Part shown: piece after piece, positions 1 to 64,000 of the stretch
Layout: each line of letters starts with the position of its first letter
Numbering within the stretch: the first letter of the stretch is position 1
Assembly: GCA_963924555.1 (NCBI GenBank)
Contig: OZ004584.1
Location: forward strand, 8,191,753-8,255,752
Length of the DNA: 64,000 nt
Direction of reading: 5' to 3'
DNA from: Crambe crambe
Lineage: Eukaryota; Porifera; Demospongiae; Poecilosclerida; Crambeidae
Translations under genes and position numbers: made by a program
Notes under the pieces: model-generated
What the model was told of the DNA's origin: nothing
Seen by the model: the letters and a program-made list of their open reading frames with translations, nothing else
The model's database searches: none

Positions 1-3000
1 CTTTTCTCTCATAGGAAAAACTGCTTGGTCATCTTGGGGTAGTTTTGTATGAGTATTTGGGTGAAGAGTATCCTGAAGTACTTGGTAGCATCCTGGGGGG
101 ACTCAAGGCTATCGTCAACGTCATCGGTATGACCAAGATGACCCCACCCATCAAGGACCTGCTTCCACGACTGACTCCAATCTTGAAAAACAGGTTTGAC
201 TACCCTTACATAGTATACCTTTTCCACTGTACTCTCATTTGTAATGAATCAAGGGTTCATTCTTGCTATGATAAGTGGATATGCATTTTTTAGTGCATGT
301 ACATGTGATAAAGTATGCATGTGCATGTATTATACATGCATGTACATGTGATAATTAAGCATGATATGTATAATATATGTATGCCTTATATACTTTCAGT
401 GGATGGAAAATTGTAAGGTTATTTGTACAGATATGGGAATTTTGACCGGATGTTCCACTTAATGTTTAGTGGCTAGTACTGGTGTGATGTGTGGTGACCC
501 ACCCATGAAGGATTGTAGCCGGGATGGTCAGGAACACAATGCCATGTTTTATGGACAAGCCGACTAGCCTGTCTGTGCCACACCTCGTGTACCTCTTACG
601 CAACCTTAAAATGTTTGACAACTTGACCTCCCGAGATCTCCTATTACGTTCACTTCAAAAATGTTTGACAACTCAGCCTTTAGTCTCTAGTATAGAATGT
701 CCTATTTCGTAGCTCCAACTACTTGACCTGATGCTCTGTGTAAAAAATGTCCTATTTTGTCAAACTTGCATGAAAAATGTTACAAGCAAAAGTGTAATAG
801 AATACTTAACTTCTCAAGTCTGTGAAAGTCACATAGGTCAAACTTGAAATTTCAAACACTGAATTGAATTTGGTGGACCATTGATTGGGCAAACTGGCAT
901 TATTTCAAAGAGATGACTTATCTAAAACACTGAAATTGATTTTAGTGGAACATCGGTTGGGAATGGATCGGCAGCCAGCATTATTTCAAGCTCTGTAAGG
1001 GATGCCTTGTTTTAATTGATTAATTGTTTATTTATAGTCAGCGGAGTGAATACCCATCGATATAATACACACACACACACACGTGCTGCTCCCACTGATA
1101 ACATTTGTAGTGTCTTAGGATCCATCCATTCCAGTCTAAAGAACAGGAATTAGAAGTGGGTGATGACAAAGGCGTCAGCTCCCCATCACACCATTAACAG
1201 TGAATGGTTATTAAACCTTACAAGTGTTCAATACATAGGATTGCTGGGTCTATGTACATGGAATACATGGAAGTTGTTGGGTTTTGATGGCTAACTGTAG
1301 TGTTGTGTTAGTGTTGTGTGACAGTGTTCATCTTGTAGCGGATGTAGGGACTATGTATTGGCTGAGTATAAGTATGGAGTGCAGTGGAGTATACACAATA
1401 CTTGTAGGAGGAAGCTACATGTTTTCCATACTATAGTGTAACATACAAAGTCGTCATCAAGTGAAAAAAATTATGATCCAAAAAAAAATGTAGCTGAAAG
1501 TTTTCCTGGTAAAAATTTCAGTATCTTTAGTAAAATCAATGACAATTAAGGGCTATATTGTCTAATAGTTGCATGTGTGTCGAATAATATTTACGAATTT
1601 ATCAGATTATGTCACTCCTGCGAGTGGCGTCCATTGTCTATTTTGACCGTCTCATTTGCATGTATGGAGCTCTCTGCCAACGGCTCCCTACAAATAATCA
1701 ACAGAAGAAGCTTTCGATTTTCGTGAGAAGTTAGGGATTGGTAGACACTATGAAAACAAGTGATTTGCTTACAGGATGGAATTGATTCTACTCACAAAGA
1801 CTAATTGTAACAGAGGAGGATGTCCACGTGTCAAAACACTGCTTATTAGGCCCTTTAAGCACTTGATTATTGCAGAGGTTCCTCAATGTGCCCCCCAATA
1901 CAGAAGAGGCTATCCACATGTCAAAGTGCTTCAATTCTGGATTCTAATCATTGCGGGGGTTCCTCAATGTACTCTTTAATTTCATGAGTCATTCTCCCTT
2001 TTAGAAGATTCTGCAATTAATATCAATCAATGAAAAAATGTGTCTCCTCTCGTAGGTTGCCAAGTGGCCAAAATATAATATCCTAATAGAGTGAAGTTAT
2101 ACAATAGTGTTTGCTATGATAATGAGATGATAACATCAGCTATGCACTCCAATTCAATTTAGATTGTTATGAGGGTCCTAGAGGAGGCAAGGTCAATCAA
2201 TTTATCAATTAATGCTTCCCTATTTCCTATACTGGGATAGGCTGCATTGGACATTTTTTTTGCAGGTGCCTTTTGGAGGTCAGCAAGTGTGGACTGGGTC
2301 TGGTCTTCTAATTTGATTTACAAGTCTCTGTTTCTTTCTGAGTATTCCATATGAGGTCAATTACCCACCCTGTGGAGTATCGAGGTGTTTTACTGTCCTC
2401 TGGATGGCATCTTTCGTCCATCCGATAAATTCACCCTGGGAAGAAGGCAGTTGGCTTCTTTGTATGCTTCATTATTTCAGGGAATTAAAGTTTCATTACA
2501 CATGCAATCATTAGAAGAGGGATTCTTTATTGAAAAGTTATCCTGTTTTTATTATAGGCTGATTAGATTCTGGTAATGTTTATTAGATACCATGCTTTTC
2601 TCTTAGTGGGCAAGAGATTGAAGATTTAGGGTCATAGCTAAACCTCGAGTTGCAATTGGAACTGAAGATGTGCTAAGATCAGTTAGCAGAGACATAACTC
2701 AGGAGTGCTTTTTTTTTTTTTTTTTCCAGCCTGCACATTTCGGGACTGCTTATGTGCTAAGATCAGTTAGCAGAGACATAACTCAGGAGTGCTTTCTTCT
2801 TTTTTTTTTCCAGCCTGCACATTTCGGGACTGGAAATAACCTTCTCAAAGATGTTTACTCTATGATTGGTTAGACCTGTTAAGTCATACATTTGTTTGTA
2901 TGATTTTTGATATCCTCTGTGGTAAAGAAATAATTATAAACGGTTGTTGAGTAAGTATTCCATCCTGGATTATCCTGTTTCGAAGGATGTGTCATTCCTC

Positions 3001-6000
3001 AGTAACTGCATCTAAGCATAAGATAAATAAATGAATTTTAAATCATTACTTCATCTTTTTTCTTCAAGGATTTGGAACTAAAACTAGCATAAACATTTCA
3101 AACTCGATTAAGTGTTGAATATTACCTGTAAGATGGGCTGTACTGTGTTTCAGGGATGTATCATCTAACTGTTTCCTCTGTAGCTGAATGCAAGCATAAA
3201 CAAGGTTTTCTTTCGAGCTAACATGGTTAGACATGTCTTGATAAGTCTTCTGTTGGTGTCTGGAAGGACTGAAACAGTCCCTATGGGCACTGGATTCCAT
3301 CATGCCCCTTCGCAGGGACTTGAAAGGCAGCAAGAAATACCAAACGGATCTCGTTCTGATTCCCTGTTGATGTTTTTTGTCTTGCTTCCATTAATTTTTT
3401 TTCTTCCTCTCTCTCTCTGTGTATTTGAATTCAGCACTGGTTGTTAGGAATGGCATGATTGGATCGTAGTAGGCATGGAAGCCTCACCTCTTCTGTGGCC
3501 ACCCTTTCTCCAGTTTTCCAAGCCTTATTTGAGCTTTCCTCTAATGTTATGTTGTTTGGTTTTCTTTCATATCTTGAATTTTTTACTCTCTTTTTAGGAT
3601 ATGTATGATTATCCCATTTTGTGTCATGCCTAGCCTAGTCCTTTTAAGGTGTTGTGACATATTTCCATTTGCCTCAAATATTCTTCCATTTGTCTAAAGA
3701 AACCACAAGACATTTGCTGTTCCTCCCATTACATCCTACCTCTCTTACCCTTCATCCTGTCAACCCTCCTCCCCTCACGTTCCCATCGTCTCATCTTTCC
3801 CACTTGGCGGGTATGGGATATCATCACTAGTGATGATTTCATGCTACGTAAGTGTTGATTGATTGTGGGGCACACATGCCAATCTGAATTTCATGCAAGA
3901 ATATGAAGTACCGGCATGGCAAAGGATTCAGGTCACATTATACCCATCGGTGCTAAGTTATGTTGTCACAATAAACAGGTCCCACTTTCATAACACTTCT
4001 TACGTTCTCGAGACAATCCTCTTTTGTATGTCCTTATCGGGAAGCCTTGCGGCCAAACCTGTGTCATTGTTAGCTCCCTGAAGTGGACCTCTGTTTTTGA
4101 ATACTTTGGGAAGGCAATGGAGATTTTGTCTGGGTCTTGTACCCCACCTCTTGGGGATCTGTGAATTGGGTGTGTGCCTTTACCTTTTGCTGTTTCTGCA
4201 GTGAACACAAAGCCGAATACTTGTGCTAACTCCCTCCCTACTTTCACCAGACAATTGAATCATTTTGTTAATATGTTTTATTAGACTTAGTCGTAACTAA
4301 ATGTTTTTTTTCCCATAATTACTTTAAAGAAAAATTATATAATGACCACTCCCCTTGGCTGTTGTAATTAAGTAGCTAATTAATGAAGGAGTCTCCCCCT
4401 CTTTCATAGCCATAGACAATCCACTTTAATCAGCATAGGAGTCTCCCCTTAATTATTGCCTCCAGTATATCAATTAGCACAGGAGCCTTGTTTTTTCTCT
4501 GGTGTATATTTTCCACTTGATGCCATATTATGATTTGAAAGAATAATTCTCCAAATTTGTTGAGTCGTAGTCCACAAGGCACGTTCTAGACAAACCTTAT
4601 TTGGATATAAGCGAATACATTAACAAATAAACAATCTCGCATAAATATTTCCTCAAAGTGAACCGTCAGTCTTGAACTGTGGCCTTGTATCGAAGCTTGG
4701 TGGGTGGGGAATGTTTAGTCTCTGTATATCAACATTGAACCATTTTTGTGCTGTGTGTGTGGTATGCCTGCCTTTTAGCACGATGGTTTTGCCTCAAAGA
4801 GTAGTCGACTCTACATTTAAACAAAAATAAGAAAGTCCTTCGATACGAGTAGCTGTCATTGTTATTGTCAGGACCAATTTGGTTTTGCCCAAATTTCGCA
4901 TTGATAGAATTAGAGCTGTAAATCCCCGAGGGCTTTTTTTCAGCAAACATGGATGTATGAAGTCCCATGCACATGTTTTTAGAACGGGAAGATCATTGGC
5001 TTTGCTGCATTTCGAATTCCATTTTGTAATTGAATCATTGTATTGTTATCAAGTTTATTATGTAACGCCTTGTGTGGAAAGCGGAGCTCTTTATTTATGC
5101 CAATCCCTGCGGGTAGAAATCAAATTTTGTTCCGTTTTGAATTAAGTAGATTGGATTAGCTCTATACCAGATGCTCTTTAATGACATTTCCAAATTCACG
5201 TATCCTATTATATAATGATTGTAGGATGGTAGTCAAAAGTTGAATATTGATGGATTCCAGGAATGATTTCTCATTTCTCCCTGAGATGATGGCAGTATTG
5301 GTGTGCTCTCAGTTATTGCACCACAAGATGACTCGCCTACATCCACTAACCACTACATGAATGCTCTGAATATTGAAGGAGGGTCTTACTTTCTTGAGGC
5401 TTAGAGAAACAAGATTGTACTGGAATATAACTAACCCTGTAGAGCTTCTTGTATTATTATCCCACATACATTGCTACCCTGTATATTAAGTGAATTAAGA
5501 CTGCATCTCGAAATCAAAGTGATGCCCTGTTACAGCCTGTCCCATACTTCATTGCTCTGTGATTTGTGTTTTAACTTGTGTGCTTTTCCCCTCTCTTTTT
5601 GCTATTGTTACGCTGCACCATTTCCTTTTTCCCCTCGTTATTCTTTTCTTCTGGCCATTATAACCAACTACCCATTGAAATCTATAGCATTAGAAACTGT
5701 CTCTTCTTTACAAAAGGGGTCAAAGTAGACCTTAAGTTCTTCTATTTAAAAAAACAAAACAAAAAAAACCCTAGTGTTAATAACTTACTTTATCATGAAA
5801 GGATAATGATAATGGAAGAGGGTGTCGTGTAAGAGATAGGTTGAATAAAGTCTGATATTCTGGTCGTGTTGTATTACAGGTTTATGTTTATGGAGAATTC
5901 TTATTTTGTGGATGTTTGCGAAATTTAAGAATGGACTGAAGCAGTAATGTGTGAACCACATCGATTTTGGGCTTTCTAAAAAAACTAAACTGCATGACCA

Positions 6001-8904
6001 CATGAGTGCATTTTGTTATAAATTGGCTCTTGTTTGATCAGTAATATCACTCCCCTATACTTTAAGCCACCTTTTCCCCTTCTTGGCAAAGACATGGCAG
6101 ACGCACTCTGTGAACAATGCTTTCTAAAGACATTGAGCTCTGTTGGAGTTGAAACCACATGTGCGTGGATGCAGGGCCATTTTGATCAGGGCTTGTGGGA
6201 GTCAGGCTTGGTAGACACTTTTCTGTTCTATTCAGGACACTTGAATGAGGGGGTTATTGGAGAGGCCAGTGACAGGCCACTTTTCTTGCTCTGTGTTTTG
6301 TGGGAGTTCGAGACTTCTGATTTGTGGTTTGACACCTCTCTCTCCCTCCAGAACTCGTGGGCTGGGGCTGAGTGTGGTTGCTGGGGCTGAACTAGAAATA
6401 ATTGATTGCAATTTCCACAAGAAATTGCTGATCAGATTTCAGATATGAATAGCCTCTCTAATCAACTCTTCTAGTTGTTGTTGTTATTGTTTATCCAGGT
6501 ATAAACAGTGGCTATTTTAGGGGGTAAAAATCAATTGCCCCTATTATTATTGTTAGTCAAGAGAGGCCTTAAAAATTGAGTTTGATGGTGGTGGTAAGAT
6601 GAGTAGCGGTGACCAGCCTCCTGGTGTAAACTTGACTATTGAAGAGCCCTGCCTCCCATTGTGTCCCAGACTCTGCCAGTCTCCTTCCTACTTCCGTAGT
6701 GATTTCCCATTGTAAAGAGTGGAAGATCATGCATTGGATGGGAGTTTTGTACAGACTTGCATCGATGCTTTTCCTAGTTATTAATATTTTTCCTATAATA
6801 GACTGTGGAAGTATGTAAGTGGGATTAGACTGAATCTTTAATCCAGTGAGCACAGTTTGATGGACAAATGTTCAAGTACATACAGGATGTTCACTATTAC
6901 ATTGCAGGAAATAACTTTTCTTACATGTAACACTGTACTATTCCTGAAACTAATCTAATGAGAACAGCTGCTTAGGTTTAACCCAATTGTGAAGTGGAGG
7001 GGAATTCAGTTTTAGTGTCCAGTTGATTTGATTTAGTTCAGTGCCTGAGGCCAGTGTTTGGAAATGACCACTAATGGAGCCTAATTGCTAGTATTTGGTT
7101 GTCAAATCTGATTTGTGCTTGATTGATTTAGTGGGTCTTGGGCAACTGTTATGGCCAAGATATTTATACTGTGCATGTGGTCTATCACCACATTTTAATT
7201 TAGTGGGTTGTGGATTTTTGGCTGTTTTTCACATTATGCTCAAGCTATTGAGGTAGTGCTGAAATTTTAGTGGCTGTTAAATTTTGGTGGCATTAAGGCT
7301 GTAACATCTGCTCTAAGAGACAACCAAAATACAACTATGACTTACCAAAATGTCCTTCAGCAATTTGTTACAACTCTAGTCAACTCCTTATGTGCTTATT
7401 CAGTGTTAATGAGTGGGAACATTTGGCTAAGCTGATAGTAAGCCCTTAGTAGTTAGAGAACGTTTCCATTTCAAACAGTAACCCATTGTTTTATTTTAAA
7501 GTAATTTTTTGACTTATGGAATATCACTGTCCCTTTCTATAGAAGGAATTTATTTTTGACTGTGCTGAGGTCATAACATGGAAAGATTAGCCATTTCTAT
7601 TGTAGACTTTTTCCCACCACAAGATTGAAGGAAGCTGAGACTAGTCTCTGCTAAGATTTCAATACAACATTCCAATGGGTTTTATAATGGTCTTTAATTA
7701 ATTACAGATACTAATAGAGAGATACGCTGACTATCTGTTTCCCTCTCTCAGTGGTAAACATTAGTGCTTCATAAGGTGTGACACAACAAAGGGTTCTCTC
7801 TATTCTGTGTCAGCTGGAGCACCATGGCTTCACTCGGTTGCATTAAAACCAACTCTTTTAAGTGTCTTCATGGCTTCTTTCAACCTGTGCCGTGTACAAG
7901 CGTAGAAAGACCGGCACTTTGCACTGTTGATGGGGGGCAAATGACATAACAGAGCTATGCAGCCAGTTCAGGGGCCCCACCCTGACTTGTGGTGTCTGAA
8001 AACACCCAACAAACACACCGGATGGTAATAACCTCTCTATTGGATGCTGCTATCCGAACCATATCCAGGCTGGGGCTGCTAATATTCCTTTTAAAAATTC
8101 GCTCTCCTGTCTCTTTTATCCAACATTTTGTTGGTGTTTTGCATGGTAGAGTAGATTCCTCTGTATCTATGGGAACTACAAGTAGCATGTCCCTGCACAT
8201 GTACATTGCAGATTTTCACATGTACATGCATGTGCACTAACAGTTATTTTTCTTCATAAAATTCAATTTCTCTACGTGATTATTTTTAAATAGTAAAATT
8301 GTATTAAAAGACTTGTACTATATAATTACTTTAAGAAATCCTCTGCCAATTTTTAAAGTTTTCCCCCTTTTTTTTCTTGTCTCAGACATGAAAAGGTCCA
8401 GGAGAACTGCATTGATTTGGTTGGTCGTATTGCTGACAGAGGGGCGGAGTTTGTCCCAGCTAAGGAGTGGATGAGGATCTGTTTTGAGTTGCTTGAGCTG
8501 CTGAAGGCACACAAGAAAGCCATTAGGAGGGCCACTGTCAACACCTTCGGCTACATTGCCAAGGCCATTGGGTAAGTCTATCAGGAAGGGAAAGGACAGA
8601 GAGAGAGATTGCAGGTTATCCTAATATGGGTATTTTCCTACTGGCTGATATAAGCACACTCATGGTGGAAATATTCACCAACAAAACAATCAAAAAATCA
8701 TCTTCCTTGTCTCCATCCTTCCAAACCAGCTTCATCCTTTTTCCAAGAAGAGGTTCTTACTTAATCCATTGATTTATCCTGGTTTTACTGACATGATATG
8801 ACTTCAGCCATAACAAATGTATCATTCCATGAAAGGATTTTATCCCTACAATGTAAATGTAAATATAATACTTTCAGAAAATATCTCTATTCCATGATCA
8901 TTTA

Positions 8905-8986
<82 letters not shown>

Positions 8987-11507
8987 CCTCTCTCTCCCTC
9001 CCTCCCTCCCTCCCTCCCTCCCTCTCTCTCTCTCTCTCTCTCCCTCCCTCTCTCTCTCTCTCTCCCTCCCTCTCTCTCTCCCTTTCCCTCCCTCCCTCTC
9101 TCCCCCCCCCCCCCCAGGCCTCAAGATGTGCTAGCCACTCTCCTGAACAATCTCAAAGTCCAGGAACGTCAGATGAGGGTGTGTACGACAGTCGCCATAG
9201 CAATCGTGGCAGAGACCTGTTCCCCTTTCACAGTGCTGCCTGCACTGATGAACGAATACAGAGTCCCAGAACTCAACGTCCAGAACGGAGTCTTAAAGAG
9301 TCTGTCATTTTTATTTGAGTACATCGGTGAGATGGGCAAGGATTACATTTATGCAGTCACTCCTCTCTTGGAAGATGCCCTAATGGATAGGTAAGTGATA
9401 AAGTATGACATAATATGCAGAGCAACTCCAGCATCTACAATCAGGATAATAGAGTATTTTGCATGGATATTTTTTATCATTCCAAAGGGTAGCAACCATT
9501 TTGTTGCACAGCCTCATAAAATATAGTACAAATTGAAAAAACGGCCACCGAAAAAGATGCATTGTCAAATGCTCTAAACACTTTATGGAGTGTTATGATG
9601 AAATAGGTGTATTATGGGGTTACATCTTCTTGGTTTGTCGTGTCCAAAGCTATATTTATAGCTTGGAATGTCTACTACTCTTTAAGACTTATGTTAGTAG
9701 CAAGTGCTGCTTTAGCCAAAGAAGAGTCATTATTATTAGCCTACACTTTTCGAACAAACTGCGCCAGTTTCATTTTCCATATTGCGACAGGAACAGATTA
9801 TAGAGATTCAGGAAGTCCTCATCACGAGGTTTCTTCTTGTTTTCCAATATGCTGAGGATGGTAGTATGCACCCGTCTGGCAAACAGCTGCTAGGACTTTA
9901 AGTTATGTCTTTCCTATCTACGTGTCAGTATTTCTCTTGAGAATCACTCCCCACGGGTTTGAAAATCCCCCTCCCTCCCTCCCCTTCCTTTCATCACTTT
10001 GTGTGACTCGTGCTATGTCTCTCCCTCTCTCTGTGTGTATCCTGTGGATACACTTCTTCCCTGGACTGCCCCTTGCAAAAAAAATAACAAACCTTTCTTA
10101 TGAGAGAGTGCACTAACACTCTCTATATAGGGATGACCCATAGACTTAATGCAATCTGGATTTCTAATTTTAATCGTGATTGTAATTTTTATTTTTGTAA
10201 GGATGAATTCGTTATACAGACCCAACAGGGTGGAATTAACTGTCTGATTTTTCTTCACTAAATTCTTTCCCCTTGATTAAGTGACTGACTAAATATGTAC
10301 ATGGCATGTACATAGCATGTGCATGGCATGTAGATGAGATCAACTATAGACAGCCTATTGAAGTGGAACAAGTTAATGTGATCTTTTTCAAGTGCAGCCA
10401 AGTTGCCATTTGTGAGATTCAACAGACTCTCATCTTGTCTCAACAGAAAAGTGACATTCACTTTGAGGTTGACCAGTAGTCAAGGGATGATGCTAGATCA
10501 TGTCTTTAATCCTCTCTCATACATTTCGTCTGCAAGTGAGGTCATGGCTACCTTTAAGGACAGCAATGGAAGAAAATATAGTACACCATGCAGATTTTTT
10601 TTCTATTTCTTTGCACAAGGCCATATTATAACAAAGCAAAAGAATTTGATCACACTAGATACCTTGCTTTATAAGATATATATGCTCGGTTGGAGTAGAC
10701 AGCATCTGGAGTATCCACTACGTTCATGGCCGTAAGTGCAGTGCTTTGACAGCACCTCATGGTTGAGCCGAACATGAATTTACTTTTGGAGGTTTTGTAT
10801 TTGGACATGCTATTTTGCAGATAATGCATGTAGCGGAGAGGTTTTTAGGGCGAGGAGAATAAAGTGTGGTGGCCGACCCAGTTGCGTAAGAATCATACTT
10901 GCCTTGCTAAGGACCACGTGTCCTGCTAGTGGGATATAATCACATGTCCTGCTAATGGGATAGGATCACGTGTCCTGCTAAGATAGGACCAGGTGTCCTG
11001 CTAGTTGGATAGGATCATTATGTCCTGCTAGAATGGGACCAGGTGTCCTGCTAGTTGGATAGGATCATTATGTCCTGCTAGAATGGGACCAGGTGTCCTG
11101 CTGCTGGAGGACGATATATTATATTTCTCTCTTTTCGTAGCAAGAACTCCATTTATGCAATGTTGCACAACATTAGTACATCTTGAATTGAATCATATTG
11201 TGGTATTGTTCCGAGAAGAGCTTGTGGTGGAAATGGAAGTTCTAGGTGGTTTTTATTTAATTAACCTCAGGAGTGGGACCACTTACATCTCTACAAAACC
11301 ACCTCCGCTCTTTGCTTGAGTGCTTTGTAGTTGTGGTGACTTGTGCTGGTTTGAGAAACAGGGAGCGTTAAACTTTTTCACTTTTGCACACACATGTATA
11401 AACCCTCATGTAACAATACATGTGTTTGACCTCGCATGCAAGTTAACTGTATGTACATGTGATTGGAGATCATAATGGGAGAAGAAATTTTTCCAGTCAA
11501 GTCATAT

Positions 11508-11559
<52 letters not shown>

Positions 11560-14500
11560 AAGCATAATAATACGGGGCCTTGGAATATTGATATAACTTT
11601 AAATAAAGGGGAATTTTGCATCGTTCATCCATCCATTTGGCCTGTGGGCTTGGATTCATTAGCTGGGGTTGGCTTGTGGGCCTACTTATGCCATTAGCAG
11701 AGGTTGGCTGGCACTGGATGTCCCCAGTAGACAAGTTGCTTGTAGCTTGCTTGTTGCATGCAACACACCCAGAAATGGAGCTTAAATGGAGAGTTGTTAA
11801 GAGGGAAGAAGAACTACATTCTCCTGCTTCCAAAAACCGAACAATTCCATCGAATGTTTTCGCATGTCGTGGCCTTTTAGTGGAACAGGCTGCATGGCAA
11901 CGTCAGGGAAAATGTACATTTGCCAGGTGAAGTGGGTTCATTATGCCTCCACTTAACAGCATAACTGAACAATTAACTTGTCCTCCTCAGAAAAACACGT
12001 TATATATTATAAGTATGCTTGCATTCTTGCAGTATGAAGTAGCTTGATATGGTTATGATGACATGTTTATCTCTTTGGTATGATACATCGTTATTGCTAA
12101 CTGTAATGCAATAATATTGTATGATATTCAATCCCACTAAACGTGTGTTCTTGGAATGAATGAGTGTGCTTATGTACTGCACTGAGTGATGTTTCGATTG
12201 GTAAGTGTGTGTACCCTTAGAGTGCTCCTATAACTAACAACAATTGATTTTAAAATGTGCTTCGGGTCAGGTGAGGTCATCTCAGGTTTCAACCTGTGTG
12301 TATACTCCTAGAATTAACGATAATTGGTTTAAGATGTGCTTCAGGTCAGGTCATCTAAGGCTTTGACCTTACCCTCTAGAGGTGTTTGCTGGAAGGATCT
12401 ATGGCTGAGATGGAGAACTGTTAAGTTTTCATGAATTGCTCAAGAAGGCATTTCATGTGTCTGGATCAGCAATATAGAGGCTTCTACTTAGGCATGTACA
12501 CCATTAGAGTCCATACTGAGGAAGACTGCTATATCAATTTTTCCGGTGCAAAGCTTCCATTTTGAAATATTCATTTCCCATCTAGCAGCCATATAGTAAC
12601 ATGTACCAGTATGTTCCTACATAACCTGACAGTTGTACTGACTCAATTCCTTCAACTGATGCCTTCGTACTAGAGTCAGTGTCAACTGGCTACAACAGGC
12701 TGTCATCTAGTAGAGTAAATATTTCCTTGCATTCTCGGAAAACGGCAAATGCAGGTTACTCATGTGGAGAGTACCATGTCTTGCACCTGAGGAAGTTCAC
12801 GTCACTGAAATACAGATAGTGACAGTAGCAGTGTTATTCATAATGCACTTTAGGCAGTCACTGGTCTTATTAGAGAAATGTGAAGTCACACTGCTCTTCT
12901 GTGCTTTAATGATGATATAATTCTGCTGGTCATTTGGAATGTAGCGACTACTTTATTGTTTTGATGGTCTGAACTCAATTACAAGTGATAATTAAAATGG
13001 TTTATGTAAATTGCCCACTTAATTGAAAATTGATCCTCTATAAACAATGTTATGCAAGTCTGCTCTGTTAATATCCTCAAGTTTTAAATAATAGGTCATC
13101 TATTGCATGACTCATCTACTACGATGCTGACTACTTGCAATGCTGACCTACTTGTACAGGACAGCTATGATTGATGTCTGCAGTGGTGGTGACCTGTAAG
13201 ATATCATTGCTTTCATACTCTCTTGGAGGAGTTGCTATAACCATATGATTTCCATAGCTTCTATAATTTGAGGTGATACTGAGGCCTCTGAGGTGACGTT
13301 AGGTTGTATTGACTTTCTGGTCATGAAATGATCTTAGGCTCTTTGGAGTAATTTGTAAATTTAAGTGATAGAAATGAGCTTGTAAGTTCTCTCCAAACTG
13401 CATCTCTACAAAAGTCAGAAATAAGACGAGAGCTAGAACTCCATTTATAGTGTCAAAACCCTATCAAATTCCCCAAATTACTTCTGCTTACTGACAGCCT
13501 TAAAATTATGTTTATAACTTTGCTGGCTTTGAAATAGGACACTGGGTTTTAGAGGTGTCAAATTATCTGTATCAGAATTCTCCCTCCAGGCATAGATTCA
13601 GATATCCCCTTCCTTAATATTATTATTGTTGGTGTTTTAATGATAATTTTAATTAGTGGAATTAGACATGGGTTATCCTCAATGCACTTTCAGCACATAC
13701 CCAGTTGTTCTCCATAGACGCTTGTCACTCACTCTCCAACACATCTGGGCAAGCTTCAGTTTCAACCATGGAGGTAGCATGTGAACACATGCATGTTAAC
13801 TGCCAAGTGCATGCATGATGCATCCATACATGCATGTGAATGTGCATGTGAATGTAATGGTTTCCACAGAGTAATGTGTAATAACACCTCTAGTGTGTTT
13901 ATAAGCAGCAAAAAAATCTTGCCATTCGATCCACACACACTTCTCTGTCTTACCTGACCAAGTGGTTTTGAGTTACATATCCGATATCATTAAAGACCTC
14001 AGGCAATCGGGCAAGGTCAGTCTCGAGTTCAAGAAAGAATCCCTTTAAAAGACTTGCTCACTCAGTTGGCTTCTGGTTTCCTGTGTGCTTGGGGCTTTGT
14101 TGAAGGCCATTGCTTACACACAGTCTTCTTGTATAGGCAGCACCTGTGCCTCTTTCCCACCAATCCCACTTCTTATCAACCGCCCTCTCCAAAGGATGCT
14201 TCATGAGCCCCACTGCTACCAACTTGACCTCTATAAGTTTTACGTTGGAAAGTCTTCTTTTACAACATTTCAAAGGAATTGGAGTAGCTTTGTTTTACAT
14301 GTGGCTCTTAAATTATTATTTTCGTATGTAGGGCTACTATGCTCTGCATTTATCCACTAGAGGGATTTGGTGACTTCATGATTAATTTTATTTTCACTGC
14401 TTTGATGTACTTTTTTCTTTTGCTTTGGGTTCAAGTGTAATGTGTTCAGGTGTCATTCCCTTTAAGGCTGGTGTTTTTATTTTGAAGTCCAGTGTTGGCT

Positions 14501-17500
14501 GCCCTGCTTGACTAAATGTCTCCGTTATGGCATCTAGACTTGAAATACGACTTATTTGCTCTGACGGCTAAAAGAAAAAAAAAACTTTACAAGTGGATGG
14601 ATGTTTTTAGGTCATAGAAACTGTTGTTATACAAATATTGATGCTTTTGTCGGCCTGTTTTGAGCATGGATTACAAATGAACCTTGGTCTGTGAGGCGCT
14701 AGGTGGAGTTAAGTATGAATCATAATATGGCCTTGTTTATTGATATGAGTAAAACCCTGTCATCATTATCAGCAGTATTGAAATAAACAATTGTGTAAGT
14801 GAAAGGATAGCACTTTAAAGGGTGGGAAAAGTTTCAATGTTATATAAAATTAACATCTTAATCCTAGGAAATAAATAAGTTGGTGAAATATGCAGCTTTG
14901 TGAGTCAAAATTGAGCACTATCTTTTTATAGCTAATAAGACCCCAAGGCTGAAAATAATCGTCATGAACAGTCAACAATGCAGCCATATTCTCGTCACTG
15001 TTATGATGGCTGCAGTCCATATGTGCAGTCAGAATTTCTATAGCTCACAGTGAAATAAAGTTCGAATTGAAATTAATGCATTCGGGTAATGACTTCTTGA
15101 GTACTTCCCAACTGAAACAGCAAACTCATAAGGAGATGGTACTGTCTGTAAATGATACATCTAATGAGAATATTCCATGAGTGTTCCCTATGACTATATT
15201 TATAGTGCATGTGTCTCTCCAAAACTGCATAAACAAAATTCAAGCCTCTCGACAGAAAGTGCTATTTTTGGTGCCATCGAAGCTTGAAGCGTAATAAAGT
15301 ATGGGTAGATTAGCTTATATAGCAGTCCAGTTCGACTTCCCGCTCCTTAAACTCAAGTTGTATCGCATACCACTCAATTATCGTCTAATTAGACCAAGAA
15401 TTCCAACGCCAAATGCCGTATCCCCGTCCCACGCATGAAGTTGCATTCAGTTTGGCAATCCACGAACTAAAGTTTGTTCTAGGACTACAATTGGTACCTG
15501 TAATGTAAGAGCTCCTTATTTTTCAGTGATACCACTGCAAGTTTTGTGTGTAAATTTCAAATCAACGGAATTTATATATTTTAACACTTCAATTTTTGAA
15601 AAAATGACAAAAAGAAAAACATGGTCTACTGGCTACAAATAATTTGTGTAGTGCCTCCCAGGAAAACTGAGTTAATTAGCTCTTTCTAATATTATTATCA
15701 GACCAGACTCTAAAAATGTATAATTTACTCAAATGTCTGGATTGTATTTCATATTGACAGACCAGCCTCTTGCTAGGCGAGCTGAAGTATCTTCCTATGA
15801 AAAGGCTTCCAACTGTGACCATCAAGCTATTAATTCTTCAAATTCATGCTTTTATCATGTCTTAACTAGTTCACCTGATCATGGAGGCATTTTTTTCCCT
15901 TTTCCAAGGGGAAGTTATGACCAGATGCTGCTTTTCAGTGCCTTCTGGGCACAAGTGGAAGTTTCCACCTTGTCTGACATTTGGTTGCACAATTTTCAAG
16001 GGCTAGGTTCAGAACCACAAGGAGACCTTAAAAGTGCTAGTGTTCTGGTGCAGTATATAGCTGCCCTGTTTTCACCAGACACAGCTGGTACCAGTGGAGT
16101 ATAAATAAGTGCATGGTTGCCAGATGGAGTAGTGTTGGTCTCTAGTACCTGTAGGCCTGTAGCACATGTGCAGTAGGCCCTCCCAGTACTATAAAGTATT
16201 GGTCTCCAATGAGAGGTACATATAGGGCATTATGATATTAGATGAGAAATGCATTTTGAATCCACCTCCTGTCACTAGTGAATTTAATTATGACGTATCA
16301 ATTTAAGAAATGCTAATTCAATTGAGCCAATTAAAAATGTTTTTCTAGCCTGAGAAGTCGATCAAAAATTCACACCTGATTATTGTAATTGTGTGAGGCC
16401 ACATCCGCACCTCGCATGGCTCCACGACAGTTGTAAGAAATTCCTATGAATGTATAGCTCATCTGATGCTAACTCATCCAAAGGATTAAGTGCTAATTGT
16501 TATACAGCTTAATAATAATAATAATTTTAGACAAGCACCAAATATATATAACTTGATCTTTTCCTTCTAAACTTGATACTCTGTGCTTATACGATGATGG
16601 CATATACACTTTGTGGTAGGGGACTAATTTGGCCCTGGATCTCGCTCTGTGTGAATGTTATGATGATTGGAATCCTGAGCATTTGTATCGAATGTTTATC
16701 CAAGCCTGAGCCCTGAGGCTAGGGCTAGACACAATATGCAAGCTGATAATGTTGATGAGTATTGCCTTGCTGCATGTGTGAGTGTATGACATTACTTGTG
16801 TCAATATCATGCATTTGAATGGCATGCAATGCTCAAGGTCAGAGTCCCAACGTAATATATGAGTAATGCAGGTGTGATTAATAGAGTCAAGATGACATGA
16901 ATACATTATTTAAAAAGACTTCATACTGTTAATGCATTTCATTGTCAGTTTTTAGCTGGATTAACGGTGTCCTTATTAAAGAGAGGTTGGGAATAGAATC
17001 TTGGGTTGTATCTAATACAGTCTCAGTATGTATGTATTGTTGTGTATGAGAGAGTTATGGGAGCTGTTGGATTAATTGGCTCCTATGGTTTTCATTGGTG
17101 CCGGCTGTTCCCTGACGTGCCATGCCATGCCATGCTCTGAGGCGCCATGTCTTGGAGACATTCTGGCAGGAAGTGACAGCATGCTGGAGCATTCGTGCAT
17201 GCACACTGTGTGAGGTCAAATCATGGGCCAAGTGATGCGAAACAGATTTTTTTTTTGAGGGCATTGCATTAAGTATGCCAGCAATTTAAAAAGCCCAGTG
17301 TTATCCGTAATGTTGTTGTTCAGTATTATTATTTTTCCACCTTTTCCTATACTTGAATATCTATTGTTACAAATCTGATTAGAGGCATAGGATCTTTTCA
17401 TATAAATTTATGCAAGCTCACTTTCCTTTATTGTCTCCTGCAGAGATCTGGTCCATCGTCAGACAGCATGCTGGGCTGTGAAACACATGGCTCTTGGAGT

Positions 17501-18862
17501 GGTTGGTTTTGGCTGTGAGGATGCCCTGGTCCACCTGATGAACTATGTGTGGCCCAATATCTTTGAGACGTCTCCTCACATGATGCAGTCCTTCAATGAC
17601 GCAGTGGAAGGGTTTAGGGTCTCCGTCGGACCTGGAAGGGTCCTCCTCTACACATTACAGGTCAGTCTGGTTTCACAGATTTTACCTTCAGTATATTTAA
17701 TTAAAGCATTCGTTGATTTATTGTGGTTGTTGTGTCATTATTTTACTTAATTGGCTTCATTTTTTGCGATTGATAATAGGCCCAGGAAAATGATTATTTT
17801 ATGCTAGACAATTCTGTGATTCAAAAATTCATTTTTAGTGAGGGAAATCAGGACATAGAAGTGACTAGAATTTCTTCATCTGTTTCTTTAATCCAAGGAT
17901 CGAATTACCAATTAAGAGGGCATTCTTTTCCGAGATTATATCTTTTCCAGAGAAATAGGAAATACTATGAACTTGCGATCAGTCCATGTTCACTAAGTGT
18001 CATATGCACATGTGGTGGTTACGTAGAGCGGTTTTCCCTGCTGAATTCCGTTGTCTCAGGCTCCCACACTCGAGACAATCACCCCTCCACACTCGAGGGT
18101 CATATTCGCTCTGCAATGCACCCACTGTGCAGGACTATATAATCTAGAGTTCCCTCCCTCTATGTATATGAATATAGTACTTCACTGGTACTACAGATGC
18201 AAGTGGCGTAGAAATGAGTAAAAATTGTTTGTATAGTGTTAATTGATGAATTCCAATCTGGAGATTTCGAGACATGTACAATGTTAGACCACCCTCACTA
18301 TATGTGCTCTTGTCAACCCTCATCAGTTCTGTCTGCAAACTCTGAGCCAATCGTTTTTTAGCCATTGTGTTCTCTGCTTGTTTCCTTAATGATGATATTC
18401 TTTTCTAGAAAATTATGAATGCTTGTCTATTATTCTTCTGTAGGGATTGTTTCATCCAGCTAGAAAAGTCCGTGAAGCATATTGGAAAATCTACAATACC
18501 CTTTACATTGGATCCCAGGTACATTTTAATTTTACTTCAGTAGTTTTGCAGGAAAAGTATGTACTGTTTTGTTATTCAAGTGGCAGCCCTCTAAAATGAC
18601 AATTTCCTTTGCACCTGCAGATTTGAGAATTCAGAATTGTCAAAATCTAACAATCCATTGCCTGATTTTTCATAATACAGTAACAATTAGTGGTTAAATT
18701 CATAATAACTTTGAAAATGGAGATATAGTGTGTTTATCAACTCTTTTTGAGTATATTTTTTGCTTGATTTCACTGCAGGATGCCTTGATCCCGGCCTATC
18801 CTAAGATAAGTAATGATGAAAAGAATCGCTTCATTCGAGATGAATTGGAGATCTTTCTCTAA
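1..18862 (+). CDS. SF3B1: SF3B1 (splicing factor 3b subunit 1), 3' part, last six coding exons
   Basis: SF3B1 is the HEAT-repeat core of the U2 snRNP SF3b complex and clamps the branch-point adenosine in the nucleus. Exons: 15-193, 8386-8571, 9118-9390, 17444-17660, 18444-18518 and 18779-18862 (TAA). All junctions are GT-AG and the phases agree. The translation follows the human C-terminal HEAT repeats almost residue for residue: [60 protein letters not shown], then [18 protein letters not shown] and a final DELEIFL. The 5' part lies outside the window. Introns 1 and 3 are about 8.2 and 8.1 kb, far longer than in the neighbouring genes. The intron before the third exon ends in a CT tract of about 200 bp. 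Identity is certain from the sequence; function is family knowledge. Confidence 0.97.
1812..1976. repeat. Imperfect direct duplication, about 90 bp period
   Basis: Two diverged copies, 1812-1892 and 1903-1976. Each begins with an AGAGGATGTCCACGTGTCAA-like stretch and ends with GGTTCCTCAATGT. It lies inside the SF3B1 intron. Confidence 0.6.
2670..2835. repeat. Two-copy tandem repeat, 84 bp unit
   Basis: A unit starting GTGCTAAGATCAGTTAGCAG, with an internal T tract and ending near CACATTTCGGGACT, occurs twice in a row at 2670 and 2754 with almost no change apart from the T-tract composition. It looks like a recent local duplication. Confidence 0.85.
8911..9117. repeat. (CT)n/(CCCT)n pyrimidine microsatellite abutting a 3' splice site
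   Basis: About 200 bp of almost pure pyrimidine on the + strand (CT dinucleotides, CCCT blocks, then a C run) ends directly in the CAG acceptor of the SF3B1 exon at 9118. It therefore acts as a greatly enlarged polypyrimidine tract for that intron. Confidence 0.9.
10914..11105. repeat. Minisatellite with GTGTCCTGCTAG core
   Basis: About eight units of 23-27 bp, each containing GTCCTGCTA followed by a GGATAGGATCA-like or GGGACCAGGT-like spacer. The later units alternate between two spacer types, giving a higher-order repeat of about 50 bp. Confidence 0.85.
11509..11556. repeat. (GA)n microsatellite
   Basis: A GA dinucleotide run of about 48 bp with one interruption, inside the SF3B1 intron. 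Confidence 0.9.
12218..12366. repeat. Two-copy imperfect tandem repeat, about 85 bp
   Basis: Two neighbouring blocks share TGTGTGTA, CTCCTA, AATTG and ATGTGCTTC-GGTCAGGT-type segments in the same order. This is a diverged local duplication inside the SF3B1 intron. Confidence 0.6.
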
Positions 18863-19410
18863 CCTGACACATCGTGCATTGCAGAATATTGTTTCATGAT
18901 CATGCATCACTAACTGTTCCACTATTTCAATATAAACTTTTTGCTGAAAGCACAAGCAGCATTTAAAAACTTGCTGTGGTTATTATTATAATTATCTTTA
19001 TGCAATAACTATCAATTCTTTCTTTTTTCTCATATAAAAATTCTGGTTAACACCTATTGTGCGCAAAAGTGATGTGGAATGTATTTATCACAATATAATC
19101 TTAGTTTGTTAATACCTTTTTTCAAGAACCAAAACTGAAGCCTAAAAAATTTTATTATTGTCACGGAATGTAATTGCGCGTGGTTTGAGCTGATAATGAT
19201 ATTCATAGCTCTTCTTTGGTATAAAGAAGTTGGTACAAATTAGATCTACAGTTGAATAGCTTTATGTAAATTCTAGACTAGCTCAGAAGCAATAGTTTGG
19301 AAGTCTCCATCGGTCAAAGCTCTTGGTCGTTGCGACATCGAGCTTACCTCCTCCCTCAAAAAGGAATATTAGCCAAGCACAACAGTGCTACAATAAATTC
19401 TCCAGCTGAT
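18863..19410. other. Intergenic, SF3B1 3' end to homeobox gene
   Basis: AT-rich, about 550 bp. It should hold the SF3B1 3' UTR (an AATATA-type poly(A) signal candidate lies near 18929) and the homeobox promoter or 5' UTR. The frame before 19411 stays open upstream, so an earlier non-ATG or spliced start cannot be excluded. Confidence 0.4.
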
Positions 19411-21172
19411 ATGCAGAGCAGTAGCGTTTTGATAGTCCATCCTTCAGCTGAATCCAGATTTCGCCTGCCGGACATGGCAAGTGGGAAACTCATTGGAAGC
19501 AACGGAGCTAACTCCCGGCATTACTCGCTAGATTCTCCTTCCCTCACCAGTCCTCCGGGCTATGGCGTCTCAGCAGATCCGATTCTCTCCAATATGTCTC
19601 TCTCCTCCATGTCAATGATAGACCAGAAGCCTCCCATTGCAATGAGCTCTCCTATGACTATGAACATCCCTTGCACATCTACCATGCCCATCCATTCCTC
19701 GCACCAGTTCCCATCCTTCAACCACACAGGCCTTGTCATGGCTCCAGCCGCTCCTCCAGGACTTTTGCATCTGAGTGAGTTATAGCTAGTTAACTCTCAC
19801 CTTGCCTTTGTGTTTTGTGGATAGCACATTGTTATTTGCTGAGCAACTTTGAGTGGGATGCAAACAGCAGCTTGTTTAAAAATAAGCAGCTAGCAAGTTT
19901 AACAAAAGGGCTGTGATTATTTTATAAGCAGAGCTGCATGGCTAGAAACTAGATGAAGTTAATGTGTTATGCATAAACACTTTTTTACAAGACTCTTTCA
20001 TATTTTGTAGGTCCTTCAATGACCGTTCCTGGTGGAGCAGGCAGTCAGCACACACTCTATCACCCTCAAAACCTGCCACATAACCCCATGATGCAGGGAA
20101 GGCCTGAGGCATACCGCAGGGGAAAACAGAGACGTCACAGGACCAACTTCACAACGCAGCAGCTGGAAGAATTAGAGAAAGCGTTTGAAAAGACTCGCTA
20201 TCCAGATGTGTTTATGAGAGAAGAACTAGCCATGAAGATCAGTCTGACGGAAGCCAGAGTTCAGGTGAGCCTGAGGGAAAGGGCTCCTCTGCTGCAAGGA
20301 AGGATGCATGGTTTAACCCTCCAGACTTGCAGTGGTTTCCTTGATGGACGATGTTATCACAGCCTCACACCTCAATGGCTGCATACCTGTTTATAGGTCC
20401 TGGGTATGCCATTTAGCAAGGGCTGTCAGTTGGCACATCCATCCATGGGGGGAAGTCAACTTTTATTGGCTGTGTACTCAGACTGTTCCATTTGTGCTAG
20501 CTAAACTACTAAAGACATTAAACAAAATATATTTTCTCATCCACAAGACAAAATGTATGCAGGCATTTGGGCTCTAACTTTACAAAGAAAATTCGCTAAC
20601 TGCAATGCTGGAGTCATAATCTTTTTCTTATTTTTGTGATTCAGGTTTGGTTCCAGAATCGAAGAGCTAAGTGGCGGAAAGCTGAAAAGGCATCTGGTTC
20701 TGGAGAGAAGGGATCTGACTCTGCTCAAGCCACTGCCTCGTCCCCTGGCTCCACCAATGCAAGCTCCCCACAATCATGTGCTTCTGAAACCACCTCCACC
20801 CCCGTGGATAAAGCCCCACCTCCAATAGCTGCCACTCCCCCTCCTCAACTCCAAAATCCCCCGCCTGATTCCACCCTTCTCCCCCCTTCAAGTCCCATCA
20901 GTACCCCGATCAAGCCTGAACAGGTGGAACGATGGGCCAATTCTCCACCGAACAACTTCGCTCAGTCCGGTTTCCAGTCACCCACGAGTCCCCATGGGTC
21001 CGTTGTGTCCCCTTCTTCCGCTGGTCTTCCTCCTTTCAACTCACCCCTCCAGGGGCAGACAAATATCCCCTATTCCAGTTCCACAGTCCCTCTCGGCATG
21101 ATGGGTCATGGTTCCCACTATTCCAACTCTTACCCTCCACCTCCACTCTCAAGATACACTCCACAGTGCTAG
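19411..21172 (+). CDS. Paired-class (Q50) homeobox transcription factor
   Basis: Three exons: 19411-19774, 20011-20264 and 20645-21172 (TAG), giving 381 aa. The homeodomain is at about residues 161-220. It begins [13 protein letters not shown], carries [20 protein letters not shown], and ends [12 protein letters not shown] with Gln at position 50 and Asn at 51. The second intron splits the homeodomain between positions 46 and 47, the classic site of paired-class genes. The domain resembles the Arx/Drgx/Alx/Uncx group, but I cannot place it in one family. I see no paired box or OAR motif. The N-terminal part is rich in Ser, Met and Pro (MSLSSMSM), and the C-terminal 170 residues are Pro/Ser-rich. 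The ATG at 19411 is the first in the open frame. The product should be a nuclear DNA-binding regulator of TAAT-type palindromic sites. Confidence 0.93.
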
Positions 21173-21711
21173 TTTTTCAGTATACACTCCTGAATCATTT
21201 TTCTTGCAAGTTCCTGCGTGCTGCCTCTCTCAAGCTCTAGATCTGAAAAACCTGGACAGTCCAGTAATTTATTAGCAGACAACCAACATTAAAACAATAC
21301 TTTGTATCCTTTATATCCTTTATATCTTGCGTTTCTTTAAAAATATATTCATCATTCATTATTCGACATGAATTTGACCACCTTTATTTTCCCCCCTTTC
21401 ATTAAATTTTCATCACAATTTCCTGTTAATATTATTTTAGAATTTTTTTTTTTTTCCATAACTCAATATTCCTCAGGTACATCAAATGTTATTGTAGCAA
21501 ACATTATTAGCATTTAATCTAATTGCTTAATTATTATTGCCTCTGGCAATTTTTCACACTATAAATTATTTTGTGGTAAAATTAATAATGCGCGCGCATA
21601 CATTCCAATCTTTTCTGCGCATTGTATTCTGAATTGTATTCTGAATTGAAGGAGGTGGTGGAAAGCATAATATGGCACTCTAGCTGTTGTACTACCAACT
21701 TCACTATCAGG
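21173..21711. other. Intergenic, homeobox gene to DDX1
   Basis: About 540 bp, AT-rich, with a 10-bp GC-alternating island at 21590-21599 about 110 bp before the DDX1 ATG. This is a likely promoter element in otherwise AT-rich DNA. Confidence 0.4.
21590..21599. promoter_or_regulatory. CpG-rich NRF1-like core upstream of DDX1
   Basis: GCGCGCGCAT sits about 113 bp before the DDX1 start codon, with TGCGCATT about 25 bp further on. It resembles the NRF1 consensus GCGCATGCGC. Regulatory use is inferred. Confidence 0.35.
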
Positions 21712-24700
21712 ATGACAGCATTTTCAGGTATTTCCATGTGCTTTATTTCTTGCAAATCTGCTGCATTTCAATATAAATTGTCTTTCACCACTTCTTAGAC
21801 GATTTTCTATTTAATGAGCAGCAAGAAACTCTTATGCTTCCACATAGAGCCATTAACATTGTATAAAAATCCCTTGAAGTGTATGAATTGTGTAGTATGA
21901 GTTGTGTAGTCTATGTTGATACTGCTGTGTTTATCTTTTTCCAGAATTGGCAGTCATGCCAGAAGTGGCCAAAGCCATAGAAGAGATTGACTGGCTGTAA
22001 GTGAGCGTGCTGGAAGGAGCTTTAAAAAGGGTCTAGACAGTCGTGTTAGCTGCTAATTGGTGCTAATGAGCTATGACTTCAAATCCTGTGGATCTCTACG
22101 TTTATATATTTAGTCTCCACTATTTATTATTTTATTTAATTGTTTATTTGTTTATGTTTGGTTTGTTTACTAGGTTACCAACAGATGTACAGGCAGAGGC
22201 TATTCCCCTCATATTGGGGGGCGGGGATGTCTTGATGGTAAGGAGTGGAATATAATAGGGACTAGATTCCTCTTTAAGCCACGCTCCCTTTGAACCACAC
22301 CCACTAAATATTAATTAGGCGGCTGAGACTGGCAGTGGAAAGACGGGAGCTTTCTGCCTACCCATTATCCAGATAGTGTACGAGACTCTCCGAGACAGAC
22401 AGACGGGAAAGGGAAAGTGGAAGGGTGCAGCAACGGCAGGGGGAGGGGCCAAAAAGATGGTGCTCAATCCGTACGACAGGGGAGACCAGTTCGGTGAGTG
22501 TGATCTGAGTTTCCTGATCGTGTCAATAACTGTTTCTTTGTTTATTTTTCCTTCAGCAATTTCTCCGGATGGTTTATTGTGCCAGTGTCGAGAGCAAAGG
22601 GCATGGCATGGGGCACGTGCCACTTTGGGGGTGTGTCAGGGGAAGCACTATTATGAAACCGTGGTAACAGATGAAGGACTGTGTCGTGTTGGTTGGTCCA
22701 CTGACAAAGCTACACTGGAGCTAGGTGAATGAATGGTGGGGATGCCCCTCAAATCAGGACACTTAATTAATTATGAAGCTACTATGCATTATGTGGTATG
22801 TGATTTTCCTCAGGGAAAGATAAATATGGTTTTGGATTTGGTGGGACAGGAAAGAAGTCATCTGCAAGTCAGTTTGACGACTATGGAGAGGTGAGTTAGG
22901 CCTTCCTAAAGTTTTTCCTCTGCTCCTTGAGTCCACCCCTTCCCCTCTTCCTCCCCTCCCCCATTCCTCTACCTCCTCCTCCCCTTACTGACCCTATCGA
23001 TCTTCCTCAGGGATTTGGAAAGGACAATTGTATTGGTTGCTTCATTGACTTGGATGACGGTACCATTAGCTTCAGCAAAAATGGAAAATACCTTGACAAA
23101 GCATTTGATATTCCTCAAAATCTCCTTGGTGTTACCTTCTATCCAGCTGTTGTACTGAAGGTAAGGATCATCAAACTATCGTTCACTATTAATTTTCACG
23201 ATGACTTCATTCAGAATGCTGAAATGAGATTTAACTTCGGTGACACTGCGTTCCAATATCCTCAAGATGGAAAGGGTTATTCAGCTGTCTCTAAGGCAGC
23301 CAACCTTGTTCCTTTCTCGGGCCACGCCCCTACAACCTCTGGCAGCAGTGGGAAGAGGTCACAACACCTCCCGATGGCGCTGATCATGGAACCGGCGAGG
23401 GAACTAGCACAGCAGACACACGATAATATCACACTCTTCAAAAAATACTTGCCTCCACCAGGAGTAAAGTGAGTTCATGTTCCTGTCCTGGAGTATCACT
23501 TTCCTTACCAGTGCAGTTAGTGCTTAAGTTACTACTTTTGACACCCCTTACCAGAACTCCCAGTGTCTGCTTCCCCAGTGTTCCCACTACTTTTGGCATC
23601 CCTTACCAACTATCTATGTTACTTCCAGAGAGCTGTTGGTTATGGGAGGAGATAGTGCCAAGGATCAGATGAGGCTCCTCTCCGATGGTGTGGACATTGT
23701 GTGTGGGACACCAGGTCGTCTCGACGACCTCATCAACACTGGAAAACTAGACTTATCAGGGGTAAGAAATCACCTGACAATGCACATTTGCTCAAGAAAA
23801 GAAATTTTGTTTTCGTTTTCCAATTATAGATTCAATTCTTTGTATTGGATGAGGCAGTAAGGAGATTAAATACTTGTTCCTGGGATCCCCTTTATGTGTG
23901 TCATTGTCATAGGATGGTTTGCTGAGTCAGGGAAATGGAGACTTGATCATGAGAATATACAAGAAGATCCCAAAAGTATCCTCTGAGGGCAAGAGACTCC
24001 AGGTGGGTGTGGTTTCATATCATGTGACAGTCATATGACAATTACTCATCTCGTTAGATGATAGTATGTTCAGCCACTTTGCACAATTTTGAAGTCAAAA
24101 AACTTGCAGTAAGTTGGTCTTAAAATTTGGCTATTTTGGTCTCTCCATGTTGTTGGTGTTGTTGTTATTGTTTTCTCCTTCTTCTTCTTCTTCTTGTCCC
24201 TTCTTCTCTTCTCCTTTCAGGACAAGATCATGCACTTTCCCACTTGGATTGACCTGAAAGGTCAGGACTCTGTTCCTGAGACAGTCCACCATGTGATATG
24301 CTACGTGGACCCTACTAATGACCCCACTTGGACCTCCCTTGGAAAGAAGGTCAAGGTACGGTGAAACCCACTATCTTAGCACTGGGGAGGAATGGAGGAA
24401 TTATTCATGGAGTTGCATTTCTTTCTTAGACTGATGGTGTGCATGCTAGGGATAGTGTCAAGCCTTCTGCAAGAAATCCAGGTAACTCCATTTAAGAGTA
24501 TATGAAGTGCCTTTGTCTAATTCTATCTCCTCTTTCCTTCTCCTCCCTCTCCCCTTTTCTCCAGAAACACTATCAGAGGCCATCAAGCGACTGAAGATTC
24601 ACTATCTTGTGCAAGCCATCGATGCCCATAAGATGGACCAAGCAATCATCTTCTGTCGCACTAAACTTGACTGTGACAATGCAGAGGACTACCTACTCTC

Positions 24701-25953
24701 TCTAGGTGGAGGTCAGTATTCTAGTCTGGATTTGGTCAGTATTCTTGCTCAGTATTGTATTCTTGCTCAGTATTCTCATTCTTGCTTGCTCTGTATTCTT
24801 TGGTATTCAGGTAGCAAATCAATGGTCAATGAATACTCGTGTGTCTGCCTTCATGGTGACAGACGACCTCAGGAACGAAAAGCTAACCTTTTAGCATTCA
24901 AGGTACGAAATTATCTAAATACCCCAGTGATTCATTCTTACATTCCGGTTCTAGAATGGAGAAGTTCGGTTCCTTATTTGCACAGATGTTGCGGCCCGAG
25001 GCATAGACATTAGGGGAATTCCCTATGTGGTGAACGTGACACTCCCTGATGATAAGCAGAACTACATTCACCGAATAGGGCGAGTGGGTAGGGCAGAGAG
25101 AATGGGTCTGGCTATCTCCCTCGTCGCTAAACACAAAGAGAAGGTCAGGCAGCTGTTGTGTTGAGGGGGGATGGGGGGCTAGGAGGAAGTGCCCTTTGGG
25201 TAAAATATTATGTCACTTGAACTTACAATGTCACATGACCACACTCTTAGCTCTTCCCCTTTATATCTCATGTTACAATGTCACATGACCCATGACCACA
25301 CTCTTCAAGTCACATGACCTTGCTATGCTGTTGGACTGTGCAGGTTTGGTACCACAAGTGTCCCAGCAAAGGAAAGAGTTGTAACAACACCAACCTCCTT
25401 GAAAATGGTGGCTGCACCATCTGGTACAATGAGATGCAGGTGAGTGAGAGGAAGTGTGGCAGGTGCTCACATCAAATATCCAATATTTGAGTGTCATTGA
25501 CCTTTTTTAAAAATGGCTAAAAATTTTATGTAACTGATTTCAGTTTTAACAGCCAAAAGTCGATCTGGGTATCATACCAATTCACATTCGAGTATTATTG
25601 GTCTCGTTATAAAAATTGCCATTTCCTAGTCCTATTATCGGTCACTCAGTAAGCTTCCAATTAAAGCACTCCTTTATTTAATCGCTACTATCATTTTTTA
25701 TTGCCAGTACAAAGCTGAAATAGAGGAACACCTTGGAGTCACCATCCCTGAAGTCACATCCACTTTTGATGTACCTGTGAACGAGTTTGACGGGAAGATA
25801 ACATACGGAGAGAAGAGGTCGGAAAAGGGTTACAAGGCAGAGTACCACACTGAGCAGCTTGCCTCCTCTGTTGACCAGCTGGCCAAGTTAGAGAAGTTGG
25901 CACAGAGCAACTTCATCAAGATGAAGACAGGAGGAAGAGAGTGGCTTGTTTGA
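21712..25953 (+). CDS. DDX1: DDX1, DEAD-box RNA helicase with SPRY insert
   Basis: Nineteen exons (21712-21727, 21945-21996, 22174-22237, 22319-22493, 22557-22724, 22814-22890, 23011-23160, 23215-23468, 23629-23761, 23830-23856, 23913-24002, 24058-24108, 24221-24355, 24430-24481, 24565-24711, 24811-24902, 24955-25143, 25344-25439, 25708-25953) join in frame to 737 aa; human DDX1 has 740. The 16-nt first exon gives MTAFS, matching the family N-terminus. Motif I is [10 protein letters not shown] (about residues 45-54). A SPRY domain is inserted after it ([35 protein letters not shown]). Then come [20 protein letters not shown] (split DEA|D by an intron after a 27-nt microexon), [12 protein letters not shown] and [14 protein letters not shown]1 acts in tRNA ligase complexes, RNA processing and RNA/DNA-hybrid handling. 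Nothing looks broken. Introns are mostly 54-340 bp. Confidence 0.97.
24712..24810. repeat. Short TTGCTCAGTATTCT repeats filling a DDX1 intron
   Basis: This 99-bp intron is largely made of imperfect repeats of GTCAGTATTCT or TTGCTCAGTATTCT, which echo its own GTCAGT splice donor. This suggests slippage-driven intron growth. Confidence 0.6.
25185..25322. repeat. Tandem duplication around CACATGACC in a DDX1 intron
   Basis: An AATGTCACATGACC-CACACTCTT stretch is repeated, with a third CACATGACC at the end, within the intron that precedes the 25344 exon. Confidence 0.5.
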
Positions 25954-26118
25954 GAAGAAGCTGCAAGCTTGGAGAACTTTTTAAAATAGCAGATAAAACC
26001 AACTTCAATCTTCAACAAAATTGGGTCAATTTTTAAAGTTTAGATCATTAATTTTTTGATGTGGCTGAGATTATGGTTAAAAGTTCACTGATAGGTAAAC
26101 AAGACAGCAATAAACCTG

Positions 26119-28242
26119 CTAGCTCATGTCCATTGTGTCACTGTTACTGTCCTCATTCTGGACATCCTCCTCCTCCTCGTCATTGGGACAACTGTTTCCT
26201 GGCAACTTGCTCTCTCCTAACTCCTTCAAGAGCTCAACAGCATGCGACATCATTTCTTTTTCATCACAACACAGCTTAGTGTACAGCTAGAGAGAGAGAG
26301 AGAGGAAAAAGAAATGTGAGGGTCTTTCCACATAAAGACAATCCTGATCACTTACTGTCTGCATCTGCTCAAGGTAGAATCTTGCTGAGTCAGCATCTTT
26401 GGTGAGATAGTGGAGCCACCCCATCAGGTACCACACCCCCACCACCTCATCGTCCTCCTGCAATAACCCCTCAAGCACTTCACCTGCCAGCTATGAGGGG
26501 GTTAATCAACTAAATACACATGGAAACTGTTGTATGATAGTGGAAACCTCCAATGAAAGACACTCCGAAAGAGGACAAACCTCTCAACAAAGGACAATCT
26601 AGAAGTACCTTTATATATACACTCTATACAAAATAACTTCCAGAAGAGGACAACCTCTCTATAAGATGGTTCCAAGGTGTGTCCACTATTTGGAGGTCTC
26701 ACTGCATGTATTGTGTTCTCATTACATCATATTCTTCAAGCTCAAGTAGCAATTTGGCAGCAGAAACTCTCGACACATATGAAGGAAGTTTGCAAACCTG
26801 GAGAAAAGAAATGTACACATCAACATTTGGTTGATTGCCTAAGGCTAAAATCCACTCTACCTCTTTTTCTGATACTGGACCTGCTTCATTCATCTCTTCG
26901 TCTTCCCCCTCTCTCTCTACCTCCCCTTTGCCATGGTAACTGGGCAACCAGAGGGCAAGCCCCTTCATTAGTGCTTCCTTGGCCTTTTCCTGATGTTGCT
27001 GACTCAGCAAACAACTGGCCATCAACTGGTGTGCCTCGGGGTTACTAGGACACATCTCTATAGCCTTGCAGCAACACTCCCAACAACGCTCATCTGCACC
27101 AGACTCAAAACTAAGAATAGAAAGAGCATTTTAACTAAACTGATGGCCTATGTACAGTGAAAATAATGGACACATTTGGGACCCAACATTTTGTCCTTTG
27201 TAATTAGAGAGGTTGTCAATGTCTCTTTTGGAGGTTATTTTGTATAGAGTGTATATACAAAGGTACTTTTAGATTGTCCTTTGTTGAGAGGTTTGTCCTC
27301 TTTCAGAGTGTCCCTTTACTGGAGGTTCCTGTTACTGTAAATGAACTTGTTTTTCTCACCATGCATCAGTCAGGTACACTTCAGCCAGAGCACAATAGGC
27401 ACTGGATAACTCCTCCCTTCCATCGTCCCCTTCCTCGCAAGCCCCGCCTCCCACTTTCCCCATCCCATACTGTCGGGTCATGATCTCGATCCCCTTGGAG
27501 AGGTAGCCCACGGCCTCCTCCCCTCCTGCAATCTGTCCCAGGTAGAGATATTTGGTGTACCCATCCTCGGGTGATAGGGAAACTGTTCGTTGAAAGAGCT
27601 TGGAATTATTGGTCAAGGCAACGAATCACATGGATGACATAATGACAGAGATTCCCCCACAAGGAAGGTGTTCCTACTACCCTCGCTAAAGGAGACAAAT
27701 ATCAAAATTCAGGAGACAACATTAATTAGGAGGGATTTCCCCATCTTAACTCCCTAATTACATTAGTGGTCATGTGATTGGTTGGATACTTCCAGTGCTC
27801 TATCTGTTTGGCCGACCTCCAGCAGCAGTGGTGCCATGGTGTCCAGGACATGGAGGTTATTGGGGGACAACTCCAGAGCTCGTTTGCAGAACTTAACCGC
27901 CATGTCCATCTGGAAACTATCCATGTACTCCTCCACCTGGGAGGGGTGAGGAAGGGGGAAGGAGGAGGAGGGGTGGAAGGGGAGGGAGGAGGAGGAGGAG
28001 GAGGAGGGAGAGGGAGAGAGGGAAGAGGAGGACGAAATTTTAAAGGAAGGGAAGCATGAAACATTACTCCCTACTGTAGAGAGCAGTGCTTACTTTAGCC
28101 ATATAGTCCTCTACAGAGTAAGGAGCAGCTGGGGCAGTCACTGAAGACCCACATCTCACTTCTGATTTCTTCTTTGGTTTTCTCCTCTCTGCCTTCTTCT
28201 CTCTCCTCTTCTTTGCAGAAGCTACTTCTCCCCGTGCCACCA
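26119..28242 (-). CDS. TPR-repeat protein, Acl4-like ribosomal-protein chaperone
   Basis: Minus-strand exons, 5' to 3': about 28242-28094, 27936-27790, 27598-27360, 27110-26861, 26797-26726, 26490-26356 and 26286-26119 (TAG). Phases agree throughout. After a basic N-terminal stretch (EKKAERRKPKKKSEVR) the protein is built of TPR helices: AVKFCKRALELSPNNLHVLD, EDGYTKYLYLGQIAGGEEAV, CCKAIEMCPSNPEAHQLMAS, LLLELEEYDLAGEVLEGLLQ, then VWYLMGWLHYLTKD. The C-terminus is acidic (NDEEEEDVQNEDSNSD). Order and motifs resemble the fungal Rpl4 assembly chaperone Acl4 and its relatives, which guard new ribosomal protein uL4 until nuclear assembly. The first coding exon, beyond the CA microsatellite, was not resolved; every usable acceptor near 28242 needs a phase-1 donor. 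The gene is divergent from CIR1. The family call is fairly good; function is inferred. Confidence 0.75.
26537..26704 (-). mobile_element. MITE-like repeat, family 1 (in Acl4 intron)
   Basis: About 170 bp with inverted ends of the type AGTGGAAACCTCC...GGAGGTCTCACT. Internal stretches GGACAAACCTCTCAACAAAG and TATACACTCTATACAAAATA are shared with the other copies. It has no coding capacity. Confidence 0.75.
27153..27339 (+). mobile_element. MITE-like repeat, family 1 (in Acl4 intron), most complete copy
   Basis: About 187 bp. It starts TACAGTGAAAATAATGGACA and ends CTGGAGGTTCCTGTTACTGTA, so its ends are inverted repeats. The internal order is TTTGGGACCCAAC, TTGTCCTTTG, GTATAGAGTGTATATACAAA, GTTGAGAGGTTTGTCC. 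Confidence 0.8.
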
Positions 28243-28262
28243 CTACTCAACGAGAACGACCA

Positions 28263-28460
<198 letters not shown>

Positions 28461-28605
28461 CATACTACCAAGAAAAATACCTGATCCTTTCTTCTTCCTT
28501 CCCATACTTCAGCCACGTGGTCACTTTGACCACGCCCCTATGTTTACCGACGAAAATTTGGCATTGGCTTAACTGGTAGAACTTGTGAATAAATAATTGT
28601 CCATA

Positions 28606-30541
28606 ATGGCTCATAGTTTCGAGAATTTCATGGGGAATAAAACCTTCCACCCTGGAAGCTGGACAAACCAGAAAAAGGTGAGGGATTGCCCAAGGCCATC
28701 TTTGGGAAGTTTTCATCCACTCCACCCCCCCCCCCCCCCCCCCCCCCCCCGTGTAGATGTGGGAGGCAGAACAGAGGCAGAAACAGGAGGAGAAGAAGCA
28801 AGAGGCCCTTAGACTCCAATACCTCAAAGAACAGGAGCTCTACCAAACAAAGTAAGTACGGGCCTGCAGGCCATACCCACAATTACCACACCCCCTTGTG
28901 TACCTTTTATAAATAGAGAATTGATGGGTAAGGCTAATCCTCTTCACTTCATGTACCAACTTCCACCTGGACTCGAAAAAGGTAATGTAAAAATTGTACA
29001 AACCATCCAAGCATCCATACTTTATATAATCAATGAACTATGGACAGATAAAACAAAAGAGAAAGACGTGAATGAAGAGACAGGTGAACCACGCTTGAAG
29101 TTGAAGTCTCGTCCTGGAGATGCCGAGGGAGAAGGAGGAGGAGGAGGCAAGGGAGAAGGGAAAGAGGAGCCTTTGAAGTTCGAGTGGGAGAAGGAAGGGA
29201 GGGCTGCCCCTAGGGAGGATTATGCCAAGAACCTTCAGTTGAGGGACCAGCCATTTGGCATTGAAGTCAGAAACGTCAAATGTTTCAAGTGTGGGAAACT
29301 GGGCCATTACAATACTGATAAGATTGTAAGTATGAGTGAGTTACAGCTGGAAGTGTACAGAAACAAACAGTACTTCTGTCATGCCCACTGCAGTAATGAT
29401 ATATATTCAGTGGAGCTTCTGATAAGGGACACTCTGAAAGGGACAAACCTCTCAACAAAGGACGATCTAAAAGTACCTTTTTGTACATACGCTGCCTCTC
29501 TACAAAGGACAAGGGATGGGTCCCAAGTGTGTGCATTATTCCGAGGTTCCTCTATAGGCAGTCCTCAAATCTCTTATCCCCAGGGACACTTTATTCTCTT
29601 TTTTCTAGTGTCCACTCTATGGACAGGCCAAGCCCAACCAGGCCCCGCCCACAAGCACCACCCCCCTCTCCTTCAAAGACCTAGACACAATGGAGGATGG
29701 TCTCATCTTCAGACAGTGTGTGAAGGACAAAGTGGTGGACCCCAGTGCAGCCAATCAGCAGATCCTGGCCTCTGATGAAGACGAGGGGGAAACAGAGTAT
29801 GGGAAACTTCTCTCTGGCTTCAGCAAGAAGGAACGGAAGAAGATTCTCAGGAAATTGGCCAAGATGGACTCTTCAGAAGGAGGAGGAGGAAGGGGAGAAA
29901 AGAGGAAGAGAAAAGAGAAACTGAAGGGAAAAAAGAGTAGAAGGAAGAAGCATTATCATCACAGTAGTAGCAGGAGTAGCAGTGAGAGTGAGACGGACAG
30001 TAGCAGTCAGGAGGAAAGGACAAAGAGGAAAAGGTCAAAGGTTAAAGCTAAATGTGACAAGCCTGACAGCAGCAGTGAGGAAGAACGGAAGAAAAGAAAG
30101 AGGTCAAAGGTGAAAGCTAAACATGATTACAGTAGCGAAAGTGAGTCTGAGAGCAGCAGTGATAAGAAAAGAAAGAGATCAAAGGTCAAAAAGCAACACA
30201 GTCCAGGCAGTGGTGAAGAGTGGAAGAGAAAGAAGAGGTTGCAGTGTGAAGTCAAAAGTGGAAGTGAGGGTGTATGGGTGGAGTCTAAGACAGTGAGGAG
30301 GATGTATGAGGGACGCAGACAGTCTCATGAATATGAAGACAAGCACAGGCTAGAACTAAAGAAGAGACATGAAAGGGACTCAATTGACAGGAAAAGAAAC
30401 ATGTACAGTGAGAGAAGGAAGGAAGAAGATCGTTCTCTTGATGGAAGGAGACGATGTGACAGTGACTTGGGTGATGGAGAAAGAGCCAAGGACAGAACTA
30501 ACAGGAGACATGAATATAAGCATCACCACAGAACTCACTGA
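28606..30541 (+). CDS. CIR1: CIR1, corepressor of the Notch effector CSL (copy A, complete)
   Basis: Exons 28606-28677, 28757-28851, 28917-28981, 29060-29325 and 29609-30541 (TGA) give 476 aa in consistent phase. The N-terminal Cir_N region is clear: [19 protein letters not shown], then [16 protein letters not shown] and [10 protein letters not shown]. Next come [38 protein letters not shown] and a CCHC-like knuckle (C-x2-C-x4-H-x6-C, split by the last intron). The C-terminal half is a Lys/Arg/Ser-rich tail typical of the family. In vertebrates CIR1 bridges RBPJ/CSL to HDAC and SAP30 repression complexes and also meets splicing factors. It is convergent with the kinase gene (161 bp between stops), and an AATAAA lies at 30626. 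Its 3' half is repeated at 34922-35836. Confidence 0.93.
28723..28750. repeat. Poly-C run before the CIR1 exon 2 acceptor
   Basis: A run of about 26 C's ends 6 bp before the exon at 28757 and forms the polypyrimidine tract of that short intron. Confidence 0.9.
29409..29558 (-). mobile_element. MITE-like repeat, family 1 (in CIR1 copy A intron)
   Basis: About 150 bp with GTGGAGCTTCTGATAAGGGA at one end, GCATTATTCCGAGGTTCCTC at the other and the shared CCTCTCAACAAAGGAC core. It is also present at the same place in duplication copy B (34720-34870), so it predates the duplication. Confidence 0.75.
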
Positions 30542-30625
30542 GTCACTTGATAATGATACCAAAACTATGTGCCATTCTTTTTAGATGAAACTAACACACC
30601 AAAACAACAACAACAACAAACCCAG

Positions 30626-30631
30626 AATAAA
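30626..30631 (+). terminator. AATAAA poly(A) signal of CIR1 copy A
   Basis: Canonical hexamer 85 bp after the CIR1 stop, in the 161-bp gap before the convergent kinase gene. It is conserved at 35921 in copy B. Confidence 0.6.
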
Positions 30632-30702
30632 TAATTATTGCTACAAGTTACTAAGTAAAGAAAACTATTATAATTAGATCAAAGTCATGATTGCTTCTTA
30701 GC

Positions 30703-32784
30703 TCAGTTTCTGAGTTGGTCGATTCTCTCCAGGACTTGCCTCATTGCAGGTCTGTCTTGGTGGGTGTGGCTAGTACAGTCTCGTGCCAATGGGAACATGT
30801 CTGGAGTAGCATGGTGCACATCTCTCAGCATGGAGGGGAACTGGAGTCTGTCAGGAGGGAAGCGACACAGAGCCACCTCACACACCAGCACACCAAAGCT
30901 GTACACGTCTATCTTTGCTGTCTGTTGGCTCCGGTCTTCCGTGCTCACCTCAGGGGCAGAGTACACAGCTGCTCCCTCGAAGGGGGTGGTGGCAAGGTGA
31001 CTCAGGTTGGCTGATCCAAAGTCAGAAAGCTTGGCCTTCCACTGAGCCTCTGATCTTACCCCCTCCAAGAGGACGTTGGCACTGCTGACATCTCTGTGGA
31101 TGATGGGGGTATGATGGGAGTGGAGGTAGGTGAGGGCTGATGCCACGTTCCTCAAGATGGGCACTTTACTTCTCTCCTCCAACACACCATCTTGGTAGGC
31201 AGAACGTAAGGATCTGTCCAGTAGCTCAGTGACAATCAAAGGCCCCGCCCCTTCTGTGGTTAAGACGGCTCCAATCAGGAGGAGGAGGTTGGGATGGCGG
31301 ACCTGAGCCATGATGCTGATCTCACGTCTCACCCTCCCCTCGTTCTGTGGGGAGAGGATTTCTCGATGGAGACACTTCACTGCCACTTTCTCACCTCGGA
31401 ATGTGCCTTGGGCCACGTAGCCCCACCCACCAGTTCCCAATAGGGTCTGTGAGATGTGGACGTCTTCACGAGGGAGTTCCCACAGATCAAGCAATTGAGG
31501 GGGCACTGTCTCTCCCCTACATAAGGCAATTACTCCTTCAATACGACCTGCAAGTTCCTGTCGTTGGACCTGCTCCTCTCTGAACTGACGTTGGTACTGT
31601 TCTGACTCATTCCTCACGCGCTGCAACTCAACCACATGACGTTCTCTCTGTCCTCTCAGCTGATCTTCAAATCTAGTCACAGTTTGTTGCAGCTCTTCAT
31701 CCTTCCTCCTAATCTCTTGGTCCTTCCTCCTCACCTCCCCCTGCAGTCTGTTCACCTGTTCTCTTTCTTGCCTCAGCTGCTGCTGGAGGTGGTGAGTTTC
31801 TTGTGTCTTCTCTCTCAGTTCTCTCTCCAGTTGTAAGATATGATCTTGCAACTCACCACTTGATGTTGCACTAACAGAAGGTGGTTGCTCCATCTCAGCC
31901 AAAGACAGAAAAAGACCACATCCATCATCACAAGTGAACTTTTTAGACATATAATAAGTTCCATCACTGTCCCCATGTCCACGGTACTGCTGGTCCTAAT
32001 GTTGTTAATATCAAGACAAATGTTGTGAGGGAAACTAACAGGAGCACATCATGGTTATGTAGGAATGAGAGTTTCTGGAAATCAGATTGTCCTATTCAGA
32101 CTTATAAATAGATATTTTGTAAGGTGGGGTAATTACGAGGGTGGGGCAATTCCGACACTGTAAAAAAAATAGTGACATTCCAGTCAGCCTAGTCAGAGAA
32201 ACAAAGATGATCAAAAATGATGGAATAGCCCCGCCTTACTTTATGCATATAATGTGCTTTTCTTACGTATGTGCAGGCAAGTATGGGGGAGGTACTGGTA
32301 GACCTAGGGAGAAGGGAGGGATGCTTAGTACTAGCTAGTTCATACATACTGTGATCTCCACTCCAAATCTATGATAATCAAATAGATCAGTCCCACACCA
32401 CCTAATGATGGCAGTTGTGTACTGGTGCTGCTGTCCACCACCAGAGGAGCCACGCCCACTCCCATCAGGTAGTCTTGCCAAAACAGTGTCCCCCACCTTG
32501 AGACCACACCCCCACTTCAGCTTCCCTGGAGTGCTGTAGACTGTGTAGCGGTCAGCAACAGAGACAATGCCATTCAGAACCACACACTCTTCCTTACTCA
32601 ATGCAGCCACCTCATCAGCACTACAACGTAGAGGAGGAGGAGGAAGACGAAGATTAGTACTAGTATGGATATGGTCACGGTAGGAACCATCATTTAGCGA
32701 TTTTAATAGACATCCACGAGAATAGTAGTAACCGTTATCTCTCAACAATATGTAAGAATGAGGTCCACTAAGATTACCTGCCAT
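30703..32784 (-). CDS. CAP-Gly / coiled-coil / TKL-type protein kinase (copy A)
   Basis: Two exons, 32784-32350 and 31995-30703, joined in phase 0, give 575 aa. Residues about 100-175 form a CAP-Gly-like domain split by the intron: LKVGDTVLARLPDG, FGVEIT, then QYRGHGDSDGTYY and KKFTCDDGCGLF. It is closest in style to CYLD CAP-Gly domains. The GKNDG signature reads GDSDG here. Residues about 190-300 are a Glu/Arg/Gln-rich coiled coil. The kinase domain (about 325-575) has GTGGWGYV, VAVK (K about 352), IIHRDVSSANVLL, DFG (about 470), a short activation segment, YSAPE, DVYSFGVL and QDRPAM, so all catalytic residues are present. The fold looks TKL/RIPK-like. A CAP-Gly joined to a kinase is not an architecture I know. 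Substrate is unknown; tubulin or EEF/Y tails, or CYLD-type partners, are possible ligands of the CAP-Gly part. Confidence 0.85.
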
Positions 32785-32901
32785 TTCAACAAGCCACACC
32801 CACAAAACAAAAGACCCTTTACCAAACAAGGTACACAAAAAGAGGCCATGCAACAATGTGTGCAGAACAGTAATTAGCATGTGTGATAGTCATGTGACAG
32901 G

Positions 32902-34078
32902 TCACAAGTCCACATAAGCTGGGTCGTTCTTCCTCCCATTGGTGTACACTGAATGCAGTGATGTCCCAGCAACTTTCTCTGCAAGATGGTTGTAAGCCGT
33001 ATTGGCCAAACTGACCCCACCCCTTCCACCTCCATAACCACACCTACTTGACGAACTAGCAGGTGAATAGGAAAGATCTGATGCACTTCCAATGGCTGAA
33101 TCTCTGTTGGTGTGTCTTGTATTCCTCCTTCCAGCTGAACCTGTGCCAGCGACGTCTTCCGGGACTTATTGGTCTCCTTGAAACTCCGCCCCTTCTTCAT
33201 ATTGTTGAGCGTCATCTTGTGGGTGCTACCTGGGGACATTCAAGAGCTGCCAATAAAGAAAGAAATTCCCCCACAAAATTACAACTCAAAGGAACAGAAG
33301 CGTTAGCCAAAACTAAAACTAAAAATAACACACCAAATAAAGGCATTGTTACTACTACTCCTCGATAATATTTAATCAATCTTGTATGATACCTATCGTA
33401 TAAAAAAGTTACTATTATAAATAAAGCAGAACTTGTTAAACCATGGGCCAACATTAAAAATACAGCCGCTACTAACCCTTGACTTGTATGACTAAAAAGA
33501 CCTAAAGTCACTAAACCCATATGTGCTACCGAAGAATAAGCAATTATACGTTTTAAATCAATCTGCCTACACGTCGTTAAACTCCTAAGGAACCGTCAAT
33601 GTAGCATGGAGCCGAGTGTCGGGAAGGGTCCAAGCCATTCATGGCCACTCTTGAATCAAACTCGGAGTCCAACCTTTTGCAACTTCCAGACATTTGATCC
33701 AACGTCCTCCTAGTATGTTCAGGGGTGTTTTGGGATGGGGGGAGGGGCTACGGGAGAAACTGGGGGCAGGGTGTTTCGCCTACTGAAGTCGGAGAGACTA
33801 ATGGCAGGTAGGGAAGGTCGACTACAAGCAAACTTGTTCAAGTCACTCAGGGAAAGAGCACCTCCGGATGTAGACAGACTCATAAGACCTGATTGTAGTA
33901 TCCGATCTCGACCGAGGGCAGCCGAAACATCGTATTTTTTCAAAGGGGATAGTCATGACTGCAGTGCCGTTGGATGCCGAGATGACGTTCACTTAGAGAG
34001 GTGTGGTCACTTTGAGGATTGCTTCAGAAAGGACGGCACTTGGTTGGTCAGAAACAGTCACATGGAAGGAGGTGCCAT
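32902..34078 (-). pseudogene. DOK copy A, broken duplicate of DOK exon 3
   Basis: Matches the last exon of the intact DOK gene (38255-39381). Upstream PH-domain exons are absent because the duplication ended in intron 2. About 240 bp of the PTB region is missing at 33923, at a GCAG microhomology. A 10-bp gap near 33110 shifts the frame, and a nad4 fragment replaces 5 bp at 33237-33587. The acceptor-like CTAG at 34079 is retained. A normal adaptor cannot be made. Confidence 0.9.
33237..33587 (-). pseudogene. nad4: NUMT: nuclear insert of mitochondrial nad4 fragment
   Basis: On the minus strand, about 115 codons read straight through as NADH dehydrogenase subunit 4: QIDLKRIIAYSSVAHMGLVT, LFSHTSQGLVAAVFLMLAHG, HTRLIKYYRG, SVPLSCNFVGEFLSLLAAL. 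It is a proton-pumping antiporter-like core of complex I, encoded in mtDNA. Both edges are sharp against copy B: flanks TGGGGA and AGGAACC are shared, with 351 bp here in place of 5 bp there. There is no mitochondrial promoter or full gene, so it is a dead insert. The still open frame suggests a young insertion. The base composition (AT-rich with long poly-A stretches) differs from the host exon. Confidence 0.93.
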
Positions 34079-34205
34079 CTAAATGGAATAATAGAGAAGA
34101 GAAAGTTATTACATACAGACTACAGTACAATAATGGTAGGTACAGTTTAGCCTCCTATTTTTCGCAGGCCTGCATGGGTACGAGGCTAGGGCTAGGGCAC
34201 AGTTA

Positions 34206-34284
34206 CTCAGGGGCGGATCCAGGAATATTTAGAAGGGGGGGTCAGTTGTATAGTGTTAGGCATATCCACACGGATAAGCGGGTA
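34206..34284. other. Junction filler between the two duplication copies
   Basis: About 80 bp that belongs to neither copy. It contains GGGGCGGATCCAGGA and a G run. A related GGCTGGATCCAGGATTTT occurs at 42967, so a mobile-element fragment may mark the breakpoint. Confidence 0.5.
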
Positions 34285-34285
34285 C

Positions 34286-34519
34286 CTCTTTTTCTGATAC
34301 TGGACTTTGCTTCATTCATCTCTTTGTCTTCCCCCTCTCCATTGTAACTGGGCAATCAGAGGGCAAGCCCCTTCATTAGTGCTTCCTTGGCCTTTTCTTG
34401 ATGTTGCTGACTCAGCAAACAACTGGCCATCAACTGGTGTGCCTCGGGGGTTGCTAGGACATATCTCTATAGCCTTGCTGCAACACTCCCAACAACGCTC
34501 ATCCGCACCAGACTCAAAA
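34286..34519 (-). pseudogene. Acl4-like exon remnant in copy B
   Basis: Matches the Acl4 exon at 26861-27110 but is about 16 bp shorter and isolated, with no neighbouring Acl4 exons. It is left over at the edge of the duplication. Confidence 0.85.
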
Positions 34520-34558
34520 CTGAGAGAAAGGAAGAATATATCATTTTAACTAAACTGG

Positions 34559-34640
34559 ATCCTCCGAATAACGGACACATTTGGGACCCAGCATTTCGTC
34601 CTTTGTAGAGAGGTTGTCAATGTCCTCGAGTGTATATACA
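34559..34640 (+). mobile_element. MITE-like repeat, family 1, truncated at the copy-B deletion
   Basis: Equivalent of the 27153-27339 element but cut after GTGTATATACAAAG, where the sequence jumps to the CIR1 intron. Confidence 0.75.
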
Positions 34641-34719
34641 AAGTGAGTGAGTTACAGCTGGAAGTTTACAGAAACAAACAGTACTTCTGTCATGCCCACT
34701 GCAGTAATGATATATATTC

Positions 34720-34870
34720 AGTGGAGCTTCTGATAAGGGACACTCTGAAAAAGGACAAACCTCTCAACAAAGGACAATCTAAAAGTACCTTTTTGTACAT
34801 ACGCTGCCTCTCTACAAAGGACAAGGGATGGGTCCCAAGTGTGTGCATTATTCCGAGGTTCCTCTATAGG
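34720..34870 (-). mobile_element. MITE-like repeat, family 1 (copy of 29409-29558)
   Basis: Same insertion site and sequence as in duplication copy A, with a few base changes. Confidence 0.8.
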
Positions 34871-34921
34871 AAGTCCTCAAATCTCTTATCCCCAGGGACA
34901 CTTTATTCTCTTTTTTTCTAG

Positions 34922-35836
34922 TGTCCACTCTATGGACAGGCCAAGCCCAACCAGGCCCCGTCCACAAGCACCACCCCCCTCTCCTTCAAAGACCTTAACA
35001 CAATGGAGGATGGTCTCATCTTCAGACAGTGTGTGAAGGACAAAGTGGTGGACCCCAGCGCAGCCAACCAGCAGATCCTGGCCTCGGATGAAGACGAGGG
35101 GGAAACAGAGTACGGGAAACTTCTCTCTGGCTTCAGCAAGAAGGAACGGAAGAAGATTCTCAGGAAACTGGCCAAGATGGACTCTTCAGAAGAAGGAGGA
35201 GGAAGGGGAGAAAAGAAGAGGAAGAGAAAAGAGAAACTGAAGGGAAAAAAGAGTAGAAGGAAGAAGCATTGTCATCACAGTAGTAGCAGGAGTAGCACTG
35301 AGAGTGAGACAGACAGTAGCAGTCAGGAGGAAAGGACAAAGAGGAAAAGGTCAAAGGTTAAAGCTAAATGTGACAAGCCTGACAGCAGCAGTGAGGAAGA
35401 ACGGAAGAAAAGAAAGAGGTCAAAGGTTAAAGCTAAACAGGAGTCTGAGAGCAGCAGTGGTAAGAAAAGAAAGAGATCAAAGGTCAAAAGGCAACCCAGT
35501 CCAGGCAGTGGTGAAGAGTGGAAGAGAAAGAAGAGGTTGAAGTGTGAAGTCAAAAGTGGAGGTGAGGGTGTATGGGTGGAGTCTAAGACAGTGAGGAGGA
35601 TGTATGAGGGACGCAGAGAGTCTCATGAATATGAAGACAAGCACAGGCTGGAACTAAAGAGACATGAAAGGGACTCTATTGACAGGAAAAGGAACATGTA
35701 CAGTGAGAGAAGGAAGGAAGATTGTTCTCTTGATGGAAGGAAACGATGTGACAGCGACTCAGGTGATGGAGAAAGAGCCAAGGACAAAACTTACAGGAGG
35801 TGTGAATATAACAAGCATCACCACAGAACTCACTGA
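34922..35836 (+). pseudogene. CIR1 copy B, 5'-truncated duplicate
   Basis: Last CIR1 exon only (305 codons including stop; 311 in copy A). It keeps its upstream CTAG acceptor and the downstream AATAAA at 35921, but the four 5' exons with the Cir_N region, the CCHC knuckle start and the promoter are lost. The frame is intact and encodes [11 protein letters not shown] followed by the same [11 protein letters not shown] and basic Ser-rich tail, with six codons lost near the AKQESES stretch. An ATG within it (35003) could start a 277-aa tail protein, but no promoter is evident. Likely a decaying fragment, possibly transcribed. Confidence 0.8.
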
Positions 35837-35997
35837 GTCACTTGATAATGATACCAAAACTATGTGCCATTCTTTTTAGATGAAACTAACACACCAAAAC
35901 AACAACAACAACAGACCCAGAATAAATAATTATTGCTACAAGTTACTAAGTAAAGAAAACTATTATAATTAGATCAAAGTCATGATTGCTTCTTAGC

Positions 35998-38141
35998 TCA
36001 GTTTCTGAGTTGGTCGATTCTCTCCAGGACTTGCCTCATTGCAGGTCTGTCTTGGTGGGTGTAGCTAGTACAGTCTTGTGCCAATGGGAACATGTCTGGA
36101 GTAGCATGGTGCACATCTCTCAGCATGGAGGGGAACTGGAGTCTGTCAGGAGGGAAGCGACACAGAGCCACCTCACACACCAGCACACCAAAGCTGTACA
36201 CGTCTATCTTGGCTGTCTGTCGGCTCCGGTCTTCCGTGCTCACCTCAGGGGCAGAGTACACAGCTGCTCCCTCGAAGGGGGTGGTGGCAAGGTGACTCAG
36301 GTTGGCCGATCCAAAGTCAGAAAGCTTGGCCTTCCACTGAGCCTCTGATCTTACCCCCTCCAAGAGGACGTTGGCACTGCTGACATCTCTGTGGATGATG
36401 GGGGTATGATGGGAGTGGAGGTAGGTGAGGGCTGATGCCACGTTCCTCAAGATGGGCACTTTACTTCTCTCCTCCAACACACGATCTTGGTAGGCAGAAC
36501 GTAAGGACCTGTCCAGTAGCTCAGTGACAATCAAAGGCCCCGCCCCTTCTGTGGTTAAGACGGCTCCAATCAGGAGGAGGAGGTTGGGATGGCGGACCTG
36601 AGCCATGATGCTGATCTCACGTCTCACCCTCCCCTCATTCTGTGGGGAGAGGATTTCTCGATGGAGACACTTTACTGCCACTCCTTCACCTCGAAATGTG
36701 CCTTGGGCCACGTAGCCCCACCCACCGGTCCCCAATAGGGTCTGTGAGATGTGGACATCTTCACGAGGGAGTTCCCACATATCCAGCAGTTGAGGGGTCA
36801 CTGTCTCTCCCCTCAATCCTGCCATAGCAATGTCAATACGAGCTGCAAGCTGACGTCGTTGGACCTGCTCCTCATTGAGTTGCTGTTGGTAGTGCTCCCT
36901 CATTTGTTGCAACTCCATTGCATGACGTTCTACAGTTTGTCTGGACTCATCGTTCCTTCTCCTCACCTCCCCCTGCAGTCTGACCACTGTCTCCCTCTCT
37001 TCCCTCACCTCCTGGTCCTTCCTCCTCACCTCCCCCTCCAGTCTGACCACTGTCTCCCTCTCCTCCCTCACTTCCTGGTCCTTCCTCCTCACCTCCCCCT
37101 GCAGTCTGTTCACCTGTTCTCTTTCTTGCCTCAGCTGCTGCTGGAGGTGGTGAGTTTCTTGTGTCTTCTCTCTCAGTTCTCTCTCCAGTTGTAAGATATG
37201 ATCTTGCAACTCACCACTTGACGTTGCACTAACAGAAGATGGTTGCTCCATCTTAACCAAAGACAGAAAAAGACCACATCCAGCATCACAAGTGAAGTAC
37301 CTAGTATCACCATAATGAGTTCCATCATTCTTCCCACGTCCACGGTACTGCTGGTCCTAATGTTGTTAATATCAGAGCAATCAAGACAAATTTTGTGGGG
37401 GAAACTAACAGGAGCACATCATGGTTATGTAGGAATGGAGTTTCTGGAAATCAGATTGTCCTATTCAGACTTATAAATAGATATTTTGTAAGGTGGGGTA
37501 ATTACGAGGGTGGGGCAATTCCGACACTGTAAAAAAAAAAAAGAAGTCAGAGAAATAAAGATGATCAAAAATGATGGAATAGCCCCGCCTTACTTTATGC
37601 ATATAATGTGCTTTTCTTACGTATGTGCAGGCAAGTATGGGGGAGGTACTGGTAGGCCTAGGGAGAAGGGAGGGATGCTTAGTACTAGCTAGTACATACA
37701 TACTGTGATCTCCACTCCAAATATATGACCAACATAATCAGTCTTCCCACACCACCTAATGATGGCAGTTGTGTACTGGTGCTGCTGTCCACCACCAGAG
37801 GAGCCACGCCCACTACCATCAGGTAGTCGTGCCAAAACAGTGTCCCCCACCTTGAGACCACACCCCCACTTCAGCTTCCCTGGAGTGCTGTAGACTGTGT
37901 AGCGGTCAGCATCAGAGTCAATGCCATCCAGAACCACACACTCTTCCTTACTCAATGCAGCCACCTCATCAGCACTACAACGTAGAGGGATAAGGTCACA
38001 GTAGGAACTATGAAGGAGAAGGCGATGGCTATGGTGCTTGTAGGAACCATCACTTCGCAATTGTGATAGACATCCACGAGAATAGCGATCTTTGTCTCTC
38101 AACAATATGTAAGAATGAGGTCCACTACTATTAACTCCCAT
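35998..38141 (-). CDS. CAP-Gly / coiled-coil / TKL-type protein kinase (copy B)
   Basis: Two exons, 38141-37704 and 37356-35998, phase 0, 597 aa. It has the same architecture as copy A. The CAP-Gly half in exon 2 reads QYRGRGKNDGTHYGDTRYFT, which contains the exact GKNDG signature, so this copy best shows the domain identity. The coiled coil is longer than in copy A because a 21-residue unit (VRRKDQEVREERETVVRLEG) is tandemly repeated. The kinase domain is nearly identical: GTGGWGYV, VAVK, HRDVSSANVLL, DFGSAN, APE. The 5' region starts 113 bp after the DOK stop on the same strand, leaving little room for a separate promoter. Both copies are uninterrupted, which suggests both are used. Confidence 0.87.
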
Positions 38142-38254
38142 TTCAACAAGCCACACCCACAAAACAACGACCCTTTACCAAACAAGGTACACAAAAGAGG
38201 CCATGCAACAATGTGTGCAGAACAGTAATTAGCATGTGATAGTCATGTGACAGG

Positions 38255-41200
38255 TCACGAGTCCACATAAGCTGGGTCGTTCTTTCTCCCATTGGTGTAT
38301 GCTGAATGCAGTGATGTCCCAGCAACCTTCTCTGCAAGATGGTCGTAAGCCGTATTGGCCAGACTGACCCCACCCCTTCCACTTCCATAACCACACCTAC
38401 TTGACGAATACGGACTGTAGCCAGAGGGACTAGCAGGTGAATAGGGAAGATCTGATGCACTCCCAATGGCTGAATCTCTGTTGGTGTGTCTACTAAAAGC
38501 TTGTATTCCTCCTTCCAGCTGAACCTGTGCCAGCGACGTCTTCCGAGACTTGTTGGTCTCCTCGAAACTCCGCCCCTTCTTCATATCGTTGAGTGTCATC
38601 TTGTGGGTGCTACCTGGGGAGCTTGAGGAACCGTCAATGTAGCATGGAGCAGAGTGTCGGGAAGGGTCCAAGCCATTCATGGCCACTCCTGAATCAAACT
38701 CAGAGTCCAGCCTTTTGCAACTTCCAGACATTTGTTCCAACGTCCTCCTAGTATGTTCAGGGGTGTTTTGGGGGTGGGGGGAGGGGCTACGGGAGAAACG
38801 GGGGGCAGGAGCCACAGTGTTTCGCCTACTGAAGTCCCCTGGAATTGGTCCGGAGAGACTAATGGCAGGTAGGGAAGGTCGACTACGAGCAAACTTGTTC
38901 AAGTCACTGAGGGAAAGAGCACCTCCGGACGTAGACAGACTCATAAGACCTGATTGTACTATCCGATCTCGACCGAGGGCAGGGAACTCCGGATGACCAT
39001 AGTGGGACTTCACCACGTAACTGTACAAGTACTGTGATTGGTCGCCTTCTTCCATGATGAGGTGTTCACGTAATGCGAGTTCGATGGTTCTCTTGTACTC
39101 CTGCACGATCTGATATGCTCTCTCGATGCCTGCAGCAATGGTGAAGAATTTGAAGTCCTCTCCTTCGTCATTACAACCACAAGTTTCAAACCAGATCACG
39201 TCTGAATCGATGACAATCTGGCAGCCAAAACGTCGTATTTTTTCAAAGGGGATAGTCATGACTGCAGTGCCGTTGGATGCCGAGATGACGTTCACTTTGA
39301 GAGGTGTGGTCACTTTGAGAATAGCTTCGGAAAGGACGGCACTTGGTTGGTCAGGGACAGTCACGTGGAAGGAGGTGCCATCTAATAGAAAAGAGAGAGA
39401 GTAAAATTATATTTATGTGAGACTACAGTACAGTAAAGGCATAATACAGTTTAGCCTCCTACCCATGCCAGCTTTTTTCGCAGGCCTGCATGGGTACAAG
39501 GTTAGGGCACAGTTATTTAAACTGACAGAAGACCTCCTACTCCACACAGCTAGCTACTGTTAGTAACTGTGAGAGGAGACTGAACTAAAACTAACCAACC
39601 ACTCTCCAGTCATCACATGGCCAATTGATGGCTGAGGATTGATACACGTACATAGCAAATAGATGGTGATTAAGATAAGATACACAAAAAATCTTCTAGG
39701 AATAACATCCAGTCATCCCCTCATGAAGACCCTAGACCCGACAACCATCATGTTGATGTTGTTGCATGGCTAAATATAGTCTATTTTTCACTACCTTGAT
39801 ACTTTCTCAATTCTTCACCAACTTTCAGACACAAGCAGACAGTAACACCCTGCAAACATATCAAACACTGCCTACTGATCCCTCCATGAGGTTGCTTTGA
39901 ATACTGGGTCAGGAACTACATGTATCTGTTCCTTCCTGTTTTTCACATTATTTCTTCTCTGTAACTCTACATAGTTTCACTCCTTCATAGGAAGTTAAGG
40001 TATTATTGAGGGTGGACAGCTGCGGTTGCTTGTTCCTTCCAAATAATGTGATTTGCAGGACAAGAAGAGATGTTTGGTAGTAATATATAATGTACTGGAG
40101 CAGACCACGGCAGGCACTAAGTGGGATGTACTAGCTCATTTAAGACAACACTTTGGGAACCTTCACCCTTGAAAAATCACCCCTCAGAGTTTAGGACAAC
40201 TATTATTTAACAGGACACTTATTTCCCCTATGCTATTTACATGACCTAGTAATAAATAAATTCAATATCACACAGAGCCACACCTGAACACATAACAGAA
40301 TCACCATCTGCCCCCGAGCATGTGACTGACTGACCGCACTTCCTTATAAGGATGGTTTCCACGACTACAGCCAGTCTAGTTTCTACAGCACCATCTGCTC
40401 ATTATCATAAACAACAACAAAAGCCCGAAAGAATGTTGATCGAGTCAGTAAAGCAGTAAAATTTAAATAAATCAAGTTTGAGCGATGCTTATATTCACTA
40501 TTGCCACTAACACCATTTGGCATGCATGGTATGTCAATGAAGTTAAATTTAATGGTGAAAGTGGATAAGCATACTGACATATTAGGTCTAAAGTACAGTG
40601 GCTCAAATCATAAAGAGGCGCACTAGCAACTATGCAAGGAGATAAAAGGTTTTAGTTCAACCCATGCCAAGTTTTTGCCTAGTTTCCAGAGTACTTTACT
40701 TTATTCTAATGAGTAGTGGCTGCAGGGTATGCCCTCAGGGTTCACAGACATAACAGCAAGGGCTGTGTCTTGTGCAAGTATCATTCCAATGTGAGGCTGG
40801 GCTTGTCTCCACTCCTAACAAAGTTAAACCTTGTGAGAAAACATTCAGTCATTCGATCAACCACATCTACCCTTTTGAAGCCATTACACACCATCTTCAT
40901 GTCCGTTCCATTGTGCCAAGATTTGAAACAGTCATCACACACATCCCAATACTTCATAGCAGCACAAAAAAAACAGTAATTGATGGGGGGGAGTTTATTA
41001 CACAATCTTTTCACTATAATACCTCCTGTGGCCCCAAAGTCATTGCATTGTTATCCCTTTCTACAGTGAACTCTAGAGAAAGAGAGAGGGAGACTTGTAG
41101 GAACCAGGATGTACCATTGCAATTGACAATGACAAGGCAGGAAAGGGAGAGACAACATTGCTCAATATCTATTTCCAGTGGAGAGGAAATGGCCATTTAA

Positions 41201-41780
41201 TAAGTCAGCTGTAACTTTACTGGGTTCACCTAATATAGATACAACACCATGCTCCGATCATATGCAAGTATTCCTTTGATAACATTGGGAGTATGATAAC
41301 CTGCAAAGAGGTGACTAATGCCTTCCATGCCTTTGTTAGATGGAAGTAGGCAGGAAAAACCTTTGCCCTTAAAGACAGGAAATTATTGAGGACAAGAAAT
41401 TAATACTTTTACCTCAAAAAACTACAACCACTCCACTATCTGTCAGATCAGATTATATTATAAAAATGCCACATTGAACATCAGCCTAATTACCTTTGGA
41501 ACAGCACTCTAAGAGTTTGGCCACCCATATGGCTTTCCCCCGCTTATCCGGACTCTTGAATACAAATTTCCGCTCTCCCGTCTCCAAAGAGAAGACATTT
41601 TCCTTTGACTTGTTGTGGACAGGGTTGACGCTCTTGATTTGGTGGATGTCAATGGAGCCTTTCTTCTCTTTCTTCTCACAGTCTGTGTAGTAGGAGAAGT
41701 TGCAGGTACTCGGGTCAAGCGAGTTGTGTAGAGACAGCACAAACCATCTTTTCTTCCAGTTCTGCAAGGGGGAAGAGGGG

Positions 41781-41864
<84 letters not shown>

Positions 41865-44675
41865 ACAGCTGGAGATACCTACATATTATTCAGTTCACAC
41901 TGACATAGCATTCTCCCATTTACACAAAAGCGGTCAAAGTCAAGTGGTAGCCAAATGTCACTCCTCTCTCCCCCCACTGACCAGGTGCTCTTATTGAGGT
42001 TAATTACGAAAGAGGTAAACGCTCAATTTTTCCAAATGAAATTCCTTTTTTTCACTCCCCCTTAGCCATATGCATATACACTCAGTTTTGCTTTGCTAAA
42101 AATTAAAAAAAGAAAAGAAAAAAAAAAGATGCATATACAAGGTACATCACCATGGTATCCTTGTTTGTGCCCAGGCCCGCATGAACTTGCAGATAAGACC
42201 TAATGTTTTTCTGGGAAAATTTGTCACTGGATAAACAGGCTCCATGTTATTGTGTTATTCTTCAGGGAACAAAGAGCGAGTATGTCCAAGCTGTATGTGG
42301 TATAGAGTATGTTAAGTTCTATGTGGCATGTTCTAGTGTGTCAAGTTCTATGTGGCATAGTGTACAGCAGATTGCAGTGATCTTGCAATACAAATCCAGA
42401 ACAGCCAAAATCAAAAATTTACATAGCCTCCTTTCAAGTAGCCCAACTCCAAAGCCATTTGAAAGGAGACTATGTAAATTTTGGTTTTGCTGTTCTGGAT
42501 TTCATGTTGCAAGATCACTGCAATCTGTTGTACCTTTGCCTTGCAAAAGCCAGAGGTCTTTAAACCACAGTTGACACAAACCTTTTGTTCTACTGAGTCA
42601 CAGAGTACATAGACAATACTTCGACTTGTTCCCGTTTAATAGAAATCCTGCTAAAACGATGAATATCATTAACTGACGCATTATGACGTTTTGACGCGTG
42701 GTAGCTATAACAACCATAATTATAACGGGATCGGGAGGCCATTTTCTTTGCGTGAGATGTGTTGCTATGACAATTAAACAAGACAACGTCATTTTACGAC
42801 ACTAAAACGTCATAATTTTACGTAACTAAAAAATTTAGGCCTGGAACAAGTGCCTGGGGCTGGCTGCGCCAGACTAGCCAGTAGGAAGCAAAATTTTAGT
42901 GGTCAGGCCAGGATGTGGGTGTGGTTACACAATGTGTTACTTCATTTATTATCAATGTTCACTTGTGTGCAGGGCTGGATCCAGGATTTTGTTGCAGGAC
43001 TAAGAGCTTAAACACTGGACCATGAAGGAAGGAGCATAGTTATTTGGAGGACCCATGTGGGCCGTTCACTGGTACTCAGACTCAAAGTGACACATGTAAG
43101 GTCACACCTCAAATCACAGCACTGAGTTATCTAATGTGTGTGACCTTGAAAATGTAAGCCAAAGATATCTTCGAAGTGATACATGCAAGGTCACAGGTAT
43201 GATTGTTCAGGAAATCACAGTTAGTATGCACAAAGTTATCCAATGTGTGACCTTAAAAGTGAAAGCCAGAATGGATGTGTCATAATATTCTTTCTTTGAC
43301 CGTAGCCATAGTAACCACATTAGTTCCTAGCTAGTTTAGTTAGCCCACACATGTAACATGTTCTCTCTTCTAATTACACTACTTTAGAGGAGAAACACAA
43401 GTTCTCAAAGAAAAATAGACATGGCTAAGCAAGTAGCTAGGCATGGTCAAATTGCATTTTCATTTTCATTTTCTAATAGCTTGGGAAAAAAGGGGGTGTT
43501 GCAATCCCCTCAACCCCACCCCTGGTGTGTTAATAAAATAAGGGTCAAAGGTTAACTTAGCCTTAAAAGTGGTCATGGCCTGACCGGTTGCTACAGGCCT
43601 GTATATTCACTTGATTATTTGATCATTCAATTAATTTATAATGTTCTGACAAAAGGCAAGGTGTATGGTTCAAAGAAAAAGGCGAGATGCATGGTTTAAA
43701 GAAAAAGGCGAGATGCATGGTTCAAAGAAAAAGGCGAGATGCATGGTCCAAAGAAAAAAAAAGGTGCAAGGTTCAAAGGAAAGGCAAGGTGCATGGTATT
43801 AGTAAGTAATACTTTGCCTGGCCTGTGGCTCAGCCTGATGGTTAGAGAACAAGGCCACTGTGTTTGAGAGTTTATTTATCAAGCTGCTATTGGATACGAG
43901 TTCATGCATTGGCTGCTGGATATGACTCCATGCATTGTTGACTCTGAACTAGTCCTATGTGGGCAAGTTTAGCTTCACTAGTGTTAGGCTACGATGATCT
44001 GTCAGATGACCTCCCGTCAGCTGAACATCACAATATCATGTTCACGTGTCCCTTCCCTTCAATTCCTTCCTAAACTGGTCCCTTCCTGGTAACCAAGTGC
44101 CAATATGATGTCTCCCTACATATTGCATTAGTTCCATCATTTTTCACGATCAAATTATATTCATTCTCTATAATTTGGCAACCTTCATGCTTACATGGTA
44201 TCTAACTGGGAGCGGAAAGATCTTAAGCCATGATGTGGACTGATCTATTTTTTTGAGAATTGACGATTGCGTCATATATTATGGTAGAGCTGATTACTGT
44301 AGATTTAATGGTATGCCACCTTACTGCTTCTTAATTAGTGAAGGTGAGGGCGGAAGATCGCATCAAATATACAGCACCTGACCTGGAGCTCAGCTAATCT
44401 AGCAAGACAGAGGACAGGTGCCATGCATGGGTAATGTCATGATATGAGTGTTCCCTACGTGCATGCTTGCATGTACAAGCGGAACATGAATGCCCCCAGG
44501 CCAATTATGCTTCCTGGCTATTATTTTTATGTAGCTCGCTAATACTATTATTCATGATACATTGTCCGCACAACTATGTTTAATAACAGCATACCATGAA
44601 GAATTTGTCCAGTGGAGGTGTCTTGAAGAGGTAGCCCTCGTGAATAATCACACTGTTCGAGTCAGCGTGTTGCAT
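38255..44675 (-). CDS. DOK-family adaptor (PH + IRS-type PTB), intact copy
   Basis: Three exons: 44675-44595, 41761-41494 and 39381-38255 (TGA). Phases 0 and 1 agree; 491 aa. The PH domain spans about residues 8-115: IIHEGYLFKTPPLDKFF from exon 1, then NWKKRWFVLS, SYYTDCEKKEKKGSIDI and GKAIWVAKLLECC. The IRS-type PTB spans about 118-225: FHVTVPDQ, AVMTIPFEKIRRFG, WFETCG, GIERAYQIVQEY. The Ser/Pro-rich tail carries scattered tyrosines (YSPASPSGYSPYSSSRCGYG, NTAYDHL, PAYVDS) that could be kinase targets. DOK proteins dock at the membrane and link receptor tyrosine kinases to RasGAP, Crk or Nck. Introns are 2.1 and 2.8 kb. Exon 3 was duplicated and broken at 32902-34078. Confidence 0.92.
39516..41493 (-). 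other. DOK intron 2, unique part
   Basis: About 2 kb of AT-rich intron beyond the duplication edge. No exon, RNA gene or clear element found; the open frames near 40716-41200 on both strands lack splice, codon or homology support. Confidence 0.5.
41784..41862. repeat. (AG)n microsatellite upstream of the DOK PH exon
   Basis: A pure AG run of about 78 bp. Read on the DOK strand it is a CT tract ending about 22 bp before the acceptor of the exon at 41761. Confidence 0.95.
42362..42533. repeat. 172-nt foldback with about 75-bp arms in DOK intron 1
   Basis: The left arm starts GTACAGCAGATTGCAGTGAT. The right arm ends with its near-perfect reverse complement. The arms pair over about 75 positions with roughly eight mismatches or bulges, leaving a loop of about 21 nt around 42439-42459. 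It could be a foldback MITE or a long hairpin RNA precursor. It is preceded by a short AAGTTCTATGTGGCAT direct repeat. Confidence 0.85.
42960..43005. repeat. Fragment of GGATCCAGGATT-type interspersed repeat
   Basis: GGCTGGATCCAGGATTTTG resembles the filler at 34206-34284. Only a fragment is visible, so the family is unknown. Confidence 0.35.
43089..43260. repeat. Interspersed repeat family 2, two adjacent copies
   Basis: Each copy runs from ACATG-AAGGTCACA through a CACTGAGTTATCTAATGTGT-like core to TGTGACCTT, so the ends are inverted. The two copies lie head to tail, about 95-100 bp apart. A third, inverted copy lies at 54543-54590. Confidence 0.65.
43639..43800. repeat. Minisatellite, 26-bp unit
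   Basis: About six units of AAAGAAAAAGGCGAGATGCA plus TGGTTC in DOK intron 1. The outer units are diverged (AGGCAAGGTG) and the middle ones nearly identical. Confidence 0.9.
43812..43900 (+). mobile_element. Possible tRNA-derived SINE head
   Basis: TGGCTCAGCCTGATGGTTAG resembles a tRNA-type pol III A box, but no good B box follows. A weak candidate only; a similar GTGGCGTGGCTGAGCAGCTC occurs at 46971. Confidence 0.25.
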
Positions 44676-44871
44676 CTTGAACCGTATGATCGATACTGCA
44701 CTGCAAGAACGTTAAAACACTCTGGAGAAGAGCAAGTTGATGTAGAGAAGCAAGTCGCTTTGGAGAAACTAATAGTCTTTGACACCAACTTTGCAAACTT
44801 ACTGAATTGACAAAAACAATTTAGAGGCTGATTCTATCTGCAAATTAAATTTATAAGGTGGGATTTATCAA

Positions 44872-44883
44872 TGCGCATGCGCA
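44872..44883. promoter_or_regulatory. NRF1-type palindromic site upstream of DOK
   Basis: TGCGCATGCGCA is a perfect match to the NRF1 consensus and a perfect palindrome. It lies about 200 bp upstream of the DOK start codon (44675) and just past the MIOS stop, in AT-rich DNA where such a CpG string is not expected. Probable DOK promoter element. Confidence 0.6.
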
Positions 44884-44965
44884 ATACCCGAAAATGCATT
44901 AAACACAAAAATTGCACAGACGTAGACACAAAAATATTTCATTAAAATATTATTGGTGCTTGGTC

Positions 44966-52483
<7,518 letters not shown>

Positions 52484-52804
52484 GTCTGGGCAGTCAGCTT
52501 ACTAGTAGACAGCCAGCCTCAGCTAGCTAAGTTTAAAACTCGCACAGTAGAATGCTTAACCTCTGAACCATAGCACAGCCAGCAGCTTCAAGTCTGCAGC
52601 AACATGAACAGTCAGGTGAAAGTTCTATTTAATGCCCACTTCCCAAATTTGGACTGTGAATAATAATAGCATTCATGGCTTTAATGACCCGTTTGTGTTC
52701 GAAGGGGCAGTTTGTTTTATGCTGTGCTTTGTTATCGAGGAACTGAAAGAAAGGATCGAGTTAGTTGGCGCTAAATACTATCACGAGGCTGCGTTGAATT
52801 AGCT
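52484..52804. promoter_or_regulatory. Divergent promoter region, MIOS / NOSTRIN
   Basis: The 321 bp between the start codons of two oppositely directed genes must hold both transcription start regions. No clear TATA or CpG motif is visible. Confidence 0.5.
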
Positions 52805-55800
52805 ATGGCTTGTCACTTTCAAGACTACTTTTGGGTGAGTAGCTATAAAAGTGAGAATGGGAGGGGATCGGTCAGACAGCTTGTTCTTGACCTTTGCATC
52901 ACTTTGTAACACACCTCTTAAGTTAGTGGTGAAGCAGAACTTGCTCTGTGTGTGTGATATAGTGAAGGGAGGGCTTTGATACTTTGGCTACCCTGGTGAA
53001 ACGCATCTAGCAAGCACCACATAGGAATTTACCAAAATAATAACCATGGACCTTGTTGTCGCAACATCACCTTTGAAACCAAATCATCACAAGGTTTGTT
53101 TTTTTAAAAACTCATCCGAGCTAGCTATAATGTGGCTCTTGTATTTATCCTGGGATCCCCATGTGCTGCCAAATTCCCAATGGATGGATTTTGGCTGGTG
53201 TTGAACTAGCACAAAAAAGAGTAGTGTAACTTGTACCAGAATTATCAGCCATTTGGCGACTATAATTTTCAGGTTGAAGCAGTTGTTGCCACAATGTTGT
53301 TGTTGTTGTCACAATGTTGTTGTTGTTGTTGTTATTTTTGTTTTGTTTTTCGAGCCATGTGTGTTATAGTAAAGATGGGACACACCCCTTATCACATAAT
53401 CTTCTCCTTTCTCTCCCAAGTTTTAGAGGGAAAAATAATTTCTTGGTAATCCAGAGCGTTGTTATGGTAGTTGCATATATGAAGTAAGGAATGTTGCCTG
53501 GGTGATAGTCAGCTTGCACCCCCTATATCCTGGCAGGGAGTATGTCCAAAAACATGGAACTGAAATAACAGCTGACTCTTAGTATGTCTTTCCCTAGGAA
53601 ACTTGACTTGTGTACGACATGTGATTGCTCCTGCCTGCTTCTTTATTATTAGAAATACACTAAACTTTTTGTGAGCTTAAAAGTAAACTTTCAATCTCCT
53701 CATAATATGTGTACATAAGTGATGTTGTTCGATCAAATTTTAAATTGTTGTTGTTTTTGTTTGTTGATATAGGAAGGGAATGGATTTGAGGAACTGCACC
53801 GCCATATGAAAAATGGGACAGATTTTTGCAAGGAATTTGAAAGTGTATTATCAGACAGGTATGTTGAGGTATGCTACGTTGAGGTATGCTACGTCATGAA
53901 TATGAGGTATGGTATGTTGTTTCCTTGTCGCATGCTAGCTACATCGTCGTGTAGCATGAAAGGCATCAAGTGAATAAGTATTTAAAATGATCTTGAGAAG
54001 GGATGGGGATATTGCACAGTCCTTATAAATAGTTCTTTGTTGAGCCTGGAGGCCCATGTGTAAAGTCGGGTGTAGACAATAAGACTATAGATGGCATAAG
54101 TCTAGACAATATAAGAATAACTTTCTCTTGACTAGAAGGATTTGATAATTTATGTCCATCACAATTTAGGATAGCCCGTTATTATTATTATCCTGAAGTG
54201 AGTACTCTATCCTTGTTTCCTAATATGGTACCCAATAGGAGCCTTCCAAAACTTATATAATGCAAACTCTATTACATCAACCCATTACATCACTGTCTTG
54301 AAATGGAACCTACATGTCTTGTCTTCCATCATTATTATACTTGGAACAGAAGCCTTAGACTAGTGGAATAGACTTGTAAAAGTGTTGATGCTGTGGCAAT
54401 GGGTGGACTGTCTGGGTTAAATAGGGCATAAACATTAGCAGCAGTTAATCTTACCTGTTGCAGGTACCTCATGTGCCTCTACGCATGCATGTATGCCACA
54501 TGCATATATATGCACCTGTCACATGTACTGTGATTGCATTTTTAAGGTCACACATTAGATAACTCAGTGCATAGATTACTTAATAATCACACCTTCGACC
54601 TTTCTCGTGTCACTTCGGAGTTTTGGGGGTCCCCTTTCCCTATACTCAACCATACTTGCATGCAGGGCGGATGTTGAGAATACTTACGTGAAAGGTCTCC
54701 ACAAAATCGTCAAGAAGGCCAAGCAGAGCAGCAAGCGCTGTGTCAGCACAATGGAGCCAGCCTGGACCAACTTTGTGGCCCTGCTGGAGACGGAGGAAGA
54801 GGCACATCGAACCCTGGCTGCTGCCCTCTCCACAGAGTGTGCCAAGATCCTCAAGGCCTTCACAGAACAGCAAATCAAGCAGAGAGAACCAGTGAGGAGA
54901 GGGGGGTGGGGCTGATTATGAAGGGGTGGAGGTCGATTACAATGGGAGGAGAGAGTGATAATATTAATGTGAGTTTTTTGTTGTTGTTTTTTGCTGTGCA
55001 GTTGGAGTCAGCAGTGGACAAACAGCATAAGCATCACATGGAAAAACAAAGCAAGCAGATGAAAGTAAGTTATTCTATCTACTCCCCTATTCTATGGTGT
55101 CAACAATACTGGATAGTTTTAGACGCTACAGTGAACATTATTGTATCCAAACACCATATGGATGGGCCCCACTCACGCTGCGAGTTGTACACATCAGCAT
55201 TGGCTTTATGAGTGTAGATTTAGCTTCAAAATGTATACTAACTTGTGTTTGTAAATGCAATATCTATAAGTGCCGCACTACTAACAGGAATTATTATTCT
55301 GAAAATGTATGTTAGCTTGCTTCAAAATTTTAGTAGTACAACCAGTTATAATTTATTATGGAAGGCAAAGTGAAGATGTTCACATTGAATGTTTTATAAC
55401 ACCACATTGTTTTACATTATGCACCAAAGACAATGACACAGCTAAGCACGATTTCACCTCTGTATTGATTTTTCTTTTGCCTTTTCCAGAACAAACGTGC
55501 GGCCTTTAAGACATGTCGGGACCTTGAAGGGAGCTGGGACCAGCTTAGAGACGTTAAAGGAGGGCGTAGTGGGACGGATAAGGAGGTGCTGAAGTTGGAG
55601 AAGTCTTGTCGGAAGTTGGAAGAGGCATTGATGAAGGCAGACAGAGAGTATAAAGATTCGAATCTGAAGACAGAACAGAGTAGATTAGGCTGGGAAGCTG
55701 CCGTGTACCAGTGTTGTAAGGTAGGTCATTATAGGGGAGGGGCTGGAAGGAGGGATGGTACAAAGGGGAGTGGCTGTATGAAGGGAGTGGCACTTTGAGA

Positions 55801-57987
55801 GAGGGGGGATGGGGACACAAGAAGGGAAGACATTTCTTCCCTTTAAAAAAAAAAAATTCTATTTCCCTTCCTTTCAGAATAATGAGATTCTTGAGCAGGA
55901 GCGTCTGCAACAGGTGCAGACTTTACTCTGTCAGTACTCTGAACTGCTGGAGGCATCCATGCCCCCCATACAGACAGCTTCCCAGGAGTTGACCGACACT
56001 GCAGGACAGATCTCACCCGAGGCGGACTTGGAGTATGCATGTACAACACTTGGCACAGGCCCAAACCAACCCGAGCAACTCTTGTTGGATTGTTATGTGA
56101 GTCAATCAATAGATACAGCCATTAAATAGGGTGGTAACTGCTGAGAAGTAGTGTCACTACCTACCCTCACTAATCTCACCAGAGCCTATTTGGATAGTGA
56201 ATGCACAGACAGTTTGAATGGATCTCTCTTCTGTATAACCTCTATCTTCTTCCTCCTCTCCTTACTATTCCACCCCCTCTCCCCCTTGGTCCTCAGGAGG
56301 AGGAAATGCGGAACACCATGGACCCTGACCGCAGACAGGCCAGCCTGGAGCGCAAGATCCAGTACATCGAGCAGGAGATTGAGCGTCAACAGAAGACACG
56401 AGCAGGGGTGGAGCAACTGGCAAAAGCTTACCAGGAACAACCTGACTTTGTGGATGAGAAAGGAGCTGACGATGTCAATAGGCAGTTGATTGAAGTGAGT
56501 TCAACTGACAAGCTTTTTACACTCTGAAACTGTTAGGGACTAGTAATAAGTGTCCTATGGATCCCAAGCAGTGTCCTGAAGGGAGACTAGTAATAAGTGT
56601 CCTATGGATCCCAAGCAGTGTCCTGAAGGGGGACTAGTAATAAGTGTCCTATGGATCCCAAGCAGTGTCCTGAAGGGGGACTAGTAATAAGTGTCCTATG
56701 GATCCCAAGCAGTGTCCTGAAGGGAGACTAGTAATAAGTGTCCTATGGATCCCAAGCAGTGTCCTGAAGGGAGACTAGTAATAAGTGTCCTATGGATCCC
56801 AAGCAGTGTCCTGAAGGGAGACTAGTAATAAGTGTCCTATGGATCCCAAGCAGTGTCCTGAAGGGAGACTAGTCCTATGGATCCCAAGCAGTGTCCTAAA
56901 GGGAGACTAGTAATAAGTGTCCTATGGATCCCAAGCAGTGTCCTGAAAGGTTCCACTGTATTATTCATAGGTGCTTTGTGGTAAGCATTACAACTTTCTA
57001 TGCAGGTGCCTGCCACTTACATAATTCAACAGCATAATCTTCTAGCACAAATGAATATCAGCTCAAAAATAGCTTGCTCACTTGCTCACTGCACATTTCC
57101 CTGCAGGCTGACTCCATACTGAATCTCCTGAAGGCAAATCATTACAAACTGCTCAGTGCTCATGCTGACATCAGCAATGCACCACGCCCCTCCAGTCAGT
57201 TTGGAGACTACATTGTTACTACTACTGATAAACATGTAAGCTAAGTTGTGCTTGTTTGCTTTGATGACCCTTTACCTATCAATGCAATGAATCTGTGAGC
57301 TTGACGATCCTGTACCCAACTTTTAAATATCTCTAGGGACAGACAATAAGTACGCTGAAAATCCCCCTGGACCAGTTAGGTTACATACAAGATGACTACC
57401 AGCCCTCTGGTTATGACAGAAAATCAACAAAGAGCAAGAGAAGCAGTTCTAAGGACTCACCAAAATTGCCCTCTAATGGGGGGTATGGGGGCGGAGCAGA
57501 GGGATACAACGAGGAAGACGAGGTACAGGTGGAGGCAGGATTCAGTGAGGACTTTGGGGATACAGAATATCCTGATCAGGACAACGGAGGAGAATGTAAG
57601 TTATAGTGGAGCTTCCGAGTAATAGTGGACACACTTGGGACCCAGCCCCTTTGTACAAAGAGAGGTCATCCTCTTTTTGAGGTTATTTTTGTATAGAGTG
57701 TGTGTGTTAAGAAGTTTCCTTTGAGGGTCCACTGCAATGGGATAGAAGATACCTCAATTATTTCTTGCAGGGGTTTGTCCCTTTAATTAAGCGTTATATT
57801 TCTTGTACATGTAGTTGTGGGAGAGTGCAGAGTGCTGTACGAGTACCAGGCCAACGAGTCTGATGAACTGAATATCGTCCCAGGAGATGTCATCAAGATC
57901 ATAGACAAGTACGACACAGAATGGTGGCAAGGGGAACTCAATGGGACCGTGGGGATCTTTCCTGCTAGCTATGTGGAGGACGTATGA
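52805..57987 (+). CDS. NOSTRIN: NOSTRIN-like F-BAR and SH3 adaptor
   Basis: Ten exons (52805-52834, 53773-53858, 54666-54891, 55002-55064, 55490-55720, 55878-56096, 56297-56494, 57107-57235, 57337-57595, 57815-57987) give 537 aa. The F-BAR domain (about 5-260) opens with FQDYFWEGNGFEELHRHMKN, typical of the family, and continues through ADVENTYVKGLHKIVKKAKQ. A second coiled coil/HR1-like part (MDPDRRQASLERKIQYIEQE) matches NOSTRIN, followed by a low-complexity acidic linker. The SH3 domain ends the protein: CRVLYEYQANESDELNIVPG, EWWQGELNGTVGIFPASYVE. NOSTRIN bends membranes and links caveolar or endocytic sites to dynamin, N-WASP and, in vertebrates, eNOS. The 30-nt first exon is chosen because it supplies the conserved F-BAR start. 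Divergent from MIOS. Confidence 0.93.
54543..54590. repeat. Interspersed repeat family 2, inverted copy
   Basis: AAGGTCACACATTAGATAACTCAGTGCAT is the reverse complement of the core at 43089-43260. It lies in a NOSTRIN intron. Confidence 0.65.
56541..56960. repeat. 47-bp minisatellite, about nine units (NOSTRIN intron)
   Basis: The unit begins TAGTAATAAGTGTCCTATGG and continues to GTGTCCTGAAGGGAGAC. Spacing is exactly 47 bp over most units; one unit is shortened near 56869. The array ends in GTGTCCTGAAAGGTTCCACTGTA, which matches the terminal inverted repeat of MITE family 1, so it may have grown from an element end. Confidence 0.95.
57603..57736 (+). mobile_element. MITE-like repeat, family 1 (NOSTRIN intron)
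   Basis: AGTGGAGCTTCCGAGTAATAG...TGGGACCCAGCCCC...GTATAGAGTGTGTGTG...GGGTCCACTGCA. It is partly deleted in the second half. Confidence 0.7.
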
Positions 57988-58292
57988 TGTCTGATGTACG
58001 TACAAAACACACCATCCATTGTAGCCATTCTTTTTACTCTGGATTACTCTCTCATACACAGCATCCAATTAGTAAGATTCCTTTACAAAGTGTTGTTGTT
58101 TTTTTTAATTTTTATTACATGACGTATGAACTTCTTATGTTATTATAAAAATAGTAACCACCTATTCCTATGAGTTGGTACAGAAAAAAAAGGCAGTTCT
58201 TGCGTTATAAAGATCACTTAATACCTGTAAACATTGCATACAATGAATTGCAGGGGGAAAACAAATTTATAAATCCCCTCTAATCATTATTT
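57988..58292. other. Convergent intergenic gap, NOSTRIN / IP6K
   Basis: About 300 bp of AT-rich DNA holding both 3' UTRs, with several A/T runs. No other feature seen. Confidence 0.5.
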
Positions 58293-61142
58293 CTAAGAAC
58301 TCCGCCCATTTTCATTACACGTCCTCCTCATTTTCTTGAAAATGGTGACAAGGGAGTTGAGTCCCACTAGGTACCCATCGTCTGGTCCTTCATAAAGGAT
58401 TGAGTCCTTATACCCAGCGTGTGTGGCGTGACCAAAATCTATCATTCTCATGTCAACCTTTGACCTTACTTCTGCTAGTTCTTCGTCAGACATAAAAGGT
58501 GGGATCAGTGGTGTTGTCATAGTGATTGGCGTGGGGGATGGGGTAGATGAAGGACCTAGGGGTGTAGTACTGGAGGTGGGTGTGGCTTGAGTTTTAAGGT
58601 CAGAGTTCGCAGTATTTAATCCATTATTCTTAGCTGCCGATGCACTTAAAAGGTATTGATCGCTCTCTTCCGCTTTCTTCGCCCTAATAAGGATTCTGTC
58701 CACTTTATCGTCATTTAGTTCCTCCTCCTCATGATGGAGCCCCTCGGGAGTTTGAACCCCATCGTATATGATGAGGAGTGAGCTGGAAAAATACCGGAAA
58801 GTAGGCAAGGATCTAATTCTTGCCATCAAGTCCTCCAGCATCTTTATCAGAGGAGAGAGAAGATCTGATCGAAAACAGAGGCCGTTATTCAGGAACGAGT
58901 GGAGGACTTGACTGAACTCCTCTACTGTCAGTTGCTTGCCAAAGTACTTGTCATAGAATACATACTGGTTCTTGGAACAATCATATTTCTAGAGGTAGCA
59001 AAAGAGCTGATAATAATAAGATTCATTATAACTCCAAATTCCCACTTAGCAGAGTGTGGGGTTATGAAATTGAGGATGTTTTAGCACACTCTCAATGCAA
59101 GAAAGAAAATTTATACGCTAACAACCTTTGAACTCTGACCTGCATGCCACAGAATCTGACCCCCAGGGAGCTGGAGGTGGAGATGGAGCAAGTGTAGACG
59201 TGCTTCATGACTTTATTTGGAGGGGCATCGTCTCCATGCTGTCTGGTTCCCACTTTCAGATCCAGAACGCTTGGAGACTGGAATTTGGTTGTCAGGTTTT
59301 CGAGAATCATGTAATCTAAGTAGCAGACATAAAAATGCTTGAAATACTGACCACACCTTATGTTAAGATCATGTTAGCAATGCTAGTCTTAATTTTTACA
59401 CTTCAGCAATTGAATTTAAGTTTTAAATTTTTCACAAAAATGTGTAATAATAGAATTTAAATATCTTTTATAAAACTGAACTTTTTCCAACTATACAAAC
59501 AGAACACAAGCTTCAAAGGCTTCAAGATATCTACAAGCTCTTACTGATACTGACTAAGCCTTTGTGAAAACCCTCAAGGAACATGCTAAACTGAAACCCC
59601 TTGGAATGTACACTCAACCAAGTCAGGAGTTCAGTGAACTACCAAATAGCAAGTTCAGCTAATGGACATTCATACCATTACATTAGGGAAGATGACACAG
59701 GTCTTAATCATGTAATTAAGAGCTGTGTCAGAACAGTATGATGTTATGGAACACTTTCTCAGAACCCATTGTTAAAGCATTCCAATAATATCCTTGGTTC
59801 ATAATTCAGTTAACTAACCATCAATTTATCATGTAATCGTGATAAATTGATGGTGTGGTTGTACCTTTAGTGAAAGTCTTCAGCTCTCCTCCGAGATCTT
59901 TCAGGATCTTGTCCATGTTTTGACTGCACATGGCTGCCCACGGATTCATATACTTTTCACCGTTCACTGGAAAGGAAACATCAACACAGTGGAAGTTAAA
60001 TGGATACATGGATTTCCCAAATCATGCAGGCGTTGCTTCCTCTCTAAGATTCTTTTGAGGTGATATTTATAAATGTAGTAGGAGTGGTAGTTACACAGAG
60101 AGTGTGGGGACCATTATCATCTAATCACAGACACTCCAAAAAACATAAACAGCCTCCAGAAAAGGATAATCATGTTTTCATTAAATCATTTGATTTCTGG
60201 GTATTGGTGAGCTGGCCTTTTGGCCTAGCTCACCTCATCAACCTTAAGGGTGTATCTTTACCACGCTCGTACGTGCTATAATGAGCTCCTCCAGTACCTT
60301 TTTAGCCTAAATATCTGATAACACCACACTTAATGGCCAAGATTATCAGTAAAACATTACTTAATTATACTCAATGTTGACACTTTGTGTCCTGACTAGA
60401 GAGGTGTCCTGATTAGAGGTGTTTGGTGTCCTCGTTTCAGGGGTGAGTTGGCAATGAGATAAAAAAAATCTCATGGAGTGGGTTCTGCTGTAGTCTCACT
60501 GTCGTGTACAGTGGGGATATTTTCAGTGCCCCTGTTATTATGTACCTTGTTTTGATGTGAAAGAAGTGACATCGCTGTGAATGGTGCTTCCAGTTGAGAC
60601 CTTTGGTAGTCTGCCTTGTGAATTGACCGACAGGGCCAGGGGGAGGGGAACGGCCTTGTCCTGAGGGGATGCCACCACGTGGATCTCTCCCGAGGGCTGA
60701 TGGACATAGCTCACGTTGATCACCCCTGGAAAAAAAAAAGTGAGGGAGGGAGGGACCCGGGGGTGGGTACAGGAATTATAAAATCAATAGTTTTGCTTGC
60801 TTGCATATAATGGTTAGCACCTATTATACCCATTATAGGCTAGAAAGAATATAACTTGGAGCTAACCAAGCTTATCACATCATAAAGCTATATCTAGGCA
60901 ACTACCATTCTTAAAAAGGAGCCCAATAGCTCTTATATCCTGATGGCCTTACCGTGATGTGTGGGAATGTAGCGCCGGATAACTTCGGGTGCTGTCTGGT
61001 AGAAAAAATGTTCTCTCGTAATGAGTGGCTTGCAGAGAGTGTCTTTGAACTTTAGCAGCAAGTGATGGCCGCCCACTTGGTGTCCGTAGTTTTCCAACAC
61101 CACGCTACCTTCTCTCTCTAGCTCTTCAAGCAGTACTGACAT
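58293..61142 (-). CDS. IP6K: Inositol hexakisphosphate kinase (IP6K)
   Basis: Five exons (61142-60953, 60725-60546, 59966-59865, 59315-59140, 58988-58293) give 447 aa. The N-terminal lobe has HQVGGHHLLLKF, CKPLITREHFFY and NPWAAMC. The inositol-binding signature PxxxDxKxG reads PSVLDLKVG (about residues 171-179), followed by TRQHGDD. Then come SLGVRFCGMQ, YVFYDKYFGKQLT, the SSSLL motif (about 284) and the metal-binding IDF motif in DMRMIDFGHAT (about 400), then YEGPDDGYLVGLNSL. A Ser/Thr/Pro-rich insert separates SSLL and IDF. The enzyme adds a phosphate to IP6 to make 5-IP7. An in-frame upstream ATG at 61277 would add 45 residues; I prefer 61142 because the CpG-rich promoter-like stretch lies between them. 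Divergent from ZSWIM2. Confidence 0.93.
59817..59854. repeat. Perfect 15-bp-arm hairpin next to an IP6K splice donor
   Basis: ACCATCAATTTATCA and its exact reverse complement flank an 8-nt loop. The structure ends 10 bp from the donor of the exon 59966-59865, on the intron side. Confidence 0.85.
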
Positions 61143-61343
61143 GTTTTCAAAAAAAGCCAGGTAATTCTGTAGGTAGGTACTAGGTGCGCTTTGGGCGGTG
61201 CCGCGCGCGCTTCTCTCGACTGTTGTAGCGCGCGCACAGAAATTAGTTTCTATAGAAACCACTTGATAAGAAAACATGAGGCTGAGCCTGAGATGTGGGA
61301 TTTTTATCAGCTAACCATGACTCCAGGTTTATAGATTCAAGTG
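61143..61343. promoter_or_regulatory. Divergent promoter region, IP6K / ZSWIM2
   Basis: About 200 bp between the start codons. It contains two CG-alternating blocks (GCGCGCGC at about 61203-61210 and 61228-61235), the most CpG-rich point in the window, as expected for a shared promoter. If IP6K starts at 61277 the gap is only 66 bp. Confidence 0.55.
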
Positions 61344-63593
61344 ATGGTGGCTAGAAGTGTATCCTGGAGAAGGATTTGTCCTGAGGATGTGGCAAACAGA
61401 ATGGATGAGGCGTTGCGGGTCACTTTCTACATAGTACATCAGGCTGGTCCAACTGCTTTCATCCTGAAAGAGGAGGGGGCAGGAAAGAAAGCAAAGGTAA
61501 GAAGTGGTTATAACTTTACCATTATCCTTAAAGTGTGCTCATGATGTCCTTAGGTGTTCTTGGGTGACCCTCATATGTGTTCATGCTCTCTCTTCAAGAA
61601 AACTCATGAACTCTGCGTCCACATACTGTGGTGAGAACCTCGTGTACAACTAGTTGTAGAAAGATAAATAAAACAGGATGTAAAGCACTGCAATGTGAGT
61701 ATAAGATAAAGAAGATCGATAACTTCTGGCCTCTCCATCTACTGAGGGTAAAAATTTTCATGATTTTACTAAATTGAAGTGTGAAATCAAATCCTCATTC
61801 CTCAGTAAAAGCAATTATTACTGTTCATAATGATACCACCTTTCCTTTTTAGGCTTTTGCTGCGGAAGTTTCGTATCCCCCCTGCCAACCCAGTGGTGTG
61901 GCAACTAGGTTTGGTGGAGAGAGAAATCAGTGAGATACTTCGTGGCTATCTTTGTCACCAAAGCCCCTCTCCTACCACCTCCAAAAAAGGTCGCTCCAAA
62001 TCACGCACTTCTAAAATCCCCCAGCGAGAAATCGGCCCGGATGACGTGTGTCCTATATGTCAGGACGACCTGTTAGGCTCGACCCATAGAATCACTTATT
62101 GTCAGTTTAGTTGTGGGAAGAGCGTACATGTGAAATGCATGAAGATATGGGCAGAACATCAAAAGTCAACTGGTGAACTCACTCTTCGTTGTCCTCTTTG
62201 CCGGGAAGACTTTGGCTCCATAATGGACTTGACATCAATTAAATCATCTCGTTTGACAGGGTCTGACCAATCGTACCAGCATTTGGGGACGACCTGTTCC
62301 CATTGTCACGTGTGTCCAATTGTGGGGAAGTGTTACAAATGCACCACCTGTGCCTGTTATCATCTCTGTCACGACTGCTTCTCCAGCAATCAAGTTCATC
62401 TCCTTCACTCCTTTCATTTCCGTCAAGTAAGAGGGTTGTCCCTGCTAATCAAGATTGTAATTAAATTCTCTTGTTATATCATCATAGCACTCCAATCAGC
62501 CATGGCGACCTGTGTCGCACCCCTCATCCACCAGATCTGCATCTCCTTCAAGTGGGAGTCCCTCCTCAATCCCATCAAGCATCATAAATGCTCTCCAGGC
62601 ACGTTCACTCACGGAAAGCGACTATGAAATCCTCCTCAGCTTGGACACCTCTTCCCCACCACACCCCCATGTAGTGGAGTCCCTCCCACACAGTGAATCC
62701 AGGCCCCACCCTCCTCATCCTGAGGGTAGGAGAAGAAGTGTACCTGAGAGAGTGATAGCATCACTGCAGGTAGAGGCTCTTGATGGGACCCACGCTCTCA
62801 TCATAACGGGGGCTCGCTGTTCTCTCTGCAATGTGCCTTACACACGTGGTGACTGGGTCAAGAAACTACCATGCAAACACAAGGTCAGCTATTAATTAGT
62901 AGGGTGGAACCTCTCAATTGATGGACATTAATTGAGTTGAGGACCAATTGTACTCTGTTAATTTTGTTGATGATCATTAAGATTTTTTCCCTCCTATTAA
63001 TTTTGGTTTCATAAACAAAAAAATGCAGGAACAGACAGGCAGATATTAGCTAAAGAGATCTAAATGTACTTTCAGTGTAAACACTTCTAATAACTCACAA
63101 AAATCAACAATTTAGCAAAACGGTCCTGCCCAGATTTGCCCTCCCCTCCTTACACAAAGTCCTAAAGAAACCCTGTCTTTACAATGGACGAAATGCTTGG
63201 TTCCAACTTGTTTGTCATCGAGTGGTTCCACTGTAAGAGATTAGAAATGATCAATGAATGCATGATCTTTTTTCATTCTTGCAGTTTCATCGTGGTTGTA
63301 TAGATGAGTGGTTACATGCGGGTCACACTTCATGTCCAGTGGATGGTAAAGCTGTGCTACAGACCCACCCTCGTCATCGTGCCAATGGTAATGGTAGACA
63401 TGCCGTCCAACAGGTCAAGGACGGCCCCCCTTCATCGGGACGAAGGCATGTTATAGCACCACTTACCAGAGCAAGACCTGCAGGAGGCTCACATGACCCA
63501 GAGGACGTTGAGTTCACTGTATCAGGTCAAGGAATCAGAGAAGGAGGAGGTGCTACTCTCACTAGTGCAACAAAGGAAAAGAGAAAAAAGTAA
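61344..63593 (+). CDS. ZSWIM2: ZSWIM2-like E3 ubiquitin ligase (SWIM, RING, ZZ, RING)
   Basis: Five exons (61344-61496, 61554-61630, 61853-62426, 62488-62883, 63285-63593) give 502 aa. Domain order equals human ZSWIM2: a SWIM zinc finger (CSC at 60-62, then C72 and H74, in MCSCSLFKKTHELCVHILW), RING1 from about 142 (CPICQDD, CGKSVHVKCM, CPLCREDF), a ZZ finger (CSHCHVCPIVGKCYKC, CYHLCHDCF), and RING2 (CSLCNVPYTRGDW, CKHKFHRGCIDEWL, CPVDG) at about 381-420. GPTAFILKEE before the SWIM finger also matches the family. The human protein is a ubiquitin ligase of testis linked to apoptosis. The Pro/Ser-rich linker between ZZ and RING2 is lineage-specific. Divergent from IP6K. Confidence 0.93.
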
Positions 63594-63860
63594 TTATACG
63601 ATAGGTGGGTAGAAAAGGAGAATATCAGATGTCCCAGACTAATTTAAGAAGAGAACTCCCTATAATCAAACCACTTAGTGATATCCCATTGAGATAGACT
63701 AATTTGAGAGGAGAACTCCCTAGCTATAATTATTTAGTGATGTTCCATTGTACATCCAATTGAGGCTCCCCCTTGTCATATATATAGAACAAAAAGTCAC
63801 ATTAATACCTCAGCCACCAGCTCCAACTCTTCTCAGCTTCAGAGTATCACGATCACAACA
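63594..63860. other. Intergenic after ZSWIM2, with a short tandem duplication
   Basis: AGACTAATTTAAGAAGAGAACTCCCT and a near copy 75 bp later (about 63638-63745). A TATATATA stretch at 63779-63786 lies about 80 bp before the ATG at 63861. Confidence 0.5.
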
Positions 63861-64000
63861 ATGGACACCATGCCCAATTTACCGCACCCACAAAAAATCA
63901 CCACTGCCATGTCTTCCTCTCTGCTCAACAGTAGCAAGGACATACATGAAACAATCGTACTCAGTGATAAACTCAGCCCTTCTCACACCATACACGATCC
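63861..64000 (+). CDS. Possible first exon of a further gene, cut by the window end
   Basis: An ATG at 63861 opens a frame that runs to the window edge (46 codons, MDTMPNLPHPQKITTAMSSS...). It follows a TATA-like stretch at a suitable distance. No family is recognisable from this length. Confidence 0.35.
   Translation, partial: MDTMPNLPHPQKITTAMSSSLLNSSKDIHETIVLSDKLSPSHTIHD

Follow-up and report, generated by a model that had tools for sequence, protein, structure and literature searches.

Tandem sponge genes predicted to join a CYLD-like N-terminal region and CAP-Gly domain to a TKL-like kinase through a probable coiled coil

The deubiquitinase CYLD holds inflammatory and cell-death signalling in check, and its N-terminal region with the first of its three CAP-Gly domains is the little-understood part of the protein. 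CAP-Gly domains of the kind that binds EEY/F tails carry the signature GKNDG. The available portion of PMC13376213 describes CAP-Gly1 of human CYLD as a peptide-binding domain, and there, as in the available portion of PMC8511506, CAP-Gly1 and 2 are reported to contribute to microtubule binding. A CAMK-group kinase with "cap-gly" is tabulated for trypanosomatids in a 2005 kinome paper (Table 2; PMC1266030, table entry). The genes described here resemble that entry in uniting a kinase and a CAP-Gly domain in one protein and, going by the tabulated description, differ from it in kinase group. The sequence-only reading of our locus, which knew of no kinase carrying a CAP-Gly domain, was therefore too broad as worded; for TKL kinases, the literature searched gave no example among the matches listed.

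The window, the whole stretch of 64,000 nucleotides of Crambe crambe DNA that was analysed, contains two tandem two-exon genes, both on the minus strand, at 30703-32784 (copy A) and 35998-38141 (copy B). The order that had been proposed from the letters, CAP-Gly, coiled coil and TKL-type kinase in two intact tandem copies, was confirmed by the joined frames and by Pfam: with the exon join predicted, each gene encodes an N-terminal region followed by a CAP-Gly domain, what is probably a coiled coil, and a TKL-like kinase. The joined proteins are 598 aa (B) and 575 aa (A) long, and their features are as follows.

37704..38141, minus strand: copy B exon 1, with Met start, CYLD-like N-terminal region and first half of the CAP-Gly domain; 146 aa
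37357..37703, minus strand: copy B intron, GT...AG, phase 0, interrupting the CAP-Gly domain
35998..37356, minus strand: copy B exon 2, with second half of the CAP-Gly domain, probable coiled coil, kinase and stop
37243..37859 including the intron, minus strand: copy B CAP-Gly segment, GLKVGD...KMEQ, which by itself scores 49.7 bits against Pfam CAP_GLY
36001..36777, minus strand: copy B kinase domain, with GTGGWG, AVK, RRE, HRDVSSAN, DFG and APE; Pfam Pkinase 114.4 bits in the joined protein
37986..38093, minus strand: copy B hypervariable N-terminal loop, residues 17-52; 36% different from A
32350..32784, minus strand: copy A exon 1; 145 aa
31996..32349, minus strand: copy A intron, GT...AG, phase 0
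30703..31995, minus strand: copy A exon 2, with second half of the CAP-Gly domain, probable coiled coil, kinase and stop
31885..32505 including the intron, minus strand: copy A CAP-Gly segment, with GDSDG where GKNDG is expected; Pfam 30.1 bits alone
30706..31482, minus strand: copy A kinase domain, with the full catalytic motif set; Pfam Pkinase 117.2 bits in the joined protein
32632..32736, minus strand: copy A hypervariable N-terminal loop, residues 17-51

Profile searches of the joined proteins upheld the kinase in both copies and the CAP-Gly domain in copy B (CAP_GLY 45.0 bits) and left copy A just below the cut-off of 26.5 at 25.3 bits; taken alone, the CAP-Gly segments of all nine open family copies score above the PF01302 gathering score of 26.5 (range 30.1-49.7 bits, A lowest). 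The phase-0 join of exons 1 and 2 that completes this domain was likewise borne out by GT...AG introns in both window copies. Since the join is predicted from DNA sequence, each unit could also be read as two genes, a short one encoding half a CAP-Gly domain and a second one that encodes the kinase from a start of its own. We regard this as highly improbable: unspliced exon 1 reaches a stop a few codons beyond the donor, in the middle of the CAP-Gly domain, and the exon 2 frame, which carries the other half, begins right at the acceptor, where the TAG reads as an in-frame stop. The GT...AG intron lies at one place in every copy and also in CYLD-type genes, and the exon 2 methionine of ..MEQ is kept in only five of the nine. 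Structure prediction for exon 1 of copy B alone was unusable (mean pLDDT 32.9). A gene lies upstream, at 38255-39406; its reading from sequence as a PTB-domain protein was dropped, as it matched no Pfam family at E 0.1.

The nine copies, on two contigs, were chosen for being open; a broken family copy (C6:6474 kb), kinase fragments (C6:8123-8124 kb) and an orphan exon 1 (C6:8129.7 kb) exist besides and were left out of alignments. All nine have a phase-0 GT...AG intron at the same CAP-Gly codon. Family introns measure 273-1042 bases, those of the C6:8125 and C13 copies exceeding 1 kb. One copy, C6:8136, has no exon 1 start and lacks part of the first CAP-Gly half, and the family alignment (A1) comprises the other eight. 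A methionine just upstream of an xILL motif is present in eight of the nine copies and in all five aligned N-termini of CYLD-type genes on contig C21.

The style of the CAP-Gly domain had been likened to CYLD, and the resemblance proved stronger than claimed, extending to the region before it. Judged on the CAP-Gly domain only, CLIPR-59 is the nearest solved structure and human CYLD CAP-Gly1 (1whl) comes second. The approximately 94 residues that precede the domain match CYLD-type genes of this genome at their N-terminus, and these genes served as the comparison partner (alignment A2, five of the six C21 N-termini, the incomplete C21:5028 left out). With the first CAP-Gly strand included, hhalign gave a probability of 98.3 (E 1.6e-14); with the strand removed, it gave 97.4 (E 1e-11, 28% identity over 83 columns), and the best of 60 column shuffles scored 20.4 against 64.3 for the real alignment. 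Because the region before the CAP-Gly domain matches as well, the window gene is, as judged from sequence, the first module of CYLD joined to a coiled-coil kinase cassette. The family and CYLD thus have in common this N-terminal region (in the CYLD-type genes of this genome), the first CAP-Gly domain and the place and phase of its intron, whereas the family, with one CAP-Gly domain per protein by Pfam, has no further CAP-Gly domain and no C-terminal USP domain, and carries a coiled coil and a kinase instead. No UCH match was found in the joined window proteins at E 1, and a stop follows directly after the kinase. We dropped the intron position as specific proof of CYLD descent, because the last CAP-Gly domain of CYLD-type genes has an intron at the identical place and phase, and probably other CAP-Gly genes do too; in other CAP-Gly genes of the genome, the matches break near profile position 37-39, probably the same intron place. 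When the CYLD-type N-terminal region was searched as a profile in the PDB, the hits were ribosomal uL30 and a handful of other entries, all at E values of 0.0057 or higher, which we took as chance.

An active kinase is marked by the G-loop, the VAIK-type lysine, the helix-C glutamate, HRD, DFG and APE, and all of these are present in all nine copies. Typical Ser/Thr kinases have a lysine in HRDxK; this lysine is absent in nine of nine copies, the catalytic loop reading HRDVSSAN in eight and HRDVSSTN in one. Among the best 60 of 704 PDB matches, the closest relatives of the kinase domain are CTR1, TNNI3K, RAF, IRAK4 and MLK4, none of which, to our knowledge, has a CAP-Gly domain, and the tyrosine kinase CSK scores like these TKL relatives. 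We call the kinase TKL-like by its closest PDB relatives. The stretch between the CAP-Gly domain and the kinase is probably a coiled coil, judging from composition, a hydrophobic period of 3.5 (the top peak in copy B and the C13 copy; in copy A a 2.3 peak exceeds it) and weak, sub-cut-off Pfam matches of the joined proteins to coiled-coil families. In a tree of the nine family rows and 17 others (L066 was dropped, with no frame of 200 aa), which took in a minority of the 95 kinase matches in the genome, the family kinases group together (92/93, below the starred level); coiled-coil kinases from C1, C18 and C13 are sister to them, and these 14 rows are joined at 100/99. The genome's coiled-coil TKL kinases (C14, C1, C13, C15) have related kinase domains, the best at 33-44% identity, that often follow directly on a coiled-coil-like stretch as in the family, but their front parts differ, with ankyrin repeats (L061 by Pfam, L067 by eye) or nothing recognised. 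One of them has a DUSP-matching frame upstream.

We think it probable that these genes form a small expanded family in which the CYLD N-terminal module was fused to a coiled-coil TKL kinase that is recruited through a fast-changing recognition module. The sequences themselves establish the architecture, the fact that it recurs in nine copies, the homology of the whole front to CYLD-type genes, the intact catalytic motifs and the purifying selection acting on the kinase domain. The family would have originated through fusion of the CYLD N-terminal region and first CAP-Gly domain with a cassette of coiled coil and TKL kinase. The front module may bind a peptide-like partner and the coiled coil may pair the protein, so that recruitment would bring kinase domains together, leading to activation and signalling, perhaps in the pathway regulated by CYLD itself, of the NF-kB, JNK or cell-death type. 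An immune or ubiquitin-pathway role, as the sequence-only reading suggested, is conceivable. The loops around the presumed binding groove would then change fast because partners differ between copies or themselves evolve. Should the joined protein be made, the family offers a natural test of what the CYLD N-terminal region and CAP-Gly1 recognise.

Alternatively, the CAP-Gly domain could bind tubulin or EB proteins by their EEY/F tails and place the kinase on microtubules. Membership of the CAP-Gly family by Pfam and the reported microtubule role of human CYLD CAP-Gly1 and 2 (available portions of PMC13376213 and PMC8511506) speak for it, as does the exact GKNDG that had been read in copy B. 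That signature is indeed there, but copy B is its sole carrier among the nine, and with exact GKNDG in one copy tubulin-tail binding is unlikely as a common function. The earlier suggestion of targeting to microtubule tails is disfavoured for the family, as the GKNDG lysine is missing in eight copies. The loop after NDG is between 4 and 14 residues long (a by-eye count), whereas an invariant ligand would not need the most variable part of the domain there. On balance, we find microtubule targeting rather unlikely.

Copies A and B differ by 2-3% in flank, intron and kinase, by 11-15% in the CAP-Gly halves and by 36% in the N-terminal loop against 2.4% in the intron (nucleotide divergence was computed on seven of the nine copies, C6:8125 and C13 being left out for their long introns). 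Such divergence of the front parts far beyond the kinases is, by analogy, often a pattern of recognition proteins. The kinase is under purifying selection, its dN/dS being 0.22 over 28 C6 pairs and 0.17 over the eight pairs with C13 (all nine copies, C6:8136 only where letters are present). The same front could instead be decaying, with only coiled coil and kinase mattering and the CAP-Gly region drifting or gene-converted without a recognition role, a reading we hold to be improbable. The whole-protein CAP_GLY score of copy A below the Pfam cut-off and the copy without an exon 1 start are in keeping with decay, as is the raised synonymous divergence of the N-loop (A/B pS 0.27), which makes selection on the protein alone insufficient and points to mosaic exchange or misalignment. 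Mosaicism does exist, since the 3' half of the coil in copy B is unlike A and the array and looks C13-like by eye. Within the recent C6 array, dN/dS is near neutral, at 0.81 for the second CAP-Gly half and 0.80 for the core before the CAP-Gly domain, values that also fit weak constraint. Yet drift alone should not outpace the intron, and amino-acid-changing A/B differences occupy approximately 26 of 179 CAP-Gly sites against 8 of 338 intron positions (Fisher p 3e-7, from rounded counts; the N-loop test used two 60-column windows). Between the variable loops the core hardly changes (2.4% between A and B), several C, G and F positions of the CAP-Gly domain are invariant, and dN/dS with C13 is 0.33 and 0.27 for the two CAP-Gly halves, which indicates that they have been constrained over a longer time.

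A bolder form of the recruited-kinase reading, which we offer tentatively, is that these are intracellular recognition kinases: the CYLD module would serve as a diversifying receptor, with the kinase constant and the N-loop and CAP-Gly groove varying through selection and exchange, and a ubiquitin-editing scaffold would twice have been turned into a kinase. If the loops are under diversifying selection, the CAP-Gly domain would be a new recognition scaffold in a partner-facing, perhaps pathogen-facing, receptor kinase. The second turn is suggested by CYLD-type genes on C21 that separately gained another kinase and have serine in the place of the catalytic cysteine, so that the CYLD front module appears fused to kinases by two separate routes in this genome. 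Three such genes (C21:5014-5053 kb) hold a different kinase before the last CAP-Gly and USP domains, all three with Ser at the expected catalytic Cys place. They resemble the family in having a CYLD-type N-terminus and a kinase, and differ in kinase family, in the last CAP-Gly and USP domains downstream and in the serine. N-terminus and kinase are linked by contig order, and in L074 the second CAP-Gly half and the kinase lie within one open frame. This kinase is 28% identical to that of copy B and up to 74% identical to many kinases, mainly on C3.

The CYLD-type genes run into a last CAP-Gly domain and a CYLD-type USP domain, assigned from matches to PDB 2vhf (CYLD) together with a reading of the sequence. 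The USP exons of the sister gene match 2vhf at E 4.8e-13 and 1.6e-6; a PF00443 search of the genome did not match the C21 CYLD-type genes, the His-box exon reached only 12.5 bits with Pfam UCH, the Cys-box exon had no Pfam UCH match and the two USP exons of the canonical gene had none at E 1. A CAP-Gly2-like stretch seen by eye between the first CAP-Gly domain and the kinase of the C21 genes was dropped, because the intron-joined stretch was unmatched at E 10 in Pfam (two copies) and in the PDB (one copy). CAP-Gly matches at C15:1998-2000 kb, minus strand, were considered as a possible CYLD. Only the first and last CAP-Gly domains are recognised in the C21 genes at 5031 and 5048 kb, and the gene at 5014 kb has one further CAP-Gly domain (43.7 bits joined).

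On the minus strand, the window holds two tandem repeat units, unit A and unit B, with one two-exon gene in each (copies A and B):

Copy B, minus strand: exon 1 at 38141-37704, intron at 37703-37357, exon 2 at 37356-35998; 598 aa
Copy A, minus strand: exon 1 at 32784-32350, intron at 32349-31996, exon 2 at 31995-30703; 575 aa

Both introns are phase 0 with GT...AG borders, and the two-exon architecture proposed from sequence was upheld, the joined protein of copy B matching both Pkinase (114.4 bits) and CAP_GLY (45.0 bits) in Pfam. Copy A likewise matched Pkinase (117.2 bits), but its CAP_GLY score of 25.3 bits falls under the cut-off of 26.5. When the segment was scored alone, all nine open copies of the family exceeded that Pfam cut-off. 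These comprise A, B and seven additional two-exon copies, six of them at C6:8120-8150 kb (the C6 array; C numbers denote contigs) and one, with 66-67% identity, at C13:3886-3889 kb. The window itself occupies C6:8191753-8255752. The copies emerged from searches of the whole genome, 143 Mb in 119 contigs, in which the CAP-Gly part gave 30 matches and exon 2 at least 95, a lower bound as 93 of 380 exon 2 candidates were scored. The intron, of 273 to 1042 bases, lies between GVEIT and [DE][QK] with GT...AG borders in 9/9 copies, and a Met stands just ahead of an xILL motif in eight of the nine, the C6:8136 copy being without that part. C6 also carries a broken family copy at 6474-6477 kb (C6:6474603-6476983), fragments of the kinase at C6:8123-8124 kb and, at C6:8129727-8130005, an exon 1 that seems to be an orphan.

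The sequence-only reading placed the CAP-Gly domain closest to that of CYLD. By itself the domain ranks CLIPR-59 first among solved structures (E 4.4e-6), ahead of human CYLD CAP-Gly1 (1whl, E 7.9e-6), which leaves descent undecided. The region preceding it is more informative, and in the genome search matches genes on C21. Profile comparison of eight family N-termini with five from C21 gave a probability of 98.3 and E 1.6e-14 at 29% identity over 94 columns (real score 80.8; best of 60 column shuffles 17.8). These alignments took in the first CAP-Gly strand; with it removed, the probability was 97.4 and E 1e-11 at 28% identity over 83 columns (64.3 against 20.4 for the best of 60 shuffles). 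The C21 genes are, as read from their sequence, CYLD-type. In the minus-strand gene at C21:3722-3717 kb the joined N-terminus contains a first CAP-Gly (57.0 bits); the last CAP-Gly of this gene scores 39.5 bits, and its USP exons hold both an NSCYLDAT box and a His box. The corresponding exons of a sister gene match CYLD structure 2vhf (E 4.8e-13 and 1.6e-6); Pfam UCH stayed below cut-off on the CYLD-type USP exons. A CAP-Gly2-like stretch read by eye in these genes was unsupported in domain and structure searches and was dropped. The first CAP-Gly intron of the CYLD-type genes agrees in place and phase with that of the window genes. The last CAP-Gly has its intron at the same place, so that the position supports CYLD descent without proving it.

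Solved relatives of the window kinase include CTR1, TNNI3K, RAF, MLK4 and IRAK4 (best 60 of 704). The closest kinases in the genome, at 33-44% identity, often follow a coiled-coil-like stretch. Two C13 relatives are preceded by ankyrin repeats (L061 by Pfam, L067 by eye; L numbers denote excerpted genome stretches), and a C15 relative, L051, has an upstream frame matching DUSP (30.5 bits; cut-off 29.3) that is a candidate member of the same gene:

C13:2745195-2745950, minus strand: L067 TKL kinase, ankyrin repeats ahead by eye
C15:6153318-6157493: L051, DUSP-matching frame at 296-577, coiled-coil TKL kinase at 1063-2685

By E-value, the L051 kinase is the nearest relative outside the CAP-Gly family among the matches listed. 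These ankyrin- and DUSP-associated relatives indicate that the coiled-coil kinase cassette is combined with various front parts. The window family falls into one group in a 26-row kinase tree (92/93, under the starred level), adjoining C1, C18 and C13 kinases (100/99 together). The open frame surrounding the L067 kinase runs to 8104 aa. On C14, a DED-like frame lies slightly downstream of a TKL kinase in L054 (2396-2842; 27.3 bits, below the cut-off of 35.9) and in L058 (2338-2838; similar by eye).

Copies A and B stem from a recent duplication, differing by 2.7% in the 5' flank, 2.4% in the intron and 2.1% in the kinase. They differ by 36% in the hypervariable N-terminal loop (residues 17-52 of B), by 11% and 15% in the CAP-Gly halves before and after the intron and by 29% in the 3' half of the coil. 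Amino acid-changing differences between them exceed intron differences in the CAP-Gly (about 26/179 versus 8/338, p 3e-7) and show no excess over the intron in the kinase (6/592, p 0.16). The dN/dS values within C6 (28 pairs for the kinase) and with C13 (8 pairs) are 0.22 and 0.17 for the kinase, 1.63 and 0.33 for CAP-Gly half 1, 0.81 and 0.27 for half 2, and 1.10 and 0.32 for the N-terminal loop. Among seven copies, each of the 21 pairs shows a loop difference of 0.29-0.43; the pS of the loop is also high (0.27), so that exchange between copies or faulty alignment contributes. The 3' half of the B coil (coil at about 36780-37050, minus strand) is likewise unlike five array copies, with differences of 25-29%, and resembles C13 by eye, a sign of mosaicism. 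Selection, conversion or both may have produced the front-part variation.

Variable CAP-Gly residues concentrate at 133-140 and 153-164 of B, positions that we take to line the ligand groove, as in known CAP-Gly domains, and the loop after NDG has 4 to 14 residues across copies (counted by eye). The kinase may act as a recruited, paired enzyme, with the front module determining the partner. Exact GKNDG occurs in copy B alone, and microtubule targeting, suggested earlier, may thus hold for this copy but hardly for the family. Human CYLD CAP-Gly1 is reported to bind an RBM25 peptide for which a helix was modelled; microtubule binding is aided by CAP-Gly1 and 2, and NEMO is bound by CAP-Gly3 (PMC13376213); ubiquitin binding is described for CAP-Gly2 and 3 and was not detectable for CAP-Gly1 (PMC8511506). 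Caspase-8 is described as cleaving CYLD directly after CAP-Gly1 (PMC5135002), a boundary near the point where the window gene diverges from CYLD.

A second set of CYLD-type genes carries another kinase:

C21:5014-5053 kb (L034, L069, L070, L072-L075): CYLD-type genes, kinase ahead of last CAP-Gly and USP

In three genes the kinases (C21:5018658, 5034899 and 5050622) lie between the first and last recognised CAP-Gly, with the USP exons after them; contig order and splice sites suggest that each locus is one gene. The 5014-5021 kb gene joins a further CAP-Gly second half to the kinase in a single open frame of 465 aa (L074:1907-3301); the kinase scores 131.9 bits there, the CAP-Gly second half 18.2 bits alone and 43.7 with its first half. 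The kinase of these C21 genes is of another family, with up to 74% identity to many kinases, chiefly on C3, and 28% to the window kinases. All three genes have the Cys box NSSCLDA, not NSCYLDA, which puts Ser at the expected catalytic place, adjoining a Cys; the His box is retained in both genes where it was read. The initial remark that no kinase was known to carry a CAP-Gly gives way to a trypanosomatid CAMK-group kinase tabulated with cap-gly (PMC1266030). In the literature searched, neither a CAP-Gly with a TKL kinase nor a joining of CYLD to a kinase was found. Sponge (Amphimedon) CYLD is drawn with RING finger, CAP-Gly and deubiquitinating domains, a kinase going unmentioned in the available portion of that article (PMC5796713).

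The tandem unit also contains a lysine- and serine-rich open frame, in two plus-strand copies (34922-35836 and 29609-30541), the first of which matched no Pfam family at E 0.1. Upstream of each CAP-Gly gene is a further minus-strand gene, open in unit B (38255-39406; no Pfam family at E 0.1) and by eye broken in unit A (about 32900-34080). Inserted in the unit A copy is a mitochondrial ND4-like fragment (33212-33595, minus strand) matching Proton_antipo_M at 116 bits in Pfam, presumably ND4.
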